Origin: Gottschalkiaceae bacterium SANA
Lineage (GTDB): Bacteria > Bacillota > Clostridia > Tissierellales > GPF-1
Direction of reading: 5' to 3'
Length of the DNA: 64,000 nt
Assembly (NCBI GenBank): GCA_036323355.1
Contig: AP028876.1
Span: 3,162,001 to 3,226,000, forward strand
The position numbers were made by a program, and so were the translations under genes. This document shows positions 1 through 64,000 of the stretch, one piece after another; the first letter of the stretch is position 1, and each line of letters starts with the position of its first letter. The notes beneath the pieces were generated by a model. That model did no database searches. It saw only the letters and a program-made list of their open reading frames with translations, and was not told where the DNA came from.

Positions 1-20
1 GTACAAACTAGGAGGTTTCA

Positions 21-554
21 ATGAGAAAAATTATTCTAAATTTGGCCATCAGTCTAGATGGTTATATCGCGGACAAAGACGGTGGTTTCGACTGGATTAT
101 GGGGGATGGAGATCCCAATCACAACACAGACAAGCAGTTCGACTTTCCGGCATTTGTCGGCGGAGTAGACACCATTGTGATGGGCGCTAACGCCTTCCTC
201 GATTGCGGGATCGTCAATATCGAAAATTATCAGGAGAAGAAATTCATTGTTGCGACTTCCCGAACGATGGAAAGCAATGAATATGTAGAATTTTTCAATG
301 GAGACATCATCAAGAGGATCCAGGAATTGAGGGAAGAAGAAGGATCTGATATCTGGCTCTTTGGCGGTGCCGGACTGACCGATGCCTTTATCAAGGCCGA
401 TATCATCGATGAATATATCATCGGGATCATCCCAATCATTCTGGGGAAAGGTCGACCCTTATTTTTAGAAAACAATCCAACCATTCCCCTTCACCTTCAA
501 GAATCAACCGTTACAGATGGGATCGCCATGCTCAGATACACAAAAAGAAAATAA
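21..554 (+). CDS. Dihydrofolate reductase-like (RibD C-terminal) protein
   Basis: A 177-residue single-domain protein of the RibD C-terminal/bacterial DHFR-like fold, expected to be a cytoplasmic NAD(P)H-dependent reductase. The N-terminal strand and SLDGYIAD segment (about residues 10-18), a central ATSR strand, the WLFGGAGL nucleotide-binding turn and the C-terminal LGKGRPLF segment are all in family order, and the length is normal. The ATG follows AGGAGG with good spacing. It stands alone at the window edge and converges with the next gene over a shared terminator. The substrate is not known; these stand-alone proteins are rarely true folate enzymes. Confidence 0.8.
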   Translation: MRKIILNLAISLDGYIADKDGGFDWIMGDGDPNHNTDKQFDFPAFVGGVDTIVMGANAFLDCGIVNIENYQEKKFIVATSRTMESNEYVEFFNGDIIKRIQELREEEGSDIWLFGGAGLTDAFIKADIIDEYIIGIIPIILGKGRPLFLENNPTIPLHLQESTVTDGIAMLRYTKRK

Positions 555-561
555 TGAAAAA

Positions 562-591
562 GGCTTGAAAATCCATTTGGATTCTCAAGCC
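562..591. terminator. Bidirectional rho-independent terminator
   Basis: A 13-bp inverted repeat (GGCTTGAAAATCC / GGATTCTCAAGCC) closes over a 4-base loop, with A-rich sequence on the left and a pyrimidine tract on the right. It lies between two convergent genes and can serve both. Confidence 0.8.
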
Positions 592-611
592 CTTCTTCTT
601 GCTACAAGTCA

Positions 612-1241
612 TTAGCGAATGAAATTCGTCATCACTTTTCTTTCCAAGTCAGGTGCAGATTCCTTTTCACCCTCCATGGATTTCAATACCCATGCCATGT
701 TTTTACCCAAAACGCGCATAATTTGCACGCCCTCTTCATCCTGCAAAACCTCACCAGGGGCTGTGCCGTGAATCACATTCCAATAATTGGACTTGACCGT
801 GATCATCTCTGCATAATCTAGAAATTTGTTCAATTGCTCAATGGCAGGAATGCCGCCGGACCGGCGAACCGCCGCCAGGCTTGCCCCCACTTTATGCCGA
901 AAGAGACCATTATTTGCGCCCGACACATAAAATGCACGATCCAAGAATGATTTCATGGTGCCTGCAACACCTGCGTAATGTACGGGTGAACCCAAAATAA
1001 TGCCATCTGCTTTCTTCATGGATTGAATCCACTCGTTTGTTTTGTCATCACCGAAGACACATTTTTCATCCCGGTTTTTAAAGCACATGCCACAACCCAT
1101 GCAGCCGCGAATTTTTTGATTACCCACATGAATAATCTCTGTTTCTATGCCCTGGCCCTCCAATTCCGCCATCACCAGCTTCAACGCATGGTAGGTATTG
1201 CCTTCTTTTTTCGGACTCCCATTAATACCAACTACCTTCAT
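612..1241 (-). CDS. Flavodoxin family / NADPH-dependent FMN reductase
   Basis: A 209-residue flavodoxin-fold protein. The N-terminal VVGINGSPKKEGNT segment is the FMN phosphate-binding loop, followed by CMGCGMCFKNRDEKC, a cysteine-rich insertion typical of iron-sulfur flavoproteins and NADPH-dependent FMN reductases, and then the GSPVHYAGVAGTMKSFLDR flavin-binding segment. It probably transfers electrons from NAD(P)H through FMN in the cytoplasm. I chose the ATG at 1241 because GGAGG sits just upstream; a TTG four codons earlier overlaps that site. No partner gene is adjacent, so the acceptor is unknown. Confidence 0.8.
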   Translation of the reverse strand: MKVVGINGSPKKEGNTYHALKLVMAELEGQGIETEIIHVGNQKIRGCMGCGMCFKNRDEKCVFGDDKTNEWIQSMKKADGIILGSPVHYAGVAGTMKSFLDRAFYVSGANNGLFRHKVGASLAAVRRSGGIPAIEQLNKFLDYAEMITVKSNYWNVIHGTAPGEVLQDEEGVQIMRVLGKNMAWVLKSMEGEKESAPDLERKVMTNFIR

Positions 1242-1581
1242 ATTTTCCTCCAAATCATTAAATCAATTGATCATTTATTCATATGATTTTATATCAAACT
1301 ATTAGTCAGCGCAAGTTTACTTATAAAAACTTCCTTCTTCTCAATCTTTGAGTTCATTTCAAACATAATCTATATTTTTATTATATACTTCCCTCTCTCG
1401 TTATCATTTGTCAAAGGAAAGAAGAAAAGGAGACAGTCTCTTCATACGAAAGGACCCGGAGGTGGTAAGCTTCCGGGTCCTTCTATAGGGGGTATTCAAT
1501 TAAAGGATACTCATTTTTAGGAATCACATCTTTTCTTTAGTTCTTGTCGACTACCGCTTGTATCTCGTCACTGCAGGCAGA
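1242..1581. other. Intergenic region
   Basis: AT-rich spacer. The left side should carry the promoter of the flavodoxin-like gene, though no textbook -35/-10 pair stands out. The right side holds the terminator of the thiolase operon. I see no small gene here. Confidence 0.5.
1450..1482 (-). terminator. Terminator of the thiolase/CoA-transferase operon
   Basis: A GC-rich inverted repeat (AAGGACCCGGAGG / CTTCCGGGTCCTT) with loop TGGTAAG. The CCCGGAAG/CTTCCGGG core and loop recur in the terminator at 12439-12474, and related cores at 17156 and 23747. Confidence 0.75.
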
Positions 1582-2772
1582 CTATTCTTCGATTTTTTCA
1601 AATATAGTCGACACACCCATTCCACCACCGATACAAAGTGTGGCAAGACCTCGTTTCGCATCTGGCCGTTTCATCATTTCATGTAGCAAGGTGACAACAA
1701 TACGAGCACCTGAACATCCTATTGGATGGCCTAAAGAAATTGCTCCTCCATTTACATTCACTTTCGACATGTCAAATTCCAACTCCCGAGCGACTGCGAT
1801 CGATTGAGCGGCGAAGGCTTCGTTTGCTTCCACCAAATCGATATCACCAATTGAAAGGGAAGCCTTCTCCAATGCTGTACGTGTAGCCGGAACAGGACCA
1901 ATCCCCATAATTGAAGGATCAACACCACCTTGACCCCAGCCTACAATCTTCACAATTGGTTTTAAATTGTATTTTTTCACCGCTTCACCGGAAGCAACAA
2001 TAATCGCTGCAGCACCATCGTTTATACCTGAAGAGTTTCCAGCCGTTACTCGACCCTCAACAGGTATAAATGCAGGACGAAGCTTCGCGAGACTTTCCTT
2101 TGAGGTATTATTTCTAGGATGTTCATCCACTTTGAATTCTATGATTTCTCTCTTTTTCTTAATCGCTACAGGAACGATTTCATCTTCAAATTTCCCAGTC
2201 GTTTGGGCCACTGCTGTTCTCTGCTGCGACTGTAAAGCAAACGCATCTAGCTCCTCACGACTCAAATTCCACTGATCACAAATATTCTCTGCCGTTATTC
2301 CCATATGGTATTGGTTAAAAGCATCCCAGAGTCCATCATTGACCAGTGTATCGATCATTTTTGCATTGTTCAAACGAGCACCAAAACGAGCGGTAGGCAC
2401 AACATAAGGAGACGCTGACATATTCTCAGTTCCTCCACACATGATGATATCTGCGTCTTGAGAACGAATCGCTCGAATTGCTTCTATCACCGTTTTCATC
2501 CCTGATCCACACACCATGCCCAAGGTATAAGCGGTTGTGGTCTCTGGAATGCCTGATTTTATCGCAATCTGTCGCGCCACATTCTGTCCCTGACCGCCTG
2601 TAAGCACACAGCCAAACATAACTTCATCCACCTGTTGGGGTTGGATATTGGCTCTCTTCATTGCTTCCGTTGCGACAATAACTCCTAAATCAACCGCTGA
2701 GACATCTTTAAGCGCTCCACCCATCGTTCCTACTGCTGTCCGACAACTACTCACTATATATACGCTATCCAT
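1582..2772 (-). CDS. thl: Acetyl-CoA C-acetyltransferase (thiolase)
   Basis: A 396-residue thiolase with the full catalytic set: nucleophilic cysteine in GMVCGSGMK (about residue 88), histidine in the [10 protein letters not shown] segment (about 350) and the second cysteine in TLCIGGGMG near the C-terminus. It interconverts acetoacetyl-CoA plus CoA with two acetyl-CoA. It is the last gene of the operon with CoA-transferase, beta-keto acid cleavage enzyme and acetyl-CoA transferase, so the likely direction is catabolic, consuming acetoacetyl-CoA made upstream. The ATG at 2772 follows AAGGAG; an in-frame TTG one codon earlier is possible. Confidence 0.9.
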
Positions 2773-2789
2773 CAATCCATTTCTCCTTT

Positions 2790-3452
2790 TTATAAGCTCA
2801 TCTGTTTCAGTTCAGGACTGACACGAAGCGTCGCTTCAGTCGCATCTTGTACATCCCGTACGGAAAATTGAGGATTTACCTCTGTCAACAGTAGGCCTTC
2901 CTCCGTTACTTCCATAACACCCATTTCCGTAATAATCGAAGACACGCAATGTACGGCTGTATATGGCAGTCGACACTTTTTGAGAATTTTTGCCCGTCCC
3001 CTAGCAGTATGTTCCATGGCAACAATCACTCTTTTCGCACCGACTAATAGGTCCATAGCGCCACCCATCCCAGGCATTTTCTTCCCAGGTATAATCCAAT
3101 TAGCAAGCGAACCTTCTTCATCCACTTCTAATCCACCTAGAATAGTGGTTGCTACATGCCCGCCACGAATCAAAGCAAAAGAAGTTGCAGAATCAATAAA
3201 GCAACCGCCTAAGGAAACCTGAGCAGCAGAGCCACCTGCATCTGTACAGTAAAGAAGATTGGTTTCTTCAGCAGAAGGTTTTGGCCCCGTTCCAATAATC
3301 CCGTTTTCAGACTGCAAGATCACGTTCACACCTTCAGGAAGAAAAGAAGGTACGAGAGTCGGAATCCCAATACCAAGATTAACTACATCGCCGTCTCTAA
3401 GTTCTTGAGCAACACGCTTGGCAATCACTCTTTTTGCCGTACCCTTATCCAT
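2790..3452 (-). CDS. atoA: 3-oxoacid CoA-transferase subunit B
   Basis: A 220-residue beta subunit of a family I CoA-transferase. The SENGIIG segment (about residues 48-54) carries the glutamate that forms the enzyme-CoA thioester, and the GGAMDLLVGAKRVIVAMEH block is typical of ScoB/AtoA. With the alpha subunit it would activate acetoacetate, or another 3-oxoacid, with CoA from a donor thioester. The start overlaps the end of the alpha-subunit gene by 8 bp, consistent with translational coupling. Confidence 0.88.
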   Translation of the reverse strand: MDKGTAKRVIAKRVAQELRDGDVVNLGIGIPTLVPSFLPEGVNVILQSENGIIGTGPKPSAEETNLLYCTDAGGSAAQVSLGGCFIDSATSFALIRGGHVATTILGGLEVDEEGSLANWIIPGKKMPGMGGAMDLLVGAKRVIVAMEHTARGRAKILKKCRLPYTAVHCVSSIITEMGVMEVTEEGLLLTEVNPQFSVRDVQDATEATLRVSPELKQMSL

Positions 3453-4140
3453 TCTGTTTTCCCCCTCTTACGATATAGTCTACAAATACGCCGGGTGTTA
3501 TCACATTTTCAGGTTCAATGATTCCTACTTGAACCACATGATCCGCTTCTGCAATAACAAGATCAGCTGCAGTCGCCATCAGAGGATTGAAATTACGCGT
3601 TGTCCCTTTGTACCACATGTTCCCATTCGTATCTATTTGATCAGCATTGATAATGGCGATATCTGCGTGTAGTGGTTTCATGAGAAGATAATCCACCCCA
3701 TCAATCCTTTTCTTTTCATATACGATTTCCGAATTATCCTCTAGAATGGTGCCCACTCCTGTCGGTGTGAGTACCCCGCCCAGACCGGCACCTCCCGCTC
3801 GAATCATTTCAGCCATGGACCCCTGAGGTATCAAGGTAACTTTCAACTCGCCTTCACGAACTTGAGCCGCCACTTCTGGATTTAAGCCCACATGTGACGC
3901 AATCAAGTGTTTCACTTGTTTGTTGTGAATTAATTTAGCGATTGCATAATGCTCACTTCCATCCGGACCATTTAAAATTGCTGCATCGTTGCAGATAATT
4001 GTAAAATTTTCCTTTTCACTTTTTGAAAGCGCATCTATCATCTGATGCGCGCTTCCACATCCAAGAAAACCGCCAAACATGATTGTTGCGCCATGCGGTA
4101 CAAGCGTCAGCGCTTTTTCAATATCCATAATTTTAACCAT
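3445..4140 (-). CDS. atoD: 3-oxoacid CoA-transferase subunit A
   Basis: A 231-residue alpha subunit of a family I CoA-transferase. The GATIMFGGFLGCG segment (about 18-30) is the CoA-binding glycine-rich loop, and AGGAGLGGVLTPTGVGT is the second family signature. It pairs with the beta subunit, whose start codon lies inside this gene. The ATG follows GGGAGGG. Position directly after the beta-keto acid cleavage gene suggests that it activates the acetoacetate that enzyme releases. Confidence 0.88.
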   Translation of the reverse strand: MVKIMDIEKALTLVPHGATIMFGGFLGCGSAHQMIDALSKSEKENFTIICNDAAILNGPDGSEHYAIAKLIHNKQVKHLIASHVGLNPEVAAQVREGELKVTLIPQGSMAEMIRAGGAGLGGVLTPTGVGTILEDNSEIVYEKKRIDGVDYLLMKPLHADIAIINADQIDTNGNMWYKGTTRNFNPLMATAADLVIAEADHVVQVGIIEPENVITPGVFVDYIVRGGKQNG

Positions 4141-4200
4141 CTAGAACCCTCCCTATTACATGACTCTTCTTTATTTACTCTCCAACGATTACCTTTTCCC

Positions 4201-5196
4201 CTAGTACATTCTTGGTGCACCCAATCCCATCATTTCCCGCGCCTGGGCGGGCGTCGCAATTGGTCTGCCTACTTCTTTTGCAATTCGAACCATTCGCTCC
4301 ACCAGCTGAGCATTACTAGTTGCAAGCTCATGTGGCGCATAAAATACGTTATCTTCCAATCCGACACGAACATGATGACCCATGATGATAGCCATTGTAA
4401 GCATTGCCGTTTGACAAGCGCCAATCCCAATCACACTTAAATTTCCATTGGGTGGCATCATTTCCGTTACCAACTTCATCGATTCTACACTTGGAAAAAT
4501 TCCGGTTCCACCAAACAGAACTTGTGCCCAATACGGATCTTTTACATGGCCACGACGAATCATTTCGTTAAGATATTTGATATTACCAATATCAAAGCAC
4601 TCCCACTCCGGTTTAATTTCATTTTCATTCAATAATAGCGTAATATCTTCACAATTCTGCATGGACATATAAAGGTCAAAGTTTACAACTCCATCTTCAT
4701 CACGTCCTGTTAAAGGCGCTTTCCTCGCCTTCACTGGTGCGCGAATCGAAGTGCAAGCGATGTCGACACTTGCCACCTCAGGTTTCGCACCAATAGACGG
4801 CGCAAATGGTGCTGAGATTGTTCCTTCTTTTTCATTGATGATCCGTGCACCCAAGCAGGTATTGTTGATAATAAGGTCTGGGCACTTTTCTCGAACCATA
4901 CGATTCACTTCCAAATATTCCTCGGCTTTTTGTGACATGATCGAAAGATTATCTGGGTTTCTTCGGTGTATATGAACCATTGAAGCACCGGCATTATAGG
5001 CTTCATATGCGGCTTGCACTTGCTCTTCCGGGGTTTCAGGCAAGGCTGGATTTGCTTCAGCACCATGAATTCCCCCTGTGATTGCACAAGTAATGATCAA
5101 GGGTTGCATTTTCGTCAAGCCGTGCCTCGCCAGTTCATTGGAATATTTGAATGTTTCACGATAATCTCCCAAAAGATACTTCTTTATTTCAGACAT
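4201..5196 (-). CDS. kce: Beta-keto acid cleavage enzyme (BKACE, DUF849; Kce-like)
   Basis: A 331-residue TIM-barrel enzyme of the BKACE family. Characterised members condense a beta-keto acid with acetyl-CoA, then cleave it to acetoacetate and a new CoA ester; 3-keto-5-aminohexanoate cleavage in lysine fermentation is the best-known case. The zinc-binding HIH motif is in MVHIHRRNPD (about 73-82), and the VLFGGTGIFPS and IGIGACQ strand-end segments are present. Neighbours (CoA-transferase, thiolase) fit acetoacetate disposal. The lysine pathway genes kamA, kamDE and kal are absent here, so the keto acid could be different, for example dehydrocarnitine. ATG follows AAGGAGG. Confidence 0.85.
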   Translation of the reverse strand: MSEIKKYLLGDYRETFKYSNELARHGLTKMQPLIITCAITGGIHGAEANPALPETPEEQVQAAYEAYNAGASMVHIHRRNPDNLSIMSQKAEEYLEVNRMVREKCPDLIINNTCLGARIINEKEGTISAPFAPSIGAKPEVASVDIACTSIRAPVKARKAPLTGRDEDGVVNFDLYMSMQNCEDITLLLNENEIKPEWECFDIGNIKYLNEMIRRGHVKDPYWAQVLFGGTGIFPSVESMKLVTEMMPPNGNLSVIGIGACQTAMLTMAIIMGHHVRVGLEDNVFYAPHELATSNAQLVERMVRIAKEVGRPIATPAQAREMMGLGAPRMY

Positions 5197-5225
5197 AATT
5201 TTTCCTCCTTATTTCAAACAAATTA

Positions 5226-6530
5226 TTAATGAATAATTCCAAATTCATGCGCTTTTTTATAGAGTTCATCTCTAAAGTCCGGATGTGCAATTTTGATTAG
5301 CCGCTTCACTCGTTCTTTGATTGACACGCCTCTTAACTCAGCAATCCCATATTCAGTAACGATGATATCTACATCATTTCGAGACAATGAAACAGCCGCT
5401 CCTGGTGTTAATTGTGGCATTATTTTTGACACGACCTTGAAAGATCCATCTGCTGTTTTAATTGCGGCGGTCGAATGAAGAGCGAGAATACTTCTGCCAT
5501 TTCGTGACATTTGAGCGCCAATTGCTGTATCAGCTTGTCCACCGGTTCCAGAAAACTGTCTCGACCCCAATGATTCCGATGCACATTGACCGGTGAGATC
5601 TACCTGTAGGGTTGTATTGATGGAATACTGATTTTCATTGCGCGAAATCACATATGGGTCATTTACCCAACTGCTATCCATCATGACAATGCTTGGATTT
5701 TCATCCATGAATTCATATAATTCCGATGTACCTAAAGCAAAAGCCGCGACAATCTTGCCACGATTGATTTGTTTCTTCTTGCCTGTTATGACCCCAGCTT
5801 TAGCTAGTTTCATAATGCCGCTTGTGAGCATTTCCGTATGCACACCCAAGTCTTTTTTTGTACCCAAGGCATCAGCGACCGCATTGGGTATTCCACCAAT
5901 TCCCAATTGGATACATGCACCATCTGGCACGAGTCCTGCAATAAACGCACCTACCTTTTTATCTTTTTCATTGGGCTGTGTTTCAGGAATATAGGGTGGC
6001 AGGTAATCCGCTTCGATTAAATAATCAATGTCATCAACAGAAACTTCCGCATCACCAAAGGTCTTTGGGAAATTGGGGTTAATTTCCATAATTACGAGAT
6101 CAGCCGCTTCCATCATTCGCTTTTCATATGCAGTGGATAAGGAAAGAGAAACAAAGCCATGTTTATCTGGCAATGTTGAAACACCGACAAAGATATTAGG
6201 TTTACGCTGAAAAAGCCAGCGATCAGCTGAAAGGCGAAGGTGATTTGGTACATAAGTAGCCATGCCACTGTTGTTTGCTTTTCTTAATTCTGAAGAATAA
6301 AACAGCCCCTCAACCTGAAATGCATTTCGATATTTTTCTTCATAATAATTTGCCGGGTGAGTGGGTAAACAGTTAATAATATTTACATTCTCTACGCGTT
6401 CTGCAATTGAATGAAGTTCCTGCATAAATCGACATGCTTCTCCGGCTCCCAAACCAGTTACAACGTCATCTCCACTCTTCACCATGCTAAGCGCCTGTTC
6501 AACAGTAATCATTTTTTCTTGAACTTTCAT
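5226..6530 (-). CDS. Acetyl-CoA hydrolase/transferase family (4-hydroxybutyrate CoA-transferase-like)
   Basis: A 434-residue family I CoA-transferase of the fused acetyl-CoA hydrolase/4-hydroxybutyrate CoA-transferase type. The catalytic glutamate is in HTEMLTSG (about residue 239), with the GIGGIPNAVADAL CoA-binding loop before it. It would move CoA between acetyl-CoA and a carboxylate, or hydrolyse the ester released by the cleavage enzyme. It is the first gene of the operon, 29 bp from kce. I chose the ATG at 6530 after GAGGGTGG; a GTG ten codons upstream is less likely. Confidence 0.82.
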   Translation of the reverse strand: MKVQEKMITVEQALSMVKSGDDVVTGLGAGEACRFMQELHSIAERVENVNIINCLPTHPANYYEEKYRNAFQVEGLFYSSELRKANNSGMATYVPNHLRLSADRWLFQRKPNIFVGVSTLPDKHGFVSLSLSTAYEKRMMEAADLVIMEINPNFPKTFGDAEVSVDDIDYLIEADYLPPYIPETQPNEKDKKVGAFIAGLVPDGACIQLGIGGIPNAVADALGTKKDLGVHTEMLTSGIMKLAKAGVITGKKKQINRGKIVAAFALGTSELYEFMDENPSIVMMDSSWVNDPYVISRNENQYSINTTLQVDLTGQCASESLGSRQFSGTGGQADTAIGAQMSRNGRSILALHSTAAIKTADGSFKVVSKIMPQLTPGAAVSLSRNDVDIIVTEYGIAELRGVSIKERVKRLIKIAHPDFRDELYKKAHEFGIIH

Positions 6531-6843
6531 CTTGTCCACCCTCTTTTTTATTTGAAGCACCTATCTCTTATTGATCCTAGACATTGTAAGCGCTTCTCAA
6601 CTCTTCCAAACAATCTAGAAAAGATGATACGCATTCTTTATTTTCAGTCTATCCTAACGTTTTCCTAGGGAGTAGTGAGCAAATTTTGCATGTGGGTTAA
6701 CAAAAAAACTGATAGGCAGATTGACAGTGATTGGATGGAATGAGATAATTTACAAAAGGAATCATTGTTTTCTAATTGATTTCAATCAAAAGCCACCCTT
6801 ATGGATTTTTATTCAAAAGGATGGCTGGAAAAAGAGGACTTCT
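6531..6843. other. Divergent intergenic region, CoA-transferase operon / LysR
   Basis: AT-rich divergent control region where LysR-type regulators normally bind. Several T-N11-A candidates occur and I cannot single one out. A longer in-frame extension of the LysR gene from 6721 is open but lacks a ribosome binding site. Confidence 0.45.
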
Positions 6844-7770
6844 ATGAAATTTAGAGACTTAAAATACATTATCGAAATCGCAAAAATCGGATCTATTTCC
6901 GGTGCTGCCAAAAAACTATTTGTTGGTCAAACTTCACTCTCCGCGATCCTAAGAACAGTAGAAAAGGAAATTAATTTCGATCTTTTTACAAGAACGCCTT
7001 CCGGCGTAAAACTGACGCCAAAAGGGGAAGAAGCGCTTCAAATCATGGAAGTATTGGAAGATAATTACCAACGAATGTGTGACCTAGCAAATTTACCAAA
7101 TTTGCAGCCTACCACCTGCAATATTCTTTGTTATCCGGCCCTTTGTCCTGAAATCGGTCCATTCCTCAGCATGAAATTGTCTGAGCACAACAATCATGCA
7201 CTTCTTCATATGCAAGAAACGCTGTCCAGAAAATCTATTACTTCCATATTAAATGGAAATGCAAATATCGCGGTTTCCGCTGCAACTAATTTGGAAATTG
7301 GCATGGAACAGGCCGTTGCTGAGAATAATGGATTGGTATTTGAACCCCTATTTGTAGATCAGTTCTGCCTTTGCGTGAGTGCAAAATCTCACTATGCTAA
7401 CTACACAGAAATCAACATCAATGAAATCATTGATTTAAACATTACCTCTACTTCCTATTCTCCCCAGTTTACAGGGAGCTTCCCCTCTTACAACTTTAAA
7501 AAATTGCATCAACATTCTATTTTCGACAACATCGACTGCATTATGCGAACCATCATACGTTGTGACGTAGCAACAATCGTTCCGGCATTTTCTGTTGAAA
7601 ATTCTCCCTATATCAAAAACAAGTCGATTCATCGGATAAAACTGACTGGATTCGACACCGCGATCAACAATTTCTTCATTCATCGACCAGCCGATCAACT
7701 TTCAAAAAATGAGCTGCAATCGCTAGAATTGATTCGAGATTTTTTTTCAAGCACGTCAAATCCACAATAA
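6844..7770 (+). CDS. LysR family transcriptional regulator
   Basis: A 308-residue LysR regulator. The N-terminal winged helix (residues 1-60) includes SGAAKKLFVGQTSLSA as the recognition helix region, followed by a linker and a substrate-binding-like effector domain to about residue 300. It is divergent from the CoA-transferase/cleavage operon, the classic arrangement for a LysR activator of its neighbour, so it probably senses an intermediate of that pathway. The ATG at 6844 has AGAGGA upstream and begins at the usual family N-terminus. Confidence 0.88.
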   Translation: MKFRDLKYIIEIAKIGSISGAAKKLFVGQTSLSAILRTVEKEINFDLFTRTPSGVKLTPKGEEALQIMEVLEDNYQRMCDLANLPNLQPTTCNILCYPALCPEIGPFLSMKLSEHNNHALLHMQETLSRKSITSILNGNANIAVSAATNLEIGMEQAVAENNGLVFEPLFVDQFCLCVSAKSHYANYTEININEIIDLNITSTSYSPQFTGSFPSYNFKKLHQHSIFDNIDCIMRTIIRCDVATIVPAFSVENSPYIKNKSIHRIKLTGFDTAINNFFIHRPADQLSKNELQSLELIRDFFSSTSNPQ

Positions 7771-7824
7771 TTGGACGTCATGTAGCTTCAACTTGTTCTA
7801 ATCCGAAATTGATACACAAAAAGA

Positions 7825-7863
7825 AAAGGATTGAATCCAATACTATGTGGATTCAATCCTTTT
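7825..7863. terminator. Bidirectional terminator
   Basis: A 15-bp near-perfect inverted repeat (AAAGGATTGAATCCA / TGGATTCAATCCTTT) with flanking A and T runs, between the convergent lysR gene and the gene at 7917. Confidence 0.82.
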
Positions 7864-7916
7864 TCAATACCCTATTTTATATTCGATAAAATTGGAACTT
7901 GCGGTGTTTGATTGCG

Positions 7917-9632
7917 TTATTGATCCTGATTTTTAATCCTCATCAGCCCATAGAAGGTTCCGTGCATGATATCACCGTTAGGAAGTACCTGCATCTCAGC
8001 CGCACATGCACTATATTTCATATTATTATCTGGGAACATATAGCGAAATTCTGTTTCTCCAGTCGTCCAATCAATACCAGCCAAAGACCATTTGTCTTCA
8101 TAAGGGCTGTTGATATAGACCATATTGCTTCCAACACTCATACAAGGCACATTACTTGGAGAACTCACTTCATTGTTAACCCAGGCACTTGCTAAAATTC
8201 TTGACTCAGAGTCCCATTCAAATTTCTGAATCCCATAGGGTACTTTCAAGTATTCAGCCCGATTTGCCATCATATGTTCAGTAGAGGTGACATAGCGTTT
8301 TTCACCCGTTCTGGTGTCAGTGAAAATATTATTTACCGCCATGCATCCATAGCCATTCACCAAAACAGATTGCTCTGAGAAAGAAAGATCCAGTTCAGGA
8401 TCGCCAAAATCAACCGGAACTTGAGCCGCAATTCTTCGGCTCTTTGTTCCTTGAATTTGTTCCCAATCTTCCGGAATTTCATCACGCCACATCAAAACCA
8501 TGTTGTTCACATCACATCCATCGGTGAATACAACAAATTGATCATCATTTCCAAAGCCCATTAAAGAAGGCGTTGATCCACTTCCTGTTGGCAATCCGTC
8601 TTGATCAAGAGAGTATTCGTAACTCGCTTCCCAAGCACCCTTTTCCTCAGACTGCGTCAGTTCTGATCCAGTCCACTGTACGCGACACATTTTCGTATCT
8701 GTCACAATATAAATTCCACCATCCTCGCAAACTGCTAGCGAGTTGCGAATGACACCGGCATCTTCAATATCAATATAATGCTCTTCTTTTAAATCTCGTG
8801 ATACCACGGCAACTTCACCAGTGGTAGTCATGATCGCGATATAACCGTCCCATGTCATGGAGACGCCCATAATGGTACCTTTCGGATCAATCTTCTCCTC
8901 ATCCAGCAAATATTGTCCCTTCACTGAAATCGGTGAGTTTCTGTCACCCTGAACAGAATCGGTATAAATAATGATTTTTCGATCATGAGCCACATAAAAA
9001 TTACCGTCTCGATCAAGCATGGAATACACACCGGAATACACCGTTTCCGACCAATCCACTTTTGGTATCATTTTATTTGCCTGTTTTTCAAGCGCTTCGT
9101 CTTTGAGAAAACTATACATCGTATGCAATCCAAAGAGCTTTAGATCATTGATGGGTGCTACCTTACTGGTATTTTTGTCAATATATTCTTCTGGCAACTC
9201 ATCAAGATACAAGGTATCAATGGGTACAATTTCATCTTCTGTCACATCCACCTTCATCACACGTTCGGTCTGGCTGATCCAAATCACTTGTTTCCCATCC
9301 GGGTATGGCGATGAATATTGCATAGAAATTAAGAATGGCACCGAACTTATATGATCATAATCATCTTTAGAGAGTGTTTGGCTAGGACCTGTGGGGCCTG
9401 CCGTCATAAATGCACCCGTTGAATATGCATTTGCATGCGTTTTGGACATTTCACTTTGTGCCAAATAAGGATGTTCCGGCAGCGATGTGTCCACAACACC
9501 TCGATACTCCAAGATACTCTCTCCCGAATTTTGACCCTTCAAGGTTGCCACTAAAAGAATAACGATCGCAAATAGAATTCCTATTATGGCAAACTTTCTA
9601 GATCGAGACTTTTTTTCATTATTTTGCTTCAT
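7917..9632 (-). CDS. Membrane-anchored repeat-rich protein of unknown function
   Basis: A 571-residue protein not assignable to a named family. A basic N-terminus (residues 1-12) precedes one membrane segment (about 13-31); the rest is probably extracytoplasmic. It contains recurring short strand-turn units such as DRDGNFYVAHDR, TWDGYIAIMTT, CEDGGIYIVTD and NGYGCMAVNN, spaced as in a beta-propeller, with several tryptophans. It might be a quinoprotein-like or arylsulfotransferase-like propeller, but I see no diagnostic catalytic motif. It is separated by a terminator from the DUF35/thiolase-like pair and probably has its own promoter. Confidence 0.6.
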   Translation of the reverse strand: MKQNNEKKSRSRKFAIIGILFAIVILLVATLKGQNSGESILEYRGVVDTSLPEHPYLAQSEMSKTHANAYSTGAFMTAGPTGPSQTLSKDDYDHISSVPFLISMQYSSPYPDGKQVIWISQTERVMKVDVTEDEIVPIDTLYLDELPEEYIDKNTSKVAPINDLKLFGLHTMYSFLKDEALEKQANKMIPKVDWSETVYSGVYSMLDRDGNFYVAHDRKIIIYTDSVQGDRNSPISVKGQYLLDEEKIDPKGTIMGVSMTWDGYIAIMTTTGEVAVVSRDLKEEHYIDIEDAGVIRNSLAVCEDGGIYIVTDTKMCRVQWTGSELTQSEEKGAWEASYEYSLDQDGLPTGSGSTPSLMGFGNDDQFVVFTDGCDVNNMVLMWRDEIPEDWEQIQGTKSRRIAAQVPVDFGDPELDLSFSEQSVLVNGYGCMAVNNIFTDTRTGEKRYVTSTEHMMANRAEYLKVPYGIQKFEWDSESRILASAWVNNEVSSPSNVPCMSVGSNMVYINSPYEDKWSLAGIDWTTGETEFRYMFPDNNMKYSACAAEMQVLPNGDIMHGTFYGLMRIKNQDQ

Positions 9633-9679
9633 CTACTCTTTACTCCCTTCCAAATTATCCAATTTTAAGCGTAAAAAAA

Positions 9680-9722
9680 CAGCCCATCTAAAACCTCAGG
9701 GAAATTTCACCTCGATGGGCTG
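9680..9722 (-). terminator. Terminator of the thiolase-like/DUF35 operon
   Basis: CAGCCCATC / GATGGGCTG pair; on the minus strand the hairpin is followed by a run of seven T. Confidence 0.75.
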
Positions 9723-9754
9723 CCATTTGATACAGCAGAATTATTGTATATACG

Positions 9755-10162
9755 CTACGCTCTTGTAAAAGTTGGTAATGCAAAATCCTCACGAATCCAA
9801 AGTGGTTCGAATTTCAAATCCATCCCAATTTTAATGTCTTCAGGCTTTGTGTTAATGATATTTGTACACATTCTAACGCCGATATCAAGATCAACCAAGG
9901 CAACGGTTAACCCTTCTTCTCCACCAAATGGTGACTGACCCGGTTCAAATGTTACAAAGGTATAAAGGCTTGCTTTTCCAGAAACAACTTCCCACTCAAG
10001 TTCATCACTTAAGCATTCTGGACAGAAAAATTTGGGGTGAAAAATATACTTCCCACAATGCTTACATTTCTGAATAGCAAGTTCTCCATTTTTAATGCTT
10101 TCCCAAAAGGGGACTGCACATCTCTGCATCGCAGGCAAAGGTCTATTAACATTCATTGTCAT
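9755..10162 (-). CDS. Zn-ribbon OB-fold (DUF35) protein
   Basis: A 135-residue DUF35 protein with an N-terminal rubredoxin-like zinc ribbon (CKHCGKYIFHP then CPEC, about residues 33-50) and a C-terminal OB-fold (SLYTFVTFEPGQSPFGGEEGLTVALVDLD onward) likely to bind acyl-CoA. Such proteins form complexes with thiolase-fold partners and channel or position the CoA ester. The partner gene lies 48 bp upstream in the same direction. ATG follows AAGGAGG. Confidence 0.85.
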   Translation of the reverse strand: MTMNVNRPLPAMQRCAVPFWESIKNGELAIQKCKHCGKYIFHPKFFCPECLSDELEWEVVSGKASLYTFVTFEPGQSPFGGEEGLTVALVDLDIGVRMCTNIINTKPEDIKIGMDLKFEPLWIREDFALPTFTRA

Positions 10163-10210
10163 AATGAAATTTCCTCCTTATTGAAAGTATGCTTATCGTT
10201 TTGAATTAGA

Positions 10211-11407
10211 CTACTCTGGCCGATCAGTTCCAAAAATCGTAACATTTGAATCTCCACCAGTACCACCACTGGTATTATAAAGACCCTTTTTGCAATTCGG
10301 GATTTGCCGTTCGCCAGCTTTCCCCATCAGTTGTCGGATCGTTTCAACCAAAGTGGCATAACCGCCACCGGCTCCTGTATGCCCTTCAGACAACATGCCC
10401 CCGTTCGTTGTAACAGGAAACTTACCGCCCGGTGCCCCATGACCTTCTGCAAAGAAAGCCGGACCATCGCCGGTTTCAAGGAAACATACTTCTTCAAATC
10501 CATAAACTTGAGCAGATGTCGTAAAGTCGTAAATCGAAGCAAAATCCAAATCATCAATTACAAGACCTGCCTCATTGAATGCCTTTGTCGAAGCTTCTCG
10601 GTTGTTTTGTCTAAAACAGTCATCCGATGAAGCAATTAGACAATGGTCGACTACCGAACCACTTCCCCAAACGTAAACTGGCTTATCAACAAGTTTTTCT
10701 GCCAGATCTACAGAAGTAACAATAAATGCATTAGAACCATCCAGAAAATTCGCGATCTCAAGCTTATTCATACCTGAAGGTAATTTCCCTGAATTTAAAA
10801 CGTCTTCTACCGTAATTGGATCACGATAAGCAGCCATCGGATTCATTTCTGCCCACTTCCGGTCCGAAACCGCAACAGATGCAAGTTGTTCATCTGTTAC
10901 CTTTCCATTGCTCTCATATACATAGCGATTCAGTCCCATTGTTGTAATCGCATGCATGCTCATACCAAAGGGTTGCTCCCATTCTGGGGAGAATCCTGCC
11001 GTTGTAAAAATCTGCTGAACATCAATCCCTAAGTGATCAAAACCGGAACCCAACTTATCCGTATGAACACAAAGAACCATACTCGCCGTTCCTGCTGCAA
11101 TCATGCCCTCAGCAACTTTGATGCAGTTCGTACTGCTTGAGCCCCCTGAAAATACTTGAAAATTGTTATTACAATTTTTCAATCCCAGTTCCTCAACCAT
11201 ACGGCCTGTTGCAAGTTCAACTGTCAACCCGCCTGGATCTGCCAAAACACTTGTCGTCAAACAAAGATCAATATCATCCTTGTTGATTCCAGCATCCTTG
11301 ATTGCCCCAACACTTGCGTAAATTGCCCCTTCAAGTGCACTTCGTTCAGGGTAATAGCCACATGGTACATTACCCACGCCGATTATTGCGACCTTCCCTT
11401 TACTCAT
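10211..11407 (-). CDS. Thiolase-like protein (SCP2-thiolase/Ltp2 type), no obvious nucleophilic Cys
   Basis: A 398-residue thiolase-superfamily protein. The fold signatures are visible: IGVGNVPCGYYP at the N-terminus, the middle VFSGGSSST segment (about 85-93), and EGHTGAGGGYATLVE and GGTGGDSNVTIF near the C-terminus. In the middle segment, where condensing thiolases carry the acyl-accepting cysteine (NCATGST type), I read glycine and serine instead. Together with the DUF35 partner this resembles Ltp2/ChsH2-type retro-aldolases acting on acyl-CoA, rather than a true thiolase; a role in ketone metabolism is another option. ATG follows GAGGAGG. Confidence 0.75.
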   Translation of the reverse strand: MSKGKVAIIGVGNVPCGYYPERSALEGAIYASVGAIKDAGINKDDIDLCLTTSVLADPGGLTVELATGRMVEELGLKNCNNNFQVFSGGSSSTNCIKVAEGMIAAGTASMVLCVHTDKLGSGFDHLGIDVQQIFTTAGFSPEWEQPFGMSMHAITTMGLNRYVYESNGKVTDEQLASVAVSDRKWAEMNPMAAYRDPITVEDVLNSGKLPSGMNKLEIANFLDGSNAFIVTSVDLAEKLVDKPVYVWGSGSVVDHCLIASSDDCFRQNNREASTKAFNEAGLVIDDLDFASIYDFTTSAQVYGFEEVCFLETGDGPAFFAEGHGAPGGKFPVTTNGGMLSEGHTGAGGGYATLVETIRQLMGKAGERQIPNCKKGLYNTSGGTGGDSNVTIFGTDRPE

Positions 11408-11503
11408 TCGTCATCCTCCTCGTTCTCATTATATTTATATAGACTCATAAAGAGCTTATAATCAACTATAAATGTATTGCCAAACAAGGAGGATTCTCAT
11501 CAT

Positions 11504-12112
11504 CTATTCCAAAAATACTCCCTGCTCAAATATCTTCATATATTCATCCGCGATATAATCTAAATCCCATTCCTTCTTTTCCGTATTTAAAATAGCCAAG
11601 TGAATACCAAGGAAGTTGGCTGCCCCCATTAAGGTATATGCCAATACTTCAGAATCAAAATTCTTTACCGTTCCTTCACTTTGTCCTGTTAGAATTCCCT
11701 GCTCGTATATGGAAAAGAATTTTCTATACCAACTGATAAATATTTCTTTATCAATAAATAATGACTCCCAAATAATCCGATAATATTGCGGCTTGTCATG
11801 CGCTAGTTGCAACCAGCTTCTGATCCCAGCCTTTTCAATCTCTCGCCTTGACAATCCCTCCGGCAAATCATTAACCTTCATCGCTTCAATGATTTGCTTG
11901 CCGCATTCCTCGATTAGGTATTTGTAGAGTTCCAGCTTCCCTGGAAAGTATTGATAAAATGTACCGGTTGCAACTCCGGCAGCTTTGGTGATATCTGTCA
12001 CACTGGTCTCTGAGTACCCCTTATCTGAAAATATTTGTTCCGCAACCTCTAAAATCAATGCAAGGGTTGCTTGTCCTCGTTTCGTTTTTGGCTCAATTAA
12101 TAAAAACTCCAT
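11504..12112 (-). CDS. TetR/AcrR family regulator
   Basis: A 202-residue TetR repressor. The N-terminal helix-turn-helix spans about residues 14-60 (AEQIFSDKGYSETSVTDI, then GVATGTFYQYFPGK), followed by a mostly helical ligand-binding domain. It lies just upstream of, and co-directional with, the thiolase-like/DUF35 genes, which it probably controls along with itself. The ATG at 12112 sits behind GGAGG; a TTG at 12127 overlaps that site and is rejected. Confidence 0.85.
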   Translation of the reverse strand: MEFLLIEPKTKRGQATLALILEVAEQIFSDKGYSETSVTDITKAAGVATGTFYQYFPGKLELYKYLIEECGKQIIEAMKVNDLPEGLSRREIEKAGIRSWLQLAHDKPQYYRIIWESLFIDKEIFISWYRKFFSIYEQGILTGQSEGTVKNFDSEVLAYTLMGAANFLGIHLAILNTEKKEWDLDYIADEYMKIFEQGVFLE

Positions 12113-12128
12113 ACACTTCGCCTCCAAT

Positions 12129-12147
12129 TATCAATAGTGTGTTGATA
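12129..12147. promoter_or_regulatory. Candidate TetR operator
   Basis: Perfect inverted repeat TATCAA-N7-TTGATA, 17-35 bp upstream of the tetR start codon, a usual place and size for an autoregulatory TetR operator. No second copy was found before the thiolase-like gene. Confidence 0.45.
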
Positions 12148-12438
12148 GCAGTTATACACTTCATTCTATCCTTTACACTATCTTACAACAAACCACTTGC
12201 ATTTGAGTAAATATTTCTCGGCTAGCATACGACTTACGACAGCAGAATTTCGGAAACTGAATGTGAATTCATGTTCATGTATGCTTTATTTTAATCATTC
12301 TGGTATGGATTTGTCAACTACTATTTAAACTTGAATCTCGAAAACTTAAATCAATCAGCCTTGTCAAGTCAAATGGATCGAATGAATTGCGCAATGTTAC
12401 TATGCCCTAACCCTTTTCTTGTTGGGAGTGAGAACGAC

Positions 12439-12474
12439 AAAAAACCCGGAAGTGGTAAGCTTCCGGGTTTTTCT
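12439..12474 (-). terminator. Terminator of POR operon copy 1
   Basis: AAAACCCGGAAG / CTTCCGGGTTTTT with loop TGGTAAG; on the minus strand followed by a T run. Same core and loop as the terminator at 1450. Confidence 0.82.
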
Positions 12475-12519
12475 TGTGGGGGTGTTCTATAATAGGGTTT
12501 TTCACTTAGGGTGTTTAAA

Positions 12520-13449
12520 TTAGGCGTTACACTTTTTCTTCAGTTCTTCCCAGTTTTTGTCGACTTCTGCCTGAATTTCGTCGATCAAGTGGCGGTTCTC
12601 TGGTAAGAACAGATGCTTGAAGCGTCCCTGTACTTTTAGGTAGTCCTCAACCGGTTTCTTCACCTTGGGTTCATAGCTTAAGTGCCATACACCATTAATT
12701 ACCTCAAACATTGGCCATACACAGGTGTCTACAGCCAGCTTGGTCACCTCCATCAAGCGGGAAGCTTCATAACGCCATCCACGCGGGCAAGGCGCTAAGA
12801 CGTTAAGGAATGCGGGGCCCTGCATGTAGATGGCCTTCTCAGCCTTTTCATGCAGATCTTTCATATTCGTCAAAAAGGTGGTTTGAGCTACATATGGGAT
12901 ATGGTGTGAAACCATAATCTCAGTCAAATCTTTTCTGTATTGTTGCTTGCCGTTGGAATCCGATCCAACAGGGGTTGTTGTGGTATCGGCGTACTTGGGT
13001 GTTGCTGAAGAACGCTGAATACCCGTGTTCATATAGGCATTGTTGTCGTAGCAGACGTAGACCATGTCATGGCCCCGTTCCATGGCACCCGACAAGGATT
13101 GAAAACCAATGTCATAGGAAGAACCGTCACCACCAAAGGTGATGAACTTCACTTCTTTGTCAATCTTGCCTTTTCTTTTCATGGCCTTGTAGGCTGCTTC
13201 CGCCCCACTTACGGTTGCCGATGCATTCTCAAAAGCGTTATGGATAAAGGGATCTTTCCAAGCTGTATAGGGATACATAAAAGTCGAAACTTCCAAGCAA
13301 CCTGTCGCACAGCCAATCACCGCTTGATCTTCTGGTTTCATGGCCCGAAGAATTCCCCGAACCGCTACCGGTGCGCCGCAGCCGGCACACATGCGGTGTC
13401 CGCCAGAGAGACGTTCTGGTTTGCTCATATTGTCTTTAAAATTATACAT
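12520..13449 (-). CDS. porB: 2-oxoacid:ferredoxin oxidoreductase beta subunit, copy 1
   Basis: A 309-residue thiamine-diphosphate-binding beta subunit. CAGCG (about 21-25), GCATGC (about 47-52) and CPRGW near residue 220 supply the cysteines of the proximal [4Fe-4S] cluster, and GDGSSYDIG (about 109) through NNAYMNTG is the ThDP/Mg motif. With subunits A, C and D it oxidatively decarboxylates pyruvate or another 2-oxoacid to acyl-CoA, CO2 and reduced ferredoxin. Last gene of the porCDAB order. Its last 60 residues differ from copy 2 at several positions while the rest of the protein is the same. Confidence 0.92.
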   Translation of the reverse strand: MYNFKDNMSKPERLSGGHRMCAGCGAPVAVRGILRAMKPEDQAVIGCATGCLEVSTFMYPYTAWKDPFIHNAFENASATVSGAEAAYKAMKRKGKIDKEVKFITFGGDGSSYDIGFQSLSGAMERGHDMVYVCYDNNAYMNTGIQRSSATPKYADTTTTPVGSDSNGKQQYRKDLTEIMVSHHIPYVAQTTFLTNMKDLHEKAEKAIYMQGPAFLNVLAPCPRGWRYEASRLMEVTKLAVDTCVWPMFEVINGVWHLSYEPKVKKPVEDYLKVQGRFKHLFLPENRHLIDEIQAEVDKNWEELKKKCNA

Positions 13450-13460
13450 ATTCTCTCCTC

Positions 13461-14639
13461 CTATTCCCGAACATCCAAGTATCGGTAGACGTCACCCGTC
13501 TCACCAGTTTCAACGATTGCTTGCAAATCTGCAAAGACGCTTGTGATGCTTTCTACGCGTACGTCTCGTCCACCTAGGCCATAAATGTAATCCACCATTT
13601 TTGGTCGCGTTTCCAAATCGTACATAGCCGCCTTCACTTCTGCAAATACCGGGCCACCCATGTTAGAGAAGCTTTCCGCTCGATCCATGATGGCAACGGC
13701 TTTTACATGAGAAAGGGCTTGTGCAATCTCTTGGCCTGGGAAAGGACGATACATGCGAAGTTTTAGAACACCCGCCTTGATTCCCTTTGCTCTTAAACGA
13801 TCCGCTGTTTCTTTTGCCGTACCGGCAGCGGAACCCATGATCACAAGAGCAAGGTCTGCATCATCCAGCTTGTATTCTTCAAAGTAGCCATAGCTTTTGC
13901 CTGAAATCTTTTCGTATTCCTTGGCCACTTCCATGACTACACGCTTGGCATTTTTCACGGCTTCCGCCTGCTGACGCTTGTGCTCGATGTAGAAGTTTGA
14001 TGAATCGTAAGGGCCAATGGAAATGGTCTCATTGGGGTTTAACAAGAAATGGTCTGGCTCATATTCCCCAACAAAGGCCTTCACCTTTTCATCTTCTAGG
14101 AGTTCGATGTTTTCAACCGCATGAGAGGTAATAAAACCATCCTGGCATACCATGCCTGGAAGCAATACATCCTTGTGCTCGTTGATTCGAACGATTTGAA
14201 TCAGGTTGTCATAGGCCTCCTGATTGTTTTCTGAGTAAAGTTGAATCCAACCGGCGTCTCTGGCACCCATGGAATCGGAATGGTCGGCATTGATGTTGAT
14301 GGGTCCCGACAAGGCACGGTTTACCACAGAGATTGTAATAGGCAGTCTTGACGACGATGCGATGTACAAGATCTCATGCATAAGGGCCAAGCCACATGAA
14401 GAGGTCGCTGTCATGGTTCTGGCACCTGCAGATTGAGAACCCACACAGGCAGAGATTGCCGAATGCTCGGATTCAACCGGTACAAACTCGGTGTCTACTT
14501 GACCATTGGCTACAAAACGAGAGAAGTACTGAGGTACTTCTGTTGATGGGGTAATGGGAAAGGCTGCAACCACGTCTGGATTGATCTGCTTCATGGCAGT
14601 TGCTACGGCTTCATTGCCGGATAATCGTTCTCTAATCAC
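13461..14639 (-). CDS. porA: 2-oxoacid:ferredoxin oxidoreductase alpha subunit, copy 1
   Basis: A 392-residue alpha subunit. It begins with the pyrimidine-binding domain (SGNEAVATAMKQINPDV, then FPITPSTE), continues with the SEHSAISACVGSQSAGAR segment and ends with the domain II region carrying VIMGSAAGTAKETADRLR. It completes the ThDP active site with PorB. Translation starts at GTG, whose G is shared with the TAG stop of porD (TAGTG), with GGAGGGG just before: a clear coupling signal. The protein is identical to copy 2. Confidence 0.92.
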   Translation of the reverse strand: MIRERLSGNEAVATAMKQINPDVVAAFPITPSTEVPQYFSRFVANGQVDTEFVPVESEHSAISACVGSQSAGARTMTATSSCGLALMHEILYIASSSRLPITISVVNRALSGPININADHSDSMGARDAGWIQLYSENNQEAYDNLIQIVRINEHKDVLLPGMVCQDGFITSHAVENIELLEDEKVKAFVGEYEPDHFLLNPNETISIGPYDSSNFYIEHKRQQAEAVKNAKRVVMEVAKEYEKISGKSYGYFEEYKLDDADLALVIMGSAAGTAKETADRLRAKGIKAGVLKLRMYRPFPGQEIAQALSHVKAVAIMDRAESFSNMGGPVFAEVKAAMYDLETRPKMVDYIYGLGGRDVRVESITSVFADLQAIVETGETGDVYRYLDVRE

Positions 14640-14932
14640 TATTTCCCCTCCTTTACCATGCTAATTGCACCAAATGGACATACCTTGGCACAGATGCCGC
14701 ATCCCTTGCAATGATCGTAGTCAAATTCGACTCGCTTCTTTCCCTCAACAGGGATGGAGCAATCTGGGCAAACCGGCGTGCATAAAAGGCACTGCTTGCA
14801 TTTTTCCTGGTCCCATACGGGCCGCTCTGTTCGCCAGTCACCTGTAATAAATTCTTGGGCATTACCCGGCTCCCAAGTGGTTCCGCCAGGTGTAATGTCT
14901 TTCCAATTTACGTTTTGATTTATTTTTTTCAT
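14639..14932 (-). CDS. porD: 2-oxoacid:ferredoxin oxidoreductase delta subunit (2x[4Fe-4S]), copy 1
   Basis: A 97-residue ferredoxin-like subunit with two CxxCxxCxxxCP-type clusters, CKQCLLCTPVCP (about 44-55) and CKGCGICAKVCP (about 77-88). It carries electrons from the ThDP site to external ferredoxin. The ATG overlaps the porC stop (TAATG). Copy 2 differs by Lys to Asn within the second cluster (CANVCP). Confidence 0.92.
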   Translation of the reverse strand: MKKINQNVNWKDITPGGTTWEPGNAQEFITGDWRTERPVWDQEKCKQCLLCTPVCPDCSIPVEGKKRVEFDYDHCKGCGICAKVCPFGAISMVKEGK

Positions 14933-15498
14933 TACGCATTCACCTCTTGTAGGGTTAATTTCACGGCTGCCATATTTCCCGCAATCACTTCCGGCTTGGA
15001 AGAAAATTTATGGTGGAAAGAGGCTTCAATGCCTGAAACAAACTCGGTTTCGTCCATGATTCCAGCGATCTTAACCAGGGCTGACAGCATGGGGATATTT
15101 GGAAAATTCTTGCCAATGGTCGCCACGGAAATTTTCTCCGCATCAATGACCGTAAACCGTCCCTGATAATCGCCTAAAAGGGCTTGAATCTCATCACGAG
15201 ATTTCTTGCTGTTGATGAGAATGGCCCCACCGTCCTTAATGCCCTTGGCAACCTGTGCCGGTTCAATCAAGGTGTCATCAATCACCACAACAAAATTGGG
15301 GTCATAGATATTGGAATGTACCCGAATTGGGTCTTCATCAATGCGGTTGTAGGCCGTAATGGGTGCCCCCATCCGCTCTGGGCCGTACTCAGGAAATCCC
15401 TGAACGTATCTACCCGTTTCAAATGCAACATCAGCAAGCAAAAGCGCAGCTGTTTTTGCGCCTTGTCCACCTCGTCCGTGCCATCGAATCTCTATCAC
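14932..15498 (-). CDS. porC: 2-oxoacid:ferredoxin oxidoreductase gamma subunit, copy 1
   Basis: A 188-residue gamma subunit beginning IEIRWHGRGGQGAKTAA, the standard PorC/KorC N-terminus, and containing YGPERMGAPITAYNRI. It is the first gene of the operon and starts at GTG after AGGAGG. A sigma-54 promoter lies about 85 bp upstream, so this copy is expected to be expressed only when an enhancer-binding activator is present. The protein is identical to copy 2. Confidence 0.92.
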   Translation of the reverse strand: MIEIRWHGRGGQGAKTAALLLADVAFETGRYVQGFPEYGPERMGAPITAYNRIDEDPIRVHSNIYDPNFVVVIDDTLIEPAQVAKGIKDGGAILINSKKSRDEIQALLGDYQGRFTVIDAEKISVATIGKNFPNIPMLSALVKIAGIMDETEFVSGIEASFHHKFSSKPEVIAGNMAAVKLTLQEVNA

Positions 15499-15584
15499 GA
15501 TTTATCCTCCTACTATTTTTCCCGAAACATCCTAAGTATGTAATGCTTTCATCTCGCATGTTCGGAAGAATTACTTATTTATAT

Positions 15585-15600
15585 TGCAAGTCTCATGCCA
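15585..15600 (-). promoter_or_regulatory. Sigma-54 (-24/-12) promoter of porCDAB copy 1
   Basis: On the minus strand TGGCATGAGACTTGCA, matching TGGCAC-N5-TTGCA with the GG and GC pairs exactly 12 bp apart. It reads toward porC, and a gene for a sigma-54-type AAA+ activator is divergent immediately next to it. Confidence 0.85.
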
Positions 15601-15652
15601 ACTTGAAATTCGTGTCATTCACACGCTTTCACCTGTATTTTCTTTCGTTTTC

Positions 15653-15700
15653 GTTAGAATTTCTGTTATACTATTGTTAGAAAAGTGTTATATGTTAGAA
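15653..15700. promoter_or_regulatory. Repeated GTTAGAA/GTTATA sites, candidate activator-binding array
   Basis: GTTAGAA occurs at 15653, 15676 and 15694, interleaved with GTTATA at 15665 and 15687. The array lies 50-115 bp upstream of the sigma-54 promoter and ends at the activator's own ribosome binding site, so it could be its enhancer and an autoregulatory site. Confidence 0.45.
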
Positions 15701-15715
15701 AAAAGGAGACTGTTA

Positions 15716-17128
15716 ATGAACCTAACCAGAGATAGCCTATTTACCGACAAATTAATGGAAGGAATTTTAGACGATGCAAATGACGGCATCAATGTCGTCG
15801 ATGAAAATGGCATCCTCCTCTACTCCAATCGAATGTCTGCCGTTTATGCCAATACAACCACCGATAAAATGCTCGGGAAACCCATTACCGATTTCTATTC
15901 GGAAGCAGTTTTGCTTACCGTACTGGAAACAAAAAAAGCGATCCGAGGACAAGAAATCCATTATGTCGACAATAAAAAATATGTGGTCAGCTCCTATCCT
16001 CTGATCAAAGACGGTGTCTTTGTCGGTGCATATTCCATCTTCAAAGATGTTCGTGACATTGAGGAACTGAACCGAAAAATCACTTTATTGGAACTCCACC
16101 TGGCACTCAATACATCCGAAGAAGATATTCTAGATATTATTGGCAATAGCGGCAGTTTAATGACTGTCTTGCGAAAGGCCAAGCGCACCGTTGGATCCCT
16201 TGGCGGACCCAGACACTCCATTATTACCGGAGAATCTGGAACAGGAAAAACCATGCTGGCCAACCTCATTTACAACTATGCCAAGCAAGTGGGTGTAATC
16301 GACCAAGATGCTCCCTTTATTGAAATCAACTGTGCTCAGTTCACAAACCCAGATATCGCAGCCGTAGAAATTTTTGGCAGCGAGGCGGGCGCCTACACAG
16401 GGTCGCGCCAAATGAAGGGACTCTTTGAAAAAGCCAATGGCGGCATCCTTTTTCTCGATGAAGCCCATGCCTTGGAACAATACCAAAACATTTTACTGAA
16501 AGCCGTGGAATCCGGTACCATCCGCCGCATCGGCGGTACCAAGGAAATCAAGGTTGATGTTATTATTATTGCAGCATCCACCAAAAATCTTTCTCAACAA
16601 TTGCTGCCGGAACTCTACCAACGTCTGGCCCAATACGCGCTTCATCTTCCATCATTAAGCGAAAGAGACTCATCAGAAAAAGTATTGCTTTTTGAACACT
16701 TTGTTCGAAAATATGAAAATGCCGTCAAGGAAATTCACGACATCCACTATCAGGTTTCCTTTACCGATGAAGCCAAAAGCCTGCTGCTTCAGGCTCAGTA
16801 TCCACGAAATATTCGGCAGTTTCGTGATGTCATCAACTTCAGTATTGATGCAGCCGCACCCTTAATATCGGACATCCAATCAGAAAAAAATATTACCACC
16901 ATTGTTGAAGCCAAGCATATTCCCTTCGAAAGTTTTGAATTCAAGCAAACCGAACCCCCTGCTCCTCTAGGAAAAAAGCACGGCTTAAACAAAACAGCCA
17001 AAGAGATGATCCAAAACTATCATGCAAAAGGATTGGGACCACGAAAGATTGCCACCGCTTTGAAGGAAAAAGGCTACGCGATTGAATATTACCAGGTCGC
17101 CTATTATCTAAAGAAGCAAAAGAAATAA
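15716..17128 (+). CDS. PAS-AAA+ sigma-54-type activator with GAYTGS loop
   Basis: A 470-residue regulator: PAS domain (about residues 15-115), AAA+ domain (about 140-390) with Walker A GESGTGKT (172-179) and Walker B GGILFLDEA (242-250), and a C-terminal helix-turn-helix (about 425-465; TAKEMIQNYHAKGLGPRKIA). The sigma-54-contacting loop reads GAYTGS (225-230) instead of GAFTGA. It is divergent from porCDAB copy 1, whose promoter is sigma-54 type, so it is the likely activator and may sense a 2-oxoacid or redox signal via PAS. The ATG at 15716 follows AAGGAG; upstream in-frame starts lack one. Confidence 0.82.
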   Translation: MNLTRDSLFTDKLMEGILDDANDGINVVDENGILLYSNRMSAVYANTTTDKMLGKPITDFYSEAVLLTVLETKKAIRGQEIHYVDNKKYVVSSYPLIKDGVFVGAYSIFKDVRDIEELNRKITLLELHLALNTSEEDILDIIGNSGSLMTVLRKAKRTVGSLGGPRHSIITGESGTGKTMLANLIYNYAKQVGVIDQDAPFIEINCAQFTNPDIAAVEIFGSEAGAYTGSRQMKGLFEKANGGILFLDEAHALEQYQNILLKAVESGTIRRIGGTKEIKVDVIIIAASTKNLSQQLLPELYQRLAQYALHLPSLSERDSSEKVLLFEHFVRKYENAVKEIHDIHYQVSFTDEAKSLLLQAQYPRNIRQFRDVINFSIDAAAPLISDIQSEKNITTIVEAKHIPFESFEFKQTEPPAPLGKKHGLNKTAKEMIQNYHAKGLGPRKIATALKEKGYAIEYYQVAYYLKKQKK

Positions 17129-17155
17129 AAGCATTAAGAGTATAAACTTATTAAA

Positions 17156-17186
17156 AAGGCCCGGAAATCTTCACTTCCGGGCCTTC
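17156..17186. terminator. Bidirectional terminator
   Basis: AAGGCCCGGAA / TTCCGGGCCTT between the convergent activator gene and the PLP-lyase gene; A and T runs flank it on both sides. Confidence 0.82.
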
Positions 17187-17196
17187 GCCATTTTTA

Positions 17197-18366
17197 TTAG
17201 ATCAATTCAAATCCCTTGTCCAAGTCTTCAATTAAATCCTCAATATCTTCGATGCCCACTGAAACACGTACCAATTCATTGGTGATTCCTGCTTTAATCC
17301 GCTCTGGCTCTGGAATGCCTGCATGGGTCATGGATGCTGGATGCTGAATCAAAGAATCAACTCCGCCCAGGCTGACAGCAAGACCAAAAATCTTCAAATT
17401 ATCCAACAAGGTTTGCGCGTCATCAAATCCGCCAACCAACTCAAAAGAGATCATTCCACCGAAGCCGTCCATTTGCTCTTTGGCCAATTCGTGCTGAGGG
17501 AAAGATTTAAGTCCTGGATAATAGACCGTTTTCACTTTGGGATGGCTTTCCAGATATTCAGCAACAGCCATGGCATTGGTGCAATGTCGTTCCATTCGCA
17601 CACCCAAAGTCTTAATGCCTCGAGATACCAACCATGAGTCAAATGGTGATCCCGTTCCACCCAGATTCAAAAGATGTGGATTGTTGATACGATTAACATA
17701 CTCTTGCTTGCCTGTAATCATACCGCCAACAACATCGCCGGCACCATTAATGTATTTGGTTACCGAGTAAACTACAAGATCTGCGCCAAGTACCATCGGC
17801 TTTTGCAAATACGGAGTCATAAAGGTATTGTCCACAATCAAGATGGCACCCTTGTCATGAGCAATCTTTGCAATCTTCTTAATATCAATCAATTCCAGGG
17901 TCGGGTTTGCTGGTGTTTCAATATAAACAACCTTGGTATTTTCTTTAAAAGCCGCATCAAGGGCTGCTTCGTCATTAATTTTTACATAATCCATGTCAAT
18001 ACCGTAGTTGGTAATGACCTTGTCGATCACTGCGTAGGTGCCGCCATAGACACAATCCGAGCAGATGAAGTGATCCCCTGCTTTCATCAATCCCATTAAG
18101 GCTGTTGAAATGGCCGACATGCCTGAACTGGTATAAAGACCCGCATCAGTTTCATCCAAGATTGCCATCTTTGCTGAAATTTCAGTCGTGTTTGGATTGC
18201 CTAGTCTTGTGTATTTATAGCCACTGTCTCTGCCAGCAAATCGATCTCCGCCCTGCTTGCAACTCTCAAATACAAACGTTGATGTTTGATAAATCGGTGT
18301 CGCATGAGCGCCAAATTGTTTTTCGTGAATTTTTCCGCCATGAATGGCTTTCGTATTGAATTTCAT
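17197..18366 (-). CDS. Cys/Met metabolism PLP-dependent lyase (methionine gamma-lyase/cystathionine gamma-lyase type), copy 1
   Basis: A 389-residue gamma-family PLP enzyme. The PLP lysine is in SVTKYINGAGD (about residue 204), ETPANPTLELIDI and VDNTFMTPYLQ are the aspartate and cofactor-binding segments. Members catalyse gamma- or beta-elimination or replacement on sulfur amino acids in the cytoplasm. The active-site position that is Cys in well-studied methionine gamma-lyases (YGCT) reads YGGTY here, so methionine is not assured; cystathionine, homocysteine or cysteine are equally possible. It is the last gene of a DAACS-MalY-lyase operon. ATG follows AAGGAG. Confidence 0.82.
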   Translation of the reverse strand: MKFNTKAIHGGKIHEKQFGAHATPIYQTSTFVFESCKQGGDRFAGRDSGYKYTRLGNPNTTEISAKMAILDETDAGLYTSSGMSAISTALMGLMKAGDHFICSDCVYGGTYAVIDKVITNYGIDMDYVKINDEAALDAAFKENTKVVYIETPANPTLELIDIKKIAKIAHDKGAILIVDNTFMTPYLQKPMVLGADLVVYSVTKYINGAGDVVGGMITGKQEYVNRINNPHLLNLGGTGSPFDSWLVSRGIKTLGVRMERHCTNAMAVAEYLESHPKVKTVYYPGLKSFPQHELAKEQMDGFGGMISFELVGGFDDAQTLLDNLKIFGLAVSLGGVDSLIQHPASMTHAGIPEPERIKAGITNELVRVSVGIEDIEDLIEDLDKGFELI

Positions 18367-18425
18367 TTCAGTTCTCCTTTGCCCCGTTCCATTTTATCCT
18401 TACAATCCCGTTTTCTCTCTTCTAT

Positions 18426-19601
18426 TTAACCGAGACGTTCTACGGCTTCCTTCAACCGATTCAGTCCCGTTTCAAGCAATTCTCTTGAACATGCGATGTT
18501 AATTCTCATATATCCGCGTCCATTTTCTCCAAACCAATAGCCACTGTCCAAGGCGATTTTCGCATCTTCCGCGAACAATTTATCAATACGGTCCGAATCC
18601 ACACCCAAACCTTTACAATCTAACCACATCAAATAAGTCGCTTCCATTTTATAGGGCCTAATTCCTGGAATCTGCTCAGTGATAAAGTCATAGGTGTAAT
18701 TCATATTGCCTTCAAGGAAAGCGACCAGTTGGTCCACATAGTCTGCGCCCTGCTCGTAAACCGTTTGTGTGATCTCTCGACTAAATGAATTCGACCGATT
18801 TAAATCCATCAAACCCAATTCACTTTTATATCTTGCCATATCTTCCTTGTTGCGAATAATACAATAAGCAGAATGAAGACCAGCGATGTTAAAAGTCTTG
18901 CTTGGTGCCGTACAAACAATGGTATTATCTTTATGTTTTTCCTCTAAATTAATGGCTGAAAAATGTTTCGTCCCTGGATAAACCAGATCAAAGTGAATCT
19001 CATCCGATACCAAGCGCACACCATTTTCCAAGCAAATCTCTGCCAACTGGGTGATTTCATCCTTGGTCCAAACGCGACCGCCCGGGTTATGAGGGCTGCA
19101 AAGAAGCATCATGGTACAAGCTGGATCTTTAGCCAATTCAGCTAAATTTTCAAAATCCATCATGTATTTTCCATCCCTAAATACCAATGGGTTGTCTGAT
19201 ACAATGCGCTTATTTCCTTCAATAATTCCTTTGAATGGATAGTAAACGGGTGATTGAATGATGATCTTGTCATCTTCTTTGGTATGGAGGCGAATCATGG
19301 TGTTCAGAAGGAATACAACTCCTGGACCATATTCGATATCTTCCGTATCTACAAAAATTTGATGCCGATTTGCCAACCATCCTGTAACTGCCGAATAAAA
19401 CTCAGGCATTCTTTTGGTATAGCCAAACACACCGTGCTCCGCGCGTTTTACCAAGGATTCAATCATAAAATCCGGGCATTTGATATCCATATCCGCTACC
19501 CAATAGGGAATCAGATCATTGCTGCCAAACTTTTTATCCATTTCTTCATATTTGACGGAGCTTGTATTCTCTCGCCCAATGACTTGATTCAAATTATACA
19601 T
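18426..19601 (-). CDS. MalY/PatB-type PLP-dependent C-S lyase
   Basis: A 391-residue fold-type I aminotransferase-like enzyme of the MalY/PatB group, which cleaves cystathionine or cysteine conjugates to a thiol, ammonia and pyruvate. The N-terminal PYWVADMDIKCP segment and FGYTKR are hallmark MalY features, SPHNPGGRVW binds cofactor, and the PLP lysine is in APSKTFNIAGLH (about 233). It sits between the symporter and a second C-S lyase in one operon, pointing to sulfur amino-acid catabolism. ATG with RBS AGGAGG. Confidence 0.85.
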   Translation of the reverse strand: MYNLNQVIGRENTSSVKYEEMDKKFGSNDLIPYWVADMDIKCPDFMIESLVKRAEHGVFGYTKRMPEFYSAVTGWLANRHQIFVDTEDIEYGPGVVFLLNTMIRLHTKEDDKIIIQSPVYYPFKGIIEGNKRIVSDNPLVFRDGKYMMDFENLAELAKDPACTMMLLCSPHNPGGRVWTKDEITQLAEICLENGVRLVSDEIHFDLVYPGTKHFSAINLEEKHKDNTIVCTAPSKTFNIAGLHSAYCIIRNKEDMARYKSELGLMDLNRSNSFSREITQTVYEQGADYVDQLVAFLEGNMNYTYDFITEQIPGIRPYKMEATYLMWLDCKGLGVDSDRIDKLFAEDAKIALDSGYWFGENGRGYMRINIACSRELLETGLNRLKEAVERLG

Positions 19602-19654
19602 GTTTTTTCCTCCTGCTTCTTTGAAGCAACTTGTATGACCAGAAGAAAACCCAT

Positions 19655-19687
19655 AGAAAGCCCTGACCCCTTCGGAAAGGGCTTTCT
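19655..19687 (-). terminator. Weak hairpin between symporter and malY-like gene
   Basis: AGAAAGCCCT / AGGGCTTTCT pair. The U run after it on the minus strand is broken, so it may only reduce read-through or protect the symporter mRNA. Confidence 0.5.
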
Positions 19688-19712
19688 AACTCTGGTTTTC
19701 AAACTCTATTTT

Positions 19713-20993
19713 TTATGCGCTAATTTCTACGACTTCAGCTTCTTCGCTCGCTTCCATCCAGTCCTTACCTTCTACTCGTTTTGATACCATCATACATACT
19801 ACTGCATCGCCTGTTGCATTGATCATCGTTGCGATGGCATCTGTCAGCATACCAATGGTTACGATTATTGGAATAACTTCTGTGTTAAAACCATAGAAAG
19901 CAACAATAATCAAAGAACCCATCATGCCACCACCTGGAATACCACTCATAACCACGCCACTCATAACCGAGATCGCGATGGCTGTTGTCCAAACGCCAAG
20001 ACCTGTAAAGTCCATTCCAAAGATACCGAATAGGAATGCAATTTTCATCAATGTTGTCAATGCCGTACCATCCATATGAATCGTTGCGCCCAATGGAAGA
20101 ACGATATTGGAGATATCTTCAGGAACACCCATTCTTTTTGTTCCAGCTAAGTTCGTAGGCAAAGTTGCGATTGAACTTTGTGTAGCAAGTGAGGTAACTA
20201 CCGCTGGCAAAATATTTTTGTAGAAGCTTTTCACACCTTTTACGCCGCCTGCATAGTAAGAGTATCCTGTAAAAGCAATTAGGAAATATGTGATACAGAT
20301 TGGGAAGAACATCACAACAGCTTTGGTGTATGCGCCGATTAATTCTGAACCATAGGTTCCAACTAAAGCTGCAAAGTAAGCGCCCAAACCGATTGGCGCA
20401 TAAAGCATGATGATGTTGATCATCTTCATAAATGCTTCTGCACAAGTATCAAGAACATCAACCAACGTCGCTGCTGACTCTCCACGCTGCTTCGTTACGT
20501 AAGAAACACAATATCCAAATACCATAGCAAAGATGATCAAAGGAAGCATGGCGTTTCTGGAAAGAATCAAATTAAAGTCGCTAACCGAGATCGCTTTCAC
20601 CACTTGATCCAGCATGTTCATTTGCTGACCTTGATCATAAGCGCCCATATCAATGTTGACACCTGCAGCTGGTGGAATGATTGTGACAACCACGATAATG
20701 AAGATTGATGCAATAATTCCCGTAATAAAGAAAATGGTCAGCGTATTTTTCAAAATCTTGCTGAGTCTCTTCATATTGGACATTTTTGCAATGGAGCTCG
20801 ATAAGCTAAAGAATACCAGTGGTACAACTGCGGTAAACATAAAGTTTAAGAAGACTTGACCAAATGGTTTTAATACCGTTGCTTTTTCTCCATAGATAAT
20901 ACCGACAATACAACCGGTTAAGATACCTAAAATCAATAATATTACGGACTTATACGTTTTAAAGACAGATTGCTTTGTAATCGTTGCTGACAT
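19713..20993 (-). CDS. DAACS-family dicarboxylate/amino acid:cation symporter
   Basis: A 426-residue integral membrane protein of the DAACS family with about eight hydrophobic helices. The family motifs are SLATQSSIATLPTN (HP1 serine-rich loop), MDGTALT, SGIPGGGMMG (HP2) and the helix TDAIATMINATGD with the ligand- and cation-binding residues near the C-terminus. Family members import glutamate, aspartate, serine or cystine (TcyP). Its operon partners are two C-S lyases, so cystine or another sulfur amino acid is a reasonable guess. A consensus sigma-54 promoter lies about 185 bp upstream. Confidence 0.87.
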   Translation of the reverse strand: MSATITKQSVFKTYKSVILLILGILTGCIVGIIYGEKATVLKPFGQVFLNFMFTAVVPLVFFSLSSSIAKMSNMKRLSKILKNTLTIFFITGIIASIFIIVVVTIIPPAAGVNIDMGAYDQGQQMNMLDQVVKAISVSDFNLILSRNAMLPLIIFAMVFGYCVSYVTKQRGESAATLVDVLDTCAEAFMKMINIIMLYAPIGLGAYFAALVGTYGSELIGAYTKAVVMFFPICITYFLIAFTGYSYYAGGVKGVKSFYKNILPAVVTSLATQSSIATLPTNLAGTKRMGVPEDISNIVLPLGATIHMDGTALTTLMKIAFLFGIFGMDFTGLGVWTTAIAISVMSGVVMSGIPGGGMMGSLIIVAFYGFNTEVIPIIVTIGMLTDAIATMINATGDAVVCMMVSKRVEGKDWMEASEEAEVVEISA

Positions 20994-21177
20994 AATTTCC
21001 TCCTAATTTTTAATTAATAAATTCATCATGCAGACACTAGCTTCCCTTTCTTCCTTCCCCCTTGTTTCGCTATTTGAATGTAGCTACTCATTTCGAAGAC
21101 CCCTATAAATGAAAACTATAATTTCTGCGAATTTCTCATCTTCGAAAGGGAGCCAAATTCTTTACACACTTAACATA

Positions 21178-21193
21178 TGCAAATTGCGTGCCA
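21178..21193 (-). promoter_or_regulatory. Sigma-54 (-24/-12) promoter of the symporter-lyase operon
   Basis: On the minus strand TGGCACGCAATTTGCA, a full match to the TGGCACG-N4-TTGCA consensus. It points to the symporter gene, and a sigma-54 activator gene ends just upstream. Confidence 0.9.
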
Positions 21194-21231
21194 AAAGAGA
21201 AAGTAGAAACCGTTTCAATCGAAAATAAAAA

Positions 21232-21306
21232 AAAGCCATAGAGAAACAACCCTGTGAAATCGTAAAAGATTTCTTGTTCGCATTTGGTTGCTTCTGCTAT
21301 GGTTGA
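21232..21306 (-). terminator. Terminator of the sigma-54 activator gene at 21525
   Basis: Long interrupted hairpin (AGCCATAG...CAACC / GGTTG...CTATGGT) followed on the minus strand by eight T. Confidence 0.75.
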
Positions 21307-21524
21307 CATCGTTTTCGTTGAATTTTCAAGCTTTTTGGCTCATGTTTCTATCATTGAACAAAATTTGACTCATTTCTATTTCACTTATTTGATCCATTCA
21401 AACCCTGAAAGGAAATTGAAAGGAAATCGATTTCTATCCGTGAATCTTCCCAGAAAAACGTTATCCGCTCTTTTTAAGAAGGCATTAAGTGGGTTAACAG
21501 GTTTTAAAGCTCCCATAAACCCAT

Positions 21525-23561
21525 TTAATTCGTTTCGACGATTCGAATCCCCTCTTTCGATATCGTAGATCCACCTCGGCCCGTCGATACATCGATATAG
21601 CCCAAATCATGGAGATCCTTCAGTATTCTTCTGACATCATATTCACTGAGGAAAAAATTGTCTTCATGAGCAAGCTGTGAAATGCTTTTTCTGCCTAGTT
21701 TCTTCTTGTTTTGAAAAGCCGTGTAGAATTGCATCAATACATAGCTCTCCTTTTTATTCAAATCTCCAATCCTTTGGGTTTTCACTTCCCTTTTTGCAAG
21801 ACGATTGCCCGTCATGTGGAAGGGAAGATGTTCTATGGTAATCAAACCCTCCCCAACATTTTCAAAATACTTGACACAATTTCGCAGCTCTCGAATATTG
21901 CCTTCCCAGTCATAGGCATTGAAAAAATCTAACACCTCAGCGGTCAGTTCAAATTGACACCCTTGGAGTTTTTGGAAATATTGGAACAACAATTCCACAT
22001 CACCGTGACGGTCCCGAAGAGGTGGTACGTTGATCGGTAAAACATTCAACCTGTAGTATAGGTCTTTTCTAAACTTGTTCTTCTGCACCTGACTATATAA
22101 GTCTCGATTGGTCGCTGCTACGATCCGCGTATTCACCTTGATCACCTTTTGACCGCCAACCCGGATCACTTCCCCTTCCTGAATCACGCGAAGAAATCGC
22201 GACTGCAATTCCAAAGGCATCTCTCCAATCTCATCGAGGAAAAGAGTACCATTATGTGCCAGTTCGAAAATCCCACTTTTGCCTTCTTTTAAGGCACCCG
22301 TAAAAGCGCCCGCTTCATAGCCAAAAAGTTCACTTTCCAGCAGACTCGGAGAAATAGCCGCACAGTTGATGGCGACGAACTGCTTATCCCTCACCGGTGA
22401 ACCATTATGAACAGCTTGGGCGATCAATTCCTTTCCCGTGCCACTCTCCCCTGTAATCATTACCGCAGAATGAGAATTGCCCATCCGTACAACCAGTTTC
22501 TTCACCTGTTGAATGGCTTCACTCTCCCCGATAATTTGATCCACGGTATACTTTGCAACATGGCCCTTATTGGCCAATTGTAAACGCAATCGGTTCTGTG
22601 TATTCTCCTGGGTCTCGAAACTATCGAGAATCGCATACGACCCCGTCATCATCTCCGTTGATTCTCCGATATCAGAAACTGGAAAAATGGAAAGAGTAAT
22701 GTTCCGATGGTTGATTTGCACCAATTGATCGAGCAGTTTCTTTCGAGACTCAAAATACTTGCTCATAATCTCGCCAGGAAACAACTCATCAATCCGCATT
22801 CCTTTTAAGTATCGATCCATACCGATTAACTGTTTTGCTTTTTCGTTTGCCATTTCAATCACACCTGTATGATCGAAACCAATAACACCCTTCTCCATAA
22901 TGGAAACCAGGGTGGAAAATTGTTTTTTGAAAGCCCGCGTCTGATTAATAAAATACTCAAAGCCCTTGTTTTCCGACGCCAAATGGCTGAAGTAGTCAAT
23001 CACTCTACGGTCTTCCAACATCTCTTCTGCCTTTAAAGCAATTGCCAGCTCCACAATTGTATTGCGGTCAATAACACGATGGCCCAATTCGATAATGGTC
23101 TTCATTTCTTTGGGTACATACCTTGCTTCACCCGTTGTAATGGCCATTTCGAGTTTTGGTACATTTTCCATGTTCGGATAAACCGGAATCAACTGCGTTT
23201 CGTCAAATCCCAACTGATGGAGAGTTGCGATGGTTTCAATACACATCTCGAAACTCAGATTCACTAGCGCCACACGTTTATCCAATTTCGTTTCGGAAAG
23301 TCGGTTTAGCCCCTCCTTGGATAAGGTCAAATTGGAAATAACGACGATCGTCTTTGAACTAATCTGCTTTTTAACCACCTCGTATTGCGAATAGGTACTA
23401 ATCAATAAAACATCCACATCCCATACTTCTTCCGATGCACTCATATCAAAGGAGTAGCGAAGTACATCAATGGAATAATTGAAGATTTCTAGAATTTGCC
23501 TTTTATATTCATTGCCCACATCGACGCTTGAGGTAATAATTCCCAACCGTTTTTTCATCAT
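21525..23561 (-). CDS. Sigma-54 interaction-domain transcriptional activator
   Basis: A 678-residue enhancer-binding protein. An N-terminal sensory domain (about 1-195) of alternating strands and helices is followed by a coiled segment, a PAS domain (about 212-310), the AAA+ domain with Walker A GESGTGKE (about 371-378), an intact GAFTGA loop (about 418-423) and Walker B GTLFLDEIGEM, then a winged-helix C-terminus rather than the usual Fis helix. It lies upstream of the sigma-54-driven symporter/C-S lyase operon and probably activates it. Start is one of two adjacent ATGs; a GTG at 23567 is also open. Confidence 0.88.
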   Translation of the reverse strand: MMKKRLGIITSSVDVGNEYKRQILEIFNYSIDVLRYSFDMSASEEVWDVDVLLISTYSQYEVVKKQISSKTIVVISNLTLSKEGLNRLSETKLDKRVALVNLSFEMCIETIATLHQLGFDETQLIPVYPNMENVPKLEMAITTGEARYVPKEMKTIIELGHRVIDRNTIVELAIALKAEEMLEDRRVIDYFSHLASENKGFEYFINQTRAFKKQFSTLVSIMEKGVIGFDHTGVIEMANEKAKQLIGMDRYLKGMRIDELFPGEIMSKYFESRKKLLDQLVQINHRNITLSIFPVSDIGESTEMMTGSYAILDSFETQENTQNRLRLQLANKGHVAKYTVDQIIGESEAIQQVKKLVVRMGNSHSAVMITGESGTGKELIAQAVHNGSPVRDKQFVAINCAAISPSLLESELFGYEAGAFTGALKEGKSGIFELAHNGTLFLDEIGEMPLELQSRFLRVIQEGEVIRVGGQKVIKVNTRIVAATNRDLYSQVQKNKFRKDLYYRLNVLPINVPPLRDRHGDVELLFQYFQKLQGCQFELTAEVLDFFNAYDWEGNIRELRNCVKYFENVGEGLITIEHLPFHMTGNRLAKREVKTQRIGDLNKKESYVLMQFYTAFQNKKKLGRKSISQLAHEDNFFLSEYDVRRILKDLHDLGYIDVSTGRGGSTISKEGIRIVETN

Positions 23562-23746
23562 TTCCACCCCCGAAAATCCTTATGCTCGATATCATCATTC
23601 AGCACCTAAACAAGCTCTTTTCATCAGCTGACTTGTTTATCATCTTATCAAGTTTCACTTGAAAGATCAACGAATTTTGAAAGCGTTTGCCTATTTCGCC
23701 CAATAATGGGTTTTGCAACCATTCACACCATGCCAAGTATAGAAAA

Positions 23747-23772
23747 AACCCGGAAGCAGCAGCTTCCGGGTC
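23747..23772 (-). terminator. Terminator of POR operon copy 2
   Basis: AACCCGGAAGC / GCTTCCGGGT; A run upstream gives a U tail on the minus strand. Core shared with the terminator of copy 1, but the loop and flanks differ. Confidence 0.82.
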
Positions 23773-23796
23773 TTTCTAAATAAGAGGTTGTTCGTA

Positions 23797-24726
23797 CTAA
23801 CGATTGCACTTGCGCTTTAGTTCTTCCCAGTTCTTGTCGACTTCTGCCTGAATTTCGTCGATCAAGTGGCGGTTCTCTGGTAAAAACAGATGTTTAAAAC
23901 GTCCCTGTACTTTTAGGTATTCCTCAACAGGAAGCTTTACTTTTGGCTCGTAAGATAAACTCCACGAACCATTAATTACCTCAAACATTGGCCATACACA
24001 GGTGTCTACAGCCAACTTGGTCACCTCCATCAAGCGGGAAGCTTCATAACGCCATCCACGCGGGCAAGGCGCTAAGACGTTAAGGAATGCGGGGCCCTGC
24101 ATGTAGATGGCCTTCTCAGCCTTTTCATGCAGATCCTTCATATTCGTCAAAAAGGTGGTTTGAGCTACATATGGGATATGGTGTGAAACCATAATCTCAG
24201 TCAAATCTTTTCTGTATTGTTGCTTGCCGTTGGAATCCGATCCAACAGGGGTTGTTGTGGTATCGGCGTACTTGGGTGTTGCTGAAGAACGCTGAATACC
24301 CGTGTTCATATAGGCATTGTTGTCGTAGCAGACGTAGACCATGTCATGGCCCCGTTCCATGGCACCCGACAAGGATTGAAAACCAATGTCATAGGAAGAA
24401 CCGTCACCACCAAAGGTGATGAACTTCACTTCTTTGTCAATCTTGCCTTTTCTTTTCATGGCCTTGTAGGCTGCTTCCGCCCCACTTACGGTTGCCGATG
24501 CATTCTCAAAAGCGTTATGGATAAAGGGATCTTTCCAAGCTGTATAGGGATACATAAAAGTCGAAACTTCCAAGCAACCTGTCGCACAGCCAATCACCGC
24601 TTGATCTTCTGGTTTCATGGCCCGAAGGATTCCCCGAACCGCTACCGGTGCGCCGCAGCCGGCACACATGCGGTGTCCGCCAGAGAGACGTTCTGGTTTG
24701 CTCATATTGTCTTTAAAATTATACAT
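23797..24726 (-). CDS. porB: 2-oxoacid:ferredoxin oxidoreductase beta subunit, copy 2
   Basis: A 309-residue ThDP-binding beta subunit with the same cluster cysteines and GDG/NN motif as copy 1. Differences are confined to the C-terminal 60 residues (for example NGSWSLSYEPKVKLPVEEYL and a KRKCNR end). The corresponding 170 bp of DNA are clearly more diverged than the rest of the gene. It is the last gene of the long LIV-kinase-aldolase run rather than of a sigma-54 operon. Confidence 0.92.
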   Translation of the reverse strand: MYNFKDNMSKPERLSGGHRMCAGCGAPVAVRGILRAMKPEDQAVIGCATGCLEVSTFMYPYTAWKDPFIHNAFENASATVSGAEAAYKAMKRKGKIDKEVKFITFGGDGSSYDIGFQSLSGAMERGHDMVYVCYDNNAYMNTGIQRSSATPKYADTTTTPVGSDSNGKQQYRKDLTEIMVSHHIPYVAQTTFLTNMKDLHEKAEKAIYMQGPAFLNVLAPCPRGWRYEASRLMEVTKLAVDTCVWPMFEVINGSWSLSYEPKVKLPVEEYLKVQGRFKHLFLPENRHLIDEIQAEVDKNWEELKRKCNR

Positions 24727-24737
24727 ATTCTCTCCTC

Positions 24738-25916
24738 CTATTCCCGAACATCCAAGTATCGGTAGACGTCACCCGTCTCACCAGTTTCAACGATTGCTTG
24801 CAAATCTGCAAAGACGCTTGTGATGCTTTCTACGCGTACGTCTCGTCCACCTAGGCCATAAATGTAATCCACCATTTTTGGTCGCGTTTCCAAATCGTAC
24901 ATAGCAGCCTTCACTTCTGCAAATACCGGGCCACCCATGTTAGAGAAGCTTTCCGCTCGATCCATGATGGCAACGGCTTTTACATGAGAAAGGGCTTGTG
25001 CAATCTCTTGGCCTGGGAAAGGACGATACATGCGAAGTTTTAGAACACCCGCCTTGATTCCCTTTGCTCTTAAACGATCCGCTGTTTCTTTTGCCGTACC
25101 GGCAGCGGAACCCATGATCACAAGAGCAAGGTCTGCATCATCCAGCTTGTATTCTTCAAAGTAGCCATAGCTTTTGCCTGAAATCTTTTCGTATTCCTTG
25201 GCCACTTCCATGACTACACGCTTGGCATTTTTCACGGCTTCCGCCTGCTGACGCTTGTGCTCGATGTAGAAGTTTGATGAATCGTAAGGGCCAATGGAAA
25301 TGGTCTCATTGGGGTTTAACAAGAAATGGTCTGGCTCATATTCCCCAACAAAGGCCTTCACCTTTTCATCTTCTAGGAGTTCGATGTTTTCAACCGCATG
25401 AGAGGTAATAAAACCATCCTGGCATACCATGCCTGGAAGCAATACATCCTTGTGCTCGTTGATTCGAACGATTTGAATCAGGTTGTCATAGGCCTCCTGA
25501 TTGTTTTCTGAGTAAAGTTGAATCCAACCGGCGTCTCTGGCACCCATGGAATCGGAATGGTCGGCATTGATGTTGATGGGTCCCGACAAGGCACGGTTTA
25601 CCACAGAGATTGTAATAGGCAGTCTTGACGACGATGCGATGTACAAGATCTCATGCATAAGGGCCAAGCCACATGAAGAGGTCGCTGTCATGGTTCTGGC
25701 ACCTGCAGATTGAGAACCCACACAGGCAGAGATTGCCGAATGCTCGGATTCAACCGGTACAAACTCGGTGTCTACTTGACCATTGGCTACAAAACGAGAG
25801 AAGTACTGGGGTACTTCTGTTGATGGGGTAATGGGAAAGGCTGCAACCACGTCTGGATTGATCTGCTTCATGGCAGTTGCTACGGCTTCATTGCCGGATA
25901 ATCGTTCTCTAATCAC
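24738..25916 (-). CDS. porA: 2-oxoacid:ferredoxin oxidoreductase alpha subunit, copy 2
   Basis: A 392-residue alpha subunit, identical in protein sequence to copy 1 with a few silent base changes. GTG start overlaps the porD stop. Because the protein is the same, any difference between the two enzymes must come from PorB/PorD or from expression. Confidence 0.92.
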   Translation of the reverse strand: MIRERLSGNEAVATAMKQINPDVVAAFPITPSTEVPQYFSRFVANGQVDTEFVPVESEHSAISACVGSQSAGARTMTATSSCGLALMHEILYIASSSRLPITISVVNRALSGPININADHSDSMGARDAGWIQLYSENNQEAYDNLIQIVRINEHKDVLLPGMVCQDGFITSHAVENIELLEDEKVKAFVGEYEPDHFLLNPNETISIGPYDSSNFYIEHKRQQAEAVKNAKRVVMEVAKEYEKISGKSYGYFEEYKLDDADLALVIMGSAAGTAKETADRLRAKGIKAGVLKLRMYRPFPGQEIAQALSHVKAVAIMDRAESFSNMGGPVFAEVKAAMYDLETRPKMVDYIYGLGGRDVRVESITSVFADLQAIVETGETGDVYRYLDVRE

Positions 25917-26209
25917 TATTTCCCCTCCTTTACCATGCTAATTGCACCAAATGGACATACATTGGCACAGATGCCACATCCCTTGCAATGATCGTAGTCA
26001 AATTCGACTCGCTTCTTTCCCTCAACAGGGATGGAGCAATCTGGGCAAACCGGCGTGCATAAAAGGCACTGCTTGCATTTTTCCTGGTCCCAAACAGGTC
26101 GCTCTGTTCGCCAGTCACCGGTAATAAATTCTTGGGCATTACCCGGCTCCCAAGTGGTTCCGCCAGGTGTAATGTCTTTCCAATTTACGTTTTGATTTAT
26201 TTTTTTCAT
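25916..26209 (-). CDS. porD: 2-oxoacid:ferredoxin oxidoreductase delta subunit, copy 2
   Basis: A 97-residue 2x[4Fe-4S] subunit. All eight cluster cysteines are kept; the second cluster reads CKGCGICANVCP. The gene carries the highest density of silent differences inside the duplicated tract. Confidence 0.92.
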   Translation of the reverse strand: MKKINQNVNWKDITPGGTTWEPGNAQEFITGDWRTERPVWDQEKCKQCLLCTPVCPDCSIPVEGKKRVEFDYDHCKGCGICANVCPFGAISMVKEGK

Positions 26210-26775
26210 TACGCATTCACCTCTTGTAGGGTTAATTTCACAGCTGCCATATTTCCCGCAATCACTTCCGGCTTGGAAGAAAATTTATGGTGGAAAGAGG
26301 CTTCAATGCCTGAAACAAACTCGGTTTCATCCATGATTCCAGCGATCTTAACCAGGGCTGACAGCATGGGGATATTTGGAAAATTCTTGCCAATGGTCGC
26401 CACGGAAATTTTCTCCGCATCAATGACCGTAAACCGTCCCTGATAATCGCCTAAAAGGGCTTGAATCTCATCACGAGATTTCTTGCTGTTGATGAGAATG
26501 GCCCCACCGTCCTTAATGCCCTTGGCAACCTGTGCCGGTTCAATCAAGGTGTCATCAATCACCACAACAAAATTGGGGTCATAGATATTGGAATGTACCC
26601 GAATTGGGTCTTCATCAATGCGGTTGTAGGCCGTAATGGGTGCCCCCATCCGCTCTGGGCCGTACTCAGGAAATCCCTGAACGTATCTACCCGTTTCAAA
26701 TGCAACATCAGCAAGCAAAAGCGCAGCTGTTTTTGCGCCTTGTCCACCTCGTCCGTGCCATCGAATCTCTATCAC
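26209..26775 (-). CDS. porC: 2-oxoacid:ferredoxin oxidoreductase gamma subunit, copy 2
   Basis: A 188-residue gamma subunit identical to copy 1. It begins 12 bp after the stop of a C_GCAxxG_C_C gene, with no room for the sigma-54 promoter seen at copy 1, so this copy should be transcribed with the upstream catabolic genes. GTG start with GGAGG. Confidence 0.92.
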   Translation of the reverse strand: MIEIRWHGRGGQGAKTAALLLADVAFETGRYVQGFPEYGPERMGAPITAYNRIDEDPIRVHSNIYDPNFVVVIDDTLIEPAQVAKGIKDGGAILINSKKSRDEIQALLGDYQGRFTVIDAEKISVATIGKNFPNIPMLSALVKIAGIMDETEFVSGIEASFHHKFSSKPEVIAGNMAAVKLTLQEVNA

Positions 26776-26787
26776 AATTTGACCTCC

Positions 26788-27672
26788 TTATAAAATACCT
26801 TCATCGACTAAAATTTCTGCCACCCATGCAGCCGCTGAACCTACAACAACTGGACACTTGTCCTTGTTGTGGGCACCTGCTTCTTCAAAGGCTGGCTTGT
26901 CTTCCAAAACTCTCAAGCTAAAGCTTCGTCCAAATATTTCTTTATGTACCTCTCCGCAAATGACGGTTCCGTAGTTTTCAATAAATCGATCATGAAGTCG
27001 CTTAGTCAAGGCATAGCACTTGTCCTTCTCCGCACGATCTCCATCGAAGTTTTCCCGCACACGGCCTGCAAAAAGACCCAGTGCCATTACGCCACCAGAA
27101 TACCCGCCACATACACCGTCTCCATAGAGAGACATGCCTGCTGCAAACCCATTGGCTGCCCGGAATAGTGTTGGTTCTTCCCGCTCCAAAAGATCCAGTA
27201 CTGCGGCTAGGGTACATTGGGCGCAGCCCTTGTAGTCTCGTTCGTACATATAACCCAATTCATATCCCTTGCGCATCCAGGAAAGCTTGCTTTCTTCTTC
27301 CACCAATTCTGGTGATTGATCCAACTCCATCATCATGGCAACCAATTCGGGTTGGCGATTCCATGCTGTTGCCTTTACGATTTCCCGCTTACTATCTTTA
27401 ACGCCAAAGATTTCAGGATGCTTGGCTTTCAGTACTTTACCAGCAAGACCTACGCTGAAAAACGGCCAAATCCCTGCCAGACGAACCTCTTGTATTACAA
27501 TATTCAAGGAAGCAAAGTCTCCCGTCCAAGCATGTAACAAGTCTGCCGATTCAATATTCTTCCACTCTTGAGTTAAACCCACTGCATAAGCGGAACCCTG
27601 TTTTTTATGGCCGTTTCTTTCCATCCAAGCAATTGCACCAGCAACGGCCTCCAATGTTTTCGTTTCCATCAT
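26788..27672 (-). CDS. C_GCAxxG_C_C family putative redox protein, copy 1
   Basis: A 294-residue protein whose C-terminal half is a C_GCAxxG_C_C domain: cysteines at about 150 and 153 (GCAQC), 188 (GVCGGYSGG), 219, 239 (VICGEVH) and 273 (DKCP), with RAANGFAAGM between. The biochemical role of this family is not established; it is thought to be redox- or metal-related. Usual members are about 150 residues, so the N-terminal 140 residues are an unrecognised extra domain. It lies directly before porC copy 2 and after a terminator-like hairpin; a close paralogue at 40421 has the same dehydrogenase neighbour. ATG follows GGGAGGAG. Confidence 0.8.
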   Translation of the reverse strand: MMETKTLEAVAGAIAWMERNGHKKQGSAYAVGLTQEWKNIESADLLHAWTGDFASLNIVIQEVRLAGIWPFFSVGLAGKVLKAKHPEIFGVKDSKREIVKATAWNRQPELVAMMMELDQSPELVEEESKLSWMRKGYELGYMYERDYKGCAQCTLAAVLDLLEREEPTLFRAANGFAAGMSLYGDGVCGGYSGGVMALGLFAGRVRENFDGDRAEKDKCYALTKRLHDRFIENYGTVICGEVHKEIFGRSFSLRVLEDKPAFEEAGAHNKDKCPVVVGSAAAWVAEILVDEGIL

Positions 27673-27692
27673 TTTCGCTCCTCCCTATGAAA

Positions 27693-27717
27693 AATCCCCC
27701 AAAAGGGGGATTTTTTC
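27693..27717 (-). terminator. Terminator/attenuator between dehydrogenase and C_GCAxxG genes, copy 1
   Basis: AATCCCCC / GGGGGATT with an AAAA loop and U tail on the minus strand. Only 20 bp separate it from the next start codon, so the downstream genes must rely on read-through or on a promoter inside the dehydrogenase gene. Confidence 0.75.
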
Positions 27718-27720
27718 ATG

Positions 27721-28755
27721 CTACTTCGTTGGATCCAGCAAGATCTTAATTCCCTCTTTCCTTGAAACGGTTTCAAAGGCTTTTTCCCAATCAGTCAGTG
27801 GGAAAACGTGAGTGACAATTTTGTCTGTGCTTAATTTTCCGTTTTGAAGCATCTTTAGTGTTGTTTCCCATGCTGTTGGCACCTGTGCATGAGAACCGTA
27901 TACGTCCAATTCTTTCTTCTTAATCATATGGAAGTCGAGCTCAATCTTCGTTGTGAAAACACCCATCGGTACAAATCGACCGCGGCGACGAACCACTTTC
28001 AGTGCTGTTTCAACGGCATTGACGTTTCCAGTGGCTTCAACAACAACATCAGCACCAAAACCATCGGTCATTTCCTTGACGATTGCCTCTAGATCTTCTG
28101 TTTGAATATCAACAACACGGTCGATACCCATTTCCAAGGCAACGTCTAGTCGTGGACGGTCTGAAGTCAAACCAGCAACCACAACGATTCCGCCTTGGGC
28201 TTTTGCCACCTGAGCAACACCCAGACCAATCGTTCCAGGTCCCATAACAACGACAACGTCATTAACAAATACCGGGCAACGTTCCGCCATGGCGTGCACA
28301 CCACATGCCATTGGTTCAACACATGCAGCTTGATCAAAGGTAACTTCTTCAGGAAGCGGCATCACACTGCCCTTCCAGGTAATTACATACTCAGCAAATC
28401 CACCATTTTGAGCAGATCCCAATCCCTTACGCTCGGCGCAATGGTTATAAAGGCCTTGTTTGCAGAAACGACATTTGCCACAAACGTGATAGGTTGTTTG
28501 AGTCAATACACGTTGTCCAACTTCGAATCCTTCAACACCTTCGCCCACTTCATCAACGTATCCAGCGATTTCATGGCCCAAAACAACGGGCGGCTTCAAA
28601 GCGAATCCGCCTTGATTGATATACACCCAGTCAGTCTGACAGATTCCAGCGCGAACAATTTTAATTCGAACCTGATCTTTTCCAGGAATTGGCATTGGTA
28701 GGTCATGCATGGAAAAATGGCCCGGTTCTATACTTTCTTTCACTAGTGCTCTCAT
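27721..28755 (-). CDS. Zinc-dependent medium-chain dehydrogenase (threonine/polyol dehydrogenase type), copy 1
   Basis: A 344-residue MDR-family dehydrogenase. Catalytic zinc ligands are the cysteine of GICQTD (about 38) and GHEIAG (about 60); the structural zinc site is CGKCRFCKQGLYNHC (about 91-105). The Rossmann loop is VMGPGTIGLGVAQ. It would oxidise a secondary alcohol of a polyol, sugar phosphate or hydroxyamino acid with NAD(P). Its ATG overlaps the kinase stop (ATGA), so the genes are coupled. It is about three-quarters identical to the dehydrogenase at 41352, which is also followed by a hairpin and a C_GCAxxG gene. Confidence 0.87.
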   Translation of the reverse strand: MRALVKESIEPGHFSMHDLPMPIPGKDQVRIKIVRAGICQTDWVYINQGGFALKPPVVLGHEIAGYVDEVGEGVEGFEVGQRVLTQTTYHVCGKCRFCKQGLYNHCAERKGLGSAQNGGFAEYVITWKGSVMPLPEEVTFDQAACVEPMACGVHAMAERCPVFVNDVVVVMGPGTIGLGVAQVAKAQGGIVVVAGLTSDRPRLDVALEMGIDRVVDIQTEDLEAIVKEMTDGFGADVVVEATGNVNAVETALKVVRRRGRFVPMGVFTTKIELDFHMIKKKELDVYGSHAQVPTAWETTLKMLQNGKLSTDKIVTHVFPLTDWEKAFETVSRKEGIKILLDPTK

Positions 28756-30224
28756 TTTTCTTCCTCCTTATCACGCTCTTGCCAAAAATCAGTGAATCCC
28801 TGGCGGGCTTCCACATACATCCGGTAGAGCTTCTGATATTCTTTCGTCCAGTTAAAGTTCGGTTCAAATCGATCAAAATCTGGTTCAAATCCTTCAGAAT
28901 CAGATTTTATTGCTTCCCAGGTCGATCTTGCGATCCCCAGTAAGCCCAATTCTTCTTCATTCGGGCGTTTTACTTGCTTGCCCGTGGCATCAGCCACCAT
29001 TTGACAGATCAAATTGCTTTTGGCTCCGCCTCCCGTAAAAATCAGAGAATCTCCAGTTTCTGGCAAGTAGGCCAAACAATCCAATACAGAAAGGACAATT
29101 CCTTCATAGACTGCACGCATCATTTCACGTGCGCCGTGCTCTCTTCGCAAACCAATAAAGGATCCACAGGCAAAGGAATTTTTCACTGGTGCTCTCTCCC
29201 CATATAAATAGGGGTGATAGATGATTCCTGCCGCACCAGGTTTTAATGGACTGATGATTTCTTCAATCTCTTTATAGGTCTTCCCCTGCATAAACAGATC
29301 TCGTGCCCATTCAATAGATTCCGTTCCGTTTAATGTTGACATCAACCTCAAATAGGTATTGTCTGGTACATGACAAAGAATGCTGCCTAATGTGTAAGGC
29401 TCTTTTGCTTGAGCTTTGTCAATGACAACACCATTGGCCAAGGTTGTGCCTAAAATAATGCAGGCATCTTTGACCTTTGATGCACCCGCCCCATAACAAA
29501 CCGCAATCACATCGATGGCACCCGCTATAACTGGGATCCCAGCTGGCAAGCCTGTTCTTTCAGCAACAGAGGGCCGAACTCTTCCAACAATGTTCTTGCT
29601 GGACAGAACCGGTGGCATTTTCGAAACCATGTCCCCGATTCCAAGTTCGTCTAAGCCTTCTTTCACATAGGTCTTTTGAAAAATGTTGATCATTGCCGTC
29701 GAAGCGTCTGACGCCTCGGTTGCGATCTCTCCCGTTAAGCAGTAGTTGAGATAGTCTTTGCAATGAAGGACATGCGCGATTCGTCGATAGTTGTCTGGCT
29801 CTTCTTCCTTCAACCAACGTAGAATCAAGGTATTTCCCCCTGCAAAGTTCGGCGTTACACCTCGTTTGCAGCAGTTGAGATCTGCGGTTTCCAATTGAGG
29901 AATCGATAGAGACTTGCTTCTTGTGTCATTCCACAAAATAGCAGGTCTTACAGGTTTTCCCTCTTGGTCCAAGGCCCACATGCCGTCGCCCTGGCCCGTA
30001 ATTCCAATTCCCTGAATCTGATCAAAGGCTTGGGGTTGAGACTGACGCAATTGTTTCAAGAGAGTGATGACTTGCGCCCACAATTCGGGCATATCAATCT
30101 CACATGCGCCGACGAAAGGGTGGCTGACAGCCACCGCTTCCGATGCAAACGCAATGGTTCGATAAGATGAGTCCATGATCGCTATCTTTAATCGGGATGT
30201 ACCCGCATCGATCACTAAAATCAT
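28752..30224 (-). CDS. FGGY-family carbohydrate kinase (xylulokinase type)
   Basis: A 490-residue sugar kinase of the FGGY family. VIDAGTSRLK (about 4-13) is the ATP phosphate loop, GITGQGDGMWALD and ILWNDTRS form the sugar site, and FTGGGAKSNLICQMVADATG (about 400-420) is the C-terminal FGGY signature. It most resembles L-xylulose or L-fuculose-type kinases, which act on ketoses before a class II aldolase; such an aldolase lies two genes away. ATG follows AGGAGGC. Confidence 0.85.
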   Translation of the reverse strand: MILVIDAGTSRLKIAIMDSSYRTIAFASEAVAVSHPFVGACEIDMPELWAQVITLLKQLRQSQPQAFDQIQGIGITGQGDGMWALDQEGKPVRPAILWNDTRSKSLSIPQLETADLNCCKRGVTPNFAGGNTLILRWLKEEEPDNYRRIAHVLHCKDYLNYCLTGEIATEASDASTAMINIFQKTYVKEGLDELGIGDMVSKMPPVLSSKNIVGRVRPSVAERTGLPAGIPVIAGAIDVIAVCYGAGASKVKDACIILGTTLANGVVIDKAQAKEPYTLGSILCHVPDNTYLRLMSTLNGTESIEWARDLFMQGKTYKEIEEIISPLKPGAAGIIYHPYLYGERAPVKNSFACGSFIGLRREHGAREMMRAVYEGIVLSVLDCLAYLPETGDSLIFTGGGAKSNLICQMVADATGKQVKRPNEEELGLLGIARSTWEAIKSDSEGFEPDFDRFEPNFNWTKEYQKLYRMYVEARQGFTDFWQERDKEEEK

Positions 30225-30233
30225 GGGAGCCTC

Positions 30234-31424
30234 CTAGAATTTTTCTAGCGCTTGTTCAAAGTCTGCAATAATATCTTCTACATTCTCAATGCCCACAGAA
30301 ATACGGATCATGCCATCAGGAATACCCATTCTCGCACGCTCGTCTGGTTCGATCTTTCCGTGAGTCATGGTTGCTGGATGTTGAACCAAGGTATCCAAAT
30401 CACCAAGAGAAACACAATATTGTGCCATATGAAGTTCGTTAATTACTTTTTGCGCTTCTGGAATTCCACCATCAATGGTGAAAGAAACCAAACCGCCGAA
30501 TCCTTTGCCCGTGAAAATGCTTTTGGCAAGTTCATGCTGAGGATGATTCTCCAAACCTGGGTAAGAAACATCCACTACTTTTGGATGTGCCATCAACCAT
30601 TTCGCCAAAGTCATAGCTGACTCGCAATGTTGTCTCATGCGCAGGTGCAAAGTTTTTGCGCCGCGTAGTCCCAACCAGCAAGCGAATGGAGAAGGAACCG
30701 GACCAAGCTCTTGATAGATGCTTGAACGCAATTTCTCTATGTATTCCGCTCCACCGACGATGATTCCACCTACGTGGTCGCCGTGACCGTTAATATACTT
30801 TGTTGTTGAGTGAACGACAAGATCCGCACCATGCTCCAAAGGACGGAACAAATATGGTGTAGGGAATGTATTGTCCACGATGCTCATCAAATTGTTGTCT
30901 TTCGCAAATTTAAGCATCATTGGAATATCGTTCAGTCGAATTGTTGGATTCAACATCGCTTCTAAATAAACGATCTTTGTATTTGGACGAAGCGCTGCTT
31001 CCATTTCCGCTTTGTCATCTCCACTTACAAACGTCACTTCAATATTCATCTCTTCGAAGATCTTAGTCATCAAGGCATAAGTTCCGCCATAAACGGTGCC
31101 TGAAGAGATCATGTGATCGCCTGCGTGAAGTGTACCAAGCAAAGCCAAAGAAATAGCTGCCATGCCAGAGCCTGTCGCCAAAGCTGCCTCGCCGCCCTCT
31201 AGAGTAGCGATTTTTGTTTGAAACATATTTTGGGTAGGGTTCCGAGAACGTCCGTATGTGAAGATGCCCTCTTTGTCGCCAGCTAGGTAACGTTCCATTT
31301 TTTCTGGCGTCCATACATAGGTACTCGTCAAATACAATGGTGATACGAGTGCACCCGTTTCTCCGTCAGGATGTTGTCCTGCATGTACGGCATTAGTTTC
31401 AAAGTTTTTTGAATTCATTTCCAT
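30234..31424 (-). CDS. Cys/Met metabolism PLP-dependent enzyme, copy 2
   Basis: A 396-residue gamma-family PLP enzyme. The PLP lysine is in HSTTKYINGHGD (about 213), with VDNTFPTPYLFRP and the YGGTYAL segment (no Cys at the position typical of methionine gamma-lyase). It is only moderately similar to the 17197 enzyme, so it is not a recent copy. Its place between class II aldolase and sugar kinase is unusual for this family and suggests that the operon's substrate contains a C-S, O-acylhomoserine-like or amino-acid part. RBS AGGGGG before ATG. Confidence 0.82.
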   Translation of the reverse strand: MEMNSKNFETNAVHAGQHPDGETGALVSPLYLTSTYVWTPEKMERYLAGDKEGIFTYGRSRNPTQNMFQTKIATLEGGEAALATGSGMAAISLALLGTLHAGDHMISSGTVYGGTYALMTKIFEEMNIEVTFVSGDDKAEMEAALRPNTKIVYLEAMLNPTIRLNDIPMMLKFAKDNNLMSIVDNTFPTPYLFRPLEHGADLVVHSTTKYINGHGDHVGGIIVGGAEYIEKLRSSIYQELGPVPSPFACWLGLRGAKTLHLRMRQHCESAMTLAKWLMAHPKVVDVSYPGLENHPQHELAKSIFTGKGFGGLVSFTIDGGIPEAQKVINELHMAQYCVSLGDLDTLVQHPATMTHGKIEPDERARMGIPDGMIRISVGIENVEDIIADFEQALEKF

Positions 31425-31436
31425 TTTTATATCCCC

Positions 31437-32078
31437 CTATTGTCCATAAGTATTTAGAAACAGTTCTCTACAATATGTGATTTCCTCATCTGACAATCGT
31501 TCCACTTTACCCATGGATTTCGCCTGATAAATCACCTTCGCAGCATCCTCACACATCACAGCCGCCACCAACGCATGATGCACATTGGTTCCTACCGTAA
31601 TTACGCCATGGCTTTGTAGCAGACAGGCATTGGAATCTCCAATATGGTCAACCACCTGAATTCCGATGGTCTCGCTGCCTGGTCTTGAATACGGCGCGCA
31701 CGGCACGTCGCTCCCCACCTCGTTCGCCAAGGTTGTCAATGCGCAGGGGATACCCTCTCCCAGCACGGCAAAACTTGTCGCATAGGGTGAATGTGTGTGA
31801 ATGACCCCATGGATATCCGGACGATGACGGAAGATGTACAACAATCCTCCCATATCGACGGACGGTTTCATGGCTCCCTCGATGACATTACCATCGATGT
31901 CCACAACCACCATATCCTCTGGCACCAAATCCTCATACGCCATCCCACTCGGGGTGATAACGAGATATCCGCTTTCCGGATCTCTCCCTGTAACATTTCC
32001 GCCAGTCAAGCTGATTAAGCCATTCTGCTTCAATGCATTTGCGGCCTTTAATACCTCGGCCTTTAAAATCTCAAGCAC
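31437..32078 (-). CDS. Class II aldolase/adducin family (fuculose-1-phosphate aldolase type)
   Basis: A 213-residue zinc aldolase. GLISLTGGNVTGRDP (about 20-34) is the phosphate-binding start, HTHSPYATSFA (about 97-107) holds two zinc histidines and LLQSHGVITVG (about 158-168) the third; the acidic residue is in the MGGLLYIFRHRPD region. It would split a ketose phosphate into DHAP and an aldehyde, or act as an epimerase. GTG start after AGGAGG. Neighbouring kinase and isomerase fit a ketose-phosphate pathway. Confidence 0.85.
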   Translation of the reverse strand: MLEILKAEVLKAANALKQNGLISLTGGNVTGRDPESGYLVITPSGMAYEDLVPEDMVVVDIDGNVIEGAMKPSVDMGGLLYIFRHRPDIHGVIHTHSPYATSFAVLGEGIPCALTTLANEVGSDVPCAPYSRPGSETIGIQVVDHIGDSNACLLQSHGVITVGTNVHHALVAAVMCEDAAKVIYQAKSMGKVERLSDEEITYCRELFLNTYGQ

Positions 32079-32091
32079 TTTGAACTTCCTC

Positions 32092-33150
32092 CTACTTCAA
32101 TCCATCGTTGACTTCAACGAGGATTTTAACGTGCTCATTTCCCTTGGCACAGATGGCTTCAAATCCATCTTTAACGATATTGTCCAAGGTTGCCTCCCCA
32201 GTAACCAATGGCATTGGGTCTAATTTCTCGGCTGCAATCAACTCCAAAACATCTTGAATCTCATTCACATTGGCTTGAGAAGTCTTGATAACCCGCTCGC
32301 CTTCTTGAATTAAATTCATGTTGATTCTCGGTGGACTAGAAAATACGCCCATGATCATCAACGTGCCATTGCATCTCAATAGGTTCACTGCCAGATCCAA
32401 AGTCGGTTCTAAACCAACCGCCTCATAGGATACATCCACCAGGTCACCGTTTCTTTTTGTAACGCCTTCAATCGGATCTTCTTCTTTTCCGTCAATATAT
32501 ATACCGCCAAAGGTTTCCACAAATTCGCGTTTTCCTTGACCTTGTCCAATTACATAGATGGGATCAGCGCCTGCCGCCTTGGCAGCGATCAAACAAGATA
32601 ATCCAATCATTCCAGGTCCAACGATTGCCGCCGACTTTCCAGTCAAATCGCCAATTTGTTGGGTTGCATGCACACCACATGAAATTGGTTCTGTTAATGC
32701 GGCCGCTTTTAGGGTCACATTTTCAGGCACCAAGAACAATTGATGCTCCGGAATAACCACGTACTCAGCAAATCCACCATCCTTGCCAACCCCGATAAAA
32801 CCGAGTTTTTCACAGATGTTTTTTCTGCCAGTCTTGCAGAACTCGCATTCGCCGCAGACAATAGAGCCTGATGCGGTAACGCGATCTCCGATTTTCCAGT
32901 TTTCCACGCCTTGACCAACTGCATCAATGATGCCAGCGTATTCGTGTCCTTGCACCAAGGGTGCAGTTTCTCCCGTCAAACGATGGGGCTTTTCCACCGG
33001 AATCCATAGCGGTCCCAGATACTCATGCTTGTCCGTGCCGCAGATTCCAGCCCAGGCAACGCGCACACGCACTTGACCTTTCTTTGGAATCGGCATTTGT
33101 CGTTCTTCTACGCGAACGTCTTTATGGCCATACCAAACTGCTGCCTTCAT
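32092..33150 (-). CDS. Zinc-dependent dehydrogenase ((R,R)-butanediol dehydrogenase type)
   Basis: A 352-residue MDR dehydrogenase. Catalytic zinc: GICGTD (about 38), GHEYAG (about 66); structural zinc CGECEFCKTGRKNIC (about 95-109); nucleotide loop VGPGMIGLSC. It is a different subgroup from the two near-identical dehydrogenases in this window and is closest in look to butanediol/sorbitol dehydrogenases. The ATG overlaps the TAA stop of the sugar isomerase gene (TAATG). A longer form from 33192 would run into that gene and is unlikely. Confidence 0.85.
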   Translation of the reverse strand: MKAAVWYGHKDVRVEERQMPIPKKGQVRVRVAWAGICGTDKHEYLGPLWIPVEKPHRLTGETAPLVQGHEYAGIIDAVGQGVENWKIGDRVTASGSIVCGECEFCKTGRKNICEKLGFIGVGKDGGFAEYVVIPEHQLFLVPENVTLKAAALTEPISCGVHATQQIGDLTGKSAAIVGPGMIGLSCLIAAKAAGADPIYVIGQGQGKREFVETFGGIYIDGKEEDPIEGVTKRNGDLVDVSYEAVGLEPTLDLAVNLLRCNGTLMIMGVFSSPPRINMNLIQEGERVIKTSQANVNEIQDVLELIAAEKLDPMPLVTGEATLDNIVKDGFEAICAKGNEHVKILVEVNDGLK

Positions 33151-34127
33151 TATTTTTCCCCCTTGCCCCAGAAAAGTCGACGATGAACCCAAGCAATCTT
33201 GTCGGCTGCTTCCATGCTCCAGAAAGAGTCATTGGAAAGAAGCTCGTTCGCCACGGCATCAACGCCTTCCATAAACTCGATGGAAACCTCGGTCGCCTTT
33301 GTTGCATCCAATCGATATGGATACAGATCCAAAGAATACCAGCCTTCATATCCGAGTTTCTTTAACCAGTAGAAGAGTTCCAAACTTTGTAACAATCGAA
33401 CCGAGCCAAACATCATATCGTCATCTGCAATCCGATAGTTGTCGTTAAGGTGTAGATGGAAAAGTCGTCCTGAAGTCAATAGAACACTGGCGATTTCAGC
33501 AGGATTTTCATCGGCATTCAATGCATGTCCCACATCAAGAACCGCACCGACATTGGCCTGTCCCGTTGCTTGAGCAAGAGCCAATACCTTGGCGCCTGAA
33601 TTGACCATACACTTCATTTTGGGCTCGCTGACCTTATATTCAATGGCAATTTTCACATCTTGTCGATACAAGGCACAAGCGCGAATACCTTCAATCAAAC
33701 GCTGCCATGCGGCAACATAATCAATTTCAAATACATAATCAAATCCATCTTGTCCCAACCAAAGATTCACGGTTTCAACGCCCAATTCGACGGCTACATC
33801 CATAGCTTCCTTCGTCAATTTAATCGCTTTCATGCGCTGGTCTTCTTCCGGTGAAGAAAAAGAACCGGTCGCCCATTCGCCGTCGCACACCACTTCTACG
33901 ATCAAGCAAATTGCTTGAAGTCCATGATCAGCAAGAAGCGTCTTCACTTCTTGAATATTCTCTTTGTTGACATCAAAGGGATAGCAGATCTCGACCCCTT
34001 TAAGGCCCTTCACCTTTCCAGCGCGACGTACTCGCTCTTCGAAAGGAATATACGGTTTGTAGCCATCGCCTACGTAGCGGTCGCTACCCATGCCATATGC
34101 CCAAATACCCAGTCCAATTTTTTCCAT
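33150..34127 (-). CDS. Sugar isomerase/epimerase, TIM barrel (xylose/rhamnose isomerase-like)
   Basis: A 325-residue AP-endonuclease-2-like TIM barrel. Metal ligands are suggested by the glutamate in IAIEYKVSEPK (about 162), aspartate and histidine in VGAVLDVGHAL (about 200), and HLHLNDNYRIADDD (about 232-245), a layout like RhaI-type L-rhamnose isomerases. It would interconvert an aldose and ketose or epimerise a keto sugar. ATG follows GGAGG; it is the first catabolic gene after the transporter genes. Confidence 0.82.
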   Translation of the reverse strand: MEKIGLGIWAYGMGSDRYVGDGYKPYIPFEERVRRAGKVKGLKGVEICYPFDVNKENIQEVKTLLADHGLQAICLIVEVVCDGEWATGSFSSPEEDQRMKAIKLTKEAMDVAVELGVETVNLWLGQDGFDYVFEIDYVAAWQRLIEGIRACALYRQDVKIAIEYKVSEPKMKCMVNSGAKVLALAQATGQANVGAVLDVGHALNADENPAEIASVLLTSGRLFHLHLNDNYRIADDDMMFGSVRLLQSLELFYWLKKLGYEGWYSLDLYPYRLDATKATEVSIEFMEGVDAVANELLSNDSFWSMEAADKIAWVHRRLFWGKGEK

Positions 34128-34139
34128 AATAACCTCCGT

Positions 34140-34838
34140 CTATCCTAAGTACGCCTTCATTAATTCTGGATCATTTCGCAAGTCTTCCGGCTTTCCTGAT
34201 TTCTCAATCACGCCTGTTGACATCAAATACGCACGATCACAAATCTTAAGGGCTTTCATCGCGTTTTGCTCGACAATTAATATCGCCACACCGCGTCTAT
34301 TAATTTCTTTAACAATTTCAAAGATCTGATTTACAATCAATGGCGCCAATCCAAGGGAAGGCTCATCGAGAATCATCAATTTTGGATTTGCCATCAGTCC
34401 CCGACCAACCGCCAGCATTTGCTGCTCGCCGCCAGATAAGTGACCACCGTACTGATCCTTCCGCTCCAGAAGACGCGGAAACAATTCATATACTTCAATT
34501 AGATCTTTTTCAATTTGCTCTTTGTCCTTTCGAAGGAAAGAACCAATCATTAAGTTTTCGTATACCGTTAAGTTTGAGAAAATTTGTCTTCCCTCTGGTA
34601 CATGAACAATTCCTTTTCCAACGACTTGATAGGGTACCCGTGGCATTTCTTCTCCGTCAAATTGAACAGAACCCTCGGTTTGCTTCATCACACCAGAGAT
34701 GGTTTTCAACAAGGTTGACTTGCCCGCTCCATTGGACCCTAGTACCGCTACAATTTCGCCTTCGTTCACATCGATGCTCACCCCGCGAAGGGCCTTAATT
34801 CCGCCGTAACCAGCGTGAAGGTTATCAATCTTAAGCAT
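34140..34838 (-). CDS. livF: LIV-type ABC transporter ATP-binding protein LivF
   Basis: A 232-residue ATPase with Walker A GSNGAGKST (about 36-44), ABC signature LSGGEQQML, Walker B LMILDEPSLGL and a switch histidine replaced by the LivF-typical IVEQN. With LivG it energises the branched-chain amino acid family importer. I chose the ATG at 34838 behind AGGAGG; it lies 8 bp inside livG. Confidence 0.92.
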   Translation of the reverse strand: MLKIDNLHAGYGGIKALRGVSIDVNEGEIVAVLGSNGAGKSTLLKTISGVMKQTEGSVQFDGEEMPRVPYQVVGKGIVHVPEGRQIFSNLTVYENLMIGSFLRKDKEQIEKDLIEVYELFPRLLERKDQYGGHLSGGEQQMLAVGRGLMANPKLMILDEPSLGLAPLIVNQIFEIVKEINRRGVAILIVEQNAMKALKICDRAYLMSTGVIEKSGKPEDLRNDPELMKAYLG

Positions 34839-35604
34839 CGTCTTCACCTCCTAGGTAGGCTTCAATTACCGCAGGATTACACTTGACTTCATCAGGTGAA
34901 CCCATGCAAATGGTAGAACCGAAGTTCAATACCGCAATCTCGTCACAAAGACTCATAACGAAATCCATATGATGCTCAATCAAAAGAATGGTCAAGTCAA
35001 AGTTTTCATGAATGTTTTGAATAAATCGAACCAATTCTTCCGATTCCTTTTCATTCATGCCCGCAGCTGGCTCATCTAGCAGCAAAAGATGCGGATTTGT
35101 TGCCAATGCTCGCGCGATCTCTAGTTTTCTTTGATGACCATAAGGCAATGCGCCTGCAGTATCGTCTTTCATGTCTTCCAGTCCAACGATTTGCAAAAGC
35201 TTCAAACATTTTTCCTTGATATCTTCTTCGTCTTTCTTAAAACGGCCAAATTTTGTCATGGCTTCAAAAATACCATATTTCGCATCCACATGACAGGCGA
35301 TTATAACGTTGTCTAGAACGCTTAAATTGCCAAACAATCGGATGTTTTGGAAGGTTCTTGCGATTCCTAAATTGGAAATCTCATAGGGTGCCTTACCAAC
35401 AATGCTTTCCCCATTTAAAGCAATATCTCCCATAGTTGGATCATAAATTCCTGTGATTGTGTTAAAAATCGTTGTTTTTCCAGCTCCATTCGGTCCGATC
35501 AATCCATAAATTTTGCCCTTTTCCAAGGTTACGGAGAAATCGTTGATCGCCTTAACGCCACCGAAATGTTTATGTAGGTTTGTAATCGTTAAGATCGGCT
35601 TCAT
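34831..35604 (-). CDS. livG: LIV-type ABC transporter ATP-binding protein LivG
   Basis: A 257-residue ATPase with Walker A GPNGAGKTT (about 37-45), Walker B LLLLDEPAAGM and the LivG-type LIEHHMDFVM end. It overlaps livM by 4 bp (ATGA) and livF at its end, so the four membrane and ATPase genes are translated in a chain. Confidence 0.92.
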   Translation of the reverse strand: MKPILTITNLHKHFGGVKAINDFSVTLEKGKIYGLIGPNGAGKTTIFNTITGIYDPTMGDIALNGESIVGKAPYEISNLGIARTFQNIRLFGNLSVLDNVIIACHVDAKYGIFEAMTKFGRFKKDEEDIKEKCLKLLQIVGLEDMKDDTAGALPYGHQRKLEIARALATNPHLLLLDEPAAGMNEKESEELVRFIQNIHENFDLTILLIEHHMDFVMSLCDEIAVLNFGSTICMGSPDEVKCNPAVIEAYLGGEDDA

Positions 35605-36491
35605 TTTCCATCACCTTTCGTTGGGTTTGAATTCTTTTTAAAGATTCGCTCGTAGAGCGTAAAGATCGGTCGAAGAGAAAATTCTCGATATCCCATCAAG
35701 CCACTTGGCTTTAATACGATAATAATTACAACGGCTAGACCGTACAAAAGCATGCGATATTCGGCAGCCGACCGGAATATTTCCGGAAGAACCGTCAAAA
35801 GAATCGTTGCCAATACAGACCCGGATAAAGAACCCAAGCCTCCGATAACCACGGTAATGGTCAATTCAGCCGATTTTGGCAGGTTGAACATAATGGGTGA
35901 AATAAACATATAATAGTGAGCCAAGAGTGCGCCCGCCATACCCGCGTAAAAAGCGGAAATCATAAAGGAATATTCCTTAAATTTCGCGGTGTCAATTCCT
36001 ACGGCTTCTGCGGCAATTTCCTGCTCGCGGATGGCCATCAAGTTGCGTCCATACTTCGATCGAAGAAAGTTCCATGCGCCTAGAAAGGCCAGAACGGTCA
36101 TCCCAACCGCAATAAACATGGTTGTTTTTGGCGGAATTCCTGACAAACCTCGAGCACCACCGGTAATCGGTTCTGCAAAGAGAAATAATAGTCGAATGGA
36201 TTCGCCGAATCCTAAAGTTGTAATTAAAAAGTAGTCACCTTTTAATTTTAGTGTTAATTTTCCTAAACCAAGTGCAACAATTGCCGCGATGCATGGTCCT
36301 GCAACCAATACAACGGGAAAAGGTGCCCCATATTTTGTCGTTAATATTGCCGATGCATATGCACCGATCGCCATAAACCCTGCGTTTCCAAAAGAGAACA
36401 AGCGTGTAAATCCTGTCAAAATGGAAACTCCAAGTACCGCGATCACGTTGATGCAGACCAGAATAATAACGCCTTCTACATATCCAGACAT
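35601..36491 (-). CDS. livM: LIV-type ABC transporter permease LivM
   Basis: A 296-residue permease with about eight membrane segments. The GFTRLFSFGNAGFMAIGAYASAIL segment near the N-terminus and GLGSLSGSVLATILL further on are family signatures, and the EAA-like loop is in REQEIAAEAVGIDTAKFK. It forms the import channel with LivH. Confidence 0.92.
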   Translation of the reverse strand: MSGYVEGVIILVCINVIAVLGVSILTGFTRLFSFGNAGFMAIGAYASAILTTKYGAPFPVVLVAGPCIAAIVALGLGKLTLKLKGDYFLITTLGFGESIRLLFLFAEPITGGARGLSGIPPKTTMFIAVGMTVLAFLGAWNFLRSKYGRNLMAIREQEIAAEAVGIDTAKFKEYSFMISAFYAGMAGALLAHYYMFISPIMFNLPKSAELTITVVIGGLGSLSGSVLATILLTVLPEIFRSAAEYRMLLYGLAVVIIIVLKPSGLMGYREFSLRPIFTLYERIFKKNSNPTKGDGK

Positions 36492-36506
36492 ATCTTCACA
36501 TCCTTC

Positions 36507-37388
36507 TTAGGCTTTATCTTGAATGTCTTTGCCCATCAGACCCGTTGGTCGAACAAGCAAGATCGCGATCAGTAAAATAAATGTAATTAAATCTCGTAAA
36601 CCAGAATGAATATAAGCAGAAACCAAAGTCTCCAAAACCCCAATGCCCATGGCGCCAATGATGGCTCCTTGAACGGATCCCAATCCTCCGAATACCGAAG
36701 CGATAAAGGCTTTTAAGGCGACGTTGCCCAACTGCGGATAAACCGTATATTTCATTCCATACAATATTCCCGAAATACCAGCTAATGAACCGGCTAAAAA
36801 GAATACCAACATAATGTACTTATCAACGTTGATGCCCAAAAGTGATGCCGTTCCCATATTAGAAGAAGCAGCCTTGACCGCCAAACCAAATTTCGTTTTG
36901 GTAATCAAATACTCGAGACCAATGATGACAATAATAGCAATCGCAAGAGACACCAAGTCTAAAAGCCCGACTGACAAGCTTCCGATCTTGACTGCCCCAA
37001 CAGGCAATACCTGCGGGAACATCTTGAATTTTGGTCCAAATACAACGATCGCCATGTTTTGGAAGGTTGTAGAAAGACCCATAGCTGCAATCATGAGAAA
37101 CATCGTAGGTGAATTATTATCACGAATGCGTTTATATGCAATTTTTTCATTAAATACACTGATTAAGCCAGCGCCGACAATTGCCAGAATTACGGCAAAA
37201 ATAAAGGGCATCTGCAAGGATGTCACGGATAGGATGGCGATATAAGCTCCTAACATCGCTACCTCTCCATGGGCCCAGTTAGAAAAACCCAAAAGGCTGT
37301 AAATTAGCGCGTAGCCTGTGGCTAATAACGCATAGATCCCACCAACGGAGATCCCATTGATTAATTGTTGTAATAACAAGGTTCTCAC
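36507..37388 (-). CDS. livH: LIV-type ABC transporter permease LivH
   Basis: A 293-residue permease with about eight membrane segments, starting QQLINGISVGGIYALLA, the LivH hallmark, with GFSNWAHGEVAMLGAY following. The start is uncertain: GTG at 37388 overlaps the best ribosome binding site, while TTG at 37379 sits behind GAGGTGAG and matches the usual family N-terminus. Confidence 0.9.
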   Translation of the reverse strand: MRTLLLQQLINGISVGGIYALLATGYALIYSLLGFSNWAHGEVAMLGAYIAILSVTSLQMPFIFAVILAIVGAGLISVFNEKIAYKRIRDNNSPTMFLMIAAMGLSTTFQNMAIVVFGPKFKMFPQVLPVGAVKIGSLSVGLLDLVSLAIAIIVIIGLEYLITKTKFGLAVKAASSNMGTASLLGINVDKYIMLVFFLAGSLAGISGILYGMKYTVYPQLGNVALKAFIASVFGGLGSVQGAIIGAMGIGVLETLVSAYIHSGLRDLITFILLIAILLVRPTGLMGKDIQDKA

Positions 37389-37544
37389 CTCAATTGCTTA
37401 GATTTTTTGTTTCTTGTGTGAATTTTTTGTCTATCTTTAGAAAAACGCTTGATTTTTCATTTGGCTGTGTTACAGTAGATTTGATGATTTTCATTGATCA
37501 AGGGGGGGAGTAGGCGAACCATTTGGCCGCCTCCTCTTGATATG

Positions 37545-37575
37545 AGCGCCCGCTCTAACGGGCGCTTTATTTTTT
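37545..37575. terminator. Hairpin between substrate-binding protein and permease genes
   Basis: AGCGCCCG / CGGGCGCT with a six-base loop. The T run is on the plus-strand side, so in the direction of the operon it is not a standard terminator. It more likely stabilises the 3' end of the binding-protein message. Confidence 0.55.
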
Positions 37576-37580
37576 TCTGC

Positions 37581-38765
37581 TTATGGTCTAAAGTCGCCTA
37601 CAAATGTCTGTGTGTTATCTTTGATTTCATATACACTTACAGATTTGTCTGGGTTATGTGTCGCTGGATCAACAGTTAATTCACCCAAAAGACCGGCAAA
37701 TCCTGTTGTGTTTTCCAACTCGTCTCGCAATTTAGCGATATCAACTTCACCCGCACGCTCAATCGCGTCTTTAATCCAGTACAAGCCGTCATGTCCGAAT
37801 AATGCTTCTGTTTCAGGAACAAGTCCGTCATACATTTCAACATATGCGTCATAGTAAGGCTTTGTTACAGGGTTTGCAAATGATGGTTGAGATGTGTAAT
37901 AACATCCTTCTAGTGCTGGACCAGCCATTGTGATCAACTCTTTTGAGTCCCAGCCGTCAGCGCCCAAGAAGATTGCATCGATTCCCAATTCACGTGCTTG
38001 ATTTGCAATCAATGCTACGTCTTTATAAATCCAAGGAACCAAGATAACATCTGGATTTAAAGGAGCAATTTTTGACAATTGTGCACGGAAATCATTTTGA
38101 CCTGATTGCGCTTCTACAATTGTTAATACTTCGCCGCCTTTAGCTTCAAATCCTTCAACAAAGAATTCAGTAACGCCTGCAGAGTAGTCAGAGTTCAAGT
38201 CCATGATTACTGCTGCATTTTTCGCTTGAAGTTCATCCATAGCGAATGCTGCCAAAACTTTGCCTTGGAACGGATCAATAAATCCAATTCGGAAAGAATA
38301 TGGATGAAGATTTCCGTTTTCATCAACTGTTACCAATGGGTTTGATGCTGCAGTTGCGATCGCAGGAACTTCCATTTGATCGGCTACGGCTGCCATTGGA
38401 ATATTACAGCTTGAGAAGTTAGTTCCAACTACTGCGATTGCGCCGTCAGAAACGAGTTTCTTATATGCGTTTACCGAGTCAATTGGATCACCTTTGCCGT
38501 CAAGACCAATAATTTCAACTGGGCGTCCTAGGATGCCGCCTGCATCATTGATTTCTTTGGCTGTCAATTCCATACCATTCAATCCTGCTTGACCCCAAAC
38601 TGCGGTTTCACCGGACAATGCTCCAACATAACCAATGACAATTGGCTCAACTGCTGGCTCTCCACCAGCTTCTGCTGCTGCTGGCTCACTAGCACAACCT
38701 GCTAGCATGGATACTGCGAGAAGTACAACGAGTAGTAAACTGAGTCGTTTTGAGAATGATTTCAT
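37581..38765 (-). CDS. livK: LIV-type ABC transporter substrate-binding lipoprotein
   Basis: A 394-residue periplasmic-binding-fold lipoprotein. The signal peptide ends in the lipobox LAGC (Cys about 22), then an Ala/Glu-rich linker and the Peripla_BP_6 domain with IVIGYVGALSGETAVWGQAG and EIIGLDGKGDP. It captures the transport substrate outside the membrane; LIV-family proteins bind amino acids, amides and some aromatic or purine compounds. I chose ATG 38765 (GGGGG upstream, best signal peptide); ATG 38795 also has a fair site. Confidence 0.9.
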   Translation of the reverse strand: MKSFSKRLSLLLVVLLAVSMLAGCASEPAAAEAGGEPAVEPIVIGYVGALSGETAVWGQAGLNGMELTAKEINDAGGILGRPVEIIGLDGKGDPIDSVNAYKKLVSDGAIAVVGTNFSSCNIPMAAVADQMEVPAIATAASNPLVTVDENGNLHPYSFRIGFIDPFQGKVLAAFAMDELQAKNAAVIMDLNSDYSAGVTEFFVEGFEAKGGEVLTIVEAQSGQNDFRAQLSKIAPLNPDVILVPWIYKDVALIANQARELGIDAIFLGADGWDSKELITMAGPALEGCYYTSQPSFANPVTKPYYDAYVEMYDGLVPETEALFGHDGLYWIKDAIERAGEVDIAKLRDELENTTGFAGLLGELTVDPATHNPDKSVSVYEIKDNTQTFVGDFRP

Positions 38766-38894
38766 TCTGTTTGTGTCCCCCTTCATTTCCCTCATTATTG
38801 GTTCCCCCCAATCACAATTCTACTTTACTGCTACTTTGACTGTTATCTGCTTCGCATCTACCAGTCCTATCAAACGTTTTCCCTTTATACAAAC

Positions 38895-38916
38895 CCTTGC
38901 AATCATTATGCAAAGG
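38895..38916. promoter_or_regulatory. Candidate SorC1 operator upstream of the LIV operon
   Basis: CCTTGCA-N7-TGCAAAGG, near-palindromic, overlapping the SorC1 stop codon, about 130 bp upstream of the binding-protein gene. A possible promoter (TTGCAT, 18 bp, TATAAA) begins inside it on the minus strand. Similar TTTGCA/TGCAAA pairs occur before SorC1 itself. Confidence 0.42.
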
Positions 38917-39835
38917 AAAGCACCTCTCTAGCTGTTTCCAAATCTGTTACCAGAATATCCGGTATCCCCGTATGAAGAGCTCCTGCAATGGCTTTCGCCT
39001 TTTCTACTCCACCGGCTACACAAATTACTGTCTTCATGTTACTCATACTCGGCAGATCCACACCCATCAATACATCATCCAAATCGGATGAAAAGGCCTG
39101 ACCACCTTTATCGAAAAACCGCATACACATATCTCCTACGGCTCCTTTTTCCTGTAAGTACTTAAACCACTGCTCACTTAAATGGTGTTCTTTAAATAGT
39201 ACCGATTCCCTCGACATAGATCCAATCCCAATCAAGGAGATCGTTACTTCATTCCAAAGCTTCATAACATGGGTGATGGATTCGTCTTCCATTAAACCCG
39301 CTTTCACCATCGGATTGGCTACCACCGCTGGACAATACAAGATGCTCGGATCTGAATTGTAGATTTGTCCCAACCGTTTCGCCAATTCTACCGCTTGGAT
39401 ATTCTGTCCGCCGCCATTTAGTCCGCCAACGAGTTGAACAATCTCCACACCCTCTTTTTGCCCGGATGGCAATTGATTGACAACATGTAGTAAACTACTT
39501 CCCCACGAAATCCCAATTACATCTTTCGGCGTCGCAATCCGCTGTAATGCGTCGGCTCCAGCTTGACCCATCGCGCGCAAACGATTTTCAACCGAAGACC
39601 GAACGATAATGGCCTCCCTCAACTTAAACTTTTTCTCCATTTCGGATTCAAGCCGTTGATTAGTATCCACGGGATACTTGATGTTAACCTGCACCATGCC
39701 CATTCGTTTCGCTTCTGCCAACATTCGGCTGACCTTTGCTGAAGACAACGATAGATTTCTAGCAATTTCAGTTTGTGTCATTTCATCAATATAGTAATTG
39801 TGTGCAATTTTCGCCAACAGACGCTCATGTGTCAT
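38906..39835 (-). CDS. SorC/DeoR-type sugar-binding transcriptional regulator (SorC1)
   Basis: A 309-residue SorC-family regulator: N-terminal HTH (about 15-45; MTQTEIARNLSLSSAKVSRML) and a C-terminal sugar-phosphate-binding domain with QLVGGLNGGGQN and AGGVEKAKAI. These proteins usually bind a phosphorylated sugar and control the nearby catabolic operon. It begins the 16-kb co-directional run. By comparison with SorC2 (MYERLLAK) I start it at MTHERLLAK, 39835, rather than 39856. Confidence 0.87.
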   Translation of the reverse strand: MTHERLLAKIAHNYYIDEMTQTEIARNLSLSSAKVSRMLAEAKRMGMVQVNIKYPVDTNQRLESEMEKKFKLREAIIVRSSVENRLRAMGQAGADALQRIATPKDVIGISWGSSLLHVVNQLPSGQKEGVEIVQLVGGLNGGGQNIQAVELAKRLGQIYNSDPSILYCPAVVANPMVKAGLMEDESITHVMKLWNEVTISLIGIGSMSRESVLFKEHHLSEQWFKYLQEKGAVGDMCMRFFDKGGQAFSSDLDDVLMGVDLPSMSNMKTVICVAGGVEKAKAIAGALHTGIPDILVTDLETAREVLSFA

Positions 39836-39849
39836 GTCTTCCACCAACC

Positions 39850-39873
39850 TTTGCAAGAAATTACTTGTGCAAA
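39850..39873. promoter_or_regulatory. Candidate SorC1 autoregulatory site
   Basis: TTTGCAAG-N6-CTTGTGCAAA, imperfect palindrome 15 bp upstream of the chosen SorC1 start; a further TGCAAG/ATGCAAAGG pair lies at 39901-39927. Confidence 0.4.
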
Positions 39874-40302
39874 ATCTTTCACTACTGAAAAATCTTACAA
39901 TGCAAGTATATCAAGTCATGCAAAGGATTTCCAGTATTTTTGATTAATTAAACTTTTAACAACCTTCGAATTCCTCCTAAGTGTTCATTCTCTGGGATTC
40001 TATGCCTCAAAAAAACTCCAACTTTTTTTGAAGTAGTAAAATATTTTTGAAATTTCTTTCATTTATTTATAATGATTACAAATCGTAGTTTTCGTCAATC
40101 CTCTCTTTTTCATCATTGATCCTTTATACAAACCATATTTTCCCCCACTACAAAAGCCATTTAATTGACGCTTTAACATTCAAAGATAAATTCATCACTG
40201 AAAAAATTGTCAGCAACCTTTCTATTCAAGGGCATAGCAAACTTACGGTATAACATGTGTCTATTAAGTACGCCCAAAGGCTGAACTTATACAACAAAAA
40301 AA

Positions 40303-40336
40303 GCCACCGACAAACAATTTCTCACCTGTCAGTGAC
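40303..40336 (-). terminator. Terminator of the SorC2-dehydrogenase-C_GCAxxG operon
   Basis: GCCACCGACA / TGTCAGTGAC stem (with G-U pairs) followed on the minus strand by seven T. Confidence 0.8.
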
Positions 40337-40420
40337 TTCTACCCTAGCTATTCAAACTTCATTAGCAAATCAAATTGATATAAGAAATCCACCTAATTTT
40401 TCATACCGTAAAACCCTTAC

Positions 40421-41308
40421 TTATTTTACAAACCCTTCTTCATATAGTATTTCTAAAACCCAAGACGCCGCTGTACCAACAACTGCAGGGCACTTGTCTC
40501 GACTATGCGCGCCCGCTTCCTCAAAAATCGGCTTATCCGCATCAACACGCAGACAAAACGGCCTGCCTAATATTTCTTTATGTATTTCGCTGCAAATTAC
40601 AGTCCCATAGGTTTGAATAAAACGGTCGTGCAATCTTTTTGTCAGTGCATAGCATCGATCTTTTTCCACACGATCTCCATCAAAACTTTCAATCCTCCGT
40701 CCCGCAAAAAGTCCAAGTGAAAGTATCCCTCCAGAATAGCCACCGCATGCTCCATCACAATATAGTGCCATTCCTGCAGCCAAACCGTTTGCTGCACGGA
40801 AAAGAACAGGTTCTTCCCGATCCAACACGCGCAACACAGCTGCAATTGTGCACTGTGCACACCCCTTGTAATCCTGCTCATATTGATATCCCAGCTCATA
40901 TCCCTTTCGCATCAATCCTACTTTATCCTCCGCTTCTGCCCAAGAAGGATCGTTGCTCAGCCGAATCATCATTGCAACCAATTCCGGTTGCCGTTCCCAA
41001 GATGTATACGCAATTATATTTTTTTTAATATCCTTTCCTTCAAACACCCCAGAATCAACCGTCTTAATCCATTGAGTTGCCAATCCAACACTATAAAAAG
41101 GCCATTTCCCCATCAACCTAATCTCAAAAATCAAATTCAAAAGTGCTGAAAAATCTTCAGGCCAGATTCCCATTCCAACCAAGAAATTACTGTCTTTCCA
41201 TTCTTCCGTTAATCCTATTGCATAGTTCGAAGTAGACACTACATCTCCATTCTTTTCGATCCACTTTACTGCTTTTGCCACAGCCTTCAGCACATTCGAC
41301 TCCCTCAT
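40421..41308 (-). CDS. C_GCAxxG_C_C family putative redox protein, copy 2
   Basis: A 295-residue paralogue of the protein at 26788 with the same two-part layout: an unrecognised N-terminal 140 residues and a C-terminal C_GCAxxG_C_C domain (GCAQCTIAAVL, DGACGGYSGG, VICSEIHKE, DKCPAVVG). It has one extra cysteine (ALYCDGAC). Here it ends the SorC2-dehydrogenase operon and has no POR genes after it. I chose ATG 41308 behind AAGGAG; the longer open frame from 41425 covers the hairpin. Confidence 0.8.
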   Translation of the reverse strand: MRESNVLKAVAKAVKWIEKNGDVVSTSNYAIGLTEEWKDSNFLVGMGIWPEDFSALLNLIFEIRLMGKWPFYSVGLATQWIKTVDSGVFEGKDIKKNIIAYTSWERQPELVAMMIRLSNDPSWAEAEDKVGLMRKGYELGYQYEQDYKGCAQCTIAAVLRVLDREEPVLFRAANGLAAGMALYCDGACGGYSGGILSLGLFAGRRIESFDGDRVEKDRCYALTKRLHDRFIQTYGTVICSEIHKEILGRPFCLRVDADKPIFEEAGAHSRDKCPAVVGTAASWVLEILYEEGFVK

Positions 41309-41320
41309 CTTCTTCTCCTT

Positions 41321-41348
41321 AAAAAATCCCCCAAATTGGAGGATTTTT
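41321..41348 (-). terminator. Terminator/attenuator between dehydrogenase and C_GCAxxG genes, copy 2
   Basis: AAATCCTCC / GGGGGATTT (minus strand, one G-U pair) with a T run, 13 bp before the next start codon. The same arrangement as at 27693. Confidence 0.7.
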
Positions 41349-41351
41349 AAT

Positions 41352-42386
41352 CTACTTTGTTGGATCCAATAGGACCTTAATACCAACCTTGTTCTCAACG
41401 ATCTGAAATGCCTTTTCCCATTCACTCATCGGCACTACATGCGTAACAATTAAATCCGTATTTAATTTTCCACTTTGAAGCATCTTCAAAGTCGTTTCCC
41501 ACGCAGTCGGTACTTGTCCATGAGATCCGAACACATCTAATTCCTTCTTCTTGATATTATGAAAATCCGTTTCAATCGGCGTTGTGAATACACCCATCGG
41601 TACAAACCGGCCACGTCTTCGAACCACTCTCATTGCCATGTCAACCGCATGAACATTTCCAGTTGCTTCAACAACTACATCTGCTCCGAATCCTTCCGTC
41701 ATTTCTTTCACGATTGCTTCAAGATCCTCATTTTGAATATCTACCACTCGATCAATACCCATTTTCAATGCTGCGTCCATTCTCAATTTATCCGAAGTCA
41801 ATCCAGCCAGCACGACAGTGCCGCCCTGTGCTTTTGCCACTTGCGCTACACCCAAACCAATCGTACCCGGACCCATGACAACGACTACCTCGTTAACATA
41901 TACTGGACAACGTTCCGCCAATGCATGCACACCACAAGCCAAGGGCTCAACACACGCAGCTTGTTCAAATGTCAATTCTTCTGGAATCGCCATAACACTT
42001 TTCCCCCATGCGACTACATACTCGGCAAATCCGCCATTTTGAGCAGAACCCAATCCTTTTCGCTCGGCACAATGATTATATAAGCCTTTCTTGCAAAATT
42101 GACAATTCCCACATACATGATAGGTTGTCTGCGTAATAACACGTTGCCCAACCTCAAATCCCTCTACATCTTGACCAACTTCATCGATAATACCAGCAAT
42201 TTCATGACCCAAAACAACAGGGGGCTTTAATGCGAATCCACCTTGGTTAATATATACAACATCCGTCTGACATATACCGGCACGTGTCACCTTGATTCGA
42301 ATCTGATCTTTCTCTATTTTCGGAATTTCTATCTCTCTAAGGAAAAAATTTCCTTTTTCTAAACTTTCTTTTACTAATGCTTTCAT
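41352..42386 (-). CDS. Zinc-dependent medium-chain dehydrogenase, copy 2
   Basis: A 344-residue MDR dehydrogenase, about three-quarters identical to that at 27721. Catalytic zinc GICQTD and GHEIAG, structural zinc CGNCQFCKKGLYNHC, nucleotide loop VMGPGTIGLGVAQ. In this cluster a galactitol-type PTS operon lies upstream, so a polyol-phosphate such as galactitol 1-phosphate is a candidate substrate; the high similarity to copy 1 argues that both act on similar compounds. ATG 42386. Confidence 0.87.
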   Translation of the reverse strand: MKALVKESLEKGNFFLREIEIPKIEKDQIRIKVTRAGICQTDVVYINQGGFALKPPVVLGHEIAGIIDEVGQDVEGFEVGQRVITQTTYHVCGNCQFCKKGLYNHCAERKGLGSAQNGGFAEYVVAWGKSVMAIPEELTFEQAACVEPLACGVHALAERCPVYVNEVVVVMGPGTIGLGVAQVAKAQGGTVVLAGLTSDKLRMDAALKMGIDRVVDIQNEDLEAIVKEMTEGFGADVVVEATGNVHAVDMAMRVVRRRGRFVPMGVFTTPIETDFHNIKKKELDVFGSHGQVPTAWETTLKMLQSGKLNTDLIVTHVVPMSEWEKAFQIVENKVGIKVLLDPTK

Positions 42387-42411
42387 ACTATACTCCTTAT
42401 GCAAATCCACT

Positions 42412-43353
42412 TTATATTTGTCCATTCTTCACTAATCTGAGTATTTCATTGGCTGTTTCGTAATCAGAAATTAAAATATCGGGAATACCGCTTCTTAAGG
42501 CACCAACAATCGCCTTCACCTTCTCTAATCCACCTGCAGCACATACAACCGTGTTTACATTTTTAAGTTGTGAGAACTCAATCCCCATTAAAACATCATC
42601 CAATTTATCCGCACAAGGTTCCCCACTCTCGTCAAAGAATCTCATACAAATGTCTCCAACAGCATCCCTACCGCTTAAATAATCACACCACTCTGTATTC
42701 AAGTGATAATCTCGAAATAAGGGTGACTCCATCGATACACTTCCAATCCCCACTATAGCAATCGAAATTTGATTCCATAAATCCATCACCTGCTTAATCG
42801 AAGTATCTTCGATTAAGCCTTTTTTTACCGACTTATTGACAACGACAGCTGGGCAGTAGAGAATATTAGGTTCCGTGTTATATATTTGACTCAATCTCTT
42901 TGCCAACTCAATTGCCCGTATGTTTTGACCACCGCCACTCAACGAGCCTAGCATTTGAACAACTTTAATATCTTTCTTTTGCAACGTTGGTAATTGATTA
43001 ACAACATGATAAACCGTATTTCCCCAGGAAATTCCAATTACATCCTTTGAAGTGGAAACCCGTTGAAGATAATTCGCTCCAGCTTGTCCGATCAACTCCA
43101 TTCGGTTTCCCGGGGATGTTTTAACAATAATAACTTCTCTTAACCCAAAAATTTTTTCAAACTCATCTTCAAGAAACTGATCCGTATCAAGAGGATATTT
43201 AATACTCACTTGTACCATGCCTAGTCTTTTGGCTTCAACTAACATGCGACTTACTTTTGCATAGGATAAGGAAAGGACTGCCGCAATATCCCGCTGTGAC
43301 ATCTCTTTAATATAGTAATAGTGGGCAACTTTCGCTAATAATCGTTCATACAT
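42412..43353 (-). CDS. SorC/DeoR-type sugar-binding transcriptional regulator (SorC2)
   Basis: A 313-residue SorC-family regulator similar to SorC1 throughout: HTH with MSQRDIAAVLSLSYAKVSRML (about 16-36) and effector domain with QMLGSLSGGGQNIRA and CAAGGLEKVKAIVG. First gene of the dehydrogenase/C_GCAxxG operon. A 32-bp palindromic operator just upstream matches one before the PTS operon, so it likely controls both. ATG preceded by GAGGTTGG. Confidence 0.87.
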   Translation of the reverse strand: MYERLLAKVAHYYYIKEMSQRDIAAVLSLSYAKVSRMLVEAKRLGMVQVSIKYPLDTDQFLEDEFEKIFGLREVIIVKTSPGNRMELIGQAGANYLQRVSTSKDVIGISWGNTVYHVVNQLPTLQKKDIKVVQMLGSLSGGGQNIRAIELAKRLSQIYNTEPNILYCPAVVVNKSVKKGLIEDTSIKQVMDLWNQISIAIVGIGSVSMESPLFRDYHLNTEWCDYLSGRDAVGDICMRFFDESGEPCADKLDDVLMGIEFSQLKNVNTVVCAAGGLEKVKAIVGALRSGIPDILISDYETANEILRLVKNGQI

Positions 43354-43378
43354 TTAGGAACCAACCTCATTTCATATT

Positions 43379-43410
43379 TGGAATAAATTTCACAAACGAA
43401 ATTTATTCCA
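43379..43410. promoter_or_regulatory. SorC2 operator, autoregulatory copy
   Basis: Perfect inverted repeat TGGAATAAATTTC-N6-GAAATTTATTCCA, 25 bp upstream of the SorC2 start, downstream of a TATACT -10-like element. It aligns without gaps to the 32-bp element at 45645 with about 23 of 32 identical bases. Confidence 0.72.
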
Positions 43411-43535
43411 AAATCAGTATATCAGGATTTTTGAAATATATCCAGAACGCTAATCGCAATCATTTCCATTCTATATTTTATTCCTTCCCTTATCTGAGCA
43501 ACTTTTCCATTCAGCTACCAACTATCGCTGCTTTC

Positions 43536-44786
43536 TTAACTAAAAATTCCAAAGAACTTTGTCACTACCCATCCAATCAATTCAATTCCCATGCTCATTG
43601 AAGAGGCTGATTGAACACCTGGTTCTACCAAACCGCTAGCTTTGCCTATTTCAGTTACAAGCGGTGCCATATCCGTAGCGATTAGCAAAATTGCAATAAT
43701 CATAATTGTAGAAATCAAGATTGCCCGGAATGAATTCCGTTTTGCCGCCAGTACAGCAGCCGTAATAAAGTACGGTAACGCCGGCAGATCCATAAATGGT
43801 AGAAGTCGATTGCCCGGAAGAACCATTGCAATCAACAAGGTTACCGGTGTTAAGATCAACGCAGTTGTAATAACCTCCGAGTCACCAAGCATAATTGCAA
43901 AGTCCATTCCAATATTAACCTGTCTTCCTGGGAACCGTGCATTCATGAACTCTTGCGCACCGTTTGCAATTGGCGTTAAGCCTTCCATAAGAATTTTAAC
44001 CATTCTTGGCAAAATCAACATGATACCAGCCATGTTCACACCAGTTACAATTGCTTTATCCCAGCCATATCCTGACAAGAATCCCAAACCAGTTCCAAGA
44101 ATAAGTCCCAGAATCATCGGTTCAGCAAAAAAAGAATACTTCGAATTTGTGTTCTTTAAGTTGAAATTAATTTTATTCAATCCTGGAATCTTATCAATTA
44201 ATTTATCGATTAATGAACATAAGTAATACATAACCGGAAAACTGGCAGTTGTAATCGTAACACCTGAGTATCCCAAAAATTTTTCTAATTGCTTCGCAGG
44301 CCTGTCTGCCAAAAACAAAACAACACCCCCGTAAATTGCACCAGCAATACATCCCAGAATCATGCTTCCCGTCATGATTTTAACAATCGATGCACATAAA
44401 ATAAAGTGCCAAAAATTCCATAAATCTACGTTCAATGTGTTGGTTAAATTCAAGAATAGCATCAATACATTGACACCGATCAAAATAGCGAACATCGCTG
44501 CAACCAGAGTGCCATCACTAAATGCAATCCCCGCCGCAACCGGCCATCCGAGATCCACAGTGTTCAATGCCAGGTTCCACTTGGTTGACAATGCTTCTAC
44601 CAAACCACCCAGATTAGTCCACATCAATCCTGCGACAAGCCCGATTCCAATAAAGCCAATCCCGACAGATAAACCTGCTCGAAGTGATTTTTTCAATGGA
44701 ACTCGTAGCATCAAACCGAGTAATGTAATAATAACCGGCATCATAACCGAAGCACCTAAATCTAAAATTGTTTGAATAAATACCAT
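43536..44786 (-). CDS. PTS transporter EIIC, galactitol type
   Basis: A 416-residue integral membrane protein of the galactitol-type PTS EIIC family with about ten to twelve membrane segments (for example VMMPVIITLLGLMLRVPLK at the start and SMSMGIELIGWVVTKFFGI at the end). It imports and phosphorylates a polyol or sugar together with the EIIA and EIIB genes before it. ATG 44786 is preceded by GAGGTGGGG; the GTG at 44795 is less likely. Confidence 0.87.
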   Translation of the reverse strand: MVFIQTILDLGASVMMPVIITLLGLMLRVPLKKSLRAGLSVGIGFIGIGLVAGLMWTNLGGLVEALSTKWNLALNTVDLGWPVAAGIAFSDGTLVAAMFAILIGVNVLMLFLNLTNTLNVDLWNFWHFILCASIVKIMTGSMILGCIAGAIYGGVVLFLADRPAKQLEKFLGYSGVTITTASFPVMYYLCSLIDKLIDKIPGLNKINFNLKNTNSKYSFFAEPMILGLILGTGLGFLSGYGWDKAIVTGVNMAGIMLILPRMVKILMEGLTPIANGAQEFMNARFPGRQVNIGMDFAIMLGDSEVITTALILTPVTLLIAMVLPGNRLLPFMDLPALPYFITAAVLAAKRNSFRAILISTIMIIAILLIATDMAPLVTEIGKASGLVEPGVQSASSMSMGIELIGWVVTKFFGIFS

Positions 44787-44801
44787 ATTCCCCACCTCTC
44801 T

Positions 44802-45107
44802 TTACTTGTCTTTTCCCGTTAAACACGCATACATTTTATCCAGAAGGTCTTCTTTATTTTGATTCAAAAGAATTGGAATTCCACTAAAACCAGGAATTCC
44901 GTTCAAATTCACACTTTCTAAAGACGTTGTTGCAACTACAAGATCCGGAGCAAAACTCTGAATCTTACTATTCGCCTCATTGACATTACACTCACATATA
45001 TTCAAATTTTCAATTCCCCGTTCTCTTAAACCCTCTTTAATTCGCTCTGCAACTAAAGTGGAAGTCGCTATTCCACTACCGCAAACTGACAGTACTTTGT
45101 ATTCCAT
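44802..45107 (-). CDS. PTS EIIB, galactitol type
   Basis: A 101-residue EIIB with the phosphocysteine in VCGSGIATST (Cys about 9), the galactitol/lactose-type P-loop. It hands phosphate from EIIA to the sugar on EIIC. ATG 45107 behind AGGAGGTG; the upstream extension to 45134 includes that site. Confidence 0.88.
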   Translation of the reverse strand: MEYKVLSVCGSGIATSTLVAERIKEGLRERGIENLNICECNVNEANSKIQSFAPDLVVATTSLESVNLNGIPGFSGIPILLNQNKEDLLDKMYACLTGKDK

Positions 45108-45148
45108 AAGCTCACCTCCTTCCCAAACCTTCATTAATTAACTTTCTT

Positions 45149-45604
45149 TTAAGAAAGCGAAAACCATTTACCTACAATCTCCACCAAGTCATCATCACTT
45201 TTTGCCGCTCTAAATTCATTTACAACCTGCTCATCTTGAAATAGGTCTGCCAATTTTTTCAGTCCCTGTATATGACCAGTCGCATCTTTCAAAGCTAACA
45301 TAAAGATAAGTTCAACCTTAACGATTCCACCTAGTCCCATATGTTCAAATTCAATTGACTTTTCCAAGCGAGTCACACTCACCGCTGGTTCAAGGACATG
45401 TTCAGGGTCAGTATGGGGAATTGCAATGCCAAGCGTTTTAAATTGAAGTCCTGTTGCAAACTTCTCTTCCCGACATACAATCGCTTCTTCAAACGAATCT
45501 TTTACATATCCTGCTTGAACCATCTTACTAGCAAGTGCTCTTAATACGTCCTCCTTGCCTGCTGCGCTAAAGTTATTCATAATCAAGGCTTTTTTTATTT
45601 CCAT
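45149..45604 (-). CDS. PTS EIIA, fructose/galactitol (PTS-EIIA type 2)
   Basis: A 151-residue EIIA with the phosphohistidine in GIAIPHTDPEH (His about 63). It receives phosphate from HPr and is the first gene of the PTS operon, 40 bp downstream of the shared SorC2-type operator. Confidence 0.88.
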   Translation of the reverse strand: MEIKKALIMNNFSAAGKEDVLRALASKMVQAGYVKDSFEEAIVCREEKFATGLQFKTLGIAIPHTDPEHVLEPAVSVTRLEKSIEFEHMGLGGIVKVELIFMLALKDATGHIQGLKKLADLFQDEQVVNEFRAAKSDDDLVEIVGKWFSLS

Positions 45605-45644
45605 ACGATTCCATACCTTCTTTCAGTTTATTTTATTTGTAGAT

Positions 45645-45676
45645 TGAAATTAGTTTCACGCTTGAAATTAATTTCA
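45645..45676. promoter_or_regulatory. SorC2-type operator of the PTS operon
   Basis: Two copies of TGAAATTARTTTCA separated by CGCT, together a 32-bp palindrome. Same length and phase as the element before SorC2. A TATTAT -10-like box lies just upstream on the minus strand, so a bound repressor would block transcription. Confidence 0.7.
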
Positions 45677-45960
45677 TAATATCACAATTCACCTGAATAT
45701 TCTATCTTTTTTTAAATAACTAGCTTTATTTTTTCTTATTCTATAGATCTATTGCAGAAGTTATTTGAAATTTTAATTCCTCTATTACTACACGAAACCC
45801 TTGATATAACAGGAATTCTCCCTTTTTACAGTTCCCTTCTCATGGGAATTATACGCAAATGAAAGTTGAATATCTTACGCTAGCTTTCATCGTCTATCAA
45901 TGTCATAAACGAACGCCTGAATTTTTTCATACTAAACCAATCCGTATTTTTCGCACAAAA

Positions 45961-45988
45961 AAAGCCTATGAAAATTTCATAGGCTTTT
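45961..45988. terminator. Terminator of the pseudopilin gene
   Basis: Perfect inverted repeat AAAGCCTATGAAA / TTTCATAGGCTTT with A and T runs on both sides. Confidence 0.85.
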
Positions 45989-45996
45989 TCTAATTA

Positions 45997-46605
45997 TTAA
46001 TAATACTGGCTCATATCCAAATCAATTTGCTTACTAGAAGCTTCGCCCTCACGATTGATCCAATAAATCATAATATGATGAGTTGATTCATTAAAATAAC
46101 CAACAACCATGCCGGCAGCACCTTCCTTCGCACTAGCCAGACTCAATCCGCCTGCAGGATTTAAAGCCGATGCATTGCTTAGCATCACACCACGATTTTT
46201 AAAGGGATCGTTTTTCACTAAACTGACACTATGCCAGTTGACGATGCCATCCTTGTCTGAGTAGGGATTGGTAAATCCCCAGGTTGTCGTGTTATCAGCA
46301 TCACCACTTCCATTCAATAATTCAATCTCATCTTCAATAATGCCAGACAATGAAGCATCATGCTCTTCAGATGATGTATTCCCATCAGCTTCATTCGCCT
46401 CATAATATCGAGTTGGATTTTTGGTGGCTTGTACATGAACAATTAACTCCTTCAACATTTGACAATTTGCATCCATAGCACGTTCTAAAGCCCGTTCCTG
46501 AATATGCATATATCCCGGCACTGCAATACTCAAAATAATCCCCAAAATCGCTAAAGTCACAATTAGTTCGATCAGGGTGAATCCCTGCTCTTGGTTTTTC
46601 TTCAT
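45997..46605 (-). CDS. Type IV pilin-like (prepilin-type) protein
   Basis: A 202-residue protein with a prepilin peptidase site: MKKNQEQG|FTLIELIVTL, the conserved glutamate at +5 and a hydrophobic helix to about residue 30. The rest is a soluble domain of unknown fold. It could be a major or minor pilin or a pseudopilin of a secretion or DNA-uptake device. No pilus assembly, ATPase or prepilin peptidase gene is in the window, so it stands alone. ATG 46605 follows AGGAGGG; the longer frame to 46710 overlaps the preceding gene. Confidence 0.82.
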   Translation of the reverse strand: MKKNQEQGFTLIELIVTLAILGIILSIAVPGYMHIQERALERAMDANCQMLKELIVHVQATKNPTRYYEANEADGNTSSEEHDASLSGIIEDEIELLNGSGDADNTTTWGFTNPYSDKDGIVNWHSVSLVKNDPFKNRGVMLSNASALNPAGGLSLASAKEGAAGMVVGYFNESTHHIMIYWINREGEASSKQIDLDMSQYY

Positions 46606-46681
46606 TAGAAACACCCTCCTTTTTATAGAAAAGTTTATCATACTTCCTCTACAAAAAGAGTGGTATGTAAGAAAATGTAAA

Positions 46682-48238
46682 CTATAAGCGCACGCATTTT
46701 CCCTCTTCAATAACCGTTTCTACCTTTCCTTGAGCAAAAGAAAATCCCTTTAAGGCTGGAGCATCCAAGATCCCTTGCTTTATCGCTTCCACCAGGGTAT
46801 TTGGCTCATGGAGCGGCCCTATAGCTCGGATCTTCCTAAAAATTTTCTCACCTTGATCCAAGAGTTCCTCTACTCGTTCCTTCACTTCAGGATCACACAT
46901 GGGATCTGGCAGACCCCGATTTGCCAACAGAACAGCTTGGTCCACCATTAAAACCGATTCTAAAATTTCATCTGCCCTTGCACGGCGTTTTGCTTCGCAA
47001 AAGGCAACAACATGTACAATGTCCGGTTTAAGCGCCATTCCATAACTCATCTGAAAAATAAGATTACCCTTTGCTAAATTCTCATCGGCAGGACAAGATA
47101 AAAGACCTGTACGAATCATTCGATAAATACGAAAGTTTTTATCTTCTAGGCTTTCAATCCACATCATTTTGGCTATTTGTTTGGCCAAGTCCATTTTTGG
47201 AGATAATTTTGGTGGGGTCATCAGCATCATCTGCTGTACATATTCCTTTACCCCCATCTGCTTTGCCAAAAAAGCCCCCATATAAGCGGTCACAATCTCT
47301 GTTACATCATCGCAATAACGCAGTGCCCATTGATGAGACTCATTGGTTTCCACAGGAACACCAAGACTAACAGCTTTTTGAATCGCACGCAGATTCTCTT
47401 CAATGGCCTCTTCCAAAGGACGCTCGCTTCGCCGATCTAGGTCCGAATACCAAGTAATTGGAATGGCAGACCATGCATTGTTTAAGATTCGATGGTGAAG
47501 TTCAACAAAACGATCCAATTGATTGGTACCCGCATAGCTGCGCACCAAAGGGAAGTTTCCTCGTCTGGTCGCTTGAAACAAGCGCTTCCAGTCATCTTCC
47601 GTGCGGATGGGGGCCCCGCCGGCTCCATCCTGGGCGCGATCCATTTTCTCCGGTTCAAAATAATACTGCTGGCAATTTTGATCCGGTGCCAAGGAAATGA
47701 TATCCAGTAACTCGCTTTCCGCAAGCTTTTCTACCTCAATGATTGTTTCTTCCAAACTATCAAGGCCAATGTGATGGCGAATCAAGGGATAGGGCGATTT
47801 CCAATCCACCCGTTCTCTCAATGATTGGGGATGTTGCAATTCATGAATCTCCTCTTTCGAAGCCCGTAGGTACATCCGTGTTTTAATTTCGTTTTCCGAC
47901 CCATCAAAGATTTCCTCAAATAAATCGAGCTCCCTGGCCACTTGACAGGTTTCTTGTGTACCGCCGAAGACGAAACGACGGTTCTTCCGCAATTCTCTCT
48001 CCTCTAGGTCAAAGAGGAACTGCCTTAAAATCTGAAAAGCACCTTCCCGATTTAACCGATAACTAATAGCAATTAAATCCGGATTTTCTTTTTCAACCGT
48101 ATCCAACATAACTGCAATCGGAATTGCACTACCTAAATTGACAACTTCGTATCCCTCTTCCCGCGCAAGCATGGAGAAGCAATGAATACCCGCCGCATGC
48201 ACATCTTCGCCCAATGCGCCAATTACAATCTTTTTCAT
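46682..48238 (-). CDS. Fused cobalamin-binding/glutamate-mutase-like protein
   Basis: A 518-residue protein. Residues 1-130 form a B12-binding Rossmann domain with the DxHxxG motif (D12, H14, G17 in LGEDVHAAG) that places a histidine under cobalt, plus NLGSAIPIAVML. The remainder looks like a shortened methylaspartate mutase E-type barrel (RSYAGTNQLDRF, TPPKLSPKMDLAKQ). Such enzymes rearrange carbon skeletons by radical chemistry. The reaction and substrate are unknown. It lies 10 bp after an opine-dehydrogenase-like gene in the same operon. ATG after AGGAGGG. Confidence 0.75.
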   Translation of the reverse strand: MKKIVIGALGEDVHAAGIHCFSMLAREEGYEVVNLGSAIPIAVMLDTVEKENPDLIAISYRLNREGAFQILRQFLFDLEERELRKNRRFVFGGTQETCQVARELDLFEEIFDGSENEIKTRMYLRASKEEIHELQHPQSLRERVDWKSPYPLIRHHIGLDSLEETIIEVEKLAESELLDIISLAPDQNCQQYYFEPEKMDRAQDGAGGAPIRTEDDWKRLFQATRRGNFPLVRSYAGTNQLDRFVELHHRILNNAWSAIPITWYSDLDRRSERPLEEAIEENLRAIQKAVSLGVPVETNESHQWALRYCDDVTEIVTAYMGAFLAKQMGVKEYVQQMMLMTPPKLSPKMDLAKQIAKMMWIESLEDKNFRIYRMIRTGLLSCPADENLAKGNLIFQMSYGMALKPDIVHVVAFCEAKRRARADEILESVLMVDQAVLLANRGLPDPMCDPEVKERVEELLDQGEKIFRKIRAIGPLHEPNTLVEAIKQGILDAPALKGFSFAQGKVETVIEEGKCVRL

Positions 48239-48248
48239 TCCATCCCTC

Positions 48249-49313
48249 CTATCGATACTGCTCTAGATCCTTGACCGTGATCCCAAACTTTTCTAGGGTT
48301 CGGCCCGATGCCCGAAAATCCTGATCCATAACGGCACCCGCCAAATTAATAATCAATCCGATATGGGTCATGGGCAATCCAAACTGATGCCCTAGGCTTT
48401 CAATGGGTACCAAGCCACAAGGCACATCCTCCAAGAGATAACGTGTTTTTAGGGTTTTTGGCGCAATGATATTTCGATACACCTCATTAGATTGCACACA
48501 CTCATAGAGATTCTTTCCCGACAAGCCATAGGTCTTTCTCATCCATTCATCGACAGGCTCAATGGGAATGCGCATTTGCTCAGCCAATTCAAGCACCTCT
48601 AGGTTCATCTTTTCTATGTAAGCCGCCACACTGGGGGTAATTCCTTCGTTGTAATAACGAAAACTGGTGGTTTCTGACTCCACACGTCCCAGATTAAAAA
48701 GCATAGGTGCACAGTGAAGCAGCATGCCGACATTTCCTAATGAGGTATAGAGCATATTTTTCACCGGGATAAAGATCTCTGCCAGTAAAGCCGGCAAAGC
48801 CAATTTTGCTTCCGCTAAACGTTCCGGATGAAGCGCAGAAAATCGAACTTCCTGCTTAATCCCGTGAATCTGCACTTCGTTATTCATTACCTTTCTAGCC
48901 GCATAGAGATTGGTAATGGCTTCTAGAATAACCGGCAACTCGGTTACGCCCATTCTCAACAGGGTCCGCTCAAACTCTAGGGCACCAAAGGTACGCCCGG
49001 GATGCAAGATGATCCGCTGATCTGGTTTTATCAACGGAGCCAAGCGTTTTGCGATATCGCCGTGAGCCGTCGCAGGCGTTGTCACCATAATCCATTGACA
49101 AGCCTCTATCGCAGCTCCTAGATCCGGTGTTATACAATGCAAAGCAACTTCCCCTCTCACTTCTCCTGTCATCTTCACCCGCTTGTCTTTCATCAGTTCC
49201 TGAATATTCTTCTTACTACGATTCCACAAGCACACTTCTTCTCCCAGCAACGTGAGGTGAGCGGCCATGGCAAGCCCAGAGTTTCCGGCACCCAGTACTG
49301 CAATTCGTTTCAT
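48249..49313 (-). CDS. NAD/NADP octopine/nopaline dehydrogenase family protein
   Basis: A 354-residue dehydrogenase: N-terminal Rossmann domain with VLGAGNSGLAMAAHL (about 5-19) and VTTPATAHGDIA, and a C-terminal helical opine-dehydrogenase domain with the histidine-containing CAPMLFNLGRVE segment. Family members join an amino acid to a 2-oxoacid reductively or run the reverse reaction. Cotranscription with a B12 mutase-like gene suggests an amino-acid-derived substrate. ATG 49313 (KRIAVLGAG start); the 18-residue upstream extension is unlikely. Confidence 0.78.
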   Translation of the reverse strand: MKRIAVLGAGNSGLAMAAHLTLLGEEVCLWNRSKKNIQELMKDKRVKMTGEVRGEVALHCITPDLGAAIEACQWIMVTTPATAHGDIAKRLAPLIKPDQRIILHPGRTFGALEFERTLLRMGVTELPVILEAITNLYAARKVMNNEVQIHGIKQEVRFSALHPERLAEAKLALPALLAEIFIPVKNMLYTSLGNVGMLLHCAPMLFNLGRVESETTSFRYYNEGITPSVAAYIEKMNLEVLELAEQMRIPIEPVDEWMRKTYGLSGKNLYECVQSNEVYRNIIAPKTLKTRYLLEDVPCGLVPIESLGHQFGLPMTHIGLIINLAGAVMDQDFRASGRTLEKFGITVKDLEQYR

Positions 49314-49428
49314 CTTACTCTCCTTGTTTTTTATGGTTCCCATCGTTATTTGATCCTGTCCCCCCACTTAAACCACTTGCCTTCTCCTTATTATCTTTTT
49401 ACCCGATTTTCTTATTTTTTACTCGTTA

Positions 49429-49439
49429 TGACACATGTC
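49429..49439. promoter_or_regulatory. Crp/Fnr-type site upstream of the YdcZ pair
   Basis: TGACACATGTC, whose left edge matches the site before the Crp/Fnr gene at 57350. Its distance to the ATG (48 bp) and to a TATACT -10 box (about 32 bp between centres) places it near -41, the position of a class II activator. Confidence 0.5.
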
Positions 49440-49487
49440 CTATTTATTTTCTTAACAATCTCCTATACTAAGAACAGGAGGAAATCC

Positions 49488-49925
49488 ATGGAAAGAAAAC
49501 TTGCTATACCCTTTATCCTTTTCAGTGGTATGATCATCAGTCTAGCGAATGTAATGAGCGGAGTCCTCACTGCTAAAACCGGTCTATTGGCCGTTTCATT
49601 TTGGGTTCATTTAACCGGCACCATCCTTGCTCTTTTCTTCTATCTGAAAGATCGCAGAAAAGCATTGGTCTGGCTGCATGTCTTAAAGACTAATCCCAGC
49701 GCTTATTTAGGCGGATTATTCGGCGTGTTCGCCACGGTAATGATTGCCTATTCCGTGATGGAAATCGGCGCTTTTGTTTTAACCCTTCTTTTGATCGCCA
49801 CACAATTAATCCTTTCAATCGTTGTGGATCATTTTGGGCTTTTTGGCTTTGCACGCAATCCACTCACCAAAGAGAAAGCAATCTCTATTTGTATGATTTT
49901 AGGCGGGGTGGTGATGTTGTCATGA
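49488..49925 (+). CDS. DMT-superfamily YdcZ-type transporter subunit 1
   Basis: A 145-residue membrane protein with about five hydrophobic segments, of the YdcZ (DUF606) DMT group. Such half-size proteins work in pairs. The transported compound is unknown. ATG follows AGGAGG, and the stop overlaps the next start (ATGA), so the two halves are made together. The longer frame from 49137 overlaps the divergent gene and is not credible. Confidence 0.82.
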   Translation: MERKLAIPFILFSGMIISLANVMSGVLTAKTGLLAVSFWVHLTGTILALFFYLKDRRKALVWLHVLKTNPSAYLGGLFGVFATVMIAYSVMEIGAFVLTLLLIATQLILSIVVDHFGLFGFARNPLTKEKAISICMILGGVVMLS

Positions 49926-50365
49926 TCTTAGGCATTTCACTTGCCATGACCGCCGGTATTCTTTTATTCGGCGCACGCATTGTCAATTATCGGCTTGGTC
50001 ACTCCTTGGGTATCGCCGGGGGAAGCTTTGCCAATCATTGGATCGGCACCGTAATCAGTGCTCTTATTTTGATCGTCTTGCAGATTCCTTTTATCGCTTC
50101 ATCAGAACCCGTTGCTTGGTACGCTTGGTTGGGCGGCCCCATCGGAGCAGCCTTTGTTATGATCAGCAACTTGACCATGGGTTCTGTCTCCGTTATGATC
50201 TCTACCACCCTGATTTTTATCGGTCAGGTTGGAATGGGTATTCTCTTGGACTACACCATAACTAACCATTCAATTGCACCTAAGCAATTGCTGGGTGCCG
50301 CTCTAATTTTCGCGGGTATCCTATGGAACCAACGAGCGAATCGCAAACCAGAAAAATCATCCTGA
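49922..50365 (+). CDS. DMT-superfamily YdcZ-type transporter subunit 2
   Basis: A 147-residue membrane protein with about five hydrophobic segments, second half of the YdcZ pair. The C-terminal KQLLGAALIFAGILW is the last helix and also recurs, degraded, at 54949-55041. Coupled to subunit 1 by ATGA. Confidence 0.82.
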   Translation: MILGISLAMTAGILLFGARIVNYRLGHSLGIAGGSFANHWIGTVISALILIVLQIPFIASSEPVAWYAWLGGPIGAAFVMISNLTMGSVSVMISTTLIFIGQVGMGILLDYTITNHSIAPKQLLGAALIFAGILWNQRANRKPEKSS

Positions 50366-50425
50366 ATAATTAAGCTACCACATAACTTTCACCACCTAGC
50401 AAATGTATATGCCCGGCACAATACA

Positions 50426-50463
50426 GAAACGGCAATTCATCATTCAAGATGAATTGCCGTTTC
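50426..50463. terminator. Bidirectional terminator
   Basis: Perfect 16-bp inverted repeat (GAAACGGCAATTCATC / GATGAATTGCCGTTTC) between the convergent YdcZ and transketolase genes. Confidence 0.85.
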
Positions 50464-50486
50464 CTATTAAGAACTATTTTGATTCA

Positions 50487-51476
50487 CTATACCGCAGAAT
50501 AATCTACAAATCTAATTTCTTCCAAATCCGTTTCTGACACACCGTAAGTATCACTCGTTAATTCTTCAACAGCGCGAATCAAAGCAATTGCATCTAATCC
50601 ATATTTTCCCATCAAATACATCTTTGAAGCACCATGAGTATAAGTATCGTCAATGCCTACTTTAATCAATTTTTTGTTCAAACCATTCTCCGCAATCACA
50701 TCTGCAACAGCCGAACCCAACCCTCCAATTTTCACATGATTTTCCATTGTAATGGTGCCATATTTCGATTTCTTGATCGATTCGATCACCAACGGATCAG
50801 TAAATGGTTTCAATGTGGAAATATGAACATGTTGAATCGAAAGACCGTATTTTCCCAAAACCGCAGTTGCACGCATCGCCTCTTCTGTACAAATGCTTGA
50901 TGAAAATATAGTAACATCAGTACCTTCCCGCAACACGCGGCCTCTGTTGAATTCCATCGGTTGATCCTTAGGAAACAGGCGCGGCACATCTTTACGCAGC
51001 ATTCGAATAAATACCGGTCCATTCACTTCTTCAGTCAGTTTTAGCACCGACTCAATTTCCGTTGCATCGCCAATGTCAAAAATGGTCATATTTGGAACAT
51101 TTCTTAAAACGGCCACATCATTAATTGCCTGATGCGTCGTCCCCCCTGGTGTCATAATTCCAGGGAGAAAGGCCACAAAGGTAACCGGTAAATTTGGATA
51201 TGCTACCGACATTTCCAACTGGTCCAATACCCTACGATATAAAAATACACCAAATGTATGTAAAAAAGGCCGATATCCCTCTCTAGCTAGGCCTGCCGCC
51301 CAGCTCACCATATTTTGCTCAGCGATTCCCATAGAAAAATACCGTTCTGGATATATTTGGGAAAACGCCTTGATTTCACAAGAACTTCCTAAATCAGCCG
51401 ATAACACAATCGCTTCTTCATGGTCTTTTGCCCATTGAATTATACTTTTCGAATGTGTATTTGTTTCGATCACCAT
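50487..51476 (-). CDS. Transketolase, C-terminal subunit
   Basis: A 329-residue transketolase fragment: pyrimidine-binding domain (EEAIVLSADLGSS, then YFSMGIAEQNMVSWAAGLAREG with the catalytic glutamate) and C-terminal domain (GRVLREGTDVTIFSS). With the N-terminal subunit it forms a split transketolase that moves two-carbon units between sugar phosphates, or a related ThDP ketolase. It is the last gene of the cluster. RBS AGAGGA before ATG. Confidence 0.88.
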   Translation of the reverse strand: MVIETNTHSKSIIQWAKDHEEAIVLSADLGSSCEIKAFSQIYPERYFSMGIAEQNMVSWAAGLAREGYRPFLHTFGVFLYRRVLDQLEMSVAYPNLPVTFVAFLPGIMTPGGTTHQAINDVAVLRNVPNMTIFDIGDATEIESVLKLTEEVNGPVFIRMLRKDVPRLFPKDQPMEFNRGRVLREGTDVTIFSSSICTEEAMRATAVLGKYGLSIQHVHISTLKPFTDPLVIESIKKSKYGTITMENHVKIGGLGSAVADVIAENGLNKKLIKVGIDDTYTHGASKMYLMGKYGLDAIALIRAVEELTSDTYGVSETDLEEIRFVDYSAV

Positions 51477-51494
51477 TTTTCATCCTCTCTTCCT

Positions 51495-52400
51495 TTACAT
51501 TTGTTCATAATATTCTTTAAAATCCTGCATTTCATCCTCTTTAATCCTGACAAAATGTAAAAATGGTTTCCGCTTTTCTAAAAGTGGAATCCCGTGAGCT
51601 GCATTCGTCATGCACAGAACAACTAAAGGTCCCTCTTTATGCTCCTTTTGACTGGCGGCTCTAATCGCACAAACATCATGTCCATCTATCGAAATGACTT
51701 TGCTTCCAAATGCGGTCAATCGTTCTTCTAACGGCTCCATATTCATTACATCATTCGTATAGCCTTCTACTTGCTGGCCGTTCACATCGATATAGATTAC
51801 TAAATTATTCAATTTATAAAACGAAGCTGCCTGTAACGCTTCCCAAACCTGACCTTCTTGTAACTCTCCATCTGACAGATATAAATAAACCTTACCAGTG
51901 TGTCCTTTTAGTTTTCGTGCATGTGCAGTTCCACAGGCGATGCTAATCGTCTGTCCCAATGAGCCCGCGGTGCATTCAAACCCAGGAGAATGCTCTGCAC
52001 CAATCATTTCCATGTTCCATCCATCAACATTGAATTTCTCAATTGCACCATACCCGATTCGTCCACATTCCGCCAATGCACAATAGAGAACAGAGGCATA
52101 ATGCGCTGGTGAAACAAAAAAGCGATCCGCTTCTTCCGTTTGTTCTCCATGATAAAGAGAACCTTTTGGATAATCCATATTGCTTTTTGAAGGAACCCCT
52201 GGAAATGGCTGCGCTTCCATGGATCCCAAACTTGGCTTTAAATGTAAGATATCCATATAAAGGGTTGCCAATGTTTCCGCCGACGAACATGCTTGTCCTA
52301 AATAACAACCGTTTCTTTCCATTGCAAGCTTCAAAATACTTTTTCTTATCCGATTTGCTGCTTTTTCAATGTCCTCTACCTTGTGCCTTTTTTCATTCAT
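51495..52400 (-). CDS. Transketolase, N-terminal subunit
   Basis: A 301-residue ThDP diphosphate-binding half with GSLGQTISIACGTAHA (about 147) and YLYLSDGELQEGQVWEAL (about 172-189), the GDGxxxEG-type metal motif (here SDGELQEG). An internal SNMDYPKGSLYHGE insertion is unusual. Split transketolases are common next to sugar operons in Clostridia. The upstream region carries motifs shared with the dehydrogenase gene at 53599. Confidence 0.88.
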   Translation of the reverse strand: MNEKRHKVEDIEKAANRIRKSILKLAMERNGCYLGQACSSAETLATLYMDILHLKPSLGSMEAQPFPGVPSKSNMDYPKGSLYHGEQTEEADRFFVSPAHYASVLYCALAECGRIGYGAIEKFNVDGWNMEMIGAEHSPGFECTAGSLGQTISIACGTAHARKLKGHTGKVYLYLSDGELQEGQVWEALQAASFYKLNNLVIYIDVNGQQVEGYTNDVMNMEPLEERLTAFGSKVISIDGHDVCAIRAASQKEHKEGPLVVLCMTNAAHGIPLLEKRKPFLHFVRIKEDEMQDFKEYYEQM

Positions 52401-52426
52401 TTAATACTCCCTTCAAATGATCCGAG

Positions 52427-52457
52427 TTGAACATATTCTCTTTCGCGTGAACAATTG
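52427..52457. promoter_or_regulatory. Repeated TGAACA motifs upstream of split transketolase
   Basis: TTGAACATAT and GTGAACAATTG, two direct TGAACA repeats 21 bp apart (two helical turns). Both decamers recur upstream of the dehydrogenase gene at 53599 (54678 in inverse orientation, 54761), so SorC3 is the likely binder. Confidence 0.5.
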
Positions 52458-52543
52458 GTAACTCAATTATTCCAAATTGGGTGTTGTTTGTCAACTTTTT
52501 TCGCAATTTCCATCCGTATCAAAAACTTTACAACATAAGAAAA

Positions 52544-52565
52544 GACCCTTGGTTTCCCAAGAGTC
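52544..52565 (-). terminator. Terminator of the SorC3 gene
   Basis: GACCCTTGG / CCAAGAGTC stem with an A-rich left flank giving a U tail on the minus strand. Confidence 0.7.
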
Positions 52566-52578
52566 CTTCCGTTAATTG

Positions 52579-53517
52579 TTATATTAATACCATTAATTTT
52601 TCCGCCAACGCTTCATCTATAATCAACGTATTGATGTATCCTGCACGAATCGCAGCCAGTACAGACTCGGCCTTGTAAGCCGAAGCTGCAATACCAATTG
52701 ACCACTTTGGATGCTTAAGTGAATCCAAAGGTGCTGAAACCACATATTTATTCGCGAGCTGCACCTCAACACCATCCCTGTCAAAAAATCGAGCAAGCAA
52801 ATGACCCACCGCACCCAACGACAAGAGTTCTTGTCGCTCCTCTTCCGTTAAATAACCGGTGACCGATAATGTCGACTTTTCATTCATCAATGACCCAATT
52901 CCCATAATGGCCACATCAACTTCACTCGCTTCTTTCAACGTATTCGCAATCTGACTTTCCTGTAGCAAATACTGGTGAACTTCCTTTTTTTTCACATAAA
53001 CCGGTGCATAAATATTAGAAGATGTCCCATGCAATTTTTTCGATATTTTCATGGCCAACTCAAGTCCATTATAAATTGAATTCCCAGTCCCCATACAGCC
53101 AACCATCTGGACTACATTGATATTATTTAGTTCTTGTTCTTCCAAAATATCCGTAAGATAAGCCAGCTGTGGTCCCCAGGATATACCTAAAGTGTAATGG
53201 CTCTCCATAATGGAAAGTAAGAATTGCGATGCAACGAAGGAACACTTTTTAATAGCCATTTCATGATCAAAAATACCTGCCACAACCATCACATCTCGCA
53301 GATTTAATTTTCCCCGAATCTGGCTTGAAAGTTGAGGATTCTTCCGAACTGGGCTGTGAACCACGATCTCAACTACCCCATTCGCCTTCCCTTCTTCAAG
53401 AAGCCTAGAAACTGTTGGTCTTGAAATATCCATAATCTTAGCAATTTGATTTTGATTGAGTGCCTCTTCATAATATAATTCTGCCGCTCTAACCACCATT
53501 TGTCTTCGAATATCCAT
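52579..53517 (-). CDS. SorC/DeoR-type sugar-binding transcriptional regulator (SorC3)
   Basis: A 312-residue SorC-family regulator: HTH (about 16-42; LNQNQIAKIMDISRPTVSRLL) and effector domain with QMVGCMGTGNS and IGIAASAYKAESVLAAI. It is more distant from SorC1 and SorC2 than those are from each other. It lies between the zinc dehydrogenase and the split transketolase and probably controls both, given the shared motifs upstream of each. ATG preceded by GAGAGG. Confidence 0.87.
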   Translation of the reverse strand: MDIRRQMVVRAAELYYEEALNQNQIAKIMDISRPTVSRLLEEGKANGVVEIVVHSPVRKNPQLSSQIRGKLNLRDVMVVAGIFDHEMAIKKCSFVASQFLLSIMESHYTLGISWGPQLAYLTDILEEQELNNINVVQMVGCMGTGNSIYNGLELAMKISKKLHGTSSNIYAPVYVKKKEVHQYLLQESQIANTLKEASEVDVAIMGIGSLMNEKSTLSVTGYLTEEERQELLSLGAVGHLLARFFDRDGVEVQLANKYVVSAPLDSLKHPKWSIGIAASAYKAESVLAAIRAGYINTLIIDEALAEKLMVLI

Positions 53518-53598
53518 TTTATCAGCGCCTCTCTATGATGTTTGTATCTCCGCCATTATTATACCATATGGTTTCGTCCTCTCTTGAAGTGAAATCTG

Positions 53599-54651
53599 CT
53601 ACTCACCTTCCGGATTTTCACACTTCAACAAAACCTTGATCGCCGAACCATCCATCATTATTTCAAAACCCGTCCGCCACTCTTCAAGAGGCAAAACAAA
53701 ACTAGAAAGCTCGTCTAATCCATTGAGACATTCTTCCCGCAACAATTGAATCGCTTTTTCCCATGAACTGGGCTTTTGACTTCTCGAACCCAAATATTCA
53801 ATCTCCTTTTGTAGAATTAATTCTGTCGCAATAGATTCATGGCGGTGAGGGAATACACCCATCTGAATCACCTTGCCCTTCTTTCTAACAATTTTGAGCC
53901 CCACATTCAATGCTTGAACAGCACCCGAACACTCAAACACTTTGTCAGCCCCAAGACCTTTCGTTAATTCCGCAATCACCTCTTCAATACTCTCAACAGA
54001 TTGATCAACTGTTCGATCTACTCCCATTCGTCTTGCCAAAGCAAGACGCTCTGAATCGGAAGCAATTCCTGCAGAAATAACATAAGCGCCACACGCTTTA
54101 GCCACTGAAGAAAGTAATAAACCAATCGCCCCAGCACCAAAAACGCACACCACTTCACCTTTCGCAATCTTTCCCTTTTCAATTCCCGCATGAATTCCGC
54201 AAGCCAAGGGTTCCATCAAAGCAGCAGTTCGAAGCTTCACGTTATCAGGCAATACATGCACGCTACTTTGAGGCGCCAAAACATACTCAGCCATCCCACC
54301 ATCTTTCTGGGTGCCAATTCCAATACGATTTGAACATAAATTGTACTCCGCTTCCCGACAGTGTATACATACTCCGCATGTTTCAAAGGTCGTTTCACTC
54401 ACAACACGCATTCCCTTTTTCAACCACTTCACTTCTGGCCCCATTTCGACAATCACGCCAGAAAATTCATGTCCCAATATCAAAGGACTGAGCGAACTCG
54501 GGTACTGTCCTTTAAATGCGAGTAAATCTGTACCACATATGCCACAATAAGCAACTTGGATTTTCACCCAATCTTTTCTCACCTTGGGTTCCAGCACTTC
54601 CACCAAATCCATCTTGTCATAGCCCTCTTCCTGCTTCATTACCGCTTTCAT
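53599..54651 (-). CDS. Zinc-dependent medium-chain dehydrogenase (third subgroup)
   Basis: A 350-residue MDR dehydrogenase. Catalytic zinc GICGTD (about 37-42) and GHEFSG; structural zinc CGVCIHCREAEYNLC; nucleotide loop FGAGAIGLLLSS. It is clearly different from the other three zinc dehydrogenases here. Together with transketolase it suggests oxidation of a polyol or its phosphate to a ketose entering the pentose phosphate pool. Control motifs are shared with the transketolase genes. Confidence 0.86.
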   Translation of the reverse strand: MKAVMKQEEGYDKMDLVEVLEPKVRKDWVKIQVAYCGICGTDLLAFKGQYPSSLSPLILGHEFSGVIVEMGPEVKWLKKGMRVVSETTFETCGVCIHCREAEYNLCSNRIGIGTQKDGGMAEYVLAPQSSVHVLPDNVKLRTAALMEPLACGIHAGIEKGKIAKGEVVCVFGAGAIGLLLSSVAKACGAYVISAGIASDSERLALARRMGVDRTVDQSVESIEEVIAELTKGLGADKVFECSGAVQALNVGLKIVRKKGKVIQMGVFPHRHESIATELILQKEIEYLGSRSQKPSSWEKAIQLLREECLNGLDELSSFVLPLEEWRTGFEIMMDGSAIKVLLKCENPEGE

Positions 54652-54677
54652 CCTTCAACCACTCCTCGTTCAAATTC

Positions 54678-54770
54678 CAATTGTTCAAACGATAGTTGAA
54701 TTTTTTCTGTGCTATCAAGCGTTTTCGGTCAAAAGTTATATGTAATATTATACGTCATTCTTGAACATAT
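54678..54770. promoter_or_regulatory. TGAACA-type motifs upstream of the dehydrogenase gene
   Basis: CAATTGTTCA at 54678 (reverse of TGAACAATTG) and TTGAACATAT at 54761. Both decamers also occur before the split transketolase genes, on each side of SorC3. Confidence 0.48.
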
Positions 54771-54948
54771 GTAAAAGGTATATTTACTTTTGTTCTTTCT
54801 ATCGAATTTCAAAATCGGCTATACTCGGAAGCAATCGGCGTATAGAAACATCATTTTAGACGATTCTTCACAATCATTCCAATTCTCTCTTTATAGGCTT
54901 TACACTCTAGCTTAAGCCTCCTTTGAGTTCGAACGCCACGCAGTTTGA

Positions 54949-55041
54949 ACTTTACGAGAAGAACACCCCATTGTAACTAAACAGTTACTTGGCGCTACTC
55001 TGATTTTGCAGGCATTATTTACAATCAAAAAGCACAAGGAA
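54949..55041 (+). pseudogene. Degraded 3' end of a YdcZ-type DMT transporter gene
   Basis: Reading from 54949, the conceptual peptide contains HPIVTKQLLGATLIL, which aligns with HSIAPKQLLGAALIF at the C-terminus of the intact YdcZ subunit at 49922 (about 11 of 20 residues). In-frame stops precede it and no start or upstream helices remain. It lies 2.4 kb before a Crp/Fnr gene, the family that often accompanies YdcZ pairs. Confidence 0.6.
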
Positions 55042-55084
55042 AAAAGGAGAGAACGGAGTAATTTTTACGCCGTCTCTCCTTTTC
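55042..55084 (+). terminator. Orphan terminator after the YdcZ remnant
   Basis: AAAAGGAGAGAACGG / CCGTCTCTCCTTTT stem followed by a pyrimidine-rich tail on the plus strand; its only nearby upstream plus-strand sequence is the gene remnant. Confidence 0.68.
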
Positions 55085-55203
55085 TGATCGTTTAGATTCC
55101 GCTCTATCATTCTTTTCTTATTATTCAAATCATTGGCAAAATAGATTTCTGTTTGATTTTCCATTTTATGGTAAACTGTAAGAAAAGACAAAAAGGAGTT
55201 TCT

Positions 55204-56697
55204 GTGAAAAAAATTATTGGCTTTTTATTGTTATGTCTATTCGTAAGTTGTAATTCACCTGTCTTTGGAGATACCGCTTCCTTTTCCCCAACACAAAGTA
55301 TTGCAAATCATGTCCGCTTGCAAGAGATCCTACACGTTAATGGAACTCAGCTTAATGAAAATCAAGCTGGCACTGTAATTCTTTTGCAAACAGGCGAAGT
55401 CGTCGTTTTACGTGTTGACCAAGAACAGATATCCCTAGAAAAGTATACCAATAAGGGACAACTCATTCGTTCTCTTCCTATTCCACCCCCTACCAATGGA
55501 TCCCGTATTTTTGATCGATCGTTCGGTTTTCTCGTCGAAGCGGATGATGGGCGTATCTTCACAAACAACGGCTATAACGCCTATGAAATTGATCCAAGTT
55601 TCTCCACCGTCAAAGAAAGCTTCTCGCTTGGATTCGCGCCTAATGATTTCCGGATTAAAAGCAATACCATCCTCTCTCAAAGTCAAATCGGTTGGCAGAC
55701 AGATGCCTTGATCCTGAGTGATTTTTCGATATCCAATAATCCAATGAACTTTGAAAATAATCCACCAACCTTCCTTCGAAAGAATGAACTTGGCCAAGCA
55801 CTTCCAGAGGGATATAGCTTGAATCGGATCATGAGTTCTGATTTTGGGGAGACCGAAAATTCCCTTTTTGTCCTTATAAACGCAAAAGAACTATCGGCAA
55901 CACCCACTTCTGATTTCTATATTATTCAACTGGAAAAATCCATTGTTAATAATCGCGTCATCTTAGAACGACAAGCATGGATTCCCGTAGAAAGAAACGG
56001 TAGTACATGGATTCCAACTTTACGGGTAACAAAAAATGGATTTGAAATCCTTGAGCAACTATCCTCTTTTCCAGGCAACCCATTGACCAAATTACACCGA
56101 TTAAATTCCGAGGGGCTTTTCCAAGACACCATAGAGATTCCATACGACGTCAAGTCTTTTGATGCAAACGGCGATCAAACGGTTGTCACGTCTTGGGACT
56201 CTAGCAGTGAAAAATCAACCGTCTATCTGGTTAAGTGGGATGCTACACAAACGAAACCCGCTCCATCTCAAGGACACATGAAAGCTTTAATAGGCGAACG
56301 AACTCTAAATGAAAAAACCACTGCACGATTCAAAGACCATGGTTTTGGTTTGATGAAACAAATAGATAAAGAAAGTGGTCTAGTCGATTATTTGGCTCTA
56401 TTGAAAACAGAGAAGGCAGAAGTGACTTTGCAAATACCCGTAAATGATCTCTTTGAAAAAGTTAATGATCAAACAAGAAATCTCGAAATTGTTTATGGAA
56501 AAAATCGCATTGTGATTCCGATCGCCTCTCTGGATTGCCAAGATCACTTAAAGCAGTTACCCTGCGATACAGATGCGACCATGGAAATTCATTTAACCCG
56601 TCAAGATTCCGGTTTGGTTCAGTGGACAGCATCTTTGTATGTCATCGAGCAGGTTGATCCTATGACAAAGCTCGTTCACCGAGTAAGCATACAATAA
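55204..56697 (+). CDS. Secreted or lipid-anchored protein of unknown function
   Basis: A 497-residue protein with a signal sequence (KKIIGFLLLCLFVSCNSPVFG). The cysteine in LFVSC could be a lipobox; otherwise cleavage after VFG is plausible. The mature part is strand-rich, with repeated DGRIFTNNGYNAYEID-like units suggesting a propeller or repeat fold, and a C-terminal NLEIVYGKNRIVIPIASLDCQ segment. I recognise no catalytic motif. The GTG at 55204 follows AAGGAG; the in-frame extension upstream has no such site. It is monocistronic. Confidence 0.68.
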   Translation: MKKIIGFLLLCLFVSCNSPVFGDTASFSPTQSIANHVRLQEILHVNGTQLNENQAGTVILLQTGEVVVLRVDQEQISLEKYTNKGQLIRSLPIPPPTNGSRIFDRSFGFLVEADDGRIFTNNGYNAYEIDPSFSTVKESFSLGFAPNDFRIKSNTILSQSQIGWQTDALILSDFSISNNPMNFENNPPTFLRKNELGQALPEGYSLNRIMSSDFGETENSLFVLINAKELSATPTSDFYIIQLEKSIVNNRVILERQAWIPVERNGSTWIPTLRVTKNGFEILEQLSSFPGNPLTKLHRLNSEGLFQDTIEIPYDVKSFDANGDQTVVTSWDSSSEKSTVYLVKWDATQTKPAPSQGHMKALIGERTLNEKTTARFKDHGFGLMKQIDKESGLVDYLALLKTEKAEVTLQIPVNDLFEKVNDQTRNLEIVYGKNRIVIPIASLDCQDHLKQLPCDTDATMEIHLTRQDSGLVQWTASLYVIEQVDPMTKLVHRVSIQ

Positions 56698-56790
56698 ATG
56701 TGGATTCTTAGATAACGCTCATAAAAACATAGAAATAATCAATTAAAAACCCTTCAAAGAGAGAAACGAATTCTAGTATATCTGCATAAT

Positions 56791-56826
56791 AAAAGCCAAA
56801 GAAACGATTCCGTTTCTTTGGCTTTT
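56791..56826. terminator. Bidirectional terminator
   Basis: Perfect 16-bp inverted repeat (AAAAGCCAAAGAAACG and its complement) between convergent genes, A and T runs built into the stem. Confidence 0.85.
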
Positions 56827-56833
56827 CTCTATT

Positions 56834-57283
56834 CTATGTATGATGAAGCCCACAGACTTCCCCGCAAATATTTTCTTCCATCAATTTCAAGACTTCTTGA
56901 GCTTTCTCTCCTTGCTCCGGCGTCATTTGTCGACAAAGAATGGATGTCGTTTGATGAAGTACCGCGTGAACTTTGGTAACAACGACCTCTCCTTCTTCCG
57001 TTAAATAAATATGATAGAACCGTTGATCTTGTTCGTCCTTTTTACGGTGAATCAAGCCCATGGTCTCCAATTTCTTAATATTCTTTGCTGTAGTCGTCTT
57101 ATCAATCATTAAATATCTGCATACATCGGTTTGAGAGCATCCCGGATTTTTATTTATATGTGACAAAAACATCGCATATCCGTAGGTAAGCCCCGTTTCT
57201 TTCAGGCCGGAATTGACATAGGCTGCAAGGTGACGCTGAATGACAGCAATAGCTCGCCCGCATCCACAAATTTGTTCTTCCAT
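56834..57283 (-). CDS. MarR family transcriptional regulator
   Basis: A 149-residue MarR regulator with the winged helix at about 35-105 (CSQTDVCRYLMIDKTTTAKNIKKLE and RKKDEQDQRFYHIYLT). The N-terminal CGCGRA and C-terminal CGEVCGLHH cysteines are unusual and might sense redox state or metal; CRQMT adds another. It is divergent from the Crp/Fnr gene, with a palindrome next to its own start. ATG follows AAGGAG. Confidence 0.86.
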   Translation of the reverse strand: MEEQICGCGRAIAVIQRHLAAYVNSGLKETGLTYGYAMFLSHINKNPGCSQTDVCRYLMIDKTTTAKNIKKLETMGLIHRKKDEQDQRFYHIYLTEEGEVVVTKVHAVLHQTTSILCRQMTPEQGEKAQEVLKLMEENICGEVCGLHHT

Positions 57284-57294
57284 AATTAGACTCC

Positions 57295-57315
57295 TTAGTT
57301 GACTATACCAACTAA
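57295..57315. promoter_or_regulatory. Candidate MarR operator
   Basis: Perfect inverted repeat TTAGTTG-N7-CAACTAA, 12-32 bp upstream of the marR start, a usual autoregulatory position. It also lies upstream of the divergent crp-type gene. Confidence 0.55.
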
Positions 57316-57349
57316 TAATACATCAATATATAAAGTTTTGTCAATAATG

Positions 57350-57360
57350 TGACATATGTC
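57350..57360. promoter_or_regulatory. Crp/Fnr-type site upstream of the Crp/Fnr gene
   Basis: TGACATATGTC, palindromic, 47 bp before the ATG and about 30 bp from a TATAGA -10-like box. The same layout is seen before the YdcZ pair, suggesting autoregulation and control of that pair. Confidence 0.5.
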
Positions 57361-57407
57361 CTTTGACATGCTAAAATAATGCTATAGACTACAGATAGGA
57401 GAAATCC

Positions 57408-58100
57408 ATGAAAATAATTCATGATTCTAAACAATTGCAATACTGGTTACACTTTCATCAATTGGAGCAAATCTTTCCTCCTGATCAAATGCCCAATATG
57501 CATTTGGTTTCCATGGAGGCAGGCGAGCAGATTTATCAGACCGGTGAATCCTTGCAAAAAGTCCATATTCTCGTCAAAGGAAAATTGAAAATATTTTTCC
57601 TTCAAGAGGATGGCAGTATCTATTTGATTGGATTTAATAAAAATTTTGCAATTTTAGGTGATTTAGAGCTTTTTGAAGATTATCCACTTCACAACGAGGT
57701 TGCCGCCATGGAATCCAGTCTTCTTATTGAAATTGATAAAGACGACTTACTTAGAACCTGTTGGGATTATCCGCCTTTTTTGCGGTTTCTAATCAAACAT
57801 GTCAGCCAAAAGTTTCATAGCTCATCGGTAAAGGCCAATGCCTTATCCCGTTATCCCTTGGAATCGCGCTTGGCAGCCTATCTTTTAACGGTCTATATTG
57901 ACGAAGACCAATCCGTCAGTTTTGTAAAAACCAATCACTATACAGATCTTGCCAACTTATTGGGTTGTAGTTATCGACATTTGCATCGAACCCTGCAAGA
58001 CTTTGTCAAAAAGGGTTGGATTGAAAAAAAAGGACGCCAAATCCGAATTTTAGATAATGACGCCTTAAAAGAACTGGCAAAAGATATCTCTTATATTTGA
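57408..58100 (+). CDS. Crp/Fnr family transcriptional regulator (YeiL-like)
   Basis: A 230-residue Crp/Fnr regulator: N-terminal cyclic-nucleotide-type beta barrel (about 30-130; EAGEQIYQTGESLQKVHILVKGKLKI) and a C-terminal winged helix (about 160-225) with TDLANLLGCSYRHLHRTLQDF. The residues that bind cAMP in CRP are not kept and there is no N-terminal FNR cysteine cluster, so the signal is unknown. ATG follows AGGAG. Confidence 0.87.
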   Translation: MKIIHDSKQLQYWLHFHQLEQIFPPDQMPNMHLVSMEAGEQIYQTGESLQKVHILVKGKLKIFFLQEDGSIYLIGFNKNFAILGDLELFEDYPLHNEVAAMESSLLIEIDKDDLLRTCWDYPPFLRFLIKHVSQKFHSSSVKANALSRYPLESRLAAYLLTVYIDEDQSVSFVKTNHYTDLANLLGCSYRHLHRTLQDFVKKGWIEKKGRQIRILDNDALKELAKDISYI

Positions 58101-58162
58101 CTTCAAACTCTCCACCAGTCCACCACTCAAACATGGACTACCTCCACGAGGGTTTTGAATAC

Positions 58163-58200
58163 AAAAGATCCCTAGTCTCATCAACTAGGGATCTTTTTTT
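58163..58200 (+). terminator. Terminator of the Crp/Fnr gene
   Basis: AAAAGATCCCTAGT / ACTAGGGATCTTTT stem with seven T after it. Confidence 0.87.
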
Positions 58201-58294
58201 ATGCATTCTCCCTACGCTTTCTTCTCCGATTCCACTGCACCAGTCTAGACAATAACATTTCATTGCATAGCTGCAAGCTCACCCAAGACTTTCT

Positions 58295-59215
58295 CTATAC
58301 GATTTGTTTCATTTCATGGATTGCTTCTTTAATCTGATCAAAATTATCGCCAAAAGTTGCTTCTTCCCCATAAATTGCTGTCACTTGGTCAATTACCTTT
58401 AAATAAGTTACCATATTTTTAAAGTCTTTTTCCTCTTTCATCCGATCACCCAATAAAACTGACATCAGCATTTGCGTATAGGGTTCCTCCATCTCTACCG
58501 CAGCAGCAAAAGCTTGTTTCCAAGTTCTCATTTTTATCTCTGGACTCACTTCATGTCGCTTTGCCATTTGAACTACTTGGGTTGCCAGCCGCAAAACATA
58601 TTCCTGATGATTGGCCTTTCTCAAGTAGCGATCTGTTGCTTCAATGATTGCGAGAAATTCCCGATCATCCATCCTTCCTTCTTCAGCCAAAGCCTCTAAT
58701 GTATGAAGGGTAATTATCAGCATATCGCCATCATTCCAAATACCCAGCACTTGCGCCTGAAACAAACCTAGAATTTCACCCTGATTTTCGAACTTTTCTA
58801 TGATCAAGAGACCCAATTCCTCTTGTTCCTCCCGCGGAATCTTGTTAATCCACTGCAAGGACTCCATTAGATATTTTTTCCCTTCACCCTGTCCCTCTTC
58901 ATGGTCGGCAATCTCAAATAGGCTGAAAAGAGTATTAATCATATGCTTGGGTCTTGTCTCCACCCGAGACTGCGCCAAAAAAGTTTCATATCGATTTCGA
59001 AGCAATTCTCGAAAGCCATTCATATCTGCTACTCGATCAAAGGATTCCAGTTCCTCCTCAATCAAACCCCTGGCGATTTGATAATAAACCGCCTTTTCAG
59101 TATTTTCCCATTGATCAAAACTGTCCTGTCTTAGATGTTTCAATCGCTTTAATTTAAATGCCGAATCCCCAAATACAGGAATCACAGCCAATTGTTCCAT
59201 TCGATTCGTTCTCAT
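58295..59215 (-). CDS. Helical protein of unknown function, TerY-P-like cassette (paralogue B)
   Basis: A 306-residue, almost wholly helical, charge-rich protein without signal or membrane segment. I do not recognise the family. Its last 110 residues (EIKMRTWKQAFAAAVEMEE onward, ending QIKEAIHEMK) align in pattern with the end of the protein encoded next to it, so the two are old paralogues, perhaps TPR-like. As the last gene of the kinase/phosphatase cassette it is a candidate substrate or effector. ATG 59215 follows GGAGGAG; the upstream frame to 59323 is not supported. Confidence 0.65.
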   Translation of the reverse strand: MRTNRMEQLAVIPVFGDSAFKLKRLKHLRQDSFDQWENTEKAVYYQIARGLIEEELESFDRVADMNGFRELLRNRYETFLAQSRVETRPKHMINTLFSLFEIADHEEGQGEGKKYLMESLQWINKIPREEQEELGLLIIEKFENQGEILGLFQAQVLGIWNDGDMLIITLHTLEALAEEGRMDDREFLAIIEATDRYLRKANHQEYVLRLATQVVQMAKRHEVSPEIKMRTWKQAFAAAVEMEEPYTQMLMSVLLGDRMKEEKDFKNMVTYLKVIDQVTAIYGEEATFGDNFDQIKEAIHEMKQIV

Positions 59216-59264
59216 CTCAATCTCCTCCACCTTATTCCGATACCGCCTCTTTCTACCTGCAGTC

Positions 59265-60311
59265 TTAGTTTCTGATTGTAGGATCCATAGAAAATTGTTC
59301 CATTTCTTGGGGCGTGATTTCAACCAAGCGCAAAGGCGATCTTTTCCCCGCTTTAGGCAGATTTCGTTTCATCTCTGACATGGCATTCTTGATCATCTCC
59401 GCATGTTCTTCAAAGAGTAATTCATAGCCATAGGCATCGACAATGCCTTCAAGGGACTCCAAATGCTTTTTGGCTTCGGTAAAATTCGACTCACCCATGG
59501 CATAGTTTGCTAGAAAGACATGCATCTTGGCAACAGCCGGCACATGATTTAATTCATCGGCCGTTTCAAGAATGAGGATCCATAATTTCCTCTGTTCACT
59601 TTTCTTCAAATTCAACTGTTTCAAAAATGTTAAGGTCTCCCACAAGAAGATGAAATATACATCCGTTGATTCCTCTCCCTTTAAAACAGCCGCCGCCTCT
59701 AGGGTTCGTTCTAATGCCTCTTGTGCGTTGCCTTCCTTCGCCGTAGAAGATATCAAGGCTACATATAGCTTTCTTAAACTAGACCCCTTCATTTCCTTGC
59801 CATAGGCCAGCAATTTCTCCATCCATTTTAGGCTTCCAGAAATGCGATCAATTAGAATTTTCCAAGCGTCTTGACGATCATTTTCATGACTTCGTTGAAC
59901 CATAGCAATCACGCGCTTCATGGCCGCTTCCGCCTGATCCATTATTTCTCTCGAATCATACAAGCGAACCAAATTTCCCAGTACAAAGACTTGCTCTAGA
60001 CCAACTTCACAGTCTGCGCGTTGGACCAAGACTTGGAACCGCTCTTCCTGCAGCGTACGAATTTCTTCCAAGATAGACCGCATGGCCGCTCGATAGGTAT
60101 TTCCTGCATTTTCTTCCTTCATGCGATCAAAGGCTTGATCCAAATGATCAAATCGATCCTCCAGAATACCCTGTTTCACTTGCAGAAACAAACACTTCAA
60201 CTCACGATCCTCTATGCCTTCAACTTCATTTAGCATGACACGCTGTAGGTCATAGTTGTTCATGTTGCCAATCAATCGAATCCTTGCCCTTGTCATTTCC
60301 TTATTCATCAT
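59265..60311 (-). CDS. Helical protein of unknown function, TerY-P-like cassette (paralogue A)
   Basis: A 348-residue helical protein with repeated two-helix units such as AKEGNAQEALERTLEAAAVL and FTEAKKHLESLEGIVDAYG, suggesting a TPR-like scaffold. It has no membrane segment. It follows the kinase gene by about 140 bp in the same direction and has a diverged paralogue directly after it. ATG follows GAGGAGG. Function is not assignable from sequence. Confidence 0.65.
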   Translation of the reverse strand: MMNKEMTRARIRLIGNMNNYDLQRVMLNEVEGIEDRELKCLFLQVKQGILEDRFDHLDQAFDRMKEENAGNTYRAAMRSILEEIRTLQEERFQVLVQRADCEVGLEQVFVLGNLVRLYDSREIMDQAEAAMKRVIAMVQRSHENDRQDAWKILIDRISGSLKWMEKLLAYGKEMKGSSLRKLYVALISSTAKEGNAQEALERTLEAAAVLKGEESTDVYFIFLWETLTFLKQLNLKKSEQRKLWILILETADELNHVPAVAKMHVFLANYAMGESNFTEAKKHLESLEGIVDAYGYELLFEEHAEMIKNAMSEMKRNLPKAGKRSPLRLVEITPQEMEQFSMDPTIRN

Positions 60312-60454
60312 CTTTTCCTCCTCGCTTTCTTTGATTCTCTTCTAGAGTAAGAATTTCCTCTTTCCCCGGTAACTTCAAACTTTTCTAAAAACTTTTTACT
60401 TTGCTGATCCTAGTCATTCTCCCCATGTTTGATTGACCTGATATGAAAACCGCC

Positions 60455-62371
60455 TCACTCAAAGGCAATTACTGGATTCAAGGTTCCTTTCCATCCCGCT
60501 TTTTCACGAATTTCTATGCAAAGCGTTTCTCCTTTTTCTACATTCAATTCGATCCTTCCCGTCTCATCCCACTCAAGCCACCTTGTCTCCTTGCAGGTTC
60601 TCCCTTGGACTGAAAAACTAAGCTTATATTGCCCATAGGCTGGCGCCCAGCACCACCAAGACTCTGCCCCGTAATGAATATTTACCAGTCCCGTTCGTTC
60701 CGCCTTCAGCTCGATCTGCATACGATGTGCTCCATCATCGGCTTCCTCGGGGCGGATATAGGTGCCAAAGCCATTCTCCTGGACCAAGCCGTCAATCCGC
60801 AGGTCCTCTTTAAAATGTGGCTCATTCCACCGGTTTTGATAAAGAAGGCCACCCCGATACCAAAGAGTGAAATCTTCCAACTGAAGCGTATTGATCGTTG
60901 ATGATTCCTGGACCGTCTGACTGGCTTCAATGGATGTTGGATCTTCCTCCTTGTCGGAAAAGAGCCGACCTGGCAGGCCGACAATCCTATCAATCATCCT
61001 AGCGATTGATTGACCAAAATGATGGCTATCTTCTTCAACAAAAGCGGTTTTCGGCATTTGAGCCAATCCAGGTGAAGAAAGAGATCCCACAGAACCTGCA
61101 AGCCCCCGCCCAAGACCCAGAAGACCAACAATAAGCAGGACGAGTAAAATTCCTCTCGATAACAGTTGTACAAGAGCGCGCCTCGATGCCATGGTCGATG
61201 ATCCCCGCCCATAAGTGTGTATCCAAGTCGGTAGGTGGGGAAAATGGATCGTCCTAGAAACCCATCTTTTTATCATGGGCACTACTTGTTTCGTCAATAC
61301 CGGAACTGGCACAGGACCTGGTGGCTTGACGAATGGCGACCGTTTAACCGGGGTCTTTTTTCCTACAGGGTTAACTGGTCTTGCCGTCGCGCAAAAGGGA
61401 CAGGATGCTCGATCGCCACTATAGCGATGATTATGATTTGATTGGCAGCTTTTTAAGCGCTTAATCTCATCCTTCAATGTATCCGCATAGGCCAAGGCCT
61501 GAGGACGAGCATCTGGGTCTCGATATCCATTGACAAAACACGCCAAAAATAAAAGCTGAAGACTCCTTGGCACTTGATTAAAATCAGGTGCCGCCACCGG
61601 CGGTTTTAAACCTCTTGCCCGCGCGTAGGGATAGGTGCCTTTTTTTATCTTTTCCGACAAGGAAGGCGCATGATCCGCCTTGCCTCCCCGGGCTTGATAG
61701 GGATGCATGCCATTCATCAGCATTTGAAAAATCCAAACGCCCAAAGCAAAGTGATCATTCCCTCTTCGATTGGTCTTGGAAAGATCCTTGTCAGTCCACT
61801 CTGGAGCCAAATATGCAGGTGTATAGGTCTGGGATGCAAAAAATCGCTTTTTCGCAGGATCCATAATTTGAAAAGAATCGCAGTCCACCAGGCAAACCTG
61901 GCCTGAAGCATCTACCAGGATATTCTTTTCTCGCAGATCCCCCACAGAATGACCCGCCTGATGGATACAGTGAACTGTCATGGCAAAATTATAGGCGGCT
62001 ATCATAAGGTGCTCATAGGAGAATCGCTCGCCAAATTTCTTTGTCCGCTGCTTTTCTATGAAAATGACCTCGGATTCCTGATATCGATTCAATTCAATCA
62101 GGGGCATGACATAGCCAATAAAATGTCCTCCTGGACCATCATAAAGAGCTTTTGTCGGCCAAGCGACCCGGCCGTTCTTACAGTTTGGATCTGTCAGCAG
62201 CCGAGGTGGCTTCGCAATCATTGTACAAATTTTTGCTTCTTTAAAATGAGTCGGTTTTGCATAGATCTTCGCACATTCTGACCCAGAAACACGGTAGACC
62301 CTTCCTTCGCCGCCAGCACCCAATTGATTCCTTAAAATAATCACTTTTCCAAATTGATCATACACATTCAT
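60455..62371 (-). CDS. Transmembrane Ser/Thr protein kinase with C-terminal beta domain
   Basis: A 638-residue kinase. Domain order: kinase (about 10-300) with glycine loop LGAGGEG (17-23), lysine K35, catalytic loop GDLREKN (D145, N150), metal motif DCD in place of DFG (163-165) and APE (189-191); a possible zinc knuckle (C309, H313, H315, C324, C327); a proline-rich linker; one membrane helix (about 401-424); and a strand-rich C-terminal domain (about 497-638) resembling NPCBM-type carbohydrate-binding modules (NGFGTYI, GQYKLSFSVQG). The catalytic residues suggest an active kinase. The C-terminal part would lie outside the membrane and could sense envelope glycans. With PP2C and vWA genes it forms a TerY-P-like triad. 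Confidence 0.82.
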   Translation of the reverse strand: MNVYDQFGKVIILRNQLGAGGEGRVYRVSGSECAKIYAKPTHFKEAKICTMIAKPPRLLTDPNCKNGRVAWPTKALYDGPGGHFIGYVMPLIELNRYQESEVIFIEKQRTKKFGERFSYEHLMIAAYNFAMTVHCIHQAGHSVGDLREKNILVDASGQVCLVDCDSFQIMDPAKKRFFASQTYTPAYLAPEWTDKDLSKTNRRGNDHFALGVWIFQMLMNGMHPYQARGGKADHAPSLSEKIKKGTYPYARARGLKPPVAAPDFNQVPRSLQLLFLACFVNGYRDPDARPQALAYADTLKDEIKRLKSCQSNHNHRYSGDRASCPFCATARPVNPVGKKTPVKRSPFVKPPGPVPVPVLTKQVVPMIKRWVSRTIHFPHLPTWIHTYGRGSSTMASRRALVQLLSRGILLVLLIVGLLGLGRGLAGSVGSLSSPGLAQMPKTAFVEEDSHHFGQSIARMIDRIVGLPGRLFSDKEEDPTSIEASQTVQESSTINTLQLEDFTLWYRGGLLYQNRWNEPHFKEDLRIDGLVQENGFGTYIRPEEADDGAHRMQIELKAERTGLVNIHYGAESWWCWAPAYGQYKLSFSVQGRTCKETRWLEWDETGRIELNVEKGETLCIEIREKAGWKGTLNPVIAFE

Positions 62372-62422
62372 CCCAGCCCCTCCTCCCTAACGGACCCGGC
62401 CGTCACAGCCCAATCTATCGCC

Positions 62423-62797
62423 CTATGGATTGATCCTCTTTACAAAAGCCGCATAAATCGGAATAAGGAAAGAGATCATGGAATGAAACATTACCGTAAA
62501 GGCAATGGCAAATGTTAAAAAGTACTCTACTCCTGCCCCATAACCAATCCACATCGTCTCTGTTCCAAGTTCATCCATGGCAAATGCCAAAAAGTAAAAG
62601 GCAGCTGCCGCCAATAGGCAGGCTCGAATTTCTTTCCCATCACGACTAGCGATCACAAAACTCATCAACGCAATGGTCCAAGGCACATAACCCGGTAAGA
62701 CTAGGGCCTGCTTCAACCAATAGATGCCCCCAATAGCCAGGGCAATTCGAACCGCATGGGTACCCGTTCGATAAAAATTTCTTTGCATGGCTCTCAC
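62423..62797 (-). CDS. Small membrane protein in the TerY-P-like cassette
   Basis: A 124-residue protein with about four hydrophobic helices and no family motif I recognise. Its GTG start overlaps the PP2C stop (GTGA) behind GGAGGAG, so it is translationally coupled between phosphatase and kinase. It may be a membrane partner of the kinase. Confidence 0.65.
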   Translation of the reverse strand: MRAMQRNFYRTGTHAVRIALAIGGIYWLKQALVLPGYVPWTIALMSFVIASRDGKEIRACLLAAAAFYFLAFAMDELGTETMWIGYGAGVEYFLTFAIAFTVMFHSMISFLIPIYAAFVKRINP

Positions 62798-63612
62798 TTT
62801 GCTCCTCCCTCCCGCCGAAAGGCAATGGCAAGACTTTTATCATCAGAACTCAATCGGTCAACTGATTGCACATTCAAAAGTTGTTTGACAATTTGATCAC
62901 CATTTACAGAATCGGCCTTTTCAAATACCTTTTCAAAAATCATGGTTCGCTTTTCATTTAAAGTCTTTTTGCCCGGTTGACAATCGAAGACCAGGCGATC
63001 GAGACCATCAGAAAACATGGCAATCCAGTCAGGGTTTTCTACCACTTTCACCTGAATATCCTCAAACCATCTAGGCGCCGTTAAGGGAATCACCCAATTT
63101 TCTTGCTGCTGTGGACGACCTGCGAGGACGACCTCGAAGTTGGTGCCTTTTTTAGCGACAATGCCCCCGTCGCCCACTTGGGCAACAATCCAAACCGGCT
63201 TTTGATAGACCCCCACCAAGAGGGTGGTGCCCATATCCTGAATACTGCAAGCCAATCGGTCAGCACTTCTGACAAGCTGTCTGCGCACTTTCGCAAAGAG
63301 TGCCGCCATCCAAGCTTCTGGATTTTTTGTTGGATCCGGATGATCCAAGAGCTGAAGTCGAATCTCTTTTTTTGCAGCAGCCGCAGCCACCCTTGCCCCC
63401 TTGCCCCCATATCGGCAAGAGCTGACCCCGTCCGCCACAACCAGTACCGCAGTTTCCGCGTCAATCGTCGTCTTTGTAGTCGCATCCTCACACGCCTCCT
63501 TCTTTTTATCATGCTTCAGTCCAGGAACGCTGGCCGCATAGATACGGGGCAATCCGTTTTTCTCTTCTCGTTTCAGAATTCGCTTTCGCTTCCACTGCAT
63601 CCATGCGTTCAT
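62794..63612 (-). CDS. PP2C-type Ser/Thr phosphatase
   Basis: A 272-residue PPM/PP2C phosphatase with the metal-binding and structural motifs in order: ADGVSSCRYGG (about 60-70), VGDGGI (about 146-151), MFSDGLD (about 199-205) and SSDDKS (about 255-260). It would reverse phosphorylation by the cassette's kinase. It starts 11 bp after the vWA gene. ATG near AGGAGGC. Confidence 0.86.
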   Translation of the reverse strand: MNAWMQWKRKRILKREEKNGLPRIYAASVPGLKHDKKKEACEDATTKTTIDAETAVLVVADGVSSCRYGGKGARVAAAAAKKEIRLQLLDHPDPTKNPEAWMAALFAKVRRQLVRSADRLACSIQDMGTTLLVGVYQKPVWIVAQVGDGGIVAKKGTNFEVVLAGRPQQQENWVIPLTAPRWFEDIQVKVVENPDWIAMFSDGLDRLVFDCQPGKKTLNEKRTMIFEKVFEKADSVNGDQIVKQLLNVQSVDRLSSDDKSLAIAFRREGGAK

Positions 63613-63623
63613 GATCTGCCTCC

Positions 63624-64000
63624 TTAGCTCAAGTTATTGATAATTTCCCAATCCGACATAGCCGGATTATTTTTGGCCAATGGATCCGATGCCTGGTTTG
63701 ACGCTGTATTAATGGAGTTGGAAAGCCACTTCATAAAGGAAAGAATCATTTTTGGATCCAATTCCTTTGCGCCATTTGTCGACAATTGATCCACCGCACT
63801 CATGCAGGAGTGGTCGATGGCCAAGGGCAAGAACATCCACTTCTTCTGATTTTCGCCATCCTGGATGCGGCCAATCAAGTCTTGGAACTTACGGTCCTGA
63901 ATGGGTACATCAGTTGGATATCCATCGGTCATCAAGACAACGATGGGACGACGATAACTCATGCCATTGTCTCTATAATGCTGCTTGGTCTGCTCTACGG
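63624..64000 (-). CDS. vWA domain protein (TerY-like), cut by the window end
   Basis: The frame is open to the window edge, so only the C-terminal 125 residues are seen. VVLMTDGYPTD is the second half of a vWA fold, including the aspartate that closes the MIDAS site. The ending (QASDPLAKNNPAMSDWEIINNLS) is a soluble tail. TerY-like vWA proteins act as phosphorylated adaptors together with PP2C and kinase partners. It is the first known gene of the cassette. The true start lies outside the window. Confidence 0.82.
   Translation of the reverse strand, partial: VEQTKQHYRDNGMSYRRPIVVLMTDGYPTDVPIQDRKFQDLIGRIQDGENQKKWMFLPLAIDHSCMSAVDQLSTNGAKELDPKMILSFMKWLSNSINTASNQASDPLAKNNPAMSDWEIINNLS

Follow-up and report, generated by a model that had tools for sequence, protein, structure and literature searches.

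Gene Organization of the Locus

The window (the whole 64,000-nucleotide stretch of DNA that was analysed) carries a gene for an opine dehydrogenase and, directly after it on the same strand, a gene for a B12-binding domain fused to a barrel. The features discussed below are as follows.

49313..48249, minus strand: Octopine_DH family gene, NAD(P)H opine dehydrogenase (DH); 354 aa, from an ATG at 49313 to a stop codon that ends at 48249
48249..49313, minus strand: acidic-amino-acid type predicted for this DH (R107 and G196; catalytic H200 and D296)
48239..48248, minus strand: 10-bp intergenic gap between DH and mutase; the mutase ribosome-binding site overlaps the DH stop codon
46682..48238, minus strand: single-chain protein of 518 aa, B12-binding domain plus glutamate-mutase-type barrel
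47945..48232, minus strand: B12-binding (Rossmann) domain, residues 3-98, with D12-x-H14-x-x-G17
46682..47833, minus strand: TIM-barrel isomerase domain of the predicted model, about residues 136-518, stop codon included
49488..50365, plus strand: pair of YdcZ-type (DMT) membrane proteins encoded divergently; the two closest relatives, L053 and L054, have it too

The sequence-only reading had described a DH gene followed after 10 bp by a fused B12 protein, and these coordinates were confirmed. Shine-Dalgarno candidates were found by eye at both genes, AGGAGGG overlapping the DH stop and AAGGAG ahead of DH. From the spacing and its conservation, the two genes are predicted to be cotranscribed. 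The promoter search of the window gave no convincing site (2 sites versus 5.9 expected). As for the divergent YdcZ-type pair, our guess is that it may export the product of the module. PTS and sugar-type genes were also seen by eye near the pair in the window; in L054 the window's PTS genes do not adjoin the pair and a SorC-type regulator is kept, and L053 stops shortly past the mutase.

The Dehydrogenase Is Predicted to Be of the Acidic-Amino-Acid Type

The window DH matched Octopine_DH (PF02317) with E 3.3e-41 and 141.2 bits, the cut-off being 30. Its best solved relative was 1bg6 (E 1.1e-66), the N-(1-D-carboxyethyl)-L-norvaline dehydrogenase ArODH, with which it shares a near whole-length match, the His-Asp dyad and the active-site Trp; H200 aligns to H202 of 1bg6. 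The catalytic dyad and the Trp, active-site features of opine dehydrogenases (PMC10787698), are present in 96 of 96 linked DHs as H200, D296 and W257.

Substrate class was read from two further positions. R107 and G196 occur in all 96 linked DHs and all four unlinked orthologues, and in none of four paralogues. The equivalent residues in 1bg6 numbering, Arg111 and Gly198, select acidic amino acids according to the published mutagenesis, in which a Phe-specific opine DH, once given A111R/N198G, became weakly active with Asp and no longer accepted Phe (PMC10787698). With the numbering checked against 1bg6, R107/G196 of the linked DHs equal this A111R/N198G change. The same Arg/Gly specificity pair is shared with the acidic-type metagenomic opine dehydrogenases described in that paper, and the window DH is thus predicted to be of the acidic-amino-acid type. 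For Asp, one published acidic-type enzyme, mODH-582, shows a KM as poor as 24.8 mM (PMC10787698, Table 3). What distinguishes the window DH from both ArODH and the metagenomic enzymes is its genetic tie to a B12 isomerase. An opine metallophore of the staphylopine kind was also considered; no such partner was noticed by eye among the 40 largest neighbour clusters.

The Fused Protein Has the Fold of a Glutamate Mutase-Type Isomerase

In the 518-aa protein, residues 3-98 matched the B12-binding family PF02310 (E 9.6e-10), while residues 100-518 gave no Pfam or NCBIfam match at E up to 1. The intact DxHxxG motif that had been noted from the sequence was found again, with D12, H14 and G17 in one chain with the barrel. 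Across the mutase family, H14 and G17 are present in 95 of 95 sequences; the D is kept in 8 of the 90 sequences scored at that position and is Cys in the other 82.

The predicted model (pLDDT 87.4, pTM 0.86) holds a TIM barrel. The nearest solved structure was glutamate mutase E (GlmE, 1cb7_B; Z 35.2, 2.8 A over 362 residues). After it came lysine 5,6-aminomutase and ornithine 4,5-aminomutase, both at Z 30-32, and then methylmalonyl-CoA mutase, which reached 24.8. The barrel had been called mutase-E-like and shortened. The first description holds, and the second holds in part: the alignment covers only GlmE residues 44..431 of 483, so that parts of both ends are missing, and the barrel itself looks whole. 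Taken as a whole, the fused protein appears to belong to the glutamate-mutase superfamily of isomerases, with its pocket rebuilt, and presumably depends on adenosylcobalamin (AdoCbl).

The B12 domain alone scored best against the corrinoid proteins of methyltransferases, which would suit a methyl-transferring corrinoid protein that is no radical isomerase. However, pterin-type barrels such as DHPS reached Z of about 16-17 versus 35 for the closest mutase, and MutL is found as a neighbour and as a fusion partner of this family. In addition, a B12-binding_2 cap domain precedes the B12 domain in corrinoid methyltransferase proteins; the window protein has no such cap, and only PF02310 was found, from residue 3. 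A methyl-transfer role is therefore scarcely credible, and we reject it on barrel fold and MutL.

The Glutamate-Binding Claw Appears to Be Replaced

We compared the pocket with that of GlmE, in which R66, R100 and R149 of the arginine claw, together with E171, bind glutamate (PMC10947579). These four residues align to H156 (96/97), Q190 (97/97), Y235 (97/97) and P260 (87/97) of the family, and E330 of GlmE aligns to the invariant E415. Sequence profiles of the family and GlmE matched only weakly. The profile alignment behind the residue mapping had E 0.0017 and a probability of 16% (15-16% in the hhalign comparisons, 8% when run globally), which makes the mapping provisional and errors of register possible. 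The barrel pocket has invariant residues of its own. The sequence-only reading had looked to the barrel for glutamate-mutase active-site residues; as such they are absent, and the claw appears replaced in this low-probability alignment. The fused protein looks like an isomerase of the glutamate-mutase type, but with claw and E171 apparently replaced it is probably not glutamate mutase itself. The window protein gave no match to Met_asp_mut_E (PF06368) at E up to 1. Nine relatives pass the 26.6-bit cut-off of that family (L115 with 52.3 bits, G569 with 32.1, G444 with 30.6, G656 with 30.3, and five more). In the long reading frame of L115, the first ~390 residues match no family and were judged to lie outside the gene.

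A true glutamate mutase acting first would convert glutamate to 3-methylaspartate, which DH would then condense with pyruvate. GlmE as the nearest fold and the acidic-amino-acid type of DH speak for this order, as does the high Asp KM of mODH-582, as if another acidic amino acid were the natural substrate (PMC10787698). On the other hand, the alignment of the claw and E171 to His, Gln, Tyr and Pro, low in probability as it is, stands against it, and we consider this order quite unlikely.

Compared with GlmES/MutSE, the system has in common the B12-binding Rossmann domain, the matching TIM barrel and a partial MutL link. It differs in uniting both parts in one chain, the B12 domain N-terminal, in the replacement of claw and E171 seen in the profile alignment, in having an opine DH as partner and, often, in a c-di-AMP riboswitch. 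With OraE and KamDE it shares the B12 domain (27.5 bits to OraE) and the barrel fold (Z 30-32). In the ornithine pathway the mutase is likewise paired with an amino-acid dehydrogenase. The PLP-binding lysine of these aminomutases lies at H+11 of the B12 motif and is visible in the alignment with 3kow. At this position (residue 25) the family has A in 86, L in 5, V in 2 and M in 2 of 95 sequences and lysine in none, and a PLP-dependent aminomutase of the OraE or KamDE type was rejected. That the mutase is a B12 isomerase acting on an N-substituted amino acid without PLP is a tentative suggestion, which we would not yet favour.

The Pair Is Conserved, and MutL Accompanies Part of the Family

Of 398 genomes sampled across the phylum, 87 carried the mutase subfamily. 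DH is an adjacent, same-strand neighbour of the mutase in 93 of the 104 loci and lies in the same cluster in 4; a contig end cuts it off in 2 and DH is absent nearby in 5. Linked in one of the first two ways at 97 loci, the pair is thus conserved across genomes, and this supports the proposal of an amino-acid-derivative route joining opine chemistry with B12 rearrangement. Four of the five genomes without linkage carry an orthologue-grade DH elsewhere. DH also adjoins a strongly diverged, MutL-fused form of the mutase (L142, L143).

In the opposite direction, two genomes (G022, G056) hold DHs of 437-446 bits and no mutase match beyond the B12 domain, indicating that the link from DH to mutase is not strict. 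Among 148 genomes of the class, all 8 with a DH above 500 bits also have the mutase; this test is partly circular because every one of these DHs already belongs to the query alignment (A3). No relatives were found on plasmids or viral contigs, and a scan of genome contigs with the mutase protein returned two close named relatives only.

MutL is an accessory protein of AdoCbl mutases. It adjoins the mutase in 7 of 104 loci, is fused to it in 2, and scored above the Pfam cut-off in 31 of 52 mutase-bearing genomes. The window genome has no MutL above the cut-off (best 23.4 bits versus 27).

A c-di-AMP Riboswitch Precedes the Operon in Many Relatives

Rfam's own model first detected a c-di-AMP riboswitch (ydaO, RF00379) at 17 of 40 loci; of all 104 loci, 36 have one upstream on the operon's strand. 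The 900-nt upstream windows contain 430 hits per Mb, the rest of the same loci 0.7. The riboswitch also precedes all four unlinked DH orthologues, none of four paralogues and none of 33 glutamate-mutase loci. The remaining 68 loci have no upstream riboswitch, some of them being truncated at contig ends. The gene of a c-di-AMP receptor (PF06153) adjoins the pair in L045. In the excerpts of the literature on this riboswitch, the pair is not named among the targets.

The operon thus resembles the ydaO/RF00379 regulon in 36 of 104 loci, but the window genome differs. RF00379 was found neither in the window, which had no Rfam match at gathering score, nor in the whole window genome, which does encode a diadenylate cyclase. 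The clade of the window (with L053, L054 and L032) falls outside the riboswitch-holding clade at a node support of 0.52. L043, the L048-L052 clade and the MutL-fused form likewise lie outside it. With genome and clade both lacking the element, an osmotic role can be extended to the window only through its family. A cobalamin riboswitch was not found in the Rfam searches of loci and window. Other RNA elements, considered as pointers to the substrate, were a T-box (L007), two FMN elements (L008, L009) and a fluoride riboswitch (L005), none of them tied to the pair.

Neighbouring Genes

Ddl-like ATP-grasp genes occur in 18 loci, in 12 of them on the strand of the operon. An AsnB-type gene lies directly downstream in 5 loci, and in L086 one lies upstream with a c-di-AMP riboswitch of its own. 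AsnB-type and ATP-grasp enzymes are also the point of likeness to the route for N-acetylglutaminylglutamine amide, which is osmoregulated. That route is not known to have a B12 enzyme or an opine dehydrogenase. The compound is named as a solute in PMC1224877. Other recurrent neighbours, named by eye, such as V-ATPase, Lgt and RqcH, were judged unrelated.

The neighbours also bear on a role in the cell envelope, in which the module would make a building block (a polysaccharide substituent or part of the peptidoglycan peptide) to be attached by the ATP-grasp enzyme, and c-di-AMP control would reflect wall homeostasis. In L032, the nearest relative outside the trio of window, L053 and L054, DH, mutase and a confirmed ATP-grasp gene stand amid glycosyltransferase-, flippase- and sugar-epimerase-like genes, by eye a polysaccharide cluster. 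O-antigens with opine substituents are known, which counts for such a role, and at other loci the ATP-grasp enzyme is similar to D-Ala-D-Ala ligase (PF07478). Moreover, cell-wall genes too are under c-di-AMP riboswitches, as stated in PMC7288161. However, L032 is the one such cluster in the neighbour lists of the ~30 loci listed, and no glycosyltransferase recurs in the 40 largest neighbour clusters (named by eye). An envelope role is therefore unlikely.

In principle an opine dehydrogenase can also run in reverse, and B12 mutases take part in amino-acid fermentation, which would allow the pair to degrade an opine or amino acid for energy, DH splitting an opine oxidatively and the mutase feeding a fragment to fermentation. 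The PTS and sugar-type genes of the window would fit, as would the glycine-cleavage-like genes close to the pair at 3 loci and the MFS transporter found at 5. Against this, the PTS genes are not beside the pair in L054, no uptake or catabolic gene among the 40 largest neighbour clusters (by eye) extends beyond a few of the 104 loci, and c-di-AMP control fits osmotic or wall genes. Degradation is accordingly improbable.

Proposed Route and Its Meaning

We propose that the two genes serve biosynthesis: together they would turn an acidic amino acid into a rearranged opine, which is probably a compatible solute. We give this reading a probability of roughly 0.55. Pairing, folds, conserved residues, the riboswitch and the MutL link were computed here; activity, cofactor form, substrates, order of steps, product and osmotic role are what we infer. 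DH would condense an acidic L-amino acid of the Asp/Glu type with pyruvate or a similar 2-keto acid, using NAD(P)H, to give an opine, and the fused AdoCbl isomerase with its rebuilt pocket would rearrange that opine. Less likely, the mutase may first make an unusual acidic amino acid, which DH would then use. In some loci, the ATP-grasp ligase or the asparagine-synthetase-like enzyme could mask carboxylates. The product is most likely an osmolyte, because the riboswitch stands ahead of the operon in many relatives and because of the ATP-grasp/asparagine-synthetase-like extension. The evidence on c-di-AMP, MutL, ATP-grasp and the acidic substrate gives the route a likely role.

Literature searches on combinations of the parts found no description of such a system in titles and abstract starts among the matches listed. 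Few B12-dependent isomerisations are known. Here, the acceptor class of DH can be read from published mutagenesis, giving concrete candidate substrates, and about one third of the loci are tied to an RNA switch linked to osmotic stress. If the proposed route is true, B12 supply and osmotic adaptation would be connected, and the c-di-AMP regulon would gain a new solute.

Gene pair and fold of the B12 protein

The sequence-only reading had claimed an opine dehydrogenase gene 10 bp ahead of a gene for a one-chain B12-domain/barrel protein, together forming perhaps an undescribed amino-acid-derivative route. Both genes are real:

49313..48249, minus strand, opine dehydrogenase, 354 aa
48238..46682, minus strand, protein with N-terminal B12-binding domain, 518 aa, 10 bp after the dehydrogenase gene

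The dehydrogenase matched PF02317 (Octopine_DH) in Pfam with E 3.3e-41, and 1bg6 was matched over almost the full dehydrogenase length (E 1.1e-66). For the 518-aa protein, PF02310 (B12-binding) was the sole Pfam match, NCBIfam gave only B12-domain models, all under cut-off, and no second full-length mutase copy was found in the window's genome. The structure predicted from 19 sequences (pLDDT 87.4, pTM 0.86) contained a barrel in the model. Foldseek (E 6.4e-14) and VIA-align (Z 35.2, rmsd 2.8 A, 362 residues) both ranked glutamate mutase E as the solved structure nearest to the model; next in VIA-align came the lysine 5,6- and ornithine 4,5-aminomutases (Z 30-32), then methylmalonyl-CoA mutase (Z up to 24.8). 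No lysine was present at the PLP-binding position of aminomutases in the aligned mutase-family sequences. Outside the finding, neighbouring genes at 50487-52400 of the window resemble two transketolase halves by eye, with SorC-type regulators and PTS also in that region.

Active-site residues of the mutase family

Within the B12 motif, H14 and G17 were conserved in 95/95 aligned family sequences where scored, and the D12 position was Cys in 82/90. PMC10947579 gives R66, R100, R149 and E171 of GlmE as glutamate-binding residues. Because the profile alignment of the family with GlmE had a probability of only 16% (E 0.0017), the residue mapping is provisional: R66 corresponds to H156 (96/97), R100 to Q190 (97/97), R149 to Y235 (97/97), E171 to P260 (87/97), Y177 to Y264 (86 Y, 11 F) and E330 to E415 (97/97). 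R154 and R233, invariant in the 97 sequences, each lie two residues ahead of H156 and Y235, respectively. On this mapping, the glutamate claw and E171 appear replaced, whereas Y177 (in most sequences) and E330 are kept.

Related genes were also observed. A diverged Met_asp_mut_E homologue (L168:1369-2817) follows a MutL-like gene and shows differences near E171/Y177. Next to it lie, by eye, apparent lactate/malate-type and D-2-hydroxyacid dehydrogenase genes, and it may be a hydroxy-acid mutase. A further Met_asp_mut_E-related group (G411, G454, G492, G627, G650, G673; 192-221 bits; frames of about 410-510 aa, one partial) is distinct from true glutamate mutase and from the dehydrogenase-linked mutase family.

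Predicted substrate of the dehydrogenase

H200, W257, R291 and D296 were invariant across 96 linked dehydrogenases. Of these, H200, W257 and D296 agree with the dyad of His and Asp and the Trp that PMC10787698 gives for the opine dehydrogenase family. According to the same paper, six metagenomic opine dehydrogenases favour L-Asp and L-Glu, with pyruvate as the keto acid. It further reports that the 1bg6 enzyme carrying A111R/N198G lost Phe activity and gained weak Asp activity, the reverse change giving the opposite effect. The equivalents of these positions in the window dehydrogenase are R107 and G196; both residues were found in 96/96 linked dehydrogenases and 4/4 unlinked orthologues, and either equivalent in 0/4 paralogues. 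Together with the published mutagenesis, the Arg/Gly pair of the linked dehydrogenases predicts an acidic amino acid as acceptor. The window's genome has a second opine-dehydrogenase-like gene (L207, G000:C1:747497-748579), which lacks both the acidic-substrate residue pair and a riboswitch.

Distribution and linkage of the pair

At E <= 1e-20, the mutase family profile matched in 87 genomes out of a phylum sample of 398, a count that includes the window's genome. A search with the window protein gave matches reaching past the B12 domain in 21 other genomes of the class sample (391) and in 0 of the 18 further listed genomes from the same order, indicating a patchy distribution. Clostridiales GPF-1 and Eubacteriales CSMAG_119 (metagenome-assembled) were named relatives with 85-86% identity. 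The window, the 21 class genomes, these 2 relatives and 80 from the family profile in the phylum made up 104 mutase loci from 102 genomes. A dehydrogenase gene lay beside the mutase gene (same strand, profile matches <400 bp apart) in 93/104 loci, upstream in 88 and downstream in 5, showing that the pair is conserved across genomes. Among the other 11, the dehydrogenase was in the same cluster in 4, cut off by the contig end in 2 and absent nearby in 5. Four of these five genomes (G656, G732, G691, G700) carry it elsewhere (399-524 bits); the fifth, G553, has no such dehydrogenase elsewhere and holds a mutase fragment only. Linkage is looser from dehydrogenase to mutase: both G022 and G056 carry a dehydrogenase (437-446 bits), yet neither shows a mutase match that goes past the B12 domain.

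c-di-AMP riboswitch and neighbouring genes

The Rfam c-di-AMP riboswitch model gave 18 matches (98-115 bits) in 17 of 40 loci scanned. A custom model, built from 16 of the Rfam-model matches, whose source loci match by construction, matched in 37/104 loci. In 36/104, a riboswitch on the operon's strand preceded its first gene by no more than 900 nt; this first gene was an ATP-grasp gene in 5/36, and a short predicted frame intervenes in three others. Inside the upstream windows were 37/39 matches (430 per Mb vs 0.7 elsewhere), the remaining two being ahead of an AsnB-type gene in L086 and 6 kb off in L050. As controls, the riboswitch preceded 4/4 unlinked dehydrogenase orthologues and 0/4 paralogues; it occurred in 0/33 glutamate-mutase loci, which span only ~1.5 kb per side. 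A c-di-AMP receptor gene adjoins the pair in one locus (L045). PMC9481103, PMC7288161 and PMC7266159 describe lower expression at high c-di-AMP for this riboswitch and connect it with K+ uptake, osmotic stress, osmoprotectants and wall genes. Two arrangements were also observed: the AsnB-type gene with its own riboswitch (L086:10427-12206), two genes upstream of the pair, and a tandem riboswitch pair ahead of the dehydrogenase gene (L102:9549-9938).

A Ddl-like ATP-grasp gene was found in 18 loci, on the same strand in 12 (six of the 18 Pfam-checked; L087 and L088 of this neighbour cluster were left out as ordinary Ddl), and an AsnB-type gene directly downstream in 5 (one Pfam-checked). These neighbours would be consistent with an amide or peptide-type solute.

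Association with MutL

MutL accompanies AdoCbl mutases. A MutL gene (PF13941) adjoins the pair in 7 loci, L106 being assigned by Pfam scan (553 bits) and the rest joined to it by BLAST clustering; 4/7 were also recovered in a PF13941 search. In L142 and L143, MutL is fused to the mutase C-terminus. These single chains of B12 domain, isomerase barrel and MutL (L142:1739-5383, 1214 aa; L143:6306-10007, 1233 aa) have a distant opine dehydrogenase upstream. Three listed glutamate-mutase loci have, by eye, a MutL-like gene upstream too. MutL was over cut-off in 31/52 mutase genomes and not in the window's genome; it is not obligatory for the dehydrogenase-linked mutase. Five or six MutL-family matches per genome were seen in G617, G765 and G692; these genomes may hold several B12 mutases not yet assigned, or MutL may have other roles.

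Reading for the window and the family

The window's genome has a diadenylate cyclase and no RF00379 riboswitch. In the tree, the window and its relatives L053, L054 and L032 formed a clade outside the 85-tip clade (support 0.52) containing the riboswitch cases, and L032 is set in an apparent polysaccharide cluster. The enzymatic reading therefore applies directly to the window, and the osmotic reading by family. No publication joining these parts was found among the papers listed, two key gene lists lying outside the literature search, and as far as searched the module is undescribed. The pair is a widespread two-enzyme module of an acidic-type opine dehydrogenase and a glutamate-mutase-type B12 isomerase. 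The dehydrogenase would act first and the isomerase second, an order that the replaced glutamate claw and the gene order make likely, if weakly so. The finding extends further than the sequence-only reading had seen.
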